48,285 nt of DNA, taken from Halioglobus sp. GTDB taxonomy: Bacteria; Pseudomonadota; Gammaproteobacteria; Pseudomonadales; Halieaceae. The stretch's first letter is position 1. Every line of letters begins with the position of its first letter. Shown here piece by piece: positions 1-48,285 of this stretch. The notes beneath the pieces were generated by a model, which had not been told where the DNA came from, ran no database searches, and worked only from the letters and a program-made list of their open reading frames with translations. The DNA lies in NCBI GenBank assembly GCA_020443325.1, contig JAGRIK010000319.1:1-48285 (forward strand), read 5' to 3'. The translations under genes and the position numbers were made by a program.

Positions 1-152
1 CGAATCACGTGGAGCGACTGAAACGCCTACTGGGGTGCGAGCCCGTGGGCCACGACCAAACCCCCGGCAGCCCTACGAAAAATTCATCTCGTTGCAATCC
101 AAGGCGAAAACAAGCCGAGATGTCAGGTGAAGCTTTTCCAAAACGCTGTTAG
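1..152 (+). repeat. Structured interspersed repeat, copy A (left stem outside window)
   Basis: The first 20 bases match the loop of the hairpins at 24537-24611 (minus strand) and 24710-24784 (plus strand). Bases 21-44 are identical to the right stem arm of copy B. The rest (45-152) aligns with the body of copy B at roughly three-quarters identity by eye, and its last bases (CGCTGTTAG) match the end of copy C at 24890. The matching left arm should lie just before base 1. The TAA stop of the DUF1653 gene (complement of 149-151) falls inside the conserved end. What is seen is the repeat and its boundaries; its function is unknown. Confidence 0.75.
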
Positions 153-358
153 TCGATGAAGGTAAAGCGGGGCAGCGTGACCCCGTCGCGCTCTACCGTC
201 TCCAGAAACATCGCCAGCGGCCGGACCCACAACCCGCCGTCCCCGTACAGCGGGGTGTATACGACCATCTGTTCGCGCGTTTCCGAATGCGTGGCAACAC
301 CGTGCACGGTGTATTCCCCGCCCTTGAAATGCCGATAGCGCCCGGGTTTTAGCGTCAC
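149..358 (-). CDS. DUF1653 domain protein
   Basis: A 69-residue protein that is essentially one DUF1653 domain. It carries the family signatures PGRYRHFKGGEY near the N terminus, HSETxE/Q-VVY in the middle and GLWVRPLAMFLETV towards the end. Length is normal for the family. The start is GTG, two bases after the TGA of the deazaflavin-type oxidoreductase gene, so the two are probably co-transcribed and translationally coupled; no strong ribosome-binding site is visible. The biochemical role of DUF1653 is not established. The stop codon lies inside the terminal motif of repeat copy A, so the repeat abuts or supplies the 3' end of the gene. Confidence 0.88.
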   Translation of the reverse strand: MTLKPGRYRHFKGGEYTVHGVATHSETREQMVVYTPLYGDGGLWVRPLAMFLETVERDGVTLPRFTFID

Positions 359-360
359 CG

Positions 361-828
361 TCAGACCGGGGAAAAGATCAGCACAGGAATATTACGCACG
401 CCTTCGGTGCGAGCGCGATACTCTTTGTAGTCGGGGTACATCGCTTCCAGCCTGGGCCACAACAGGGTCTCCTCCTCCGCATTGGCCTCGCGCATACGGT
501 AGGTTTTTTTCTCATTGCCGATCTGGATATCCGAGGTTTCGGCGGCCACCACGTTGTAGTACCAGATAGGGAGTTTGGACATGCCGCCCTTGGACGCCGT
601 CATCACTACATCGTCGCCGTGCTTCAGGAATAACAATGGCACCTTGCGCACGAGGCCGGATTTGCGCCCGACCGTGGTCAGAATGGCAACCGGCCCGCCC
701 AAAAACGTGTTCCACAGGCGACCGCCGCTCAACTCATACACGGTGGTTTGCCAACGCCCAACTTTGCTGATGATCCAGCTGCCAAATTTTTCCTGTTTCT
801 GTGTATAGGGTTGGATGTCATCTGTCAT
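361..828 (-). CDS. Nitroreductase/deazaflavin-dependent oxidoreductase family protein (DUF385-like)
   Basis: A 155-residue soluble protein of the small split-barrel nitroreductase family related to F420-dependent Ddn-like enzymes. The segment GGPVAILTTVGRKSGLVRKVPLLF, followed by VVMTASKGG and PIWYYNVVA, is the characteristic cofactor-binding core; residues near the C terminus (EEETLLWPRLEAMYPDYKEYRART) are also typical. ATG at 828 is chosen because AGGGG lies about 8 bases upstream and the conserved protein begins there; an in-frame extension to 1002 looks non-coding. Whether a gammaproteobacterium uses F420, FMN or another flavin here cannot be told from sequence. It precedes the DUF1653 gene by two bases. 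Confidence 0.85.
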   Translation of the reverse strand: MTDDIQPYTQKQEKFGSWIISKVGRWQTTVYELSGGRLWNTFLGGPVAILTTVGRKSGLVRKVPLLFLKHGDDVVMTASKGGMSKLPIWYYNVVAAETSDIQIGNEKKTYRMREANAEEETLLWPRLEAMYPDYKEYRARTEGVRNIPVLIFSPV

Positions 829-1079
829 GGTTGCAGCCCCTGAAATCGAATGAAAATGAAACTGGTGTCGCGGGAGGTATATACCAGATACTCGCCCGCA
901 TGGCACGCATCGAAATGATCGGGTATTTCGTGGTTTAGCCCGGCATACGCTCCTCGGGCCATGGAATTGCTCATCCGGGCCATTGCGATATCTTCTTTGC
1001 ACACCTCTTAGTCATGTATATCATAAGCGGCCCGCAAGCATTTGAAATCCGCGCTGAAAACTAGAAATCTGGAAAAGAA

Positions 1080-4000
1080 ATGAAAAAAGCCCTGGTTGTA
1101 CTGCTCTCACTGCCGCTAATTCTGGTTCTGCTCACTGTCATCGCAGTCGGCATTGTCATTCAGCAAGGCATCGCCTCCAAATCAGACATCGAATTCCTGA
1201 TTGACCTAGGCAGGCGCGACGGGCTGCCCGCGGTGATCTCAACAATAAAGACCGAGCTGTACGGCGTTGACGACTCGGCAGTCTCCGACCCCTCCTATGG
1301 CCGCGAGTTGGTCGAGGGCCGCGGGCATGCGCCCTGGGTGATGCGCGGCAACCTGGACGGCAGGCCTCGCGTCCTGGAGTTCGCGCTTGCACCCGGTATC
1401 TGGGCGGCCTATGACGTGCAGCAGCAATCGCTCTATCAGGTCTGGCAGGGCGATATATTGTTCGAAGGCTCGGTCTACAACTACAAGCACGGCCCGCAGC
1501 CCGTCAGCCAGGGCGCATGGTATGTGCGCGACACCGAGGGTGCCCAGTGGTTTCTCGAGGTGGATGGGGAGGAATTGCCGGCCAGCGTGGAGTATCTGGG
1601 GTATGAATACGGGGCCGGGCGAGAGAGCGCGGCGATGCGCTTTGCGCTTACGGCAGGCAACTACCGGGTAGAGATGACGGAGCGGCCTGAGCTGGAGCAA
1701 ACGGCGTCCACACGCAGCCTGGTGCGACACTTCGACCGCACCGAAGAAGCACCGGCGGCCGACGACAACCGCGCGCAGCTGTTCGGTGAACTCTCCACAG
1801 AAATGCTGCCACTGCTGGAAGACACCGCGGTGATCAAACCCGGTTTTCGCACCGGCAGTGGCGAGCGTTATCTCGCGGAGGGAGCCGTGTCCATCCCGCT
1901 TACGCTAGCGACGCCAATTCCCGACAAAACCACCGGCGCCGCTGGCGTTGTCACCGAAGGAGAGAATGAGCACGCCGAGGGTGAGTCGGTGATCGCCAAT
2001 AGCGACTGCCTGGGTTGCCACGCGCCGAACCACAAAATCGCAGGGCCGGCCTGGGCGCAAATCGCCGGAAAATTCCGTGGCAAGACACAGCCCGAGGTCG
2101 TGGCAGCCCTCACCAAGAGTGTGATAGACGGCAGTGTGGGCACCTGGGGCCCAGTACCCATGCCCTCCCATCCGCAGCTTTCCATTGAGCAGGCCACTGC
2201 CGCAGTCACCTACATCCTGAATGTCGACGAACAGGAAGCGAATCTCAATGTCCCGAAGGACAGTGACGGCCAGCCGTATACCGCCACCCGGGGCTACGAT
2301 GTGCTGCCGCGGCTCAAGTCGCTGCACCCCTCGTTTGAGCTGGAGAATCTCGCCCCACCCGGCTTCGAACCCAAGGTCGGTGGCCTCGCATTTCGAGATG
2401 ACGGCAAGCTGCTGGTAGCCAGTTGGGACAGCGATGGCGCGGTATTCCTGCTCGACCTCAAGGCACCGCCCGAAAAGCGGGTCAAGCGCATCGCCGAAGG
2501 GCTGCAGGAGCCACTGGGCCTGAGCGTGGTAGACAACCGGATCTATGTATTGCAGAAACAGGAACTGACCGAACTGGTCGACACGGATGGCGATGAGATC
2601 ATCGACGAGTACCGCGCTGTGAGCTATGACTGGCCCAGTGGCAGCAACTTCCACTCCTTTGCGTTCGGCCTGCTGCCAAGGGATGACGATTTCTATTTCC
2701 TGTTGTCCATTTGTGTACTGCCCGGCGGCGCCAGCTGTCCGGAGCAACTGCCGACACAGGGCAAACTGCTGCGCGCCGATCGCGAGGGCAACGTCGACGT
2801 CTATGCCTCCGGCTTTCGCACCCCCAACGGCATCGCCGCCGGGCCGGACGGAAGTATCTATGTCAACGACAACGAGGGCGACTGGTTGCCCTCGAGCAAA
2901 CTGATCCGCATCAGGGAGGATGGCTTCTACGGCTCGCGTGCGGTGCCCGGTGAGGGCGTGATGACACGCGAGGAAGAGCCGCCAGTCGTGTGGCTGCCAC
3001 AGGACGAGGTGGGCAACTCCCCCACACAGCCGCTTGTGCTGACCGAGGGACCGTACGCGGGGCAAATGATTCACGGCGACATCTACAACGGCGGCATCAA
3101 GCGAGTGTTCCTGGACGAGGTGGACGGACAACAGCAGGGGGCGGCGTTTCATTTCAGTGCCGGCTTTCAGGGCGGGATAAACCGCCTGGAGCGCGGCCCG
3201 GATGGCGCTATCTACCTGGGTGAAGTCGGCAACCCCCCCAACTGGGGAGAGTACGGCAAGTCGTGGTACGGGCTGGAGCGTATGAACTGGCTAGGCAACA
3301 ACGCTTTCGAGATGCTCAGCGTAAAGGCGCAGAGCGACGGGTTTATTATTGAACTGACGCAACCACTGGCTGAGGGACTGGAGCTGTCTGCCGCCGATGT
3401 CATCGCAAAACAATGGTTCTACTACCCCAACGAACAATACGGTGGCCCCAAGTACGACGAAACCACACTCACCGTGTCACAACTCGAGGTCGCACCGGAT
3501 CGCCGCAGTATTCACCTCAAAATCCCCGGCCTGAAAGCGGGGTATGTGGTGTACCTGCGCCTTGCAGACCGCCTCCAATCCGAGAGCGGCAAAAGCCTGT
3601 GGACGGCCGAGGCCTGGTACACGCTTAACAGGATTCCAGACGGGGCAGCGGCCGCGCCGCCAGTCGCAACGCCAGCAGCCACACCCGATGATGGCTGGCG
3701 CGACCTGTTTGACGGCGCAACGCTGACGGGCTGGCGCAATGTCGGTGGCGACGAGAATGACGTGCAGAAATGGACGGTGCAGGACGGCACCCTGGCCCTG
3801 GTACAGGACGGCGTCTTCCCGGCGTGGAAGATGATCAAAAGCGCCGTCTTTGGTGGCGCCAGCGGTGACCTGATCTACTACCGCGAGAAGTTCCGCGACT
3901 TTGAACTCAGCCTGCAGTGGAAGATTTCCCCCGGCGGCAACAGCGGTATTTTCTATTTTATCCAGGATGAGACCGAGAGCAGTTCCTGGCGCACCGGGCT

Positions 4001-4343
4001 TGAGATGCAGGTGCTCGATAATGACGTCCACAAGGATGGGAAAATCCACACCCACCGCTCCGGGGATCTCTACGACCTGATCGCGGCCGAACCGGAAACC
4101 GTGCGCCCGCCCGGCGAGTGGAATGACGTACTGATCCGCGTCAAGGACAATCACATCGAGCACTGGCTGAACGGCGTAAAAGTCGTCAGCATCGAGCGCG
4201 GCACGGCGGAGTGGGATGCGCTGGTCGCGGGCAGCAAGTTCTCCGATATGCCCGGCTACGGGAAAGCTGAAGCGGGCTATATTGCACTGCAGGATCACGG
4301 CGACCCGGTCTGGTATCGCAATATTCGCGTGCGCGATTTGTGA
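1080..4343 (+). CDS. Exported cytochrome c / sorbosone dehydrogenase-like propeller / DUF1080 fusion protein
   Basis: A 1087-residue protein in at least four parts. Residues 1-30 are a membrane anchor or signal peptide. Residues 30-300 are an unassigned beta-rich region. Residues about 305-385 are a class I cytochrome c domain with haem motif C310-C313-H314 and probable axial Met361. Residues about 420-760 are a glucose/sorbosone dehydrogenase or NHL-like propeller (FRTPNGIAAGPDGSIYVNDNEGDW region). Residues about 875-1087 are a 3-keto-disaccharide hydrolase (DUF1080) domain starting near GWRDLFDGATLTGW. By family knowledge the parts suggest periplasmic sugar oxidation passing electrons to haem, with a glycoside-binding or hydrolytic tail. 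Substrate and activity are inferred. It is monocistronic and ends 292 bases before the pilin operon. Confidence 0.85.
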   Translation: MKKALVVLLSLPLILVLLTVIAVGIVIQQGIASKSDIEFLIDLGRRDGLPAVISTIKTELYGVDDSAVSDPSYGRELVEGRGHAPWVMRGNLDGRPRVLEFALAPGIWAAYDVQQQSLYQVWQGDILFEGSVYNYKHGPQPVSQGAWYVRDTEGAQWFLEVDGEELPASVEYLGYEYGAGRESAAMRFALTAGNYRVEMTERPELEQTASTRSLVRHFDRTEEAPAADDNRAQLFGELSTEMLPLLEDTAVIKPGFRTGSGERYLAEGAVSIPLTLATPIPDKTTGAAGVVTEGENEHAEGESVIANSDCLGCHAPNHKIAGPAWAQIAGKFRGKTQPEVVAALTKSVIDGSVGTWGPVPMPSHPQLSIEQATAAVTYILNVDEQEANLNVPKDSDGQPYTATRGYDVLPRLKSLHPSFELENLAPPGFEPKVGGLAFRDDGKLLVASWDSDGAVFLLDLKAPPEKRVKRIAEGLQEPLGLSVVDNRIYVLQKQELTELVDTDGDEIIDEYRAVSYDWPSGSNFHSFAFGLLPRDDDFYFLLSICVLPGGASCPEQLPTQGKLLRADREGNVDVYASGFRTPNGIAAGPDGSIYVNDNEGDWLPSSKLIRIREDGFYGSRAVPGEGVMTREEEPPVVWLPQDEVGNSPTQPLVLTEGPYAGQMIHGDIYNGGIKRVFLDEVDGQQQGAAFHFSAGFQGGINRLERGPDGAIYLGEVGNPPNWGEYGKSWYGLERMNWLGNNAFEMLSVKAQSDGFIIELTQPLAEGLELSAADVIAKQWFYYPNEQYGGPKYDETTLTVSQLEVAPDRRSIHLKIPGLKAGYVVYLRLADRLQSESGKSLWTAEAWYTLNRIPDGAAAAPPVATPAATPDDGWRDLFDGATLTGWRNVGGDENDVQKWTVQDGTLALVQDGVFPAWKMIKSAVFGGASGDLIYYREKFRDFELSLQWKISPGGNSGIFYFIQDETESSSWRTGLEMQVLDNDVHKDGKIHTHRSGDLYDLIAAEPETVRPPGEWNDVLIRVKDNHIEHWLNGVKVVSIERGTAEWDALVAGSKFSDMPGYGKAEAGYIALQDHGDPVWYRNIRVRDL

Positions 4344-4456
4344 TCACCCCCGTTGCAGGACCGTGGCGCACTACCTACCGGGGACAACGCCTGTCAACTC
4401 CGCGTATTGCGATAAGTCGAGAAAAAAGGCGCGTTCGGCAGAGATTGTCGGGGAAA

Positions 4457-4472
4457 TGCGACCCACATCACA
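4457..4472 (+). promoter_or_regulatory. CRP/Vfr-like operator upstream of the minor pilin operon
   Basis: TGCGA-CCCACA-TCACA differs from the CRP/Vfr core TGTGA-N6-TCACA at one position. Two overlapping TATACT -10-like hexamers lie at 4507-4512 and 4512-4517. A start about 7 bases after the second would place the operator centre near -60, a class I CRP position. In Pseudomonas aeruginosa Vfr and AlgR control the equivalent fimU-pilVWXY1Y2E operon. The site is seen; its use is inferred. Confidence 0.4.
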
Positions 4473-4506
4473 CACAATCGCCTGCTACTATGCCTCCCTG
4501 AGGCCC

Positions 4507-4517
4507 TATACTATACT
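4507..4517 (+). promoter_or_regulatory. Candidate -10 elements for the fimT-pilE operon
   Basis: Two overlapping TATACT hexamers sit about 120 bases before the first pilin start. No convincing -35 is present 17 bases upstream, which would fit an activator-dependent promoter using the operator-like site at 4457-4472. Confidence 0.35.
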
Positions 4518-4635
4518 GCGAAATAGATACGCACCCGGAGACTGTGCACGTGGAGACAACGCAGGCTATCCGCTTTTGTGGAATAAGGGCGCGCAAGAAA
4601 CGTAAGAGTTCAATCGTTGGGCTGGGGCAGAATGA

Positions 4636-5220
4636 ATGGCAATGCGCAAAAGGCATGCAACAGGCTATACCCTGATTGAGCTGTTAGCGGTGCTCGCTAT
4701 TGCCAGTACGTTATTGATTGTCGCCATCCCCATGTTCCGCACACAGGTACAAAACAGTCGTATGTCGGCCGCTGCAACTGACCTGCTGGGCACATTCATG
4801 TCCGCCAAAGCACAGGCCATCGGTCGCAATTACCCGGTGAAAGTCTGCATCAGTAACAATGCGCCGGACTCCGATGACATCGACTGCGTTACCAATGGCC
4901 AGTGGGAAGACGGCTGGCTTACCTTTGTCGACTTGGACGCCGATGGCACGCTGGACGATGGCGAGGAAGTAATACAGATTCACCCGCCACTGGCGGAGAA
5001 CATCACCGCACGCAGCTCCCGGACTGGCGCTGGCACTCTGGAGAATAGTGTTACCTACCAGCCCAATGGCCTGACCGACCTGACCGCGACGCGCGAGATT
5101 TTCATTTGCAACTCGGCGAGGTACGGTGTCACTGCACGAGTACTCATCGTATCCATTCTCGGTAAAGCGAGCATATTGCGGGATGAGGATGTAGAGGAAG
5201 ACGGATGTCTGAGCGATTAG
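4636..5220 (+). CDS. fimT: Type IV pilus minor pilin, GspH/FimT/FimU family
   Basis: A 194-residue prepilin with a short basic leader and cleavage motif TG^YTLIELLAVLAIAS. Glu is at +5 of the mature protein and is followed by a hydrophobic helix. The C-terminal region resembles the GspH/FimT domain and has several cysteines (CISN, DCVTNGQWEDG, FICN) that could form disulphides. PilD-type peptidase would process and N-methylate it before it joins the initiation complex at the pilus tip. ATG at 4636 follows GGGGCAG; a second in-frame ATG at 4642 is possible. First gene of the operon, its last 16 bases overlapping pilV. It could equally be called FimU, because the order matches the P. aeruginosa fimU-pilVWXY1E cluster. 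Confidence 0.88.
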   Translation: MAMRKRHATGYTLIELLAVLAIASTLLIVAIPMFRTQVQNSRMSAAATDLLGTFMSAKAQAIGRNYPVKVCISNNAPDSDDIDCVTNGQWEDGWLTFVDLDADGTLDDGEEVIQIHPPLAENITARSSRTGAGTLENSVTYQPNGLTDLTATREIFICNSARYGVTARVLIVSILGKASILRDEDVEEDGCLSD

Positions 5221-5816
5221 CGCATGCTCGGTCGATACCGGGCACCAACAGGCGAAGGGTTCGCGGCTTTACACTGCTGGAAGTGATGATATCGCTGGTC
5301 GTGCTGGCGATCGGCGTGATGGGTATCATTGGGCTGCAGACATCCACCTACAAGCAATTGCAGACCTCCCAGAATTTCTCCAAGGCCACCATGCTCGCAG
5401 GAGATATGGCGGACCGTATGCTCGCCAACCAGGGGGAGGTAGCGGCAACTGCCTACATACATGACGACGCCCCCGACGAGGTACCCAGCCCCGATTGCGG
5501 CATTGAGGCCTGTAACCCGGCCCAACTGGCGGCCTACGACATCTGGCACTGGCAGACAGAAGTGCTCGGTAAAGATCCCGATGATGACACAAGAAAAGTA
5601 CCCGGCTCGCTGCCCGAAGCCAGCGGGGAGGTTTACCTCGAAGGCGGTGAGTACATCATCATGGTACGCTGGAACGATAGCCTGGATAGCGAGACGGGTG
5701 AAGCGTGCGACGCCCTCGACCCGGCCGATGTACAGGACCCCGACGACGACCTGGATTGCTACGCCTATGCACTCAACCTGGGGTGCCTGGACGCACTCGG
5801 TGCACCCTGCCCATGA
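5205..5816 (+). CDS. pilV: Type IV pilus minor pilin PilV
   Basis: A 203-residue prepilin with a basic leader of about 21 residues and cleavage site RG^FTLLEVMISLVVLAIGVMG. This is followed by the PilV-type sequence LQTSTYKQLQTSQNF and MLAGDMADRMLANQ. Glu at +5 is present. The C-terminal part is acidic and rich in Asp, with paired cysteines typical of minor pilins. PilV belongs with PilW, PilX and PilE to the complex that primes pilus assembly and carries PilY1 at the tip. Its start overlaps the preceding pilin gene by 16 bases, and its stop overlaps the pilW start as ATGA, indicating translational coupling. Confidence 0.9.
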   Translation: MSERLAHARSIPGTNRRRVRGFTLLEVMISLVVLAIGVMGIIGLQTSTYKQLQTSQNFSKATMLAGDMADRMLANQGEVAATAYIHDDAPDEVPSPDCGIEACNPAQLAAYDIWHWQTEVLGKDPDDDTRKVPGSLPEASGEVYLEGGEYIIMVRWNDSLDSETGEACDALDPADVQDPDDDLDCYAYALNLGCLDALGAPCP

Positions 5817-6805
5817 CCGCCACTGACCGTAAAATGAACGCCCCCACCGCCAGCAGCCAACGCGGGCTGACGATGATGGAACTGCTGGTCACGGTGGTGA
5901 TACTCAGCCTGTTAATGGCAGGCCTGTCACAACTGGTGGTCACCAACTCGCAGAACGCGAACGCCACCGGTGCGCTGGCAAGAATCGCAGACACCGGGCG
6001 CGCCGCCATCCAGCTGCTCTCTGCCGATATTCGCCGGGCGGGATACCTGGGTGGCAATATCAGTCTATTGAGTTCGACCAATATGATCAGCGGCACCCAG
6101 GCTACCCCCACCTATGCCATTAACTGCGTCGCGGACACCACCGACTGGGCGCTGATGCTGAATCAACCTATTGTTGGTATTAACGCGCCCGATGATGCCA
6201 GCGAAATCGCTTACGACTGCATAGCGGATGCGGACGGGGACGGGGTCAAATGGCTGCAAGGCGATGCCCTTACCGTGCGCTATACACCCACCCCCGACAT
6301 CGACGTTGGGGATATGCTCGCCACCAGGCCCTATCTGCGCGTAACCATGACCGATGGCAAGCTGTTTCTCGGCAGTGAAGTCAACAATTCCGAGAATGAA
6401 ATAAACGACAGATCCGCACGCGATTACAACCTCGCCGCGCACACCTACTTTGTCGCCTCCACCGACCGCACCTGCGGGGGTATTGAGATCCCCGCCCTGT
6501 TTCGAAAAACCATCAACGACAGTGGTCTGCCTGAATCCCAGGAGCTGCTGGCAGGGGTAGAGAATCTGCAGTTCCGTTACCTGGTGGACAATCGCTATTA
6601 CGATGCCGATGACGTGCCGCTGCTGGCGACCGGCGAGTGGCCGCGTGTCGATGCAGTGGAAATCACCGTGCTGGTCAGGGCTGAGTGCCCGGAAACCGGG
6701 TTCGACATCAATCGAACCTTTACGCTCGCAGATGTCGAATATACACCAGGGGACGTGGAGTTCAGGCGCCAGGTCTTCACCACAACCACGCAACTGAGAA
6801 ACTGA
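5813..6805 (+). CDS. pilW: Type IV pilus minor pilin PilW
   Basis: A 330-residue prepilin. The leader ends in QRG^LTMMELLVTVVILSLLMAGLSQLVV. The +1 residue is Leu rather than Phe, and Glu is at +5. The following stretch, with GALARIADTGRAAIQLLSADIRRAGYLG, is highly characteristic of PilW. The C-terminal domain contains VENLQFRYLVD, another common PilW signature. ATG at 5813 overlaps the pilV stop (ATGA) and is preferred over the longer open frame from 5705, which runs inside pilV. It probably bridges the pilin initiation complex and PilY1 together with PilX. pilX begins 5 bases downstream. Confidence 0.92.
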   Translation: MTATDRKMNAPTASSQRGLTMMELLVTVVILSLLMAGLSQLVVTNSQNANATGALARIADTGRAAIQLLSADIRRAGYLGGNISLLSSTNMISGTQATPTYAINCVADTTDWALMLNQPIVGINAPDDASEIAYDCIADADGDGVKWLQGDALTVRYTPTPDIDVGDMLATRPYLRVTMTDGKLFLGSEVNNSENEINDRSARDYNLAAHTYFVASTDRTCGGIEIPALFRKTINDSGLPESQELLAGVENLQFRYLVDNRYYDADDVPLLATGEWPRVDAVEITVLVRAECPETGFDINRTFTLADVEYTPGDVEFRRQVFTTTTQLRN

Positions 6806-6810
6806 ACGAT

Positions 6811-7359
6811 ATGCGTATTATTCTGGATCAGTCAGGCAGGCCGGGGGCCGCCGAAAGGGGTGCCGCCCTGATCGTCAGCCTGATCCTGTTGCTGATTATG
6901 ACGATAATCGGTATTTCAGCGATGAACAGTGCGCGTCTGGAGGTCAGCATGGCCGGCATGATGCAACGGGAAGAAGTCGCGTTGCGCGGTGCTGAGCGAG
7001 CACTCAACGCTGCGGAAAGGTACACTGAAGATACCGTCGGCGCGTTTGATGACCTGGTCGACGGCCACTATTTGGCGGAGGACGAGGACAAGCCCGTGGT
7101 GTCAGAAACCGATTGGTCGGAAATCGTCAGTCTGGATTCGGAGGACGTGAGTGAACTGGGCGAGAACGATGCGTTTGTGGTGGAGTACGAGGGCCTCGTG
7201 ACACTGCCCGGCAGTGCCCTGAATGACGGCGGTGACGCCCCGATACCCGGCGACAAGGTCAATGTTTATCGCATCACCACCCGCAGCGAAACCGACGGAA
7301 AAGCGGTGCGTATTATTGAATCGATCTACACGAAGATGTACAACCCAATGGCACCCTAG
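6811..7359 (+). CDS. pilX: Type IV pilus assembly protein PilX
   Basis: A 182-residue protein whose N terminus, ERGAALIVSLILLLIMTIIGISAMNSARLE, is the standard PilX form. It resembles a prepilin helix but lacks the +5 Glu. MAGMMQREEVALRGAERALNAAE follows, as is typical of the family. PilX is a minor pilin needed for tip-complex assembly and aggregation in other bacteria. ATG at 6811 lies 5 bases after the pilW stop; the open frame continues upstream into pilW but that part is not coding. The remainder is acidic, without recognised motifs. pilY1 follows after 22 bases. Confidence 0.9.
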   Translation: MRIILDQSGRPGAAERGAALIVSLILLLIMTIIGISAMNSARLEVSMAGMMQREEVALRGAERALNAAERYTEDTVGAFDDLVDGHYLAEDEDKPVVSETDWSEIVSLDSEDVSELGENDAFVVEYEGLVTLPGSALNDGGDAPIPGDKVNVYRITTRSETDGKAVRIIESIYTKMYNPMAP

Positions 7360-7381
7360 GCGGTGCCAGGAGAACGTAGCG

Positions 7382-10300
7382 ATGACTTTCTCAAAAACAG
7401 CAACACTCGGATGCCTGGCCGCGCTGGCCATGTCAGTCTCCCTGCAGGGTTGGAGCGCGCCACGGTTTTATCAACCGAATGAACAGCCGCTGGGGTCTAT
7501 AGCGCCCATTGTATTATCCAACCCGGATTTACGCGGCAATACCACCAAAGGCTACAGGCCATGGTTTGAAAACGGCAGCTGGCAGGGAGACCTCGTCGAG
7601 TACACCGTCACCTCTAACGGCGCATTGAGCACCAGTGTCAATTTTAGCCAGCCCATCCCCACCAACAACGGGTCCAACTGGTCTGCGCTGATCCAGTTCG
7701 CAGCCAAAGTCACTGATAACAGCAATTACTGGGATAGCGGGCGCAAAATCATCACCTACAATGCCGGTGGGCAAAAGCCGTTTCGCTTCACCAACGATGG
7801 CATCGGCGCCGCCAACAAGGCGCTGCTCGACCCCACTGCACAGGATGGCGCCTCCAAGATTCTGAATTTTGTGCGCGGCGATCGCAGCAATGAGTACCCC
7901 AATGGCGTGCACTTTCGCAAACGCACATCCATTCTCGGTGACATTATACATTCCAGGCCTGTCTACGTCGGTGCGCCCAACGACACCAGGACAGAGAATA
8001 ACTATGCCGAATGGGCCGCGGGAAAAATTGATCGCGAACCCCGTGTCTACGTGGGTGCCAATGACGGCATGCTGCACGTATTCGACGCCGAAACTGGCAA
8101 TGAGGTATACGCCTACGTGCCGTCGATGCTGATCGGCAAGCTGGGCACACTCACAGCGCGTCCCTACAAGCACAGGAGCTTTGTCGACGGTGAAATGACT
8201 GTGCGCGATGCCTACTTTGATGGCGCCTGGCACACCGTGCTGGCCGGCTCCCTGGGAAATGGGGGGAAAGGCTTTTTCATCCTCGATATCACTAACCCGG
8301 ATCTGGCCAGCGAAACGGCAAATACCGGCAGCAACAGGAAAGTGCTGTTTGAGTTTAACGCCAGCGCAGACACCGATCTGGGGGACTCCTTCAGTCGTCC
8401 GATCATCGCCAAACTGAATGACGGCGACTGGTATGTTGTCGTCGGCAATGGCTATAACAGTGCGAACGGCGTGGCCAAACTGTACCTCGTCAATCTCGAT
8501 ACCGGCACACTCACCAAAATCTCTACCGCCTCCGGGACCGCAGATAACCCCAATGGCCTGTCCTCCCCCAGCCTGCTGGATACCGACCGCAACGGTACCG
8601 CCGATTACGCCTATGCCGGGGATATCGACGGCAACCTGTGGAAATTTGACCTGTCGAACTCCAGCCCCGGTGAATGGCAGGAAGCGTATGGCCGCCCCCT
8701 GCATCCATCCGCCGGCAACCAGGCGATAGTGCAGGCACCACAAATTACACGCCACCCGCAAAACGGCTATATGCTGTATTTTGCCACCGGCCGCCTGATC
8801 ACCAACTCCGACATCAAGGACGAATCCGTGCAGTCCCTGTATGGCATATGGGACTCGGGTAGCACGCCGCCCGATGCGGCCAGCCAGTCCCTGCTGAGAC
8901 AAATCTGGGACGGCCCCAAGACCTACAACTACACAAACAGCGGTAACAACGCAGCCACCCAGACCATCGCAATTTACAATGAGGATGCCGGCGATCCCGA
9001 CTGGGCAACCCAGCATGGCTGGAAAGTCGATTTCCCGGAGGGCTACCGCGTGCTGCAACCCGTGCAGGTGCGGGCGCGCCGGGTGAAGGCCACCGTTTTC
9101 AAACCCAGCAGCACTGGGCAGGGTGAAAACTGGCTGATCGAGGCACTGCTGACCGATGGGGGCCCCAACCCGCCAGCCGCGCCAATCTACGACCTCAACG
9201 TTGACCGGGAATTGAATGTCGCCGACCTGTACGACAACGATCCCGCAGCCGAGAGTGAGGAGTGGCATGTTCCGATGATCTGGCGACAGGCCAACGGCAT
9301 TATGTCGCAGGTCACCATTGCGTATCTCTCCAGCGATTTCGACACGATGTTCATCAATTACCTGCAACCGCCGATTACGCCGGATGTACCCTGCACGGGC
9401 CCGGGATTCTGCGAGAACGGCTTCCTTGGTGGGCATATCGATGTGCACACCTACCGTGGCGATGTTGCGCTTGACGGCCAGAACACGGCGTACACCGATG
9501 CGTTCGATTCCCGCAGGAGACAGGTGTTCGTCGATTTCTTCAATCTCTACTGGCGCGTCAACGTTCCCAACACCACGACGATTGACCCTTCAAAGAGCGT
9601 GTTGAACCAGGTGGAGATCGATTCCAACGGCAGCGGCGCCCCCAGCAATCCCGCAACAGGCAGTGGTATCGCTGGGAATGAAGAGTTTATCGTGCTGCTC
9701 GCCAATGCGGACCTGAGTCCGGGCAGCACATTGCGCATCGGCAACAGGACGTGGAACGTGGTTGAGTACCAGCTGCAGATTCACAACGCCCTGAAGAACT
9801 GGGACCCCTCGGAGGCCGGTACGAATCCCAAGGATAAAAATGGCCAATCGCTGGTGTTCAAATGGAGCGACATCAAAACAAGCGGCGGCACCATCAGCCA
9901 CAACTTCGATGACCGCGCCATTCTCGATGGGGGCATACACCCCACCCAGCCGGAGTGTGTCGGCGGCACGGCCAATAATCGGCCCACCACGACCCGCTGG
10001 CGCAACGGTGCCCTTACTACCCAACTGGTGAAGAAAAGCTACTTCACCGATAACCCGGTCAAGCCCGCCATTGCGATGGTGAATGTCCAGCTACCCGACG
10101 ATCTTCCGCCCTATGTGACCATAAAGGACGGCACACGGGTGTACACCTCCATTGACTACGACGATAACCAGTATGAAACCGTCGGCGGTCTGGTGGCCAA
10201 AAACAACGACGAGCATATCTGGGAATCGACCCTGTTCTGGCATTTCGGCGACCTCGCCAACCTCGCCGGGTTGGGGAGGCCGTGTTATGGAGCTCCGGGC

Positions 10301-10678
10301 TGGAAAGCCGCCGTCGCCTTCGAGCTGAGCAATGACCCCATTTCCGCAACGCTCGCCAAGCTGGGCTACGACCTCAATTCAGATACTCTCGCAGCAGCCG
10401 TGAAAGCGCTTAGTCTTGCCGGTTGTGAAAACACGGGCTCCGCCTGTAATGGCGAGTGGACACTGCTCAAGTCCATACTCGACATCAGCGCAGACTACAC
10501 CCGCAAACGGATTGATTCTGCCCTTGGCCTTCCCGCGCTTCCCATCGATCAGCCACCGGTCATTATGCCGGGCGGCGGCACCGGCGCCGGACTGACGGGT
10601 GATGGTGGCGATGGTGCCATCACCGAGGGCACCGGGTACGAACCCGGTCGCATGAGCTGGACCGATGTTGTCAAATAA
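7382..10678 (+). CDS. pilY1: Type IV pilus tip adhesin PilY1
   Basis: A 1098-residue exported protein with a Sec signal peptide ending near WSA (residues 1-26). The start has AGGAGA about 8 bases upstream. Diagnostic PilY1 propeller motifs are present: DIIHSRPVYVGAPN, YVGANDGMLHVFDAETGNE (near residue 225) and a calcium-loop motif D400-x-D402-x-N404-x-T406-x-D408 followed by YAGDIDGNLWKFDL. PilY1 caps the minor-pilin tip complex, promotes pilus extrusion and adhesion, and binds calcium in characterised homologues. The architecture is unusual. Only about 190 residues precede the propeller, with no recognisable von Willebrand A domain, whereas about 650 residues follow the calcium loop. The pilE start overlaps its 3' end by 14 bases. 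Confidence 0.93.
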   Translation: MTFSKTATLGCLAALAMSVSLQGWSAPRFYQPNEQPLGSIAPIVLSNPDLRGNTTKGYRPWFENGSWQGDLVEYTVTSNGALSTSVNFSQPIPTNNGSNWSALIQFAAKVTDNSNYWDSGRKIITYNAGGQKPFRFTNDGIGAANKALLDPTAQDGASKILNFVRGDRSNEYPNGVHFRKRTSILGDIIHSRPVYVGAPNDTRTENNYAEWAAGKIDREPRVYVGANDGMLHVFDAETGNEVYAYVPSMLIGKLGTLTARPYKHRSFVDGEMTVRDAYFDGAWHTVLAGSLGNGGKGFFILDITNPDLASETANTGSNRKVLFEFNASADTDLGDSFSRPIIAKLNDGDWYVVVGNGYNSANGVAKLYLVNLDTGTLTKISTASGTADNPNGLSSPSLLDTDRNGTADYAYAGDIDGNLWKFDLSNSSPGEWQEAYGRPLHPSAGNQAIVQAPQITRHPQNGYMLYFATGRLITNSDIKDESVQSLYGIWDSGSTPPDAASQSLLRQIWDGPKTYNYTNSGNNAATQTIAIYNEDAGDPDWATQHGWKVDFPEGYRVLQPVQVRARRVKATVFKPSSTGQGENWLIEALLTDGGPNPPAAPIYDLNVDRELNVADLYDNDPAAESEEWHVPMIWRQANGIMSQVTIAYLSSDFDTMFINYLQPPITPDVPCTGPGFCENGFLGGHIDVHTYRGDVALDGQNTAYTDAFDSRRRQVFVDFFNLYWRVNVPNTTTIDPSKSVLNQVEIDSNGSGAPSNPATGSGIAGNEEFIVLLANADLSPGSTLRIGNRTWNVVEYQLQIHNALKNWDPSEAGTNPKDKNGQSLVFKWSDIKTSGGTISHNFDDRAILDGGIHPTQPECVGGTANNRPTTTRWRNGALTTQLVKKSYFTDNPVKPAIAMVNVQLPDDLPPYVTIKDGTRVYTSIDYDDNQYETVGGLVAKNNDEHIWESTLFWHFGDLANLAGLGRPCYGAPGWKAAVAFELSNDPISATLAKLGYDLNSDTLAAAVKALSLAGCENTGSACNGEWTLLKSILDISADYTRKRIDSALGLPALPIDQPPVIMPGGGTGAGLTGDGGDGAITEGTGYEPGRMSWTDVVK

Positions 10679-11168
10679 CAGGGGCAGCGCAAGCAGGCGC
10701 ATGCCAGTGCCGAAGGCCGGCAGCAGGGGCTTCTCCCTGATCGAGGTCATGATCGTGCTGGTCATTATCGGCGTGCTGCTGTTGGTCGCCGTGCCGGGCT
10801 ACCAGGACAGCATGAGGAAGTCCCGCCGCGCCGATGGTATGCGGGATTTAATGGAACTGGTATCACGGCAGGAGCGTTTTTACGCACAGAATAGTCGGTA
10901 CACCGATGACATCAACACCGCAGGCGGCCTCAACTTCCGGCCCGACGATGAATCTGACGACCCGACTATCAGCTCTGAAGGGCACTACACGCTAAGCGTA
11001 CAGGAATGCGTGGGGTTCGACCCGGGTGACTTCAGCAGCTGCTATCAACTCAGGGCCGTGCCCAATGGCGAGCAGCAAAAAGATCCCTGCGGAACACTGA
11101 CGGTAAACAGCAAAGGGCAGCGCGACCATACCGGCTCGCCTGATAACGACGAGTTGAGCTGCTGGTAG
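10665..11168 (+). CDS. pilE: Type IV pilin-like minor pilin PilE
   Basis: A prepilin of 167 residues from ATG 10665, or 155 residues from ATG 10701. The cleavage motif is SRG^FSLIEVMIVLVIIGVLLLVAVPGYQDSM with Glu at +5. RADGMRDLMELVSRQERFYAQNSRYTDD, the PilE signature, follows. Paired cysteines near the C terminus (CVGF, SCYQL, PCGTL, SCW) suggest disulphide loops. The shorter form has a conventional 10-residue leader; the longer form overlaps the pilY1 stop by 14 bases. The choice is not resolved by ribosome-binding sites, both of which are weak. Last gene of the fimT-pilE operon. pilY2, present in Pseudomonas, is absent. Confidence 0.88.
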   Translation: MLSNNRGSASRRMPVPKAGSRGFSLIEVMIVLVIIGVLLLVAVPGYQDSMRKSRRADGMRDLMELVSRQERFYAQNSRYTDDINTAGGLNFRPDDESDDPTISSEGHYTLSVQECVGFDPGDFSSCYQLRAVPNGEQQKDPCGTLTVNSKGQRDHTGSPDNDELSCW

Positions 11169-11206
11169 CGCCTCCGGCCCTAGCGATACTCACCAGCTAT
11201 ACCTAT

Positions 11207-13147
11207 TTAGGGCGTATACCAGATCGGCGACGTCCAGGCCCGTTCCTGCACGGTGGCGGGAACATCCTCCAGCAGCGGCAGGTTGTTTTTCACCGCGTCG
11301 TAAGTGCTCCACCGGGGGGTGGGAATCTCCAGAACCCTGGCGTAATAGACAGCGGGAAGCTGGGGATCAAAATCGTAATCGATCCAGCTGCCCATTAACT
11401 CTGCACTGCCGATGGTATTGGTATAGCTGGCATCGCTGAGATCAACGGTATTCCCCACCGGGGGCAGAATCCCGTAGATATCTGGCTCGCGCTTGTCAGA
11501 CCAGGCGACATCCACAATTTTTTCCTGCGGGTTGCTGGCAACATCGATCCAACTCTTGATGATCTGTATGCGATCGAGATTGGCCCCGTCCGGATCTTTC
11601 AGCGCATGGACCGTAAAACTCGGCGGGGTTCTTAACCCCGAAAGCTCTCCGCCCATGGGCACACCCTCTTCATAGCCCTGCCTGACCAGCGCCTGTGCAT
11701 CTTCCGCCACAAGGCCCACGCCACCAAAAAACCTCGGTTTTATCCTTGTACCCGACGTGGCGAAGGTCTCTCGCTGGCGCAGGGCGTCCCAGATATCGCC
11801 GCGGGTGTTTTTGTTGGCCCACACACCGGTCAGGGCCCCGGGATTGGAGTCCTTCGCCATCACCCAGCCCGCAATATCCTTGTTGCGCCGGCGCTCCACC
11901 GTGTCGTCCGCTGCGCCGTGACTGCCGATATAGTTGTCTTCCGCCACATCTGCAGGTGTACCGTTGTGGCTGTCGCTGCCACCCACGAACCCCAGTTTGA
12001 ATGGGTTTTGACCGAGCAGGCGGTCGTAGTTCACGCCTTCGACGAGGGCAGCCCGGACGAAATCGCCCTTGCGGAAGGTGCGATCACTGTAATCCTGGAT
12101 ACTGTCGGCATTCTCAAAATCGGCAAATTCATCCGCAGGCCAGAATTTGCGGTGCACCTCCGAATTACCCTTGATCTGCATGATTTCGACGACGCGCTCA
12201 AAATGGCTGCGGCGCTCGGCATACACCGCGCTGATGGGGTTGCCGCTGTTATCGACGAGCTCGAACATCAGGCCCTTGCTGGCGTTGGAGTTGTGGGGAA
12301 TAGCGGTGAGCCTGCGGCCGGCGGCCTCCTGTTCCTCCATCCAGTCCCACAACTTTTCCTCGTCACTGCTATCGATAGCGCTGAACGGTAATTCAGGGAG
12401 ATCCAGGTCGCGAAACAGTACGTTGCGATGCATATTCCCGCCGCCGGGAGCAGCACTCCACTCGAAGCCAGCCAGGGTAGAAAACACACCCGGCTCGTAG
12501 TTGTCGATCGCCGCCTGAATGGCCAACTGCCAGGCACTCATCGAGGTCTCCTGCCCGGCGTAGAACGGGGGATGCCCCCCCTCCCCTGATCGCGCCGGCC
12601 CCACCACATACTTGAGGAACCACGCCTCCTGCTTCTCTATTCCCTGCAGGCTGCGCAACGCCTTTAGCTGCGGGTGGTTGTAGCCCTTTGCACCCTTGAC
12701 CTGCGCGGAATACATCTCGCCAATATACTCCGCGTGGTCGGTCACCGCGGCAAAATCCAGCGGCCTGGCAATGCTGTGCCTGCGGCCATTGACGATCATC
12801 GATTCTCCCCTGGCGAATCGGTAGGCCGAATCCGGTGTCAGGCGGGTCCCGGCGATATAGGCATCGAGCGAATATGAGGTGTGCACATGAATCTCGCCAA
12901 AATACGCCGCCTTGAGCGGTGCATCCGGTATCGCGTCCTCAATATCTGCGAGTGTTACTGGTTGCGCACTGGTTGTTACAACAGCGTCCGCTTCAACTCC
13001 CTGTGCCTCGGTGGCCTCAACGGCCACTGTGCCCCGCTGCCCTGAATCGCAGGCGACCAGTACAACGCTGGCCACAGCAACACTGCACAGGGCTCTCATG
13101 TCGATCCGGCACCGGGTGTATCGATTCCGACTACGCATGGGCTCCAT
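11207..13147 (-). CDS. DUF3604 lipoprotein (PHP-like metal-dependent fold)
   Basis: A 646-residue protein with a basic N terminus and a lipobox ending VVLVAC, so probably a lipoprotein. The DUF3604 domain fills most of it. Metal-site motifs are AYFGEIHVHTSYSLDAY, AAVTDHAEYIGEM, AGFEWSA and VGGSDSHNGTP, which resemble PHP-type phosphoesterases. The C-terminal motifs DRIQIIKSW and YARVLEIPTPRWST are usual for DUF3604. The enzymatic activity of this family is not established. AGGAGG lies 2 bases before ATG 13147 and 11 before ATG 13138, so either start is possible. It converges on pilE and diverges from the L,D-transpeptidase gene. Confidence 0.9.
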   Translation of the reverse strand: MEPMRSRNRYTRCRIDMRALCSVAVASVVLVACDSGQRGTVAVEATEAQGVEADAVVTTSAQPVTLADIEDAIPDAPLKAAYFGEIHVHTSYSLDAYIAGTRLTPDSAYRFARGESMIVNGRRHSIARPLDFAAVTDHAEYIGEMYSAQVKGAKGYNHPQLKALRSLQGIEKQEAWFLKYVVGPARSGEGGHPPFYAGQETSMSAWQLAIQAAIDNYEPGVFSTLAGFEWSAAPGGGNMHRNVLFRDLDLPELPFSAIDSSDEEKLWDWMEEQEAAGRRLTAIPHNSNASKGLMFELVDNSGNPISAVYAERRSHFERVVEIMQIKGNSEVHRKFWPADEFADFENADSIQDYSDRTFRKGDFVRAALVEGVNYDRLLGQNPFKLGFVGGSDSHNGTPADVAEDNYIGSHGAADDTVERRRNKDIAGWVMAKDSNPGALTGVWANKNTRGDIWDALRQRETFATSGTRIKPRFFGGVGLVAEDAQALVRQGYEEGVPMGGELSGLRTPPSFTVHALKDPDGANLDRIQIIKSWIDVASNPQEKIVDVAWSDKREPDIYGILPPVGNTVDLSDASYTNTIGSAELMGSWIDYDFDPQLPAVYYARVLEIPTPRWSTYDAVKNNLPLLEDVPATVQERAWTSPIWYTP

Positions 13148-13397
13148 TTCCTCCTGGGGTTCGTGATAAAAAACTGAAGCGGCTATTCTGACACGAACGC
13201 CGCACCGGTGCCCGGCCAGGCCTCGACAGCAGGGCCTCGCGGGTGGTTGCCCGGCCCAATCATTAGTCGGATTTAAGCATTCAGCCCTATCATATTGAAT
13301 TTGCTCGCCTTTATAAAATTTGTACTTTCATCCTCCGCACTTCTTGTGTAAAGTTACCCCCAGAATAACTAATCGTTCATCCTATTGGGTCTTTCTC

Positions 13398-14081
13398 ATG
13401 CGATTACTATCCGCGCTGTTCCTCGGCCTGCTGGCAAGCTCTCAGGTCTTCGCCGATGATGCGGCCCTGATTCTCGAACTGGCTCCCGACATCAACCCTT
13501 CTGCCGTATCGGAAGCCGTCTCCGCGATGAAATGCGCGCAGAAAAACGGCGTTGGCGAGGATGCCAGCCGCCTGGCGATTATCGATTACACCATTCCCTC
13601 CCGCAATCAGCGCCTGTGGGTGCTGGATTTGAAAAAACGCAAATTGTTGTTTGAAGAGCATGTCGCGCATGGACAGGGGTCGGGTGAGGATATCCCCAAG
13701 TGGTTTTCCAACCGCAATGGCAGCCACCAGACCAGCCTGGGGTTGTTCCTGACCGATGAAACCTATGAGGGCGGCAATGGTTATTCACTGCGACTCCAGG
13801 GCTTGAGCCGGGGCTTCAACGAATCCGCGATGGATCGCCTGATCGTCATGCACGGTGCGCCGTATGTCAATCCGGCCGCCGCCGCAAAGATGGGGCGTCT
13901 GGGCCGCTCCTGGGGATGTCCGGCGGTGCGTACCGAGGTTGCCCAGCCGATGATCGACACCCTGAAGCTCGGCCAGTTCATCTACGCATACGGGCCCGGC
14001 ACTGCCACGCTTTCCACGTGCAAAACCGAGAACCTGTCCTTAGCCAGCATTGCAAGTGGACACAAGGCGAACAAGGGCTGA
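13398..14081 (+). CDS. L,D-transpeptidase-like protein (murein L,D-transpeptidase catalytic domain family)
   Basis: A 227-residue periplasmic protein with a signal peptide ending VFA at residue 19. The catalytic signature is present as H152 in LIVMHGAP and C174 in LGRSWGCPAV, the His...Ser-x-Gly-Cys pattern of YkuD-type cysteine transpeptidases. The N-terminal segment NQRLWVLDLKKRKLLFEEHVAHGQGSG is also typical of this subfamily. Such enzymes form 3-3 cross-links or attach proteins to peptidoglycan; which applies here is unknown. ATG at 13398 is chosen because the signal peptide begins there. The frame open from 13320 adds a non-signal-like extension. The metallophosphoesterase gene follows after 97 bases. 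Confidence 0.88.
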   Translation: MRLLSALFLGLLASSQVFADDAALILELAPDINPSAVSEAVSAMKCAQKNGVGEDASRLAIIDYTIPSRNQRLWVLDLKKRKLLFEEHVAHGQGSGEDIPKWFSNRNGSHQTSLGLFLTDETYEGGNGYSLRLQGLSRGFNESAMDRLIVMHGAPYVNPAAAAKMGRLGRSWGCPAVRTEVAQPMIDTLKLGQFIYAYGPGTATLSTCKTENLSLASIASGHKANKG

Positions 14082-14178
14082 AGCGAATCACCCCCCGGGC
14101 CCACCCGGCAGTGCCAGCTCTTTACCCAGGGTGTGTTCCGCGCAGCAGCCCGGACTCCTGTATAGCGCCAGAAACCGC

Positions 14179-15579
14179 ATGAAACGATCGCAATTCATCA
14201 CCGCACTCCTCGTCCTCGGTATCAGCGGTACGCTGTTAACCGGCTGCCAGTCCTCAGACGGTACATTCACCGTAGCGGTGATCCCTGACACACAGAACAT
14301 GCTGGATTTCACCCACCAGGAACAGGCGGGGTTCGCGATGGACGCGGCCGAACTGTTCACCGCACAAATGCAGTACATTGCGGACAACACACAGAACAAC
14401 GGCGGTGACATTGCGTTCGTCGCCTCGGTAGGGGATGTCTGGCAGCACCAGACACTGGTGATGGACACGGATCACATCGAGCGCGGGTTTAACACGGTAG
14501 CGAACCCGCTGTTTGCCGGCGAAATACTCGTGACGGAGCAGACCACGACCGTTGAGATGCCAAAGGCGCTGGAAGGCTACAAGCGCATCGCGGATACAGG
14601 CGTGCCGTTTGGGGTCGCACCCGGCAACCATGACTACGACGCGATGTGGAGCGACAGCGCCTTCCCCCCTGACTTCACTCGCATTACAGAGTTACTCTCT
14701 CCCGAAGGAACACTGACGCGTTACGACCCCGAGATACTGGGGATGCTGCACATCGGTGGTCTATCGAATTTTACGACGGTGTTTGGCGCGCACACCGCGT
14801 TTTTCAAAGACAAGGACTGGTATGTGTCCAGTTTCAACAACGGTGCGAACAGCGCCCAGGTTTTTGATGCGGGCGGCTACACCTTCCTGAATATCGCACT
14901 TGAAATGCAGCCCTCCGACGAGGTCCTGGCCTGGGCACAATCCGTCCTCGATGACCACGCGGGCCTGCCCACCATCATCACCACACACGACTACCTGGAT
15001 CCACGCGGCCAGCGCGCCGCCAATCCGATCGTGGACCTGAAGCGGGTTGATCCACTCGCCCACAACAGCGCCGAGGAACTGTGGACTGATTTCATTCGTC
15101 CCAACGACCAGGTATTCATGGTGCTCTGCGGTCACCATCACGGGCAGGCCATGCGCATCGACGACAACGCGGCGGGCCACAAGGTGTACCAGGTGCTTGC
15201 GGACTATCAGGACAGGGGCCAGGCGGGCATTGACGCGGGACAGGCTCCCACCAAAGACGGCCGCACCTATGGTATCGGCGATGGCTGGTTTCGCCTGATG
15301 GAGTTTGACACAGTAGCCACAGTGCCGACTGTCAACGTCAGGACGTACTCATCGCATTACAACGTATTCTCCACGGAACTGGCAGAGTATGCCACGTGGT
15401 ACAAAGCCGGTGAGCAACCCAACATGACTGACCAGCAGTTTTTCGAGGCCGATGCCTACACCGTTGAGTTGAGCGACTTTCGATCTCGCTTTGGGGAGCC
15501 GCGGCTGGCCCCCGACATCGCCGCCTGGCTGGACAGGGCTATTGCCTATTTTCAATTCGAACAGGATCAAGCAGACTAG
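14179..15579 (+). CDS. Metallophosphoesterase lipoprotein
   Basis: A 466-residue protein with a lipoprotein signal (LLTGC, Cys23). The calcineurin-like metal motifs occur in order: D37 (PDTQN), D86 with H90 (GDVWQH), N150-H151-D152 (GNHDYD), H270 (TTHDY), and H319 with H321 (CGHHHG). All metal ligands look intact, so a di-metal phosphoesterase at the cell surface or in the periplasm is likely; the substrate cannot be named. ATG 14179 starts the signal peptide, and the upstream open frame to 14050 overlaps the L,D-transpeptidase gene and is not counted. The sequence after H321 contains a conserved-looking dimer or lid region without known motifs. Confidence 0.88.
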   Translation: MKRSQFITALLVLGISGTLLTGCQSSDGTFTVAVIPDTQNMLDFTHQEQAGFAMDAAELFTAQMQYIADNTQNNGGDIAFVASVGDVWQHQTLVMDTDHIERGFNTVANPLFAGEILVTEQTTTVEMPKALEGYKRIADTGVPFGVAPGNHDYDAMWSDSAFPPDFTRITELLSPEGTLTRYDPEILGMLHIGGLSNFTTVFGAHTAFFKDKDWYVSSFNNGANSAQVFDAGGYTFLNIALEMQPSDEVLAWAQSVLDDHAGLPTIITTHDYLDPRGQRAANPIVDLKRVDPLAHNSAEELWTDFIRPNDQVFMVLCGHHHGQAMRIDDNAAGHKVYQVLADYQDRGQAGIDAGQAPTKDGRTYGIGDGWFRLMEFDTVATVPTVNVRTYSSHYNVFSTELAEYATWYKAGEQPNMTDQQFFEADAYTVELSDFRSRFGEPRLAPDIAAWLDRAIAYFQFEQDQAD

Positions 15580-15643
15580 TGCTAACAAGGCCGCGTCTCG
15601 GCTCCAGGCCACATTACATAACAAATAACCGGTACAACACACC

Positions 15644-16612
15644 ATGAAAGAGACTTTGCAAAGGATCCTGGACGGTACAACGCAGGATGAACTGTTCGAT
15701 TGCATCCATTTGCTCGCCATCAGCGTTGCCCAGCACCGCCGCAAGAACGGCTTTGTGACACTCGGCGACGCGGCGAAAACGCTTTACCCCGGCGCGGACG
15801 GTGGCGACCAGGACGAGGTACTCGAACAGGGTGGGAAGGTGGTTGAAGATGCGCTGGAAATGGTCAGGGTGCTCGCTGCCGAACGCCGGGCGCAACCGGC
15901 AACAGAACCTGAAGCCATCCAGCCTGCGGAGAAAAGACGGCAGCTTCGTATTCACGTCAACGCTGCCATCAAAGTGGTGTGGCCGGGAGAAGTAGAGCCC
16001 GTTGCAGCCCGACTGGAAAACATTTCATGGGGCGGGGCTGCAATCCGCGTGGACCAGCTGAAATTAGACGATGGCGATACCCTGCAAATCATGGTCCCCA
16101 TCAGGCAGGGCACCGCGATCTCTATTGAGGCAAAAGTACTCAGGACATGGCCTCTCCCGGACGGCAAGGGCCACGGCATCGCAACGCGCTTTTCCAGCCT
16201 CAGCACACGTGATGAAATGGAACTCGAAAAACTGCTCAAGCTGCTGGCGGAATCCTCGGACGGGGAAGGCCAGCGCAACCACGCACGCTTGACACAACGG
16301 CTGGACATCGAGTTCGACGGCCTGCAGGAGCTGCAGGCCACACTGGATGACATCTCGGCCGGAGGCATGGGCATCACTGTCCCCACTCCGTTGCAAATCG
16401 GGCAGTCGTTACAGACAGTGATCAGCGCGCTGGACGGCACCAGCAGCCTGACGCTGCGGGCGCGTGTCGTACGCCAGGACCCGATAAAACTGGGAAGAAC
16501 GGAAGTGTATCGTGCGGGCCTGAAATTTGAGCATCATCCCGACGACATACAGGAGCGCATCGAAGAGCTGCTGCGCAAGATGGCAACCGCCAGGAGTGCC
16601 AATTTCGGTTAG
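15644..16612 (+). CDS. Tandem PilZ-domain protein (predicted c-di-GMP receptor)
   Basis: A 322-residue cytoplasmic protein with an unassigned N-terminal helical region (1-95) and two PilZ domains. Domain 1 has R98xxxR102 and N126-x-S128-xx-G131. Domain 2 has R215xxxR219 and D236-x-S238-xx-G241. Both c-di-GMP-binding motifs are complete, so each domain could bind the second messenger. No output domain is recognised, so it probably acts by protein contact. Its position 4.5 kb from the pilus operon invites a role in pilus or surface behaviour, but that is inference. It starts 64 bases after the metallophosphoesterase and converges with the bacteriohemerythrin gene. Confidence 0.88.
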   Translation: MKETLQRILDGTTQDELFDCIHLLAISVAQHRRKNGFVTLGDAAKTLYPGADGGDQDEVLEQGGKVVEDALEMVRVLAAERRAQPATEPEAIQPAEKRRQLRIHVNAAIKVVWPGEVEPVAARLENISWGGAAIRVDQLKLDDGDTLQIMVPIRQGTAISIEAKVLRTWPLPDGKGHGIATRFSSLSTRDEMELEKLLKLLAESSDGEGQRNHARLTQRLDIEFDGLQELQATLDDISAGGMGITVPTPLQIGQSLQTVISALDGTSSLTLRARVVRQDPIKLGRTEVYRAGLKFEHHPDDIQERIEELLRKMATARSANFG

Positions 16613-16639
16613 GGATGCCGGGTGCGCGACCCGCCCACG

Positions 16640-17005
16640 CTACTTGATCGGCGAATTCAGGATGAACTGTTCAAGTTCCTTGTCGACGCCAAACACATGC
16701 CGGGTCAGCCACTCGTTAAGGAAGGTGGCGATAATCTCGCCAAACTGCTCGTCAAACTCCTCGCCGGACTGAAGCAGCTTGGCAATTTCGTTGCGAAAGC
16801 GCTGATGCGACTGCATATGCTCGATCCGGCCGGGAAAATCCAGCACAGTCATGTACTTTTCTTCGAGTGCAAAATGATAGGCGGTATAGTCTTCCAGTCG
16901 ACGCAGCACCTGCCAGTCTGCGTCTGGCTGCCTGACGAGGTCGAGGATTTCGAACAGCACCTGGTGCTGTGCATCCTGCCAAAGAATGTCGCTGGTCTTG
17001 CCCAT
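16640..17005 (-). CDS. Bacteriohemerythrin
   Basis: A 121-residue single-domain hemerythrin. All di-iron ligands are in place: H14 (DAQHQVLF), H44 and E48 (YHFALEEKYM), H63 and H67 (HMQSHQRF), H103 and D108 (WLTRHVFGVDKEL). Spacing agrees with canonical bacteriohemerythrins. It would bind oxygen reversibly in the cytoplasm, as an oxygen carrier, store or sensor partner; in methanotrophs a homologue delivers oxygen to a membrane monooxygenase. It is monocistronic and its stop lies 27 bases from the convergent PilZ gene. The 210 bases upstream contain a run of eight T in the plus strand (17047-17054) but no clear promoter. Confidence 0.92.
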   Translation of the reverse strand: MGKTSDILWQDAQHQVLFEILDLVRQPDADWQVLRRLEDYTAYHFALEEKYMTVLDFPGRIEHMQSHQRFRNEIAKLLQSGEEFDEQFGEIIATFLNEWLTRHVFGVDKELEQFILNSPIK

Positions 17006-17216
17006 AGCTTAAGCGTGGACGCAAAAGGCTGATCGCGCCACTCATGCAACACATTTTTTTTCTTTGGCCGCTGCTGCACAATACCCGCTTTCCATAATGT
17101 GGATCATGGTCAACACCGACGCGGCTGCATTGCTCCCGATCAGTTCAAATATTCAGGTCGCCTCGTGACACACCCTGCGTGGGAGCGTCCCGCAACACGG
17201 ATACGGCGAAATTGCA

Positions 17217-18965
17217 TCACCAGGTCACCGCAGCGATATTGCCTTCGATCGCATCCAGGAAACCGGCCATATCAAGTATGGTTTCCGCTGCAGGATCAGT
17301 TGTTTTCCCCTTTAGGTCACCCGTAATCTTGCCCTGCGCCACTGTCTCGATCAGCGCTTCCTTCAACGCGCCTGAATAGCCGACCAGCGCATCGTTCGTC
17401 TCGCGCAGCGCCAGCGTTTCCAGCGCATTAGCCAGCGCGTAAATCAGCGCCGAGGAATTGAAGATAGCCTCCTTGCCCCCGCTTTCCAGGTACTTCAGGT
17501 AGAGATCATGCGCCGTGCCATGCGGCGCCTCATACAGCATCGTGCCGTCCTTACTCTCAATAATGGAACTGGCGGTCGCCAGGCTGCCACCCAGCGCCGC
17601 CGAGATATCGGAGAATATATCGCCGTCCAGGTTCTGCGCTGGGTACAGCGCGTTTCGGGGCGGGTCGGTGATCATTTTCTTCAGCTGGCTGGAGGGCCGC
17701 ATGATCATGAACGAGGGCGGGCGCGTTCCCGACTTTGCCAGCGTATGCCGCACATTGGTGATGGCGGTGCTGAATACCTCATCGTACTCCATGTACTCGC
17801 GCTTGAGACCAAAATACACCTCCTTGTCCTTTTTGGACGCGTCACGAAATACCTGGCTGACCCAGTCGGTGATGGCCTGGTTGTCGTTCGACATCAGCAG
17901 GATGGGATCATTCTTGCTGACCTCGCGGGCGTATTTCTCCTCGCCATCGAGGACCACTTTGAGAATGCCGTCCTCCTCTGCGGGCATATTGAAGCTCCCG
18001 TACTGGTCACCTCCCCCGGCGCTCATGCGGGACAGCGAGACATGGTGTTTGCGACTGGGGATACCATAGATCTTCAGCTGGCCCACCAGTTTGAACAATT
18101 TTCGCCCCGTGGTGTTGTCCGGCACACCCCACAGTGCACGCTCAGGCGGGTTGGACACAATGCGGGCCGCCTGCGCATCGATCAACTCATAGTGGTATTT
18201 CAGGCCGGCCTGTTGTATCCGCTCCTTATAGCCCTGTTCATACACCTCCTCGATAGCGGCACGCATCACCCCGTCATAGCCCGGAATCACGGTATCCTTC
18301 AGGCCGAGGTAAGCATCCCTCCTTTCATCAATAGCCCGCTGGAAAAATTCGTGTGCCCACGCCTTCACCTCCTCAATGCTATTGGTAGCAAGCAACCAGG
18401 GGTCCCCCTTGTTAAGGAGGCGGCGGTGCAACTCCACCGGATCACCGCTGCTGCCAACAAACATGAGCTTGATTACGCCGGTGACCTTGGACAGCTCACT
18501 GTGGCTGTGCTTGATACCACCGCCCTCCATCGTCATGACTTCGATGTCGCGACCGATCCACTCAGGCTGGATCACCTCCAGGTTGCGAAACTCGATGTCC
18601 TCGCGCGTAATATTGCCGCCGATGCCCTTGCGGATTGAGCCGTTGGGCGACTTGGTGGCCAGCTTGTCCAGTTCCGCCTCCTTCAGGTGCGGGTGCTTGG
18701 TAAGCAGTTCATCCAGTTGCTGGCGATTCACCGTCATGCCGGCATTTTTTATCCCCACACCGTATTTTTTCAACGCCGCTATCGCATCGAGGACAACCTG
18801 CCCATTAGTGACAAGGCGGTTCTCGGCAGAGAGATCGATTTCCACCAGATTGATATCCAGCCGCTTGCGGACAAATTGTTCGAGAATCCGCTCAAAAGCG
18901 ACCTGCGCCATTTCGTCGCCGTGCAAAATTACCAGTGGTTCAGTCACCGGGATCTTAGTACTCAT
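17217..18965 (-). CDS. icd: Type II isocitrate dehydrogenase, predicted NAD+-specific
   Basis: A 582-residue enzyme of the isocitrate/isopropylmalate dehydrogenase family oxidising isocitrate to 2-oxoglutarate in the TCA cycle. Substrate residues correspond to those of eukaryotic-type enzymes: S106, N108, R112, R121 and R139, with K223 in GLKDTVIPGYDG and metal ligands D449 and D453 in NLDGDIFSD. At the cofactor loop (EAPHGTAHDLY) Asp487-Leu488 replaces the Arg-His of NADP enzymes. I recall the same pair at the same numbering in the characterised NAD+-specific enzyme of Congregibacter litoralis. Residues about 163-284 and 333-448 look like an internal duplication. AGGAG sits 5 bases before ATG 18965, which rules out the longer frame to 19007. 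Confidence 0.93.
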   Translation of the reverse strand: MSTKIPVTEPLVILHGDEMAQVAFERILEQFVRKRLDINLVEIDLSAENRLVTNGQVVLDAIAALKKYGVGIKNAGMTVNRQQLDELLTKHPHLKEAELDKLATKSPNGSIRKGIGGNITREDIEFRNLEVIQPEWIGRDIEVMTMEGGGIKHSHSELSKVTGVIKLMFVGSSGDPVELHRRLLNKGDPWLLATNSIEEVKAWAHEFFQRAIDERRDAYLGLKDTVIPGYDGVMRAAIEEVYEQGYKERIQQAGLKYHYELIDAQAARIVSNPPERALWGVPDNTTGRKLFKLVGQLKIYGIPSRKHHVSLSRMSAGGGDQYGSFNMPAEEDGILKVVLDGEEKYAREVSKNDPILLMSNDNQAITDWVSQVFRDASKKDKEVYFGLKREYMEYDEVFSTAITNVRHTLAKSGTRPPSFMIMRPSSQLKKMITDPPRNALYPAQNLDGDIFSDISAALGGSLATASSIIESKDGTMLYEAPHGTAHDLYLKYLESGGKEAIFNSSALIYALANALETLALRETNDALVGYSGALKEALIETVAQGKITGDLKGKTTDPAAETILDMAGFLDAIEGNIAAVTW

Positions 18966-19189
18966 TGGGTCTCCTGTGCTCCATGTCGCTACCAGCGGCC
19001 CCATCATAGTGCATTCGTGCCCGCTATAACGGCCCCGTAGGGGTATATCGCTAAAACCACCGCAAATATTGTGCCGTCAACGTCGCCGCCAGTGCAGATG
19101 CAGTTTATTGATCCAGATCGTGGAAATTCGGTACGGGAACCTGATAATCGAGCCGACCATAACAATTACTTCCATACTGGGAATGCACT

Positions 19190-19987
19190 ATGGCATTGAA
19201 CAAAATATTTGTCATTATCGACCCCACCACCGATCTGCAGGCCGCGTTTGAACGCGGACTTGATTCGGCTCGCGACACCGGCGCCACGTTGCATCTGTAC
19301 GCCTGCACCGATGAGGCATCCGGATACTCCAGTCGCGAGGAAGCCGTCACTAAAATGCAGCCCATTCTGGATAAACTCGCCGCGCGCGCGAGGAAGGACG
19401 GATGTCAGGCCGACACAGAGTTGGAGTGGGCCACTGACTGGGCAAAACAGGCGGTTTCCGCTGCTGCACGCTGCAGTGCATCCATGATTTTCAAGAATTC
19501 AGTTGACCACAACCCTGTGCAGCGCGAATTGCGCCCCACCTCTGACTGGACACTGCTGCGAATGGCCCCGTGCCCGGTACTGATGGTTAAAAATTACCGT
19601 GACTGGACGCACCGACGGATACTGGCCGCGATCAATCCCGCCACCACTGAACCGACGCACATTAAACTGAACCACCAGATTACCAGCCTCGCCCGTCAAC
19701 TCGCGAACACCTATGGATCCGATGCACATTTCGTTACCGCGTTCCAGGATCTCAACCACGCGCCGGATGCCGGCCAGATCGCAAAGGACAGCGGCGTCGC
19801 GCCCGAACATGTCCACCTGAGGAAGGGCAAGGCGGCCGATGTGATTCGCGATGTAGCCGCTGAACTACAGGTGGACCTCATCATCGCCGGCACGGTTGCT
19901 CGCGACGGCATTAAAGGCCGCGTGGTCGGCAATACCTGCGAACGCCTGCTGGACCAGACCCATTCAGACCTGCTGGTACTGAACTGA
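19190..19987 (+). CDS. Universal stress protein, two tandem UspA domains
   Basis: A 265-residue protein with two Usp folds, the arrangement of E. coli UspE. Domain 1 covers about residues 1-135 (KIFVIIDPTTD... APCPVLMVKN) and lacks an obvious ATP-binding signature. Domain 2 covers about 145-265 and ends with GTVARDGIKGRVVGNTCERLL, a good match to the G-x2-G-x9-G-(S/T) nucleotide loop. Usp proteins are cytoplasmic stress-response factors. The start at 19190 opens directly into the first beta strand. It is divergent from the isocitrate dehydrogenase gene across about 220 bases and convergent with the haem/copper lipoprotein gene, only 15 bases apart. Confidence 0.92.
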   Translation: MALNKIFVIIDPTTDLQAAFERGLDSARDTGATLHLYACTDEASGYSSREEAVTKMQPILDKLAARARKDGCQADTELEWATDWAKQAVSAAARCSASMIFKNSVDHNPVQRELRPTSDWTLLRMAPCPVLMVKNYRDWTHRRILAAINPATTEPTHIKLNHQITSLARQLANTYGSDAHFVTAFQDLNHAPDAGQIAKDSGVAPEHVHLRKGKAADVIRDVAAELQVDLIIAGTVARDGIKGRVVGNTCERLLDQTHSDLLVLN

Positions 19988-20002
19988 CGCAGCCGACAGG
20001 GG

Positions 20003-22465
20003 TTATGGCGTGTTGAGCACCGCATCGTGATCAGCGAGTTTCGACCCCAGTAAAATAAACATCTCGTCATCACTGGAGACACCCGGCCCTATCGGGCAGG
20101 CATCGCACCAACCGTCGCCGGCACCGGGCGCAGAATCGCAGCTGGTGTTGTCGCTGGCACCGTTACAACTCGCACCCACCCGACCTGCAACACACGCAAC
20201 GGGTTTACAGCCAAATGCGTTTGTGGGCCTGCGCGACGCACGCGTGACGATCTCTATATTCGGTGAGCCGTCGCTGTTGACACCGTTGTTCCAGGTCGCG
20301 CAGTACTCAAGCGTGCGCTCGGCCGGGTCGCTGCTGTTAAATACCAGCGCGGGGTCGAAGGTCTTATACAGGGGCTCATCGTAGGTGAATGTTTCATAGA
20401 TCTCCTCGCCGCCCTTTATCGATATAAAGAAGCGCTCACCGCGTTTGTGGGTGTGCGAACTGAGTGCCAGCAGGCCATCGCCCTGGTCGAACACGTAATC
20501 CCTGCAGATGGTCTTTTTCTCAAACGGACGCGTACCCTGGGCGGCAAAGATATAGCGGGTGTCATTGATGCGCTGGGCCTGGAAGCGACGGTCACTGGCA
20601 AAGTGAAGATTGCGCCACACGTGGTGGATACCATCTTTGGTCGTCAGGTTGAAGGCGTGTGAGTTCCAGTAAAAAATACCGTGGCTGGGGAAGGTCTCGT
20701 AGAACCCCTCCTTCTCTATCCCGGTGGCCAGTCCCAGAATATTTCCGCCGTTGCCCTGGGCCGGGGGTCCGTAACCACGACAGGCGACGCTGTCCTCAAT
20801 CGCCGAGCGACATTTGCCCTCTGCGCCGCATGAGTTGAGGTCAGTGGGTTCGCAGGACTGGCCCTCCATAGTACCGCCACCACAAGTCCACTGGCCGAAA
20901 TCGGGGTGATGGATCTTATCGATACCGTGCGGGGACTTGTAGATCAGGTTGTGGTGGGTGAATGCATCCGAACGCACTTCCCCGCCACTGACATAAAAGA
21001 AGTCGCCTGTTTCATCCTGGTACTCCGGCGGAATAACCCCGCGAAAATCCTCATACACCGCAAAGCAGAGCTCGCGCTCCTCCTCTGCAGGCACCGGGTG
21101 AGGGGGCATCGCAAACTGAATACCCTTGTCACGCGCAGGCGGTGGTAGCGGCGTGGTGTTTACCGCCTCGGGTTCGGGTAAACAGACGCCCAACAACCGC
21201 TCCAGTTCATCCTCGCCACGACCCAAAGTGTCACCGACCGAGCCTTCCTCCGGCGCTCCGGCTTCGATCCACAGTCGGATGGCTTCGAGCTGACCGGGTG
21301 TAATCCCTTCGCCTGCGGCGGGCATCGGGCTGCCATCGACCGCGTAACTGCCTGGAAACGTTTTCGCAGAGAGCTTGTGGTAAAGGTAGCTGGACGCGGG
21401 TTTGCGCGGATCAACCCTGTCCAGCGACGAGCCCTGGGAGCGAGCCGTAACCAGGTTGTGAAATGCATTGAGGGGCGTCAGGTCGAGGTCACCTGCCTTA
21501 GCCGCGCCGTGACACAGGGAATTGGCACAACCCGCCTGCTCGAAGACCACAGCCTGGATAGCCTCAAAAGTGCTATCGAACGTGGGGCACAGGGCCAACT
21601 CCTCGTCGCTGGACACAAACGCATCCAACGAATGCACAGTCCAGCTGTTGTCGCCGTGATTGTGCAAGTGCACTGCGATGGAATCACCGCGAGCGACGGC
21701 AAAGGGCAATACCAGCTTCTCCTTGTACAGTGCCCTGGCGCTGGGAATATCGACAGTCGTTTCCCACAATTTGGCACCGCCGACGGTGATTGCGAGATGG
21801 GCTTGTGCCGGGGCGTTGAAGTTCAGTTCGCTGTGACTCAGGACAAGTTCCAGTTCCGTACCCACCTGCAGATCGAGCAGCGATTGCTGCGTGAGCGACA
21901 GGTAATTGCAGAATTCGGTGCGGATTTCCAGCGCATCCTCTTCCACCAACCAGCCAGTATCACGGGGACAGTTGACGTCCTCGGGGCGATGCTCCAGGAA
22001 GGTGTCACGATTTTTTGACTGGACGTCCCAGGCCTTTGCTTCCACCAGGCCGATGCGAAGAATCTCCGTCACAGGGAAGTAGAGCTGCCCCGTGGCCCAG
22101 GCGATCAATTTTGCGCGCTCGCTGTTGGTGAGTGCCTGCGCACCTTCCGGGGGCATTGTCTGTGACTCGAGGACAAAATGAATAGCCGATTTAAACGAGT
22201 TGGCGCGCGCCAGACCCTCGAGTGAAAAGGGTGCCAGTGGATTTTCGCCGCTGTTATGACATCCCAGGCACTTTGCCTGCATGATGGGCTCGATATCCTG
22301 CTCGAACGACATCATTACTCCACTACCGGAAGTCTCGCTCTGTGACGTGATTTGATCGGCGCTCACAGGCGGACTGGAGGAGCCTCCACCCCCGCCGCAG
22401 GCGGCGACCGACAGCATGGCGAAGAGCAGCGATACAGGTAGAAACAGACTGGTATTCACGTTCAT
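20003..22465 (-). CDS. Cytochrome c-like and copper monooxygenase-like lipoprotein
   Basis: An 820-residue lipoprotein (lipobox VAAC, Cys23, followed by a Gly/Ser linker). Near the N terminus, C66-LG-C69-H70 is a normal haem c motif. A second motif in GCANSLCHG has four residues between the cysteines (CX4CH), an atypical haem site. The C-terminal half has a His pair in FTHHNLIYK and an HTH motif in SHTHKRGERF, the pattern of the copper sites in peptidylglycine/dopamine monooxygenase-type enzymes. It also has a cysteine-rich tail (CNGASDNTSCDSAPGAGDGWCDAC). Oxidation at the cell surface with haem electron supply is inferred; the substrate is unknown. ATG 22465 follows CAGGAG; the frame to 22480 is not preferred. 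Confidence 0.72.
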   Translation of the reverse strand: MNVNTSLFLPVSLLFAMLSVAACGGGGGSSSPPVSADQITSQSETSGSGVMMSFEQDIEPIMQAKCLGCHNSGENPLAPFSLEGLARANSFKSAIHFVLESQTMPPEGAQALTNSERAKLIAWATGQLYFPVTEILRIGLVEAKAWDVQSKNRDTFLEHRPEDVNCPRDTGWLVEEDALEIRTEFCNYLSLTQQSLLDLQVGTELELVLSHSELNFNAPAQAHLAITVGGAKLWETTVDIPSARALYKEKLVLPFAVARGDSIAVHLHNHGDNSWTVHSLDAFVSSDEELALCPTFDSTFEAIQAVVFEQAGCANSLCHGAAKAGDLDLTPLNAFHNLVTARSQGSSLDRVDPRKPASSYLYHKLSAKTFPGSYAVDGSPMPAAGEGITPGQLEAIRLWIEAGAPEEGSVGDTLGRGEDELERLLGVCLPEPEAVNTTPLPPPARDKGIQFAMPPHPVPAEEERELCFAVYEDFRGVIPPEYQDETGDFFYVSGGEVRSDAFTHHNLIYKSPHGIDKIHHPDFGQWTCGGGTMEGQSCEPTDLNSCGAEGKCRSAIEDSVACRGYGPPAQGNGGNILGLATGIEKEGFYETFPSHGIFYWNSHAFNLTTKDGIHHVWRNLHFASDRRFQAQRINDTRYIFAAQGTRPFEKKTICRDYVFDQGDGLLALSSHTHKRGERFFISIKGGEEIYETFTYDEPLYKTFDPALVFNSSDPAERTLEYCATWNNGVNSDGSPNIEIVTRASRRPTNAFGCKPVACVAGRVGASCNGASDNTSCDSAPGAGDGWCDACPIGPGVSSDDEMFILLGSKLADHDAVLNTP

Positions 22466-22634
22466 GGTTCTCCTGCACATTTGGCATTATTGTTGTGTGC
22501 CGGGTCGCAGCGCATTCCGCATCGAAGCAAAAACACCACTGACCAATGGTGCCAGTGTATGTTGCCCACAGGCACTGTCAAGTTGACCAGCATAACCTTA
22601 CAATTGAAAGCCAACGCATCGACAGGAGATCACC

Positions 22635-23351
22635 ATGACAAGCACCGCGACCAAGCTGGAATACCTCGCAGGGGATACCCTGTGCAAAGGCGAGTATTAC
22701 ACCCCTGATAATGCAGACGGCCTGCGACCCGTCGTACTGGTCTGCCACGCCTGGGACGGGCTGAACGATGAAGTGCGCGACAAGGCGATGAAGCTGGCCG
22801 AAGCGGGTTACATCGCCTTCGCAATTGATGTGCACGGTGACGGCAAGGTTATCACCGATTTCGCGGAACTCATGCCCACTCTCACACCCTACCTGGAGGA
22901 CCGCGCACTGCTTCTCGCGCGTATGCGCGGTGCGCTTGACGCCGCGAGGACCATACCCGGCGCAGATGTCTCGCGCATCGGCGCGATGGGCTACTGCTTT
23001 GGTGGCATGGCGGTGCTTGACCTGGCCAGGGCCGGCGAGAGCATCAAGGGCGTTGTATCGTTCCACGGTTCGCTCGACGGCAACGCCCTCGACGGCCCCA
23101 AAACCCTCGCGACAAAAATCCTGGTACTTCACGGCGACGATGACCCGCTGGTACCGCCCGAGACTGTGGCTGCTTTCAAAGCGGAAATGAATGCTAAACA
23201 GGTGGACTGGCAACTGCACGCCTACAGCCAGACGGTGCATGCGTTTACCCGGCCAGCCGCCAACGACCCGGCATTTGGCGCCGTCTACAACGCTGCGGCT
23301 GACCGCCGCTCGTGGCAGTCCATGTTGAACTTCTTTGAAGAGGTACTTTGA
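22635..23351 (+). CDS. Dienelactone hydrolase family protein
   Basis: A 238-residue alpha/beta hydrolase. The nucleophile is Cys121 in GYCFGG, the hallmark of dienelactone hydrolases. The probable acid is D170 in HGDDDPLV, and the general base is H202 in VHAFTRP. The oxyanion region HAWDGLND is near residue 38. The family hydrolyses lactones or small esters; aromatic degradation is only one possibility and no other such gene is nearby. AGGAG lies 8 bases before ATG 22635. Divergent from the haem/copper lipoprotein, convergent with the metallo-beta-lactamase-fold gene with a hairpin between them. Confidence 0.92.
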   Translation: MTSTATKLEYLAGDTLCKGEYYTPDNADGLRPVVLVCHAWDGLNDEVRDKAMKLAEAGYIAFAIDVHGDGKVITDFAELMPTLTPYLEDRALLLARMRGALDAARTIPGADVSRIGAMGYCFGGMAVLDLARAGESIKGVVSFHGSLDGNALDGPKTLATKILVLHGDDDPLVPPETVAAFKAEMNAKQVDWQLHAYSQTVHAFTRPAANDPAFGAVYNAAADRRSWQSMLNFFEEVL

Positions 23352-23360
23352 AGCGAGAAT

Positions 23361-23382
23361 GTGCCGGGAATCGACCCGGCAC
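23361..23382. terminator. Intergenic hairpin between convergent genes
   Basis: An 8-bp perfect stem (GTGCCGGG / CCCGGCAC) with a 6-base loop lies between the stops of the dienelactone hydrolase and the metallo-beta-lactamase-fold gene. It lacks a T run on either strand, so termination is plausible but unproven. Confidence 0.4.
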
Positions 23383-23391
23383 CGACCCGCG

Positions 23392-24387
23392 CTAGGGCGC
23401 CGTCGATGTTGCACCACTGATCGCGATCGGAACACCGAACGAGGGCTGCAGGAGTCGGGCGGGCAGGACTAACTGCTGTAACTCCAGGGCGCTGGTCTTG
23501 TCGAAGGATGGCAGTATCCTGCTCTGCTCCACGCTGCCGAATTCACCCAACAGATCATCGTGGTGAATAATCACCACCTCCCCTGCCTGCACCGCAACCA
23601 CGGTTTCATCAATGTATTCAGAGACGTAGTCCGAATCGAGACTGATGAACCCGCCCGTGCCGAGAAACACAACATCGGCCTCGACACCCTCCAGGGCACC
23701 AGGCACAAACCCCGCACTACCCACCACCAGCATCGAGCCCTCAGGGTGGCTGATGTGTATCGTGTAACTCCCTCCCTCCTTCCAGGAGGTATAGGGCGCC
23801 GGCAACTCGAAGGGTGCCGCAACCTCGCCCTCGATAGCCGAATTGCTTGCCAGCGGCGCATGCCTGGACTCGTAGAAGGTGATGTCAAACAATCCGTAGG
23901 AGTAGGTTTTCCCCGGCTCGATCTCCACAATGCGGGATTCGTCGAACGCTGAGCTGCGCGCAATATTGGCCGTGGAGCGAGAGCCCAGCACATCCCCGCC
24001 GGCGAGCCGTGCGAAGTCGGCGGTATCCATGGCGTGATCATAATGCGAATGCACCGTCATGATAGCCGCCAGGCGATCGATCCCATGCGCCTGTATGGCC
24101 TCCGCAACCGCGCTGGTATCCGTGACAATGGGCCGCCTGAACAGCAAATCCGACAGTGACGGGCGAGACACAAAACCGTCCGTCATAACCTGTGTCTCAC
24201 CATCGTCGATAAGCAGCGTGGCCACACCTAACCATGTCACGGTCAGCGCTGAGTCCTCAGGCGCGGGTTCTGCATAGGGGATACCCACCTCGCTCATCTC
24301 CGGCCTCGTCAGTACCCACAGTGCGGCAAGGCAACAAATCGCCACCAGGAATTGCACAGTCCGTTTGAAAACGCTTTTTGCTGTCAT
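23392..24387 (-). CDS. Membrane-anchored metallo-beta-lactamase-fold hydrolase
   Basis: A 331-residue protein with an N-terminal membrane segment or uncleaved signal (residues 8-27) and a metallo-beta-lactamase domain. The metal motif is H113-x-H115-x-D117-H118 (HSHYDH). A later GFISLDSDYV segment and a His pair near IIHHDD fit the remaining ligands. WLGVATLLIDDGETQVMTDGF resembles the UlaG/lactonase-type branch. The substrate is not deducible. ATG 24387 begins the membrane segment; the frame extending to 24462 runs into repeat copy B and is not taken as coding. The 5' end therefore lies about 40 bases downstream of the repeat. Confidence 0.85.
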   Translation of the reverse strand: MTAKSVFKRTVQFLVAICCLAALWVLTRPEMSEVGIPYAEPAPEDSALTVTWLGVATLLIDDGETQVMTDGFVSRPSLSDLLFRRPIVTDTSAVAEAIQAHGIDRLAAIMTVHSHYDHAMDTADFARLAGGDVLGSRSTANIARSSAFDESRIVEIEPGKTYSYGLFDITFYESRHAPLASNSAIEGEVAAPFELPAPYTSWKEGGSYTIHISHPEGSMLVVGSAGFVPGALEGVEADVVFLGTGGFISLDSDYVSEYIDETVVAVQAGEVVIIHHDDLLGEFGSVEQSRILPSFDKTSALELQQLVLPARLLQPSFGVPIAISGATSTAP

Positions 24388-24429
24388 AGGTATTCGCGGT
24401 CTGTTACGGGCTTGCGTTGAGAATAGCAG

Positions 24430-24611
24430 CTCGCGGCTTGTGGAAAAACCTTCAGGTGGCATCTGGGCTTGTTTTCGCCTTGATTAGCAAACGGATGAAT
24501 TATTTCGTAGCCTGTCGGGGGGCTGTCGTGGGCGACGGGCTCGCACCCCAGTAGGCGTTTCAGTCGCTCCACGTGATTCGCTTTGTGAAACGCCTACTGG
24601 GGTACGAGCCC
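24430..24611 (-). repeat. Structured interspersed repeat, copy B with hairpin
   Basis: Read on the minus strand, the element opens with a hairpin: left arm 24611-24588, 27-base loop 24587-24561, right arm 24560-24537. The 24-bp stem has one non-Watson-Crick position, which is a U-G wobble in a minus-strand transcript but an A-C mismatch in a plus-strand one. The loop contains AAGCGAATCACGTGGAGCGA, nearly identical to that of copy C. The right arm is identical to bases 21-44 of copy A, and the body downstream is similar to copy A. Total length is about 182 bases; the distal boundary near 24430 is less sharp than in copies A and C. Confidence 0.78.
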
Positions 24612-24709
24612 TGCATCCCAATGCTACGGCACGAGAAGCGATGGACGTTAGATTCTGAGAAGCATGAATGGAACGTCTTTTTCTGATCTAGTCGAATCGT
24701 ATGCACTGA

Positions 24710-24890
24710 GGTTGCGGATAGAAATGTGTTTCTCACCAAGCGAATTACGTGGAGCGACTGAGAAACACATTTCTATCCGCAACCGCCCTACAAAGCCACT
24801 TCCCCGAAAGCGGAAATACCCCGGTTTCCATCCCGGTTAGTTTTCCCCCCGGTCTGGCGCTCGTTATAGACATTTTCAACACGCTGTTAG
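24710..24890 (+). repeat. Structured interspersed repeat, copy C with perfect 25-bp hairpin
   Basis: Left arm 24710-24734 and right arm 24760-24784 are perfectly complementary over 25 bases and enclose a 25-base loop. The loop contains AAGCGAATTACGTGGAGCGA, matching copies A and B, but the stem sequence is unrelated to theirs. The body keeps a short shared GCCCTAC motif and ends in AACACGCTGTTAG like copy A. Length is 181 bases, the same as copy B. Conserved loop and ends with a differing but still self-complementary stem indicate selection on, or a copying mechanism producing, the fold itself. Confidence 0.8.
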
Positions 24891-25038
24891 TGGGCAAAGG
24901 GTGAAATTACGCTATGCGGTACATTTGCAATATTTGGTTCACGCAGCCAGACTGCGGAAATACTGTATGCCACTGTATAGTCAGGTACCGTCGTAACTGT
25001 GCTATCAACCAGAACTCCAGCGCTCCGCGAGGAATCAA

Positions 25039-25698
25039 ATGACAACAAAACTGAAAGCCGTGCTATTCGACTTTGGCGGTGTATTCACCGATTCGCCCTT
25101 CCACGCATTTAGCAGCTACGCCGCGAAAATTGGCGCCTCCGATGAGCAGGTTACCGACATTGTATTCGGCGGCTACGGCGTTGACAGCGATCATCCCTGG
25201 CACCAGGTGGAGCGAGGGGAAATATCGCTGGAGAACGCGCGCGAAGACATACTGGCACTGGGGAAGGCGCAGGGCCTGAACGTTGATATCTGGGAAGTGT
25301 TCATGGCCATGGCGGAGAACGGCGGCGGCCTGCGCAACGATCTCGTTGAGTATGTGCGCAAGATACGAACAGCGGGGCTGGGCACCGGCATTATCACCAA
25401 CAACGTGGTCGAATTCAGGGATCACTGGCGCAGTATGCTGCCGGTGGAGGAACTGTTTGATTTTGTTGTCGACAGCAGCGAGGTGGGCATGCGCAAGCCC
25501 AACCCGGCGATCTTCGAGAAGGCGCTGGAAATAGGCGGCCTGGCGCCCGAGGAAGTTGTCTTCCTTGACGACTTTGAAGGCAATGTGATCGCGGCCAGCG
25601 CCCTCAATATTCGATCGATCCTCGTCGGCAGCGATAGCGGGAAAACCATCGCCGACCTCGATGAAATACTGGGCCTGAACCGGGCCAACACGCTTTGA
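25039..25698 (+). CDS. HAD-IA family hydrolase
   Basis: A 219-residue haloacid-dehalogenase-superfamily protein. Motif I is LFDFGGVF with nucleophile D11. Position +2 is Gly instead of the second Asp, as in the DxGGV/YihX-like branch. Motif II is GIITNN, motif III the Lys in MRKPNPAIF, and motif IV VFLDDFEGN. A helical cap occupies about residues 20-100. It probably hydrolyses a phosphate or related ester in the cytoplasm; the substrate is unknown. AGGA precedes ATG 25039. It opens a tight operon with the alkylsulfatase (19 bases downstream) and the molybdopterin oxidoreductase, so it may act on a product of sulfate-ester breakdown, which is inference. Confidence 0.9.
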   Translation: MTTKLKAVLFDFGGVFTDSPFHAFSSYAAKIGASDEQVTDIVFGGYGVDSDHPWHQVERGEISLENAREDILALGKAQGLNVDIWEVFMAMAENGGGLRNDLVEYVRKIRTAGLGTGIITNNVVEFRDHWRSMLPVEELFDFVVDSSEVGMRKPNPAIFEKALEIGGLAPEEVVFLDDFEGNVIAASALNIRSILVGSDSGKTIADLDEILGLNRANTL

Positions 25699-25717
25699 CC
25701 CAATAAGGAGATCGCCC

Positions 25718-27499
25718 ATGCGATGCCCCACTATAATAAACACACTGGCCAGGCAGTTTCACGCAGTGCTCCTGACCGCATGCGTATCCGCACTGTCTGC
25801 TACTGCATCTGCCCAGGCACCACCCAACCCCTACGAGGTGGAGCGCAGCTGGCCGCCCTACTATCTGGAACACCAGAAACTTTTCACCGACAAGGCCGGC
25901 ACATATAAAGCCGGTAAGTACCCGGTCTGGACCATTCACGTACCCGACGGCTGGATCGGCAACAGCACTGTCATCGAGGGCGATGACGGGCTGATCGTGT
26001 ACGACACCAGCGTCAGTGTTGAGGCCGGGGAATATATCGCAGAAGAGATCCGCAAGATTTCAGACAAGCCCATCGTGGCCATTTTCTACTCGCACCACCA
26101 CACAGACCATTACAACGGCACCTCGGCGCTGGTAACGCCGGAGCAGGTGGCTGACGGCAGTGTGAAAATCTACGCCTGGGACAACTTTGAGGACGAAGTG
26201 GCCAACGAGTTTGGCGCCATCCTGCCGCGGCAGCTGATGGGCGTGTTCTACTACGGGCCCGACCTCTTGCCACCGGAAGATAAGGCTTATCACGGCTGCT
26301 GTTCGCCGCGGGTACTGGGCGGCAAGGCGGGGTATATCCCTCCCACCGACACCTTCAGTGAAGATACCGAGATGGTGATTGCCGGCGTGCGCATCAATGT
26401 GTTCTACACCGGCGGCGAGGCGATATCCGAATTCGGCCTGTATCTCCCGGATTTTGATATGGTGTTGATCGCCGATGAGTTCTTCTACGCACTGGCGAAT
26501 GTTCACTCGATAAGGGGTTCCAAGCCGCGCCTGCCGGAGAACTACATGAACGCGCTCGATCGTGTGCGCGAGATCAAACCCGAGTGGCTACTGGGATCAC
26601 ACATCATGCCGATTGAGGGGCGCGATGATATCCAGCGCTATGTGACGACCAGCCGCGATGCCATTCAGTACCTGTGGGACCAGGGGATTCGCTATATCAA
26701 CAAGGGTTATACGCCTGTCGAACTGCAACAACAGTTCAAGGAACTGCCTCCCTATCTTGATCTTGCGCCGTTCACCCGGCCCATGTACGGCAAGCCCTCC
26801 ATCATCGCACCGGAAATCTACACCGGCTGGGTAAGCTGGTTTGGCGGTGACGCCACGGACCTCTCACCCACCGAACCGGTCACCAAAGCGCGCCGCTACG
26901 TGGACATGATGGGCGGGCGTGACAAGGTGCTGGCGGTTGCCAAACAGGCCTTCGATGATGGCGATGGACAGTTTGCCGCAGAGCTCACCCAGTTGCTGGT
27001 GCGTATCGATAACGACGACTGGGAGGCCCGGCACCTGAAGGCCGCAAGCCTGCGACTGGTGGGTTACCGCGAGATGAACACCATCGCGCGCGCCTGGTAC
27101 CTGAATGGCGCCAACGAGCTGGATGGCAAGATCAACACCGCCGGCCTGATGCAGCTGGGAATGCAAACAGCGCAGCGCAACCAGACAGGCGCAGAGTTGC
27201 TGGAGAGCTGGCGCTACCAGGTGGATGCGGAAAAGGCGGCGGATACCGGTATCCGGCTGGGTGTTGAATTCACTGATTCCGGCGACAGCTATACCGTAGA
27301 GTTGCGCAACAGTATTCTGGAGATCAGTCCCGGGCCCGTAGCGCCCGACATTCCCGTGGTCAGCCTCAGCGTGCCACAGCTGCAGGAAATACTCGCCGGC
27401 AAACCCGCACCCGACGGTGCGGGAGACACGACGGTGCTGGCCAGCCTGCTCGGCTTTCTCGATCGGGAGAATGAAGGCTTTTCGATGCACCTGCGCTAA
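25718..27499 (+). CDS. Secreted alkyl/aryl sulfatase, SdsA1-like metallo-beta-lactamase fold
   Basis: A 593-residue exported protein with a signal peptide ending ASA-QA (about residue 33). The metallo-beta-lactamase domain carries H126-x-H128-x-D130-H131 in SHHHTDHYNGT. A helical dimerisation domain follows (about residues 375-500), with ARHLKAASLRLVGYREMNTIARAWYLNGANEL. A C-terminal SCP2-like domain completes the SdsA1 layout. SdsA1-type enzymes cleave primary alkyl sulfates such as SDS to alcohol and sulfate. The C-terminal domain looks slightly short compared with the roughly 650-residue family members. AGGAG lies 7 bases before ATG 25718. Middle gene of the three-gene operon. Confidence 0.92.
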   Translation: MRCPTIINTLARQFHAVLLTACVSALSATASAQAPPNPYEVERSWPPYYLEHQKLFTDKAGTYKAGKYPVWTIHVPDGWIGNSTVIEGDDGLIVYDTSVSVEAGEYIAEEIRKISDKPIVAIFYSHHHTDHYNGTSALVTPEQVADGSVKIYAWDNFEDEVANEFGAILPRQLMGVFYYGPDLLPPEDKAYHGCCSPRVLGGKAGYIPPTDTFSEDTEMVIAGVRINVFYTGGEAISEFGLYLPDFDMVLIADEFFYALANVHSIRGSKPRLPENYMNALDRVREIKPEWLLGSHIMPIEGRDDIQRYVTTSRDAIQYLWDQGIRYINKGYTPVELQQQFKELPPYLDLAPFTRPMYGKPSIIAPEIYTGWVSWFGGDATDLSPTEPVTKARRYVDMMGGRDKVLAVAKQAFDDGDGQFAAELTQLLVRIDNDDWEARHLKAASLRLVGYREMNTIARAWYLNGANELDGKINTAGLMQLGMQTAQRNQTGAELLESWRYQVDAEKAADTGIRLGVEFTDSGDSYTVELRNSILEISPGPVAPDIPVVSLSVPQLQEILAGKPAPDGAGDTTVLASLLGFLDRENEGFSMHLR

Positions 27500-27526
27500 C
27501 GTGCCAATCGACCACAGGACTTCCAC

Positions 27527-29686
27527 GTGAAGCAGCATAAAACGTTCTGTCGAATCTGTGAGGCCCAGTGCGGCCTGATCGTTACAACCCGCGACGAGCA
27601 GGTCATCTCGATCGAACCCAACCGGCAGCACGTGGCCAGTTCTGGCTACGCCTGTATCAAAGGGCTCAAGATGGGCGATTTCATCCACAGCCCCGATCGA
27701 CTGAAGACACCCCTGAAAAAAGTGAATGGGAGCTTCGAGCCGATCAGTTGGGAGCAGGCGCTACGGGAGATAGGGGACAAGCTGAAAGCCATTCACCAGC
27801 AGCACGGCGGCGAGGCCATAGCCGCCTATATGGGCAACCCGATCGGCTTCAGTCTCTGGCCCACCATGGCCATGACGTTCTTTCTCAAGGCATTCGGCGC
27901 AGACAAACTTTTTACGCCGGGAACACAGGATTGCGCCAATAAGTTCGCCGGTGGTGAGCGCTTGTTCGGCGGTGCCAATGAACAGGTTTTTCCCGACATC
28001 GATCACACCCAGTTGCTGATTGCCGTGGGCACCAATCCGGTGATCTCGAAAATGAGTTTCATCAGCGTCCCCCACCCGATGGATCGCATCTCGGCTATCG
28101 AAGAACGCGGCGGGAAAGTGTACTGGATCAACCCCAGGCGCACTGAGTCGGCCAAACGCGCGGGAGAACATATCGCGATTCGCCCGGACACCGATGTGTT
28201 CTTCATGCTGGGTTTCCTCAATGAGATTATTCGGCGCGATGCGGTGGACCACGACCGCGTCACCCGATATATGAATGGTTACGACTTGCTCGCACAGACC
28301 GCGGCTCCCTGGACGCTACAGCGGGTTGCGGCAGTGACATTGATACCCGCCGAGAAAATGTACCAGATGGTAACGGCCTACCTGGAAGCCGACGGCGCGG
28401 CAATATTCTCCTCAACCGGCGTTAACCAGGGTCGCTTCGGGCTGTTGGTTTACTGGTTGCAGGAGGCTATCAACGCGATTACCGGAAACCTCGACAAGCG
28501 CGGCGGTGTTCTCGCCGGCAAAGCGGTCTTTCCGCCCGGTCCTGCTCCCGGCCCCCAACAGACATCGCGCATCGGCAACACACCGTATGTGAACAGCACC
28601 ATCCCGGCTGCGATCATGGCCGACGAAATACTGACACCGGGTCCCGGGCAGGTGCGCGCGATGTTCAATATGTCCGGGAATCCACTGCTGACCTGTCCCG
28701 GCAGCCATCGCCTCGCAGAAGCATTCGATCACCTCGAATTTTTTGTCTGCCTGGACATCGTGCGCAACGAAACGGCCGAATATGCCGACTATATACTTCC
28801 AACATTGCACAGCCTGGAGCGCGCTGACGTCCCGTTCTATTTCTTCACGATGATGGGATTGATGCCGGTCCGCAGCTTTTCCTATACCGATGCCGTGGTC
28901 GCTGCGGCGGGAGAATCGCGCGACGAGGGTTTGGTATTCCGCCAGTTGTGCCGCATCTCAGGCATGCCGCTGGCAGGCTCGAGATCGCTGCAGTGGCTAT
29001 CAAACATGGCAGAGAAGCTGGCGCGCGTGCCGTACCTGGGCAAGCTGACCAGCCTCGACAGGCTATTCCTGGGCATGCTTATCCGCTCGGCCAAATTGGG
29101 TGGACTCAGGAAGATGCGGCGGTATCCCGACGGTCGCCTGCTGACACCGAATCAACCCGGTGACTACCTCGGGCAGCGCGTAAAAACACCGTCGGGGAAG
29201 GTCGAGTTAGCGCCCGCGGACCTGATCGAACGGGCAAAATCATTGGAGAACACTTACCGGGAAGAACTCGCCAAAAAGTCGGCCTTGAAACTCATACAAA
29301 AGCGCGAGCGCTTTACCCACAACTCCTGGGCACACAACGTGCAGGCTTTTGTAAAAGGAGAGCGCGCGAGTAACTATCTCTATATTCATCCAGCGGACGC
29401 CGTTGCACATGGCCTTACGGAAGGCGGTAGTGCAAGAGTCAGCGCGAACGGCAACCACATAGACATTCCAGTGAGGCTCGACGACGACATGATGCCGGGC
29501 ACGGTCTCGGTACCGCACGGCTGGGGGCACCAGAGCGCAGCAGGCCTGTCGGTGGCCAGCAAGACTACGGGGGTCAACGTCAACATTATCCTGCCAGATG
29601 GACCTGACTCGATAGAACCGGCCTCGGGTATGGCGCACATGAACGGTGTCATTGTTGCCGTGACGGCGCTCGGCCCCGGGGCCTGA
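27527..29686 (+). CDS. Molybdopterin-dependent oxidoreductase, formate dehydrogenase-like
   Basis: A 719-residue protein of the DMSO-reductase/formate-dehydrogenase superfamily. The N-terminal [4Fe-4S] site is C8-x2-C11-x3-C15-x27-C43. Cys in GTQDCANKF (about residue 135) sits where the molybdenum ligand is expected. Molybdopterin-binding segments follow (VGTNPVISK, WINPRRTESA, FNMSGNPLLTCPGS), and a C-terminal dinucleotide-binding domain ends with VSVPHGWGHQ and a TGVNVNIILPD segment. No twin-arginine signal is present, so it is cytoplasmic. The start is GTG at 27527, with AGGA about 8 bases upstream. It is last in the operon with the sulfatase. The substrate is unknown; no dedicated electron-transfer subunit accompanies it. 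Confidence 0.9.
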   Translation: MKQHKTFCRICEAQCGLIVTTRDEQVISIEPNRQHVASSGYACIKGLKMGDFIHSPDRLKTPLKKVNGSFEPISWEQALREIGDKLKAIHQQHGGEAIAAYMGNPIGFSLWPTMAMTFFLKAFGADKLFTPGTQDCANKFAGGERLFGGANEQVFPDIDHTQLLIAVGTNPVISKMSFISVPHPMDRISAIEERGGKVYWINPRRTESAKRAGEHIAIRPDTDVFFMLGFLNEIIRRDAVDHDRVTRYMNGYDLLAQTAAPWTLQRVAAVTLIPAEKMYQMVTAYLEADGAAIFSSTGVNQGRFGLLVYWLQEAINAITGNLDKRGGVLAGKAVFPPGPAPGPQQTSRIGNTPYVNSTIPAAIMADEILTPGPGQVRAMFNMSGNPLLTCPGSHRLAEAFDHLEFFVCLDIVRNETAEYADYILPTLHSLERADVPFYFFTMMGLMPVRSFSYTDAVVAAAGESRDEGLVFRQLCRISGMPLAGSRSLQWLSNMAEKLARVPYLGKLTSLDRLFLGMLIRSAKLGGLRKMRRYPDGRLLTPNQPGDYLGQRVKTPSGKVELAPADLIERAKSLENTYREELAKKSALKLIQKRERFTHNSWAHNVQAFVKGERASNYLYIHPADAVAHGLTEGGSARVSANGNHIDIPVRLDDDMMPGTVSVPHGWGHQSAAGLSVASKTTGVNVNIILPDGPDSIEPASGMAHMNGVIVAVTALGPGA

Positions 29687-29723
29687 GTAGGGAGTGGCTG
29701 CCGCAATATAATCCGGACCAGCC

Positions 29724-31220
29724 CTACACCGCGTGCAGTTTCAGGACTTCGGCGGTTTCCGCCCTGACGCGCGCGGACAGCGCCGCATCGGTCTTCAGGT
29801 TATGACCATAGGAAGGAATCATCTCCTGGAGCTTCGGCACCCAGTGACCGACGAGTTGCTCGTGAAAACAGTTCTCCAGCATGTGCGTCATGATCCAGAC
29901 TGCGGTTGACGCACCGGGCGATGCACCCAACAGAGCAACAATCGAAGAATCGGCCGAATGCACAATTTCAGTGCCGAATTCCAGTGTTCCCGTATGCGCT
30001 TTATCTTTGCGTATGATCTGCACGCGCTGCCCGGCGACCGCCAACTCCCAGTCTGCCCGATCCACCTGGGGATAAAACTCTCGCAGCGCGTCGAAGCGGT
30101 GGGACGAGCTTTGAAATACCTGCCCCACCAGGTACTCCTCAAGGGGAAAATTATCGCGCGCAACCGCGAGCAGCGGGAGGATATTGTCCGGGCGCACCGA
30201 TTTCGGTAAATCCAGCAGCGAGCCGTGCTTGAGGAACCGCGTGGTGAATCCGGCGTAGGGGCCGAACAACAGCCAGCGCTTGCCGTCGATGATACGGGTA
30301 TCGAGATGCGGCACCGACATCGGCGGAGAGCCCGTCGCGGCCATGCCGTAGACCTTGGCAGCGTGACGCTCCGCCACATCCGGATTGCCGCAACGCAGCC
30401 AAACGCCGCTCACGGGGAAGCCGCCATAGCCCTTTGCCTCGGGGATACCGGATTTCTGCAGCAACGGCAGCGTGCCGCCTCCCGCGCCCAGGAACACGTA
30501 CTTGGCATGCACGCTGCGCTGTGCACCGGTGGCCTCGTCCCGGACATCCAGCCGCCAACCGCCTTCCGGCCGGCGCTGCAGGTCGACTATGCGCTGGGAA
30601 AAGCGCGCAACGAAATCGTCCTGCTTCTGCAGATAGCCCAGCAGCGCGGAAGTCAGTGCACCGTAATTGACATCGGCGCCGGTCACAATGTGGGTTGCCG
30701 CTACCGGTTGCGCGGGGTCGCGCCCCGCCATGAGCAGTGGTGCCCATTCCGCGATCTGCGCGTGATCCTCAGAGTATTCCATACCGCGATAACAATGGTG
30801 ACCGCTCATCGCAGCATGACGCTTGCGCAGAAAATCCTGGCGCTCTGCCCCAATCACGAAGCTCATATGCGGCACGGGGTGAATAAACACCTCAGGCGAC
30901 GCGATCGCGCCCTTGCGGACGAGGTAGGACCAGAATTGCCGGGACAGATCGAACTCGACATTGACCTCCAGCGCCCTTGCGATATCGACGTTGCCATCCG
31001 CACCCATCGGGGTGTAGTTCATCTCACAATTGGCGGCGTGGCCGGTACCGGCATTGTTCCAGGCCCCGGAACTTTCCTGCGCCTCCCCCGGCATACACTC
31101 GAGCATCTCCAGCTTGAGGTGGGGCTGTAACTCTTTCAGGAAAACTGCCAGGGTCGTGCTCATGATGCCCGCGCCGACCAGCGCGACATCAACTTCCTCT
31201 TCGGTTCTGGTACCGTTCAT
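29724..31220 (-). CDS. mqo: Malate:quinone oxidoreductase
   Basis: A 498-residue FAD-dependent peripheral-membrane enzyme oxidising malate to oxaloacetate and reducing quinone, bypassing NAD-malate dehydrogenase in the TCA cycle. The FAD-binding motif [20 protein letters not shown] is near the N terminus. [32 protein letters not shown] is diagnostic for the family, as are [20 protein letters not shown] and [12 protein letters not shown]. Length is normal. Its ATG overlaps the stop of the upstream cupin gene by four bases (31217-31220), so the two are translationally coupled. It converges with the molybdopterin oxidoreductase. Confidence 0.96.
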
Positions 31221-31630
31221 CCTTTTTCCCCTGACGCCTCGCCAAAATGTGCGGGCTTAAAAGGCACCGCTACATCGGGTGCCAAAACAATATAGACACG
31301 CCGCCAGGGCTGCTCGTCGATAAGCTTCCACGTATGACCGCCGCCGACAGTATCCTCGGCCAGCAGGATATCACCCGGCGCGAGCCGAAACTGCCGGCCC
31401 GATCGCATCTCAAACTCCAGTGTGCCGCTCAATGTGACAACCAACTGCCTCACGGGCGCTGTGTGCCACGCCAGCACACCCCCCGCAGCCGTTTCCTGGA
31501 AGGACGTGCTTGTGACCGACACTTTATCGCTGAGGAAGTCACCATCCGCTCCGGGCTCCAGATCGATAACGCCTTCTTCAAAATGGGAGTTCTGGTCGTC
31601 ACCTGTCCACAGCCGCACACACCGGATCAT
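31217..31630 (-). CDS. Cupin-domain protein
   Basis: A 137-residue single cupin. [19 protein letters not shown] and [21 protein letters not shown] correspond to cupin motifs 1 and 2, with possible metal ligands His (WHTAP) and the GGGHTW His; the classical HxH pair of motif 1 is reduced. The function is not defined by sequence: a small-molecule binding or isomerase role is possible. It is the first gene of a pair with mqo (ATGA overlap). The coupling suggests joint expression, but cupins are not known to be required by mqo. Confidence 0.85.
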
Positions 31631-31991
31631 CCTGTCGCCCTCTTCGTCTGGCTTGTCAGTTTATTCTTGCCGATAGTCCGGTTTTTGCCATCAGAATGCG
31701 TCGACCTCTTGTCCCCGATGCGAAATCTGGGTAACCCGCTATTACTGGTGCAAGACTATGCATTGAGTTCGCTCAGAATATCAACACTCAGCGGGGATAG
31801 TAATGGAAATAATTTCGGGATGGGCCATGAAGAGTCCCTCGTCCTCAAAAGGTATAAGTCAGCCGAACTGTGATGGTGCCATTGACAAGCGCTTAACCTG
31901 TGAGGAACGTGATAAAGCCGGCTCTTTGCTGACAACGCGGGCAGACTTTTGCGATAAACTGCACCCTTTCTCTCAAGCCTGCAAGAGTCCC
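31631..31991. other. Divergent intergenic region between cupin and TDT transporter genes
   Basis: These 361 bases separate the starts of two divergent genes. One reasonable promoter is seen (31929-31958) for the transporter. The open frame running through it from 31803 is in frame with the transporter but has no membrane or signal character and overlaps that promoter, so it is not treated as coding. No repeat, hairpin or RNA gene was recognised. Confidence 0.6.
31929..31958 (+). promoter_or_regulatory. Candidate sigma70 promoter for the TDT transporter
   Basis: CTGACA (31929-31934) and GATAAA (31953-31958) are separated by 18 bases. They would start transcription near 31965, about 27 bases before the ATG at 31992. 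This fits that start and argues against the longer open frame. Each hexamer deviates from consensus. Confidence 0.35.
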
Positions 31992-33008
31992 ATGTATAAA
32001 TCAATCGAGTCGCTGCATCCGGGTAATTTTGCCTTTGTGATGGCCACCGGCATTATCAGTGTCGCGCTGGACGCCCAGGGGTTAAGCGGACTGTCACTTG
32101 TTTTTGGCGTGATCGCTGTCGCAGCCTGGGAGATTCTATTGCTGCTCTGCATCATCCGGGTTATCGGCTTCTACAACGCAGTCTTTATCGACCTGACCAG
32201 CCCCAGAATGGTCTTTTCCTATTTCACGCTGGTTGCCGCTACCAACATTGTCGGCATTTTACTGCACAACTATGGATTGCCCATGCTGGCAGTAATCTGT
32301 TGGTTTATCGCCTTTGCCTCCTGGTGCCTTTTGTTGTATCTGGCTTTCAGTGTGCTGACCTTTATGAGCCACGAAAACAACGTCAACATCATGCACGGCG
32401 GCTGGCTCATTACCATTGTCGGCACGCAGTCACTGGTTCTTCTGGGCATAATGATCGCCCCATCCTTTGGTCAGTATGCGCATTACATGATGGTGGAGGT
32501 GCATTTACTATGGGGGCTGGGCCTGGCCCTGTACGGAATTTTCGTCACCCTTTTCTGTTACCGGATATTTTTCCTGTCATTGAAGCCCCAGGATCTTTCA
32601 CCGCTCTTGTGGGTTGTTATGGGGGCAGCAGCGATAAGTGCCAACGCGGGAACAAGCTTGCTGGAAAGCCAGGGGCAGCTGGCTTTCCTGGCAAACCAGA
32701 AACCCTTTATCGATGGCATTACGCTTATGATCTGGTCGTGGGCAACCTGGTTAATTCCGCTGCTGACCTTGTTTGGTATCTGGAAGCACCTTGTCAGTAA
32801 AGTCCCTTTCGCTTATGAGCCAACGGTTTGGAGCATGGTCTTTCCCCTGGGTATGTACACGGTTGCAAGTGAACGCATCGGGCATGTGGCAGAGTTTCCA
32901 CCCATGATCTGGATATCCCAGGTCATGATACTGGTTGCACTGCTCGCGTGGGTGTTTTCATTGACAGGTTTACTGTCGCGTATAGGAAGAACACTGACAG
33001 CCCGGTAG
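31992..33008 (+). CDS. TDT-family transporter (TehA/SLAC1-like)
   Basis: A 338-residue inner-membrane protein with about ten hydrophobic helices. The N-terminal signature LHPGNFAFVMATGIISVAL is typical of the tellurite-resistance/dicarboxylate transporter (TDT) family, which includes TehA, Mae1 and the SLAC1 anion channel. The last third contains FPLGMYTVAS, also common to the family, and MIWSWATWLIPLLTLFGIW. The substrate could be an anion, C4-dicarboxylate or sulfite and cannot be chosen from sequence. ATG 31992 starts directly before the conserved region and sits downstream of a plausible promoter. The ribosome-binding site is weak (CAAGAG). A possible TauE-type transporter remnant follows on the same strand. 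Confidence 0.88.
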   Translation: MYKSIESLHPGNFAFVMATGIISVALDAQGLSGLSLVFGVIAVAAWEILLLLCIIRVIGFYNAVFIDLTSPRMVFSYFTLVAATNIVGILLHNYGLPMLAVICWFIAFASWCLLLYLAFSVLTFMSHENNVNIMHGGWLITIVGTQSLVLLGIMIAPSFGQYAHYMMVEVHLLWGLGLALYGIFVTLFCYRIFFLSLKPQDLSPLLWVVMGAAAISANAGTSLLESQGQLAFLANQKPFIDGITLMIWSWATWLIPLLTLFGIWKHLVSKVPFAYEPTVWSMVFPLGMYTVASERIGHVAEFPPMIWISQVMILVALLAWVFSLTGLLSRIGRTLTAR

Positions 33009-33020
33009 CAAAGAGAATGA

Positions 33021-33200
33021 TGGGGTAAGGAACTGAGTCGTCACGAAGGGTCCGCTCCCGGGGCGCATCGTTTCGACCTTAAGGCTGCACTGGCCTTGGG
33101 TATTTTGGCCGGAGCTACTGTAGAACCTGTGACCGGCGAAGGCATAGACATGGTGCTATATGCTGTAATTGTTCTCCTATGCAAGGCCGATCTAATGCCG
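33021..33200 (+). pseudogene. Possible TauE/SafE-type permease remnant
   Basis: In the frame of 33069-33200 the translation contains RFDLKAALALGILAG, then GEGIDMVLYAVIVLL and CKADL. This resembles the GxGIDMxLYxxLVLL segment of TauE/SafE sulfite-exporter-like permeases. The match covers only about 45 residues, has no convincing start codon, and stops resembling the family at MPDR, where a GC-rich hairpin begins. It may be the scar of a deleted or rearranged transporter gene. The resemblance is from memory and the span is short. Confidence 0.35.
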
Positions 33201-33219
33201 GACCGCAGCGCGGTCCGGC
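33197..33219 (-). terminator. GC-rich hairpin downstream of the secreted 169-aa protein gene
   Basis: A 10-bp perfect stem (GCCGGACCGC / GCGGTCCGGC) with a 3-base loop lies 13 bases beyond the stop of the minus-strand gene at 33233. No clear U run follows. It is the best terminator candidate between that gene and the transporter; it could serve both directions. Confidence 0.5.
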
Positions 33220-33232
33220 AGTCCGTTAACCA

Positions 33233-33742
33233 TCAGTTAATCCGCTTGGAGACTGAGGTAATCATTAGCGGCGCAGGGGTCTCGGTAATTGATCGGATTT
33301 CATTGCCGTTGTCGAGAATGACGATCCTTTCCTGAATCACTATGAAGGGGTTATTGGGGTCGGGCTGGAATGTGGTTATCCCGGTGCAATCGGGGCTAAC
33401 CTCGTAGGTCCCCATCCCTGGTCGGTTCGGTGTGAACACAGAAAGCGAGCCCTTTATATTGTCTCGCTGTTCGAAGTTCCCAGCACCGTCATAGCTACGC
33501 CATACCACTCCTATCACCGTCTCGATGCCCGTGTTCGGTGGTGCTGCCGGCCGGGTGCCCTGCATCTGGGTTCCGTAGTCACCGCGAATAGTGGTGGCGT
33601 TGCAATCCTTGCCGGCTTTCCCCCTGTTGTCATGTTTGCCATTGTCGCTCATGGCTACGGAGGAGCTGAGTGCAGCTATCGCACAAGCCACCGCACATGA
33701 CATGAGGCCGAGTTTTTTACCGCTGTTCAATTTAGTGTTCAT
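33233..33742 (-). CDS. Secreted protein of unknown function
   Basis: A 169-residue protein that I do not recognise. It has a signal peptide (basic MNTKLNSGKK, hydrophobic stretch, cleavage near SSSVAMS at about residue 32). The mature part starts with a basic, Asp/Gly-rich stretch (DNGKHDNRGKAGKDC). It continues with beta-rich sequence: IRGDYGTQMQG, a GVVWRSYDGAGNFEQRDNIKGS stretch and MGTYEVSPDCTGITTFQPD. Two cysteines could pair. GNFEQ...GTYxVxxDCTGxxTF resembles uncharacterised secreted proteins in which a repeated 'process and response' sentence-like pattern recurs, but no function is known. GAGGAAG lies 5 bases before ATG 33742, ruling out the longer frame. It is monocistronic and divergent from the regulator gene. 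Confidence 0.78.
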   Translation of the reverse strand: MNTKLNSGKKLGLMSCAVACAIAALSSSVAMSDNGKHDNRGKAGKDCNATTIRGDYGTQMQGTRPAAPPNTGIETVIGVVWRSYDGAGNFEQRDNIKGSLSVFTPNRPGMGTYEVSPDCTGITTFQPDPNNPFIVIQERIVILDNGNEIRSITETPAPLMITSVSKRIN

Positions 33743-34144
33743 AGGACTTCCTCTTCGGTTGGCGCGATCCCCTGCCATACGGGGCGAGGGTTGCGATAGT
33801 GGTGTATCTCCATTGTTTAGCGACCTGTACTCACACTCGATTGTCGAAACCGCCAGCGTGATAGCAGGTTGCAATGAGTACAGCAGGTTCTGTCCGTTCT
33901 TGTGTGAGGAACCCGTTATCTATTCGTTAGGTTTTCGTTATTTCAAAAAAATCAATTAGTTGCGCTGGTTTTGGGTGTCGCCCGAGAGTTTGTGTGCGCG
34001 GGCACCCGCTACTGCGCACGCCCATCCATGCCGGCCTACCCTACACACCCATAGCCAATTATTCTCTGGCACCATCTATACTTGATATACGCAGTTAGGC
34101 GAAGATAACTCGGTCTGATAGAAGACATTCTTGACAGGATCGTC
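33743..34144. other. Divergent intergenic region before the wHTH-TPR regulator
   Basis: These 402 bases separate two divergent starts. A TATACT hexamer at 34077-34082 is a -10 candidate for the regulator, without a clear -35. An AT-rich stretch with seven A residues lies near 33944-33950. No hairpin, repeat or small gene was recognised. Confidence 0.55.
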
Positions 34145-36574
34145 ATGGCGGGAAAAATTCAGTTTGGCGACTGGGTATGGGACCCCAACACCCTCGAGTT
34201 GCGCAACGGATCGCGCATCACGACGCTGGAACCACGCGTTGCCAAACTATTCGAATTCCTGATCGCGAACCCCGACGAAATACTGAGTCACGACCGTCTC
34301 GTCGAAGCCGTCTGGGACGGGCGCACAGTGTCTGACGAAGCGGTGCGCCGCGCTGTTTTCAGTCTCCGTCGGGCATTCGATGTTGGTGACACCGACAGCT
34401 ATATTCGCACCATTCATAAAAAGGGCTACATCGCGAGCTTCCCGGAGCCGGTGGCGGCGGGAGATGAGGTAACGGCCAGCGGGACCATACCAACACCCCT
34501 GCCGGAATCAGCCGAGCCGGATGTTGCGCCGGCCCCTGCGATGCCGCCTGAGACGGCTCCGGCGGCGACGGCAGTTTTATCTCCATTGCCTAAACTGCTT
34601 AAAATTATTGGCGTGGTCGCACTGGTGGTTGCGGCCCTGACGCGTATTGACTGGTGGGAGCATGACGCTCCATTCGGAAAATCGTCAAATTCGGCGGATG
34701 TAGCCACGACGATTGCGGTACTACCGCTTGTCAATCTCAGTGAAGGCACGGATAACGAGTTTCTTTCCGATGGCTTGTCCGAAGAATTGCTGGGAACACT
34801 GGCGCGCAATCGTGGGCTGCGGGTCACGGCCCGCAGTTCTGCGTTTCAGTTCAAAGGGCAAAACCACGATATCCGTGACGTTGGTGAACGCCTGGGGGTG
34901 CGCTACGTGTTAGAAGGCACAGTGCGCAGCCTGGGGGAGCGGGTGCGGATTAACGTCCGACTGGTTGACGCCGAAAGCGGTACGCAGTTGTGGGCAGAGA
35001 CATATGACCGAACCATGGTCAACTGGTTCGACCTGCAACAGGACGTCGCGGTGGAAGTGGCGCGCGCGCTGAATGTCATGCTGCAGCATGGCGAGGTGAC
35101 CACACCGCCTCCGGGAGTGACCAACAATGTTGAAGCGCACCTGGAGGTTCTGCGCGCCCGCCAGCTTCTCGCCACGCACTCCGTGGCCGATGCAGAGCAG
35201 GCCATCGAGCATTTGCAGCGCGCTCTCACCCTGGATTCCAGGTATGCGGTAGCCTATGCCTGGCTTGCCGATGCCATTCTGATCAAGGCCGAGTCAACCA
35301 CAGGTATCGAGGGGGCCCGATCGACTGTGGCCCCCCTGTTAGATAAAGCACTGGAACTGGATCCAGGGCTTGGCGAGGCCTACGCATTGCGTTCCATGCT
35401 GACCGACGATGCTGATATAGCGGAGGCAGATCTACGCCGTGGGCTGGAACTTAATCCCAGCTATGCTCGCGGTTACGAGTTGCTCACTCAATTGCAGATG
35501 GCATCGCCAAAATTTTCGGAAAGTATGCAGGGGGGAGATTCGAGGCAGCTGGAAATGGCGACGGAGTCGATAGATCGAGCCATCGCACTCGACCCACTCT
35601 CGCCGAATAATTTCCATACCAAGGCAGGGCTCATGATGAGGATGGGCTATTGGCCGGAGGCTGCTGAAGCGAATCGTCATGCACTTGAGCTGAACCCACA
35701 GTTTCGTGGTGCGCTGATGGCGTTGGGAACAATACTGGCGATAGAGGGCAATTTTGCCGAGGCCATCGACTACACGGAGCGGGCGGTGGCTCTCGACCCG
35801 CGGGCCGTCCTGCTGCGAAGCCAGTTGGTTTTGCTATACCTCACAGTGGGTGACTTCGATGGCGCGCGCCTGGTAATCACCCCGGTTGATATTCGACAGC
35901 CTGATACAGACAATGCGCCAACCGTCAGTCCCGCGTCCGCAGCCGGTGACAAGCTATTGCTACTCTGGTCCGCGGGTGATATCGAACACGCCGCTGACAT
36001 GATCTACAGCGGGGTCGTCACACACTCTGTGGCTACACCACAGATACTGCTCACTCAGGCACTGGTGGACAAGAACTTTGCACGCGCGCTGGCGTTACTT
36101 TTGCCGACCCTCCCCTTCACAGAATCCCTGCCACCCCAAGCCAGCGGGTGGGGTTTGTACGCCTATGCGAATCTGGCGCAGTTACTCTTATTGAGTGGCG
36201 ATGAAAGCGCGGCAGCCCGTCTCGAGATGCTGATTGAAGAGCGTATGAAAGTTCTCGAATCGCGTTTCCCTCGCTATGCCATCCTGAACGATCAGGTGCG
36301 GGCGGTCTTGCTGGCACGGGCCGGGCGCAACGAGGACGCGTGCGCCGCTCTTGAGCGCGCTTATACGCCCGCTCCCAGGCTTTACTGGAGGATGATCGAG
36401 AGTAACCCGGCCTTCGATGGCATGCGTTCTACACCCTGCTTCCAGACATTGGCAACACGCCTCAATGCGCATCTGGTCGCCGAACGTGTACGCGTCGATG
36501 AGATGCGACGAACCGGTCAGATTCCTGATCGGGTGAAAGGCAATACGAAAACCACGACTGGCGCGGCGTTGTAA
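34145..36574 (+). CDS. Membrane-bound winged-helix/FlgO-like/TPR transcriptional regulator (CadC-like)
   Basis: An 809-residue protein. Residues 1-100 are an OmpR/PhoB-type winged helix (ILSHDRLVEAVWDGRTVSDEAVRRAVFSLR is the recognition region). A Pro/Ala-rich linker precedes one membrane helix at about 145-166. Residues about 187-315 are a FlgO/TolB-like domain (IAVLPLVNLS, GLSEELLGTLAR, VRYVLEGTVRS, LWAETYDR). From about 330 to the end are tetratricopeptide-like helices. The DNA-binding part is cytoplasmic and the rest periplasmic, so it can sense an envelope signal and act on DNA directly, as CadC does. The TonB-dependent receptor starts 22 bases downstream and is a likely regulatory target and operon partner. 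Confidence 0.9.
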   Translation: MAGKIQFGDWVWDPNTLELRNGSRITTLEPRVAKLFEFLIANPDEILSHDRLVEAVWDGRTVSDEAVRRAVFSLRRAFDVGDTDSYIRTIHKKGYIASFPEPVAAGDEVTASGTIPTPLPESAEPDVAPAPAMPPETAPAATAVLSPLPKLLKIIGVVALVVAALTRIDWWEHDAPFGKSSNSADVATTIAVLPLVNLSEGTDNEFLSDGLSEELLGTLARNRGLRVTARSSAFQFKGQNHDIRDVGERLGVRYVLEGTVRSLGERVRINVRLVDAESGTQLWAETYDRTMVNWFDLQQDVAVEVARALNVMLQHGEVTTPPPGVTNNVEAHLEVLRARQLLATHSVADAEQAIEHLQRALTLDSRYAVAYAWLADAILIKAESTTGIEGARSTVAPLLDKALELDPGLGEAYALRSMLTDDADIAEADLRRGLELNPSYARGYELLTQLQMASPKFSESMQGGDSRQLEMATESIDRAIALDPLSPNNFHTKAGLMMRMGYWPEAAEANRHALELNPQFRGALMALGTILAIEGNFAEAIDYTERAVALDPRAVLLRSQLVLLYLTVGDFDGARLVITPVDIRQPDTDNAPTVSPASAAGDKLLLLWSAGDIEHAADMIYSGVVTHSVATPQILLTQALVDKNFARALALLLPTLPFTESLPPQASGWGLYAYANLAQLLLLSGDESAAARLEMLIEERMKVLESRFPRYAILNDQVRAVLLARAGRNEDACAALERAYTPAPRLYWRMIESNPAFDGMRSTPCFQTLATRLNAHLVAERVRVDEMRRTGQIPDRVKGNTKTTTGAAL

Positions 36575-36596
36575 TCACGGGAGCGCAGGGGGGTGC

Positions 36597-38843
36597 ATGT
36601 ATCAGGAGCACATCAGGCCGCATCTACTCTCGCTTGCACTGTACACAGCTTTTGCATTGAATCCAGCTATAGGCTCGGCTGCCGATACTGCGCCTGGTGC
36701 AGGCACTGGCACACTCGAAGAGGTCATCGTCACCGCACGCCGGCGCGACGAGTCATTGATAGCCGTACCCATGTCGCTTACGCGACTTGACGGCGCCACC
36801 CTTGAAGCGCTGCAATACAGGGATATCGATGAATTTCTGAGTCTAAGTCCGGGCGTACTCGTTTACGGCGGTGGTGATCGCGTCAGTTCGCAGATTACCA
36901 TTCGCGGTGTAGTCACTCCGGGAGACCTTGTTGAACCCGGCAACGCGGTGTATGTCGACGAGATCTACTCCTCGGGTATGCGCACCCTGTTGCCGGGTTT
37001 CTATGATATCGAGTCTGTCCAGGTGCTCAAGGGCCCCCAGGCCGGACTCTATGGGCGCAATACCACGGGCGGTGCTGTGCTTATTACTACCGGCCAGCCG
37101 ACCGGGGAACTGGAGGCACGCCTCGATACCAGCTATGCGCAGTACGGCTCCAAGGTGGTCAATGGCACGGTCAATGTACCGGTTTCGGATACCTTACGAA
37201 TGAGGTCGACACTCTGGTACAGCGATCGCGATGGCGGCTACTACAAGAGTCAGGTACTCGATAAGAACATCGACACCACACGTGAGCGCGGCGGGCGCCT
37301 CACCTTCGCCGTCCTGCCCAACGAGCGCATTGCAATTACAGTGACCGGTGAATACGACGAGATCAAGTCGGTCGGCTTTCGCTTTGCCGATGGTTTGGTG
37401 GAGGGTGGCCAACTCGGCCCGCCTCCGCTGCCGCCCGAGGCCCGCCGCAATGTGCTGCGCGATGACCTTGGTGGTCTTGAGCAGGAACTTGGTGGGGTCA
37501 ATGGCAAGCTGGATCTCGACACCAACCTGGGCGCGTTCATTGCCGTGGCTGGCTGGCGTCAGGTTAAGGCACACGGACCGGGGGGAGACTGGGATGGGAC
37601 GGCGTACGAGGCCTCGTATGCAGACTATCTGGTTAATCCCTCTAATCCGCTAGCGATCCCGTCACCGCAGGTATTGATTCTCAATGACCGCGACAGGAAC
37701 CTGAATGCCGAGGTCCGTTTTATTACGCCCGAAAACAGCGGCCCGCTGCGCACACAGGTCGGTGTGAGCTACTTCGAGGAAACGACGCGATTATTCATGC
37801 AGATTGCACCGGCGCGTGACTTCGCGCAGATCCTGGCGGCCGAAAACAAGGATGGCGACGCCACGCGGCGGACCAATCAGGTCACCACATCCTGGGCCGG
37901 TTTCACGGAGTTGATCTGGACACCTGCGGAGAAAATCGAGGTCACGGCAGACCTCCGTTACACCCACGATCGAAAGAAGGTCGACTCAGAACTTACGGCA
38001 AGTGGCTATTATTCAAGCAGCGGTTCCGCCTCGGTGACGCACGATGAGAGTGACATTTTTGGAAATTGGTCGCCGGGGATCACCCTGGCATATATGCCTG
38101 ACGAGACCCTGACGCTCTTTGGAAAATATGTGCGCGGCTTCCGCGCCGGCGGTTTCAACGCGCTGGTGTATAACCCTGAGCTGTTGCAATACGATTCCGA
38201 GGAAGCCCATAACTACGAGTTGGGACTCAAGACCCTGTTGTTCGACGGGAGACTGGAGATGGGGACCAGTGTGTTTTACCTGCGCATCAATGACTCCCTT
38301 GTTCCAGTCTCCGACCCCGGTGACTTCGTATCCCTCAACCCACTGCAAAACTTGGGGGTTGCTGAAACGACAGGGCTCGAGATCGACCTGGCAGCACGTA
38401 TCACCGATGGACTTTCACTCAGCGCCTCAGGAGGCGCTTACCATTACGCCTTCTCGCACGACGGCCCGAACTTTTTCAAGACGCGCCCGTACGCGCCGGA
38501 CTACACGGCGAGCCTTGTATCGAATTACCAACATCCCCTCACCAGTACACTTACCGGAATTGCCTCACTTGGCTTTCGGCATCGCCATGGCGGCAGAGTG
38601 CCGGTAGGGGATGACGTTCGGTTGGACTCATACAATCTGCTCGATACACAGCTCGGAATTCGCTACAAACAAATGGAACTCACCGGTTTTGTCCGTAATG
38701 CGCTCGATGACAACTTTGTTATCGATAACTGGTTTCCCCCTGAAGGCCAGTGGCGCTATCTTGGGGCGAATTTAGCCTCGTCACGTACCAGAATTCGCGA
38801 TACTGGCAGGGTGTTTGGCATACGCTTTACCGTCATTCTTTAG
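36597..38843 (+). CDS. TonB-dependent outer-membrane receptor
   Basis: A 748-residue outer-membrane beta-barrel receptor. A signal peptide (about residues 1-29) is followed by a TonB-box region, EEVIVTARRR, at 41-50. A plug domain has DIDEFLSLSPGVLVYGGGDR, ITIRGV, YVDEIYSSG and VQVLKGPQAGLYGRNTTGGAV. The barrel ends in a C-terminal strand with GVFGIRFTVIL-like aromatic/hydrophobic alternation. It imports a large nutrient using TonB energy; the plug resembles receptors for non-siderophore organic substrates, but the ligand is unknown. The gene follows the wHTH-TPR regulator by 22 bases and precedes a pectinacetylesterase-like lipoprotein, which may process or release the same substrate. Confidence 0.94.
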   Translation: MYQEHIRPHLLSLALYTAFALNPAIGSAADTAPGAGTGTLEEVIVTARRRDESLIAVPMSLTRLDGATLEALQYRDIDEFLSLSPGVLVYGGGDRVSSQITIRGVVTPGDLVEPGNAVYVDEIYSSGMRTLLPGFYDIESVQVLKGPQAGLYGRNTTGGAVLITTGQPTGELEARLDTSYAQYGSKVVNGTVNVPVSDTLRMRSTLWYSDRDGGYYKSQVLDKNIDTTRERGGRLTFAVLPNERIAITVTGEYDEIKSVGFRFADGLVEGGQLGPPPLPPEARRNVLRDDLGGLEQELGGVNGKLDLDTNLGAFIAVAGWRQVKAHGPGGDWDGTAYEASYADYLVNPSNPLAIPSPQVLILNDRDRNLNAEVRFITPENSGPLRTQVGVSYFEETTRLFMQIAPARDFAQILAAENKDGDATRRTNQVTTSWAGFTELIWTPAEKIEVTADLRYTHDRKKVDSELTASGYYSSSGSASVTHDESDIFGNWSPGITLAYMPDETLTLFGKYVRGFRAGGFNALVYNPELLQYDSEEAHNYELGLKTLLFDGRLEMGTSVFYLRINDSLVPVSDPGDFVSLNPLQNLGVAETTGLEIDLAARITDGLSLSASGGAYHYAFSHDGPNFFKTRPYAPDYTASLVSNYQHPLTSTLTGIASLGFRHRHGGRVPVGDDVRLDSYNLLDTQLGIRYKQMELTGFVRNALDDNFVIDNWFPPEGQWRYLGANLASSRTRIRDTGRVFGIRFTVIL

Positions 38844-39085
38844 TTCGGGGCGCATAAATGTGTCCTGAATCGCCCCAGTGATGAATCCCATGCGCTACCG
38901 CGAACGACTTGATACTTCCATCGTGGGTAACCCTGCACATCTATCTGATTGATTTTTCGTCAATAACAGAAACCTCACGAATACATAACAGTTCCCTCAC
39001 ACACAAGTTGAGTACTTCTGCTTTTATTCCTCAGACCGAAGGATGGAGTGCGTCACTCTGTTCGAAACTCGATGGAGAGAAAGCC

Positions 39086-40261
39086 ATGAATATACCTGAA
39101 ACAATCCCAGGGAAGTCGATCACGCCAGTGACCCGTCTGGCGTTTATGGCAGTTGCGACAGTTTTCTTTGCAGGAATAGCCGGATGCTCCGGCGGCGACA
39201 ACGCCACAGCGACCTACACACCGGAGCAAAAGGCTCCCTTCCAGGAGCTGTATGATCAGGGAATTGACCGCTACTTGGGTAAATACACCCCCATGCTGGC
39301 CGAAACCGAAGGGGACGTAGTAACCCATACATTTGGCAAGGGCGATGGGCCACTTTGCCTCTTTGGCAAAGAATATCGTATGGCCACACGCGACATGGGT
39401 TCACGCGAGCTCATGATTGTATTGCGCGGCGGTGGTTCCTGCACTTCCCAATCCTGTTTCCTGGCTTTCCCGGCGGGGGAGGCGGGCATTCCAAAACTCG
39501 GTATTCTTGACCCGGAACGCAACGGCAATCCGGTAGCCGCATGGAATACAGCCTATCTCCCATACTGCGATGGCGGCCTCTTCGTAAGCGATGTAGATAC
39601 CGATAGCGATGGAGACGGCCAGATCGATCGATTCCAACGGGGCTTGCATAACCTGTCCGCAGCGCTGGACGTGGTTGCGTCCACGTTTCCATCCCCTAGC
39701 CGCATTCTGCTCTCGGGAGTGAGTGCAGGTGGATTCGGTGCCTCGTTCGCACTGCCACTGGTGCGCAAACTATATCCGGATGTACCCATCGACCTGATCA
39801 ACGATTCGGGTATTGGATTGTTCAATCCGGATGAGCCGCAGGCCGTGGCGGAAACTTTCAAGGAATGGAACGCCGCCGCGTTCTTCCCTGCCAGTTGCAC
39901 CTCCTGCATCGGCCCGGCAGGCTACCTTACTGATTTCCACAAGTGGGAGCTCGGACAAGACGCTAATTTCAGACTGGGAATGCTCAGTTTCAATCACGAT
40001 CAACGCATCTCCAAAGGCTATGGCGGCTACGACACCAATGAGGAGTTTGAACTCGCCCTGGAAGCCGTTCTATCTGACATCGAGACCGCGTACCCGGAAC
40101 GCATGCATAGCTTCACCCCCGATGGTTTAGCGCACACTTTCCTACTCGATGGACTTGACATCAGGAACGCACTGGATGTGACTGCGGGTGGTGTGTCCGC
40201 CATGGACTGGATAACCGCTATGCTGAATGACTCTCCTGATTGGGTGTCGGTTGGTGACTAG
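39086..40261 (+). CDS. Pectinacetylesterase-family lipoprotein hydrolase
   Basis: A 391-residue protein with a lipobox ending GIAGC (Cys near residue 33). RGGGSCTSQSCFL matches the oxyanion-loop region of pectinacetylesterase/NOTUM-like hydrolases. LLSGVSAGGFGASFALP gives the nucleophile Ser213 in GVSAGG. The catalytic Asp and His are probably in the last third (DGLAHTFLLDG contains a likely His). NDSGIGLFNPDEPQ and an internal CTSCIGP cysteine pair also fit. It is expected to remove acyl groups from a polymer or ester at the cell surface. GGAGA precedes ATG 39086; the frame open to 38909 lacks signal features. A Ca-binding-like DTDSDGDGQIDRF loop lies near residue 170. Confidence 0.85.
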   Translation: MNIPETIPGKSITPVTRLAFMAVATVFFAGIAGCSGGDNATATYTPEQKAPFQELYDQGIDRYLGKYTPMLAETEGDVVTHTFGKGDGPLCLFGKEYRMATRDMGSRELMIVLRGGGSCTSQSCFLAFPAGEAGIPKLGILDPERNGNPVAAWNTAYLPYCDGGLFVSDVDTDSDGDGQIDRFQRGLHNLSAALDVVASTFPSPSRILLSGVSAGGFGASFALPLVRKLYPDVPIDLINDSGIGLFNPDEPQAVAETFKEWNAAAFFPASCTSCIGPAGYLTDFHKWELGQDANFRLGMLSFNHDQRISKGYGGYDTNEEFELALEAVLSDIETAYPERMHSFTPDGLAHTFLLDGLDIRNALDVTAGGVSAMDWITAMLNDSPDWVSVGD

Positions 40262-40443
40262 CAGAAACGCGACTGCCAGGCCGCGAAACTCCTCAAATGG
40301 GTTTAACCTGGTGGTCCCGTTACACTGCCTTATCCAGGCAAGTGCTCGTCGCAGGCAGCATTGCGTTCTCTTTGCGCCGCTTGCAATGACTGCAGTAACT
40401 CTTGTAGGGTTCATGTCTTACTGACATCTATGGGGCACGAGCC

Positions 40444-41991
40444 TTGAAACGGGAATGCCTTCCACTACTGACACTGCTCGCGCTCTGTATGCTATTGGCA
40501 ACGCCGGTCAGCCACGCGTTCCACCCCATTTCCACCAAACTGGATTTCATCACCACCTATCCCACTTATCCCAGGGTGAATTACGGCAGCGGTGCCCAGG
40601 CGCAGGCGGTGCGCCGTGGCGAGTACCTCGCGCAGCTCGGTGACTGCCTGGCCTGCCATACCACCACTGACGGCGGCCAGGCATTTGCCGGGGGCCTGCC
40701 GATTCCAACCCCGTTCGGCACGTTCTACACACCCAATATCACGCCCGACGCCGAGACTGGCCTCGGCAAGTGGAGCGAAGACGATTTTATCAACGTGATG
40801 AAAGAGGGCATCCGGCCGGACGGGTCAAACTCGTTTCCGGCATTCCCCTTTGTCTATTTCAATCGCGTGAAAGAATCGGACCTCAAGGATTTATGGGCCT
40901 ACTTACAGGCGATTCCTGCCGTCAATCGTGAGAACAAGGGCAACACCCTGCCGTTTCCCGCCAATGTCCGGTTGGCGCAGTACGGCTGGAAGCTTCTATT
41001 CTTCTATCCCGATCGCGGCGACTTCGTGCCCGACACATCCAGGTCCGATGCCTGGAATCGCGGTGCGTACATCGTTGAGGGGCTCGGTCACTGCAGTATG
41101 TGCCACACGCCGATGAACCTGCTCGGTGCGGCAAAGAACAAGTACTACCTCACCGGCCAACTGATCGAGGGCTACTGGGCACCGGATATTACGAAGCGCG
41201 GGCTGGAGACGGCGAAGCGCTACCAGGTGGCGGATGTCTTTGCTGACGGCGAGTTGATCAACAAGGCGGGCGATGTCCGCGGCCCGATGGCGGACGTCAA
41301 CCACAACAGCCTGCAGCACATGACCGACGCCGATGCGCTGGCTGTTGCCGAGTACCTGAAATCTGTTGAGAGCAAGCAACCGTATGACGCGGGCGATATC
41401 AAGGCGAGCCAGCCGCGGCTGAAACGCGGGGAACAGGTGTTCTGGAATGCCTGCAACGTCTGCCATGTCAACGGCGAGGCAGGCGCACCGCGCATCAAGG
41501 ACAGCGCCAACTGGTGGCGACGACTACAGGCCAGGCCGGTATCGGCGCTCTATCGGCACGCCGTCCAGGGTTTCAACAATATGCCGGCTCGCGGTGCCTG
41601 CGTCACCTGCGACAACGAGGACGTGGAGGCGGCGGTGGACTACATCATCAGGAAAGCGCTGACGGCCTCGCAGTGGCGCATGTATACCGACAAGGTGAAA
41701 GTGCCGCGCACCGAGGCCACGAATACGGCAACCGGCAAGCAGGTCTACCGCGAGTCCTGTGCCACCTGCCACGACAAGGGTAAGCTCGGTGCGCCGGTGC
41801 TGGGCGACAAACAGCAGTGGGCAGTACTGCTGGACAAGAATTTCGATGTGCTGTTGCACAACACGCTACAGGGCATCAACGGCATGCCCGCCAAAGGTGG
41901 GTGTACCTCGTGCACCGGCGAGGACGTCATCTCAGCAGTGAAGTACATGGCCGAGCAGGCCGCGCCCGACAAGGATTATTCTCTATGGTAG
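40444..41991 (+). CDS. Tetrahaem c-type cytochrome linked to the caa3 oxidase operon
   Basis: A 515-residue periplasmic protein with a signal peptide ending SHA (residue 25). It has four haem motifs: C68-C71-H72, C217-C220-H221, C337-C340-H341 and C439-C442-H443. The first two domains resemble the double-haem cytochromes of alcohol/aldehyde dehydrogenase complexes (FAGGLPIPTPFGTFYTPNITPD). The last two resemble cytochrome c5, each with an extra Cys pair (CVTC, CTSC) and the INGMPAKGGC-type Met ligand region. The only suitable start in frame is TTG at 40444, preceded by GGGGCACGAG; an ATG at 40489 would cut the signal short. Its last 7 bases overlap coxB. It likely feeds electrons to the oxidase. 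Confidence 0.9.
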   Translation: MKRECLPLLTLLALCMLLATPVSHAFHPISTKLDFITTYPTYPRVNYGSGAQAQAVRRGEYLAQLGDCLACHTTTDGGQAFAGGLPIPTPFGTFYTPNITPDAETGLGKWSEDDFINVMKEGIRPDGSNSFPAFPFVYFNRVKESDLKDLWAYLQAIPAVNRENKGNTLPFPANVRLAQYGWKLLFFYPDRGDFVPDTSRSDAWNRGAYIVEGLGHCSMCHTPMNLLGAAKNKYYLTGQLIEGYWAPDITKRGLETAKRYQVADVFADGELINKAGDVRGPMADVNHNSLQHMTDADALAVAEYLKSVESKQPYDAGDIKASQPRLKRGEQVFWNACNVCHVNGEAGAPRIKDSANWWRRLQARPVSALYRHAVQGFNNMPARGACVTCDNEDVEAAVDYIIRKALTASQWRMYTDKVKVPRTEATNTATGKQVYRESCATCHDKGKLGAPVLGDKQQWAVLLDKNFDVLLHNTLQGINGMPAKGGCTSCTGEDVISAVKYMAEQAAPDKDYSLW

Positions 41992-43088
41992 GCCTGTTTC
42001 GCTTGTTGGTGGCGTGCGTGTTGCTCAGCCCTGTCCTGGTGGCTGCCCAGGTCAATATGCCGCGCGGGGTGACATCCGTCAGCCAGGATATTTACGGTCT
42101 GCATATGTATGTGATCTGGATCGTGGTCGGCATCATGGCGGTGGTCTACGGCGTGATCATTTACTCGCTGGTCAGGCACCGCAAATCCAGGGGCGCTGTC
42201 GCCGCCACTTTCTCCGAGAACAACCTGCTGGAAATTGTATGGACGGTGATACCCCTGATTATCATCACCGCAATCGCCATCCCGTCGATTCGGGTGTTGA
42301 TCGAGATGGATGATTACGACGCTGCCGACCTGACAATCAAGATCACTGGCCACCAGTGGAAGTGGCAGTACGAGTACCTGGATCACGGCGTGGGTTTTTT
42401 CAGCCTGCTGACCACGCCGATGGCGGAAGTCGTCGGCGTTGAAGAAAAAGATCAATGGTATCTGCTGGAAGTGGACGAACCACTGGTGCTGCCAACCGAT
42501 CGCAAGGTCCGCTTTGTCGTGACCTCCAACGATGTGATTCACTCCTGGTGGGTGCCCGAGCTCGGGATCAAGCGCGACGCCGTACCGGGCTACATGTACG
42601 AGGCGTGGGCGCGCATCCAGGAGCCGGGTATCTATCGCGGCCAGTGCGCCGAACTCTGTGGTGTCAACCACGGCTTCATGCCCATTGTCGTGAAAGCTGT
42701 CGCACCGGAGGATTTCGACAAGTGGATTGCAGCGCGCGCCAGCGCCGCGCCGCCGGTAACCTCGGACCACAACTGGACCCTGCCCGTGGCGATGGAGCGC
42801 GGTGCCGCGCTCTACGACCAGCACTGCGCCGCCTGCCACCGGGCTGATGGCAACGGCATGCCGCCCACGTTCCCGGCGCTGCGCGACAGCTCTATCGCCA
42901 CCAGCACCGATGTCAACCGACACATAGACCTGGTCATGAACGGTGTGCCCAACACCGCAATGCAGGCCTACGCACCGCAGTTGGACGACGAGGAACTGGC
43001 CGCGATTATTACCTACGAGCGCAACGCCTGGGAGCACGACACCGGCGACCTGGTGCAACCTTCACAAATACAGGCGCGCAGACGATGA
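41985..43088 (+). CDS. coxB: Cytochrome c oxidase subunit II with C-terminal cytochrome c (caa3 type)
   Basis: A 367-residue protein with a signal or first helix and two membrane helices (about 40-62 and 85-104). The CuA ligands are all present: H186, C221, E223, C225, H229 and M232 in HSWWVPE and CAELCGVNHGFM. A fused cytochrome c domain carries C281-C284-H285. Subunit II receives electrons from cytochrome c and passes them to haem a; the fusion defines the caa3 type. ATG 41985 overlaps the end of the tetrahaem gene by 7 bases, and the longer frame to 41817 lies inside that gene. A 15-codon frame (43085-43132) begins at its stop. Confidence 0.95.
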   Translation: MVGLFRLLVACVLLSPVLVAAQVNMPRGVTSVSQDIYGLHMYVIWIVVGIMAVVYGVIIYSLVRHRKSRGAVAATFSENNLLEIVWTVIPLIIITAIAIPSIRVLIEMDDYDAADLTIKITGHQWKWQYEYLDHGVGFFSLLTTPMAEVVGVEEKDQWYLLEVDEPLVLPTDRKVRFVVTSNDVIHSWWVPELGIKRDAVPGYMYEAWARIQEPGIYRGQCAELCGVNHGFMPIVVKAVAPEDFDKWIAARASAAPPVTSDHNWTLPVAMERGAALYDQHCAACHRADGNGMPPTFPALRDSSIATSTDVNRHIDLVMNGVPNTAMQAYAPQLDDEELAAIITYERNAWEHDTGDLVQPSQIQARRR

Positions 43089-43132
43089 GCACGGTACAAG
43101 CAGTCTATTTGAGGAATGGGACCCATGGCTAA
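43085..43132 (+). CDS. Putative 15-residue coupling ORF between coxB and coxA
   Basis: The coxB stop overlaps an ATG (ATGA) that opens a 15-codon frame, MSTVQAVYLRNGTHG. Its TAA lies 8 bases inside coxA. If translated it could carry ribosomes from coxB to the coxA start. There is no evidence that the peptide itself has a function. Confidence 0.25.
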   Translation: MSTVQAVYLRNGTHG

Positions 43133-44714
43133 CGGAGCGACCGCGGGTGCGGTCCAGCAGAATGTCCCGAGGCGCCTGATTGCGTTTATCGTGCGCTGGA
43201 CCACAGCGACCAACCACAAGGATATCGGGACGCTTTACCTGTGCACCGCGCTGCTGAACCTGTTTGTCGGCGGCACCCTGGCGCTGTGCATACGCGCGGA
43301 ACTGTTTGTTCCCGGGCTGCAGTTTGTCGAGCCCAATTTCTTTAACACCCTGACGACCATGCACGGCCTGATCATGCTGTTTGGCTTTATCATGCCGGTG
43401 GCTGTCGGGTTCGCCAACTGGTTGATACCGATGATGATAGGCGCGCCGGACATGGCCCTGCCGCGCCTGAACAATATGAGTTTCTGGTTGCTGCCCACCG
43501 CCACCGTTATGCTGGTCAGCACCCTGTTCATGGACGGCGGGGCACCCAACTTCGGCTGGACCATGTACGCCCCGCTGTCGACCACCTACGGCCCGCCCAG
43601 CACCGACTACATGATCTTCGCGGTGCACATGCTGGGTATCTCCTCGATCATGGGCTCGATCAACATCATCACCACCATTGCCACGATGCGTGCACCGGGC
43701 ATGACCTGGATGAAGTTGCCCGTCTTCGTCTGGACCTGGCTGGTCACCGCCTTTTTGCTGATCGGGATCATGCCGGTACTCGCGGGCGCAGTGACCATGA
43801 TGCTGTTCGACCGCAACTTCGGCACCGCCTTTTTCGATGCCGCCGGTGGCGGCGACCCGCTGCTGTTCCAGCATATATTCTGGTTTTTCGGGCACCCGGA
43901 AGTGTATGTGCTGGCGCTGCCCGCGTTCGGCATTATTTCCCAGGTTATCCCGACGTTCAGCCGCAAGCCGCTGTTCGGTTATCGCACCATGGTGATGGCC
44001 ACCATACTGATCGGCTTTCTGTCGTACATCGTCTGGGCACACCATATGTTCACCAGCGGGATGCCCTACGGCGCACAGCTCTACTTTATGCTGGCCACGA
44101 TGTTGATCGCCGTCCCCACGGGCATGAAGGTCTTCAACTGGATCACCACGATGTTTCGCGGCTCCATCAGCTTCGAGACACCGATGCTATTCGCCATTGC
44201 GTTCGTCTTCATGTTCACCTTTGCGGGATGCACGGGTGTGATGCTCGCGGTGGCACCGGCGGACTTCCAGTATCACGATTCCTACTTTGTCGTCGCGCAT
44301 TTTCACTATGTGCTGGTCAACGGCCTGACGTTTGCATTTATCGCGGGCGCCTACTACTGGTACCCCAAGTTCTGGGGCCGCATGTACAACGAGCGATTGG
44401 GGAAGTGGCACTTCTGGTTGTCGACAATATCGGTCAACGTGTTGTTTTTCCCGCAGCATTTCCTGGGCCTGGCGGGCATGCCGCGGCGGATTCCCGACTA
44501 CGCGCTGCAGTTTGTCGATTTCAATTTCATCTCGTCCATCGGCGCATTCGTATTCGGCTTCAGCCAGTTGATTTTCGTCTATAACATGATGGTGTCCCGC
44601 CACAAGGGGAAGCCTGCCAGCGACAGGGTCTGGGAGGGCGCAGAAGGGCTGGAGTGGACGCTCAGCTCGCCACCGCCACACCACAGTTTCCAGACACCGC
44701 CGAGGATCGATTAA
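43125..44714 (+). CDS. coxA: Cytochrome c oxidase subunit I
   Basis: A 529-residue haem-copper oxidase core subunit with about twelve membrane helices. The active-site motif WFFGHPEVYVLALPAFG contains the CuB His and the cross-linked Tyr. HHMFTSGMP supplies the next His pair. DSYFVVAHFHYVL carries the haem a3 and haem a ligands. TMHGLIMLFGFIMP holds the first haem a His. Proton-channel residues of the A1 family are in keeping with caa3/aa3 oxidases. ATG 43125 is chosen over ATG 43116 because GAGGA lies 9 bases before it but only one base before the latter. ctaG follows after 3 bases. Confidence 0.97.
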   Translation: MANGATAGAVQQNVPRRLIAFIVRWTTATNHKDIGTLYLCTALLNLFVGGTLALCIRAELFVPGLQFVEPNFFNTLTTMHGLIMLFGFIMPVAVGFANWLIPMMIGAPDMALPRLNNMSFWLLPTATVMLVSTLFMDGGAPNFGWTMYAPLSTTYGPPSTDYMIFAVHMLGISSIMGSINIITTIATMRAPGMTWMKLPVFVWTWLVTAFLLIGIMPVLAGAVTMMLFDRNFGTAFFDAAGGGDPLLFQHIFWFFGHPEVYVLALPAFGIISQVIPTFSRKPLFGYRTMVMATILIGFLSYIVWAHHMFTSGMPYGAQLYFMLATMLIAVPTGMKVFNWITTMFRGSISFETPMLFAIAFVFMFTFAGCTGVMLAVAPADFQYHDSYFVVAHFHYVLVNGLTFAFIAGAYYWYPKFWGRMYNERLGKWHFWLSTISVNVLFFPQHFLGLAGMPRRIPDYALQFVDFNFISSIGAFVFGFSQLIFVYNMMVSRHKGKPASDRVWEGAEGLEWTLSSPPPHHSFQTPPRID

Positions 44715-44717
44715 TCG

Positions 44718-45305
44718 ATGGCAACGACGCCTGACAGGCCCGCCCGGCGACCGCTGCTGATCAAACTGGTGGCGGCTGCGCTGCTGATGTTCGGGTTTTC
44801 GTTCGCGCTGGTGCCGCTCTATGACCTGATGTGCGACGCGCTGGGCATCGGCAAGATTCGCGCCGCCGCACAGCCGGTGACAGCCACCACAATCGCCCCG
44901 CACACGCTGGCGATCGAGTTCGTCACCACCAATACCGAGCAGTTGGACTGGAGCTTCTACCCGCTGGTCAAATCGATGGAGGTCACGACCAGCGAGACTT
45001 ACATGGTCAATTTCATCGCCAAAAATAACACCGCACACACCATGACGGTGCAGGCGATACCCAGTATTACGCCCGTCCAGGGAACCGAATACCTGATCAA
45101 GACACAATGCTTCTGTTTCGAACAACAAACGCTGGCGCCCGGCGAGTCCATCAAGATGCCTGTGGTGTTCATGATTGACTCAGCGCTGCCGGAGAAATAT
45201 GCCACGCTTACCCTGTCCTATTCCCTGTTCGAACTGAAGCAGGAAACCGCCTCCACACAATCTCGTAACGGGGAAGTTCAGCGCAATAGAGGAGGCCGCA
45301 CATGA
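44718..45305 (+). CDS. ctaG: Cytochrome c oxidase assembly protein CtaG/Cox11
   Basis: A 195-residue protein with one N-terminal membrane helix (about 14-35, LVAAALLMFGFSFALVPLYDLMCDALGI) and a periplasmic immunoglobulin-like copper domain. The copper motif is CFCF in TQCFCFEQQTLAPGE, with the conserved Met in IKMPVVF. Cox11 delivers copper to the CuB site of subunit I. Length and motifs match the family. It sits between coxA and coxC as in many proteobacterial operons, starts 3 bases after coxA, and overlaps the coxC start by four bases. Confidence 0.95.
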   Translation: MATTPDRPARRPLLIKLVAAALLMFGFSFALVPLYDLMCDALGIGKIRAAAQPVTATTIAPHTLAIEFVTTNTEQLDWSFYPLVKSMEVTTSETYMVNFIAKNNTAHTMTVQAIPSITPVQGTEYLIKTQCFCFEQQTLAPGESIKMPVVFMIDSALPEKYATLTLSYSLFELKQETASTQSRNGEVQRNRGGRT

Positions 45306-46183
45306 GCGAGCCCACGCCAACTGACAAGTACTACATACCGGCAGCATCGCACTGGCCCATCCTCTGTTGCGTTGCGCTGTTTACTTTTTTTGCCGGCATC
45401 GGCCGGTGGCTGCACGAACTGCCCAGCGGGCCCTGGGTCTGGCTGTGCGGCGTGGCACTGCTCATTGTGGTGCTGTTCGGGTGGTTCGGGACTGTCATCA
45501 GCGAGAACCTGTCCGGCGTTTACAATGAACAGGTGGGGCGCTCGTTCCGCTCCGGGATGAAGCTGTTGATACTGTCGGAGGTCGTGTTCTTCGCCGGCTT
45601 TTTTGGCGGGTATTTCTTCATCCGGTTGTGGGGCATACCGATGCTGGGTGGCGAGGTCCACCCGATTACCAGCGTCCTGCTGTGGCCGGATTTCAGCGCC
45701 GAGTGGCCGCTGCTCACCAATCCGGACAACGGCAGGTTCCTGGGCGCGACCAATCTCGGCAGCCCGTGGGGTGTACCGCTGGCCAACACCCTGCTGCTGC
45801 TGACCAGTAGCTTTACCCTGACATTTGCCCATCGGGCGATGGCGCAGGGGCACAGCGCCACCCTCAAGATCGGGCTGTTTATTACGATACTGCTGGGTGC
45901 CGCTTTTCTCGGCCTGCAGGCGCACGAGTATATGGACGACTACGAGCGCAATAACCTGACCCTGAACGCCGGCATCTACGGCAGCGTGTTCTACCTGTTG
46001 ACGGGGTTTCACGGTTTCCACGTGCTGGTGGGCGTCATCATGATCAGCACCATGCTGGGCCGTGCGCTCAAGGGCCACTTCAGCCGCCCGGGCGATCACT
46101 TCGCACTTGAGGGCGTGGCCTGGTACTGGCATTTCGTGGATGTTGTCTGGCTGCTGCTGTTCCTGTTTGTGTACTGGCTCTGA
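45302..46183 (+). CDS. coxC: Cytochrome c oxidase subunit III
   Basis: A 293-residue inner-membrane protein with about seven helices. Family signatures are FRSGMKLLILSEVVFFAGFFGGYFF, FTLTFAHRAMAQGH, LGAAFLGLQAHEY, GFHGFHVLVGVIMI and the C-terminal HFSRPGDHFALEGVAWYWHFVDVVWLLLF. Subunit III stabilises the oxidase core and its proton uptake path. ATG 45302 overlaps the ctaG stop (ATGA), and AGAGGAG is a strong ribosome-binding site. Last gene of the oxidase operon. The adjacent gene on the opposite strand is the PhaC-like hydrolase. Confidence 0.96.
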   Translation: MSEPTPTDKYYIPAASHWPILCCVALFTFFAGIGRWLHELPSGPWVWLCGVALLIVVLFGWFGTVISENLSGVYNEQVGRSFRSGMKLLILSEVVFFAGFFGGYFFIRLWGIPMLGGEVHPITSVLLWPDFSAEWPLLTNPDNGRFLGATNLGSPWGVPLANTLLLLTSSFTLTFAHRAMAQGHSATLKIGLFITILLGAAFLGLQAHEYMDDYERNNLTLNAGIYGSVFYLLTGFHGFHVLVGVIMISTMLGRALKGHFSRPGDHFALEGVAWYWHFVDVVWLLLFLFVYWL

Positions 46184-46184
46184 C

Positions 46185-46205
46185 CTCGCCGTTGCCGGCG
46201 GCGAG
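46185..46205 (+). terminator. Hairpin after the cytochrome oxidase operon
   Basis: A 7-bp GC stem (CTCGCCG / CGGCGAG) with a 7-base loop starts two bases after the coxC stop. No T run follows directly. It is the only candidate terminator between the convergent coxC and PhaC-like genes. Confidence 0.35.
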
Positions 46206-46224
46206 CGCGCACCCCTTGTAACAA

Positions 46225-47463
46225 CTATTTGGCAGTGCGCGCGACTGGTTTCTTTTTGCGCCGGCGCGGAGCCTTGCGGGCGTTTTTGGCCGGCGCCTTG
46301 CCGGAGCGTTTTGCCAGCCACTCAACCGATTCTGCCCACACCGCGTTCTGCGCCTTGCTGCCAATGATCACACCCATATGACCGCCAGGGGCAACGCGAA
46401 ATTCCTTGTCCTTCGTGGCGACGATATCCACGATCTTCTCGGCGATTTCTGCCGGCACCAGGATATCGGTTTCCCCGGCGAAGGCGAGCAGGCTTGACTT
46501 GATCTTGTCCAGTTGTGCCACCTGGTCCCCAAGCTCCACCCTGCCCTTCGCCAACTGGTTATCGCCGACCACTTTCACCGTCATATCCTTAATCACGCCG
46601 CCGGGATAGAGCAGCATATTGTTCAAGTAGTCCGATGTCGTGGAGTAGGACTTCACGTAGTCGCGGTCTGACAGGCGGGTTACGAGATCCCAGTACGTGG
46701 TGACACTGCCCACCGGGTCTGTCAGCTTGAATACCAGGGTCGTCGCCCAGGGCGGCAACGCGAGCCGCGAGGGATCCAGGGTCTGCAACCGCAGGTTCGT
46801 GTAGTTGCTGACAAGCTGTGCGGCGCCATTCAGCCCATTGGCCGCACCTGCGACTCCCGCTATCACGCCGCGGCCACTCTCCAGATCGATCGGGCTGGCC
46901 ACGGTAACGATGTTGCGAATGGACGGGTCCAGCGCCTGCCCCTGGTGCAACAGGCAGAACAGGCCACCCATGCACCAGCCCATCAGCGAGACATCCTTGC
47001 TGCCCGAATGTTCACGGACTTTTTCCAATGCGCTACCGAGCATGGTGCAGGCATAGTCTTGCAGGTTCAGGTGGGCGTGCTCTTTCTTCGGCTTGCCCCA
47101 GTCGACCAGGTAAATCCTGAAGCCGCTGGCCGCCATGAAGCGCACCAGGCTGCGCTGGGGCATCAGGTCAAAGGTCTCGGTAGACACACCCAACGGCGGC
47201 ACCAGCACCAGGGGCACAGCGTGCTGCTTGCGCTGCACCGGCATGAAGCTGCCGTCCACAAGCTCGATCTCTTCCTCCTCGGGCAAACCGTAGTAGCGGA
47301 CGGCCATCAGGTCGCCGTCATGCACCAGCTCAAACCAGGTGCGCCCGGACTGGATGAGGGTGTCGCGCTTGAACAGCCATTCGGCGCCGTTTGCGGCACT
47401 TTTGGCGAGCCGCCGGTTGAGTGCAAGGCCCTGCTCTATTGCCATTTTGGCCAGCGTATTCAT
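46225..47463 (-). CDS. PhaC-like alpha/beta hydrolase (class III PHA synthase-related)
   Basis: A 412-residue protein of the polyhydroxyalkanoate synthase-like alpha/beta hydrolase family. The triad is C164 in GWCMGG, D333 in GETDILVP and H362 in GGHMGVI. LVDWGKPKKEHAHLNLQDY is typical of PhaC proteins. The C-terminal ~25 residues are Lys/Arg/Ala-rich (KAPRRRKKKP), like the basic tails of some granule- or DNA-associated proteins. It could polymerise hydroxyacyl-CoA or hydrolyse/transfer acyl groups; PhaE or PhaR partners are not seen here. ATG 47463 overlaps the stop of the wax-ester synthase gene (ATGA), so the two are coupled and probably serve storage-lipid metabolism. Confidence 0.85.
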   Translation of the reverse strand: MNTLAKMAIEQGLALNRRLAKSAANGAEWLFKRDTLIQSGRTWFELVHDGDLMAVRYYGLPEEEEIELVDGSFMPVQRKQHAVPLVLVPPLGVSTETFDLMPQRSLVRFMAASGFRIYLVDWGKPKKEHAHLNLQDYACTMLGSALEKVREHSGSKDVSLMGWCMGGLFCLLHQGQALDPSIRNIVTVASPIDLESGRGVIAGVAGAANGLNGAAQLVSNYTNLRLQTLDPSRLALPPWATTLVFKLTDPVGSVTTYWDLVTRLSDRDYVKSYSTTSDYLNNMLLYPGGVIKDMTVKVVGDNQLAKGRVELGDQVAQLDKIKSSLLAFAGETDILVPAEIAEKIVDIVATKDKEFRVAPGGHMGVIIGSKAQNAVWAESVEWLAKRSGKAPAKNARKAPRRRKKKPVARTAK

Positions 47464-48285
47464 GCGACATCCTCCGCGGACAGCAATTGCTCCAGGTCGA
47501 CGAGCGCGCCACCAAGGTATACCGCCAGGCGTTGCAGGTGGGGCAGGGTATCGCGGGCGCCGGTGATCCCGATGTTCAGGGTACCGGCGTAACTCACGCA
47601 ATCAATGCTCAGCGCGGAGAACTGCATCAACTGGCTGATGGGGTAGATTGCATTGAGCCTTGCACCGTCAAAATAGGACGGGGCATCGGCGCCGTGAGTA
47701 TTGGAAATCTTCAGGTTGTAGGCCGGCGGCACGAAACGGCCAACCCCCGGCAACTGGCTGGCAATGAGCGGTGCCGCACGCAACAACACATAAGGAGTAA
47801 TCGCTTCCTCGGGCAGTGAGTTGCGATCGTCCCGCACCGCCTGTATCGATGCCTTCACCGCCGCCAGCCTGGCCAACGGATCGCCGATATGGGTGCCCAG
47901 GTCGACGCGAATCCCGGCCACCGCATTGGTGGCACTGAGACTGCCCCGCTCCCGTAGTGACACCGGTAGCAAGCCCACCAGCGAGTCTTCCGGCAGCGCG
48001 TTGTACTCCTTGAAAAAGCGGCGCAGCGAGGTGCCGCAAAGATAGGTGAGTATTTCGTTTACGGTGGAGTCGGTGGCGGCGGCAACTCGCTCGATACGCG
48101 CCTCGTCAAACTGCTGGGTGGCAAACCGTCGCTGCTGGTTGATTGCCCGGTTGAGGGTAGAGCGGGGGACGCCGCGCGGCAGCAGGAAGCCACCCGACTT
48201 ATCCGGTGACAACGCGCCGCGTAACAGGCCGGCTCCCGCCCGGCCCAGGGACGCCAGGGATGCCAGTGCCCCTGCGGTTTGCGAC
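47460..48285 (-). CDS. Wax ester synthase/diacylglycerol acyltransferase, partial (5' end outside window)
   Basis: The frame is open to the window edge and gives 274 residues of the C-terminal part of a WS/DGAT enzyme. Family signatures are RSTLNRAINQQRRFA, the TVNEILTYLCGTSLRRFF segment, LLPVSLR, NAVAGIRVDLGTHIGDP, LKISNTHGADAPSYFDGARLNAIYPIS, LSIDCVSYAGTLNIGITG and the closing HLQRLAVYL. The catalytic HHxxxDG motif should lie upstream, beyond base 48285. The apparent start at 48212 is only a TTG codon inside the gene. The enzyme would esterify acyl-CoA to fatty alcohol or diacylglycerol at the membrane. The stop overlaps the start of the PhaC-like gene. Confidence 0.9.
   Translation of the reverse strand, partial: SQTAGALASLASLGRAGAGLLRGALSPDKSGGFLLPRGVPRSTLNRAINQQRRFATQQFDEARIERVAAATDSTVNEILTYLCGTSLRRFFKEYNALPEDSLVGLLPVSLRERGSLSATNAVAGIRVDLGTHIGDPLARLAAVKASIQAVRDDRNSLPEEAITPYVLLRAAPLIASQLPGVGRFVPPAYNLKISNTHGADAPSYFDGARLNAIYPISQLMQFSALSIDCVSYAGTLNIGITGARDTLPHLQRLAVYLGGALVDLEQLLSAEDVA

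Follow-up and report, generated by a model that had tools for sequence, protein, structure and literature searches.

The DNA analysed here, below called the window, is a stretch of 48,285 bp that forms contig C257 of a Halioglobus sp. assembly of 4.7 Mb in 365 contigs (the host assembly, G000). Near its middle, two long hairpins carry a common loop motif on different stems. The locus raises the question of what kind of element keeps its loop and lets its stem change, and what might read such a structure.

A double hairpin within a MITE-like unit

The segment at 24430..24890 is a MITE-like unit of 461 bp bearing a double hairpin. Both of its ends match the repeat CTAGCAGCGTGTTGAAAAA, and the same ends are found on other copies in G000. 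The left terminal inverted repeat (24430..24448, plus strand) is decayed and matches the query repeat at 15 of 19 positions, and the right one (24872..24890, minus strand) matches at 17 of 19. Between them lie a type-1 hairpin (copy B, 24537..24611), with its motif on the minus strand, and a type-2 hairpin (copy C, 24710..24784), with its motif on the plus strand, each recognized by hairpin search, DNA-fold z-score and arm comparison. The arms of copy B (24537-24562 and 24586-24611) form a stem of 26 bp with one mismatch around a 23-nt loop, and those of copy C (24710-24735 and 24759-24784) form a perfect stem of 26 bp, also around a 23-nt loop. A 20-mer search places the loop motif AAGCGAATCACGTGGAGCGA of copy B at 24564..24583 on the minus strand and the motif AAGCGAATTACGTGGAGCGA of copy C at 24738..24757 on the plus strand. 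The 20-mer matched in 0 of 100 shuffles, and the DNA-fold z-scores of the window hairpins run from -9.1 to -12.9. Read on the motif strand, the 5' arms of B and C have 12 of 26 letters in common, five of these within the last eight preceding the loop. The spacer separating the two hairpins (24612..24709) is the most variable portion of the unit across copies.

The paired hairpins described in an earlier note on this DNA are therefore real, but copies B and C, which it took for copies of a repeat, together make up a single inverted doublet, each being one half; no direct repeat was found. A third copy is the half of a second unit (1..152, plus strand), truncated by the contig start, which consists of the loop end and 3' arm of a type-1 hairpin and ends in a terminal repeat at 134-152. 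The complete unit, an old copy, sits between divergent genes, one for a protein with the metallo-beta-lactamase fold and the other for a HAD hydrolase. As the note had also stated, no transposase, integrase or reverse transcriptase is nearby: a Pfam search of the nine window proteins neighbouring the unit gave no match to any of these.

Confinement of the loop motif to the three sites in the window, which would have told against the reading in the note, is not what was found. The 20-mer has 108 matches in G000 at up to three mismatches, against 0 for a reversed control pattern, and among the matches listed (100 of the 108) all are exact. Seventy-two regions around the listed matches were retrieved for reading. 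Most loops come in inverted pairs separated by about 174 bp, as a rule a type 1 with a type 2, and many G000 contigs terminate inside a hairpin. In 10 of 35 recognized pairs, one partner has a long loop, in which 17 nt containing CCGG..CCGG stand in place of TG.

The terminal repeat was present at all 11 MITE-type G000 loci checked and has 70 matches in the genome at up to three mismatches. Searched with up to four mismatches, it was absent from the older G000 loci L119, L122, L127 and L130, and from the loci checked elsewhere (5 in G016, 4 in G001, 16 in G030, 13 in G085 and 10 in G326). Loop and stem are retained in the copies without it, and the terminal inverted repeats expected of a MITE belong only to the MITE-type units of G000. 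In this genome, the doublet has been amplified within the MITE-like unit, which carries most copies. We take the unit and its putative transposase to be IS5-like, and that transposase probably spread most of the G000 copies. The CTAG at the unit ends could be a target-site duplication. In G000 contig C293 (6215-6305), two terminal repeats start 72 bp apart, perhaps marking a hairpin-less unit. Locus L070 (G000 contig C266) is a unit from which the type-1 hairpin has been lost; by eye, the edges of the deletion show short matches of CCGT. A single decayed loop was observed at L054.

Stem covariation, strand rule and loop dialects

We gathered 172 hairpin sequences by way of their loops; some sites or near-identical copies are included more than once. 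For covariation, 42 hairpins were aligned without gaps, chosen so that their 5' arms agree at fewer than 18 of 22 letters. Changes occur on both sides at all 22 pairs, with double changes in 418 of 924 cells, and 98.7% of cells are paired, as compared with 38-45% for control structures slid along the same alignment. The constancy of the loop in this alignment, among the listed exact matches and in the set of 18 units described below is partly or wholly by construction, but the freedom of the stem is not. Stems have a median length of 26 bp (range 10-31). Their foot is mostly A|GG..CC|G, and GTAG occurs there in many G030 hairpins only.

Mismatched pairs distinguish the two strands. Across 22 fixed pairs, the 146 of 172 hairpins whose arms are full and whose pairs are at least 70% Watson-Crick contain, when read on the motif strand, 3072 Watson-Crick pairs, 100 G.T, 3 A.C and 37 others. 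The excess of G.T over A.C holds when distinct contexts are counted (59 vs 3), when identical hairpins are counted once (81 vs 3 in 116), outside G000 (36 vs 3, over 20 pairs in 64 hairpins), and by type (72 vs 2 for type 1 and other hairpins, 28 vs 1 for type 2). It is weaker without the pairing threshold, at 94 vs 14 in 121 hairpins. At previously unused sites (26 hairpins) the counts are 65 vs 2, or 23 vs 2 in distinct contexts. The G326 sites among these give 47 vs 0 from 11 near-identical hairpins (contexts 9 vs 0), and the G085 sites, from a genome with other sites in the first set, give 18 vs 2 (contexts 14 vs 2). Where the motif strand has G.T, its complement has A.C, and the constrained fold must therefore be that of the motif strand. 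One particular strand of each hairpin acts as the fold, and paired hairpins use opposite strands.

Covariation and strand rule together lend strong support to the idea in the earlier note of a kept loop on a stem conserved in structure and free in sequence, acting as a folded strand. Its observation on the odd pair of copy B (24544/24604) is also borne out, as this is C.A on the plus strand and G.T on the minus. The strand hint that it drew from this wobble grows into the general motif-strand rule, but does not point to a minus-strand RNA specifically, because the hairpins bear the motif on opposite strands. Since stems vary yet stay self-complementary, with the tip kept, something seems to read the folded strand.

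The loops occur in dialects, whose letters are common to the two partners of a doublet. At the second of the central loop letters, partners agree in 12 of 12 pairs from the genus (9 A, 3 T), and the dialect AT is found in both partners in all five G085 pairs and all eight G030 pairs. A mini-hairpin within the loop was considered; the exchange of C and A at its foot, together with further variants of the loop, gives it poor support. In L144 and L146 (G030) and L168 (G159), the loop form is lengthened by CCCGGCC-type inserts after GAGCG.

Distribution and persistence at chromosomal sites

In a collection of 84,980 species genomes, exact loops were found in 17 stretches, from Halioglobus, gammaproteobacterial and proteobacterial MAGs, Lysobacter, Luteimonas, Thermomonas and two Pandoraea. 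Occurrence is patchy: a relaxed loop (at most one mismatch) is found in 11 of 140 family genomes, with 60 matches in G030, 45 in G085, 13 in G016 and 6 each in G001 and G084, and a match in G028 that has no visible stem. Within the genus, the family is present in 3 of 18 genomes. Inverted doublets of type 1 and type 2 were found in several genera, and the stretches that align between loci are mostly 220-370 bp long. At L087 (6850-6979), the order of the two motifs is reversed, with plus before minus and a distance of 110 bp.

A loose loop pattern matches in 8 of 369 class genomes, with hairpins in G000 and G326; the matches in the other six look by eye like chance. Seventeen of these matches are in G326, which also gave the single match of a backwards control. 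Twelve places in G326 were examined, 10 from the matches listed and two from the covariance-model search below; 11 of them bear long hairpins with a second dialect, AAGCGAGTTATCGCAGATTGTCCGAGCGA, little altered, and the twelfth is stemless. The G326 copies are mostly single hairpins, not doublets; two genes that separate distant ones encode an OTCase and a protein carrying the dihydroorotate-dehydrogenase-B iron-sulphur domain. A covariance-model search, in which 14 candidates per genome were scored, matched in at least 2 of 369 class genomes. Carriage by phages or plasmids was rejected: viral contigs gave no exact loop match, plasmids gave no loop match, and among phages just two had matches, of 26-27 bases. 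The loop sequences were not found in the literature searched, and the titles and abstract openings returned by topic searches described nothing resembling the family.

For a comparison of spacer with stems, ten units from older or rearranged loci were removed from 28 complete G000 units, leaving 18. The minor-letter fraction in these 18 is 0.088 in the spacer vs 0.026-0.054 in the stems, and over all 28 it is 0.185 vs 0.10-0.11. Nearest-neighbour spacer distance averages 0.088, from which about 28 loop changes are expected on terminal branches, in units chosen with both loops recognized. A fairer measure is the partner loop, which was recognized at 35 of 37 judgeable sites, against about a fifth predicted from the spacer rate. 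The two interior sites without a partner are L044 and L070, and 37 further unpaired loops lie at contig ends, where they are not judgeable. At sites common to G000 and G016 and at sites common to G001 and G016, stems have changed and pairing has been kept through compensatory changes. Site E has one hairpin in G001 and two in G016. Site C (L123, 6126-6206, in G000; L151, 13043-13127, in G016) is a single hairpin at the same intergenic site in both genomes, differing in stem and in loop orientation. Intact loops and stems beside diverged spacers, together with the compensatory changes, speak more for a host function at each site than for a purely selfish element.

The gap between rplQ and uvrA holds the doublet in some genomes and lacks it in others. 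It measures 571 bp in G000 and 582 bp in G016, with two loops each; in 12 other congeners it measures 63-220 bp, with one of 990 bp, and holds no loop (14 of 17 rplQ-bearing congeners were measured). By eye, the rplQ terminator stem precedes the extra DNA in G000 and G016, and the element is likewise separated from its gene by an intrinsic terminator at sites E and F. The sites are mostly behind genes: on a rough map based on ORFs of at least 100 aa, 31 of 73 are convergent, 32 codirectional and 8 divergent, and two were not judged. Of 18 neighbour proteins scanned, 17 belong to ordinary chromosomal families or have no match, and one is a DUF2846 protein; they include L17, RpoA, UvrA, aconitase, OTCase, ZapD and RNase D. 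One G030 doublet (L143) has a spacer of just 28 bp, which leaves little room for two outward promoters. A promoter scan found 0 where 0.3 are expected by chance, too low an expectation for the result to be informative.

Candidate readers, rival explanations and known systems

The earlier note proposed a search for a tyrosine or HUH recombinase gene in every carrier, and a Y1/HUH transposase was not found in all of them. The Y1 transposase model PF01797 matches in 10 of 18 genomes and in 10 of 15 of a second set (where G085 recurs as G535), with no separation of carriers from non-carriers; it was not found in the heavy carriers G016 and G030, in the carrier G034, or in G084, G145, G159, G528 and G532. 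The loop was not found within about 1.5 kb of any of 24 Y1 loci (all PF01797 matches; L273 repeats L272), some of which show only partial loop matches with letters changed. A RAYT/Y1 partner was rejected on both counts. In L279, from a Luteimonas padinae genome, two 26-bp hairpins with GTAG feet (near 1336 and 1981) flank a Y1 transposase gene. Their loops are 20-22 nt long and differ in sequence from the present motif, and this is a RAYT-linked repeat with long stems and a similar build. In L270, from the genome of L087, a near-perfect palindrome of 38 pairs near 2211 adjoins a Y1 transposase gene.

The integron integrase model TIGR02249 scores above cut-off in 7 of 14 genomes. Four of these are G000, G001, G016 and G159, the last with one relaxed-loop match; the other three (G003, G011, G013) lack the loop motif. 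It was not above cut-off in the carriers G030, G085, G326, G084 and G145, and this enzyme too was rejected as a partner that does not track carriers. The integrases of G000 (contig C75, 1195-2127) and the six other genomes score well above the family cut-off. A search of ten loci and of window positions 24300-25000 against Rfam 15 gave no match at gathering score and only sub-threshold ones, mostly to microRNA precursors, and a known RNA family was rejected for these stretches. It is unlikely that the 20-mer as a whole targets a conserved rRNA or tRNA, because 47 of 57 genomes have no match at up to three mismatches on either strand.

We read the family, with a probability of roughly 0.45, as a REPIN-like and probably mobile doublet, each hairpin of which would be read as a folded single strand by a putative trans-acting factor. 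The doublet would probably be a non-autonomous mobile element. Its hairpin would fold from the strand bearing AAGCGAATNNCGTGGAGCGA and be recognized through its loop and its A|GG..CC|G foot, and one such factor would need a stem of about 26 bp and not a particular stem sequence. With the two hairpins facing opposite ways, an insertion should expose exactly one active hairpin on whichever strand is read. The folded strand would be DNA and not RNA, the factor may be a single-stranded DNA nuclease, a transposase or a binding protein, and the doublet itself would presumably move. Against this reading, no enzyme was found, as neither Y1 transposases nor integron integrases track the carriers, and the intact resident copies are a serious argument for a host function. 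More tentatively, the family might represent a new class of DNA elements read through their structure by a loop-reading enzyme of their own, neither HUH-Y1 nor integron integrase. The loop would then be an address, in dialects that change jointly in both hairpins, and the stem a free self-complementary scaffold.

The tolerance of G.T on one strand is also what selection on RNA predicts, and compensatory change in place with loops intact, as well as the location mostly behind genes, suits a structured RNA. Read-through transcripts from either side would form the active distal hairpin, whose loop would bind a protein or RNA and stop, cleave or stabilize the transcript, making the doublet a two-way insulator behind genes. 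This is possible, though less likely than the reading above. At some sites (E, F and rplQ, by eye) a terminator intervenes between gene and element, the usual minus-then-plus order puts the antisense motif in the hairpin nearest the 3' end of the gene, the window copy lies between divergent genes, and no stretch searched matches Rfam at cut-off. We prefer the reading as folded single-stranded DNA because of the one 28-bp spacer and the several sites behind terminators. Some REPs and BIMEs have been proposed as chromosome-architecture sites. Here, an abundant DNA-binding protein might hold intergenic cruciforms or single-stranded hairpins, with which the intact loops of resident copies, the intergenic position and the many G000 copies agree; presence in 3 of 18 genus genomes is hard to reconcile with such a role, a symmetric cruciform would not predict the strand rule, and we judge this unlikely.

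That the palindromes are mere passengers of a MITE moved by its terminal repeats may be true of the recent expansion in G000, where those repeats stand at every MITE-type locus checked and recur across the genome. As the whole story it fails because of the copies without such ends, which still keep loop and stem, and we consider it improbable. An attC-like site used by an integron integrase is more improbable by far. In attC sites, structure is kept, sequence is free and one folded strand is active, and the comparison drawn in the earlier note stands as logic. The integrase is indeed above cut-off in three carriers and in G159, but its presence in motif-less genomes, its failure to reach cut-off in G030, G085, G326, G084 and G145, and scanned neighbours that are housekeeping genes and not cassettes speak against membership.

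The family differs from known doublets in its division of labour, in which the loop is kept and the long stem is free; it also obeys a clear strand rule, and its resident copies are intact. REP-type palindromes are usually attributed to RAYT transposases; unlike in that account, the carriers here include genomes in which RAYT was not found. Covarying hairpins and loop dialects offer a direct route to finding and testing the reading factor, and the family is a test case for repeats as parasites versus useful sites.

Among known systems, attC shares the single folded strand and the variable stem sequence, but its conserved parts are boxes at the stem end, where here the loop is kept, and we saw no array and no integrase link. 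The G000 units carry terminal inverted repeats like MITEs, but in the other genomes checked the hairpins occur without them. The TIR families of TIRYT tyrosine transposases (Di Nocera 2013) are longer, partly self-complementary, often dimers, and flank their Y1 gene (PMC3733652), unlike the present loop motif, which is near none of the 24 Y1 loci. REP stems are given there as 5-13 bp for GTAG and 8-9 bp for CGTC repeats, the latter with loops of 4-5 nt (PMC3733652). With a median stem of 26 bp and a loop of at least 23 nt, the present hairpins fall outside the CGTC class. They depart from GTAG REP/REPIN elements in their stems of about 26 bp, in having no constant GTAG tag (GTAG feet being restricted to many G030 hairpins), in keeping a loop of at least 23 nt, and in the lack of any RAYT linkage found for the loop-motif family. 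We do not file these doublets as REP/REPIN because the stem, tag and transposase features fail. The closest published relatives are nonetheless REP/REPIN elements. These are described as extragenic palindromes with inverted doublets, compensatory changes and uneven spread among genomes (PMC3116915, PMC3733652), and TnpAREP as acting on folded single-stranded DNA (PMC8266576, PMC6006769). The present family resembles them in its intergenic inverted doublets, its many copies and its compensatory changes.
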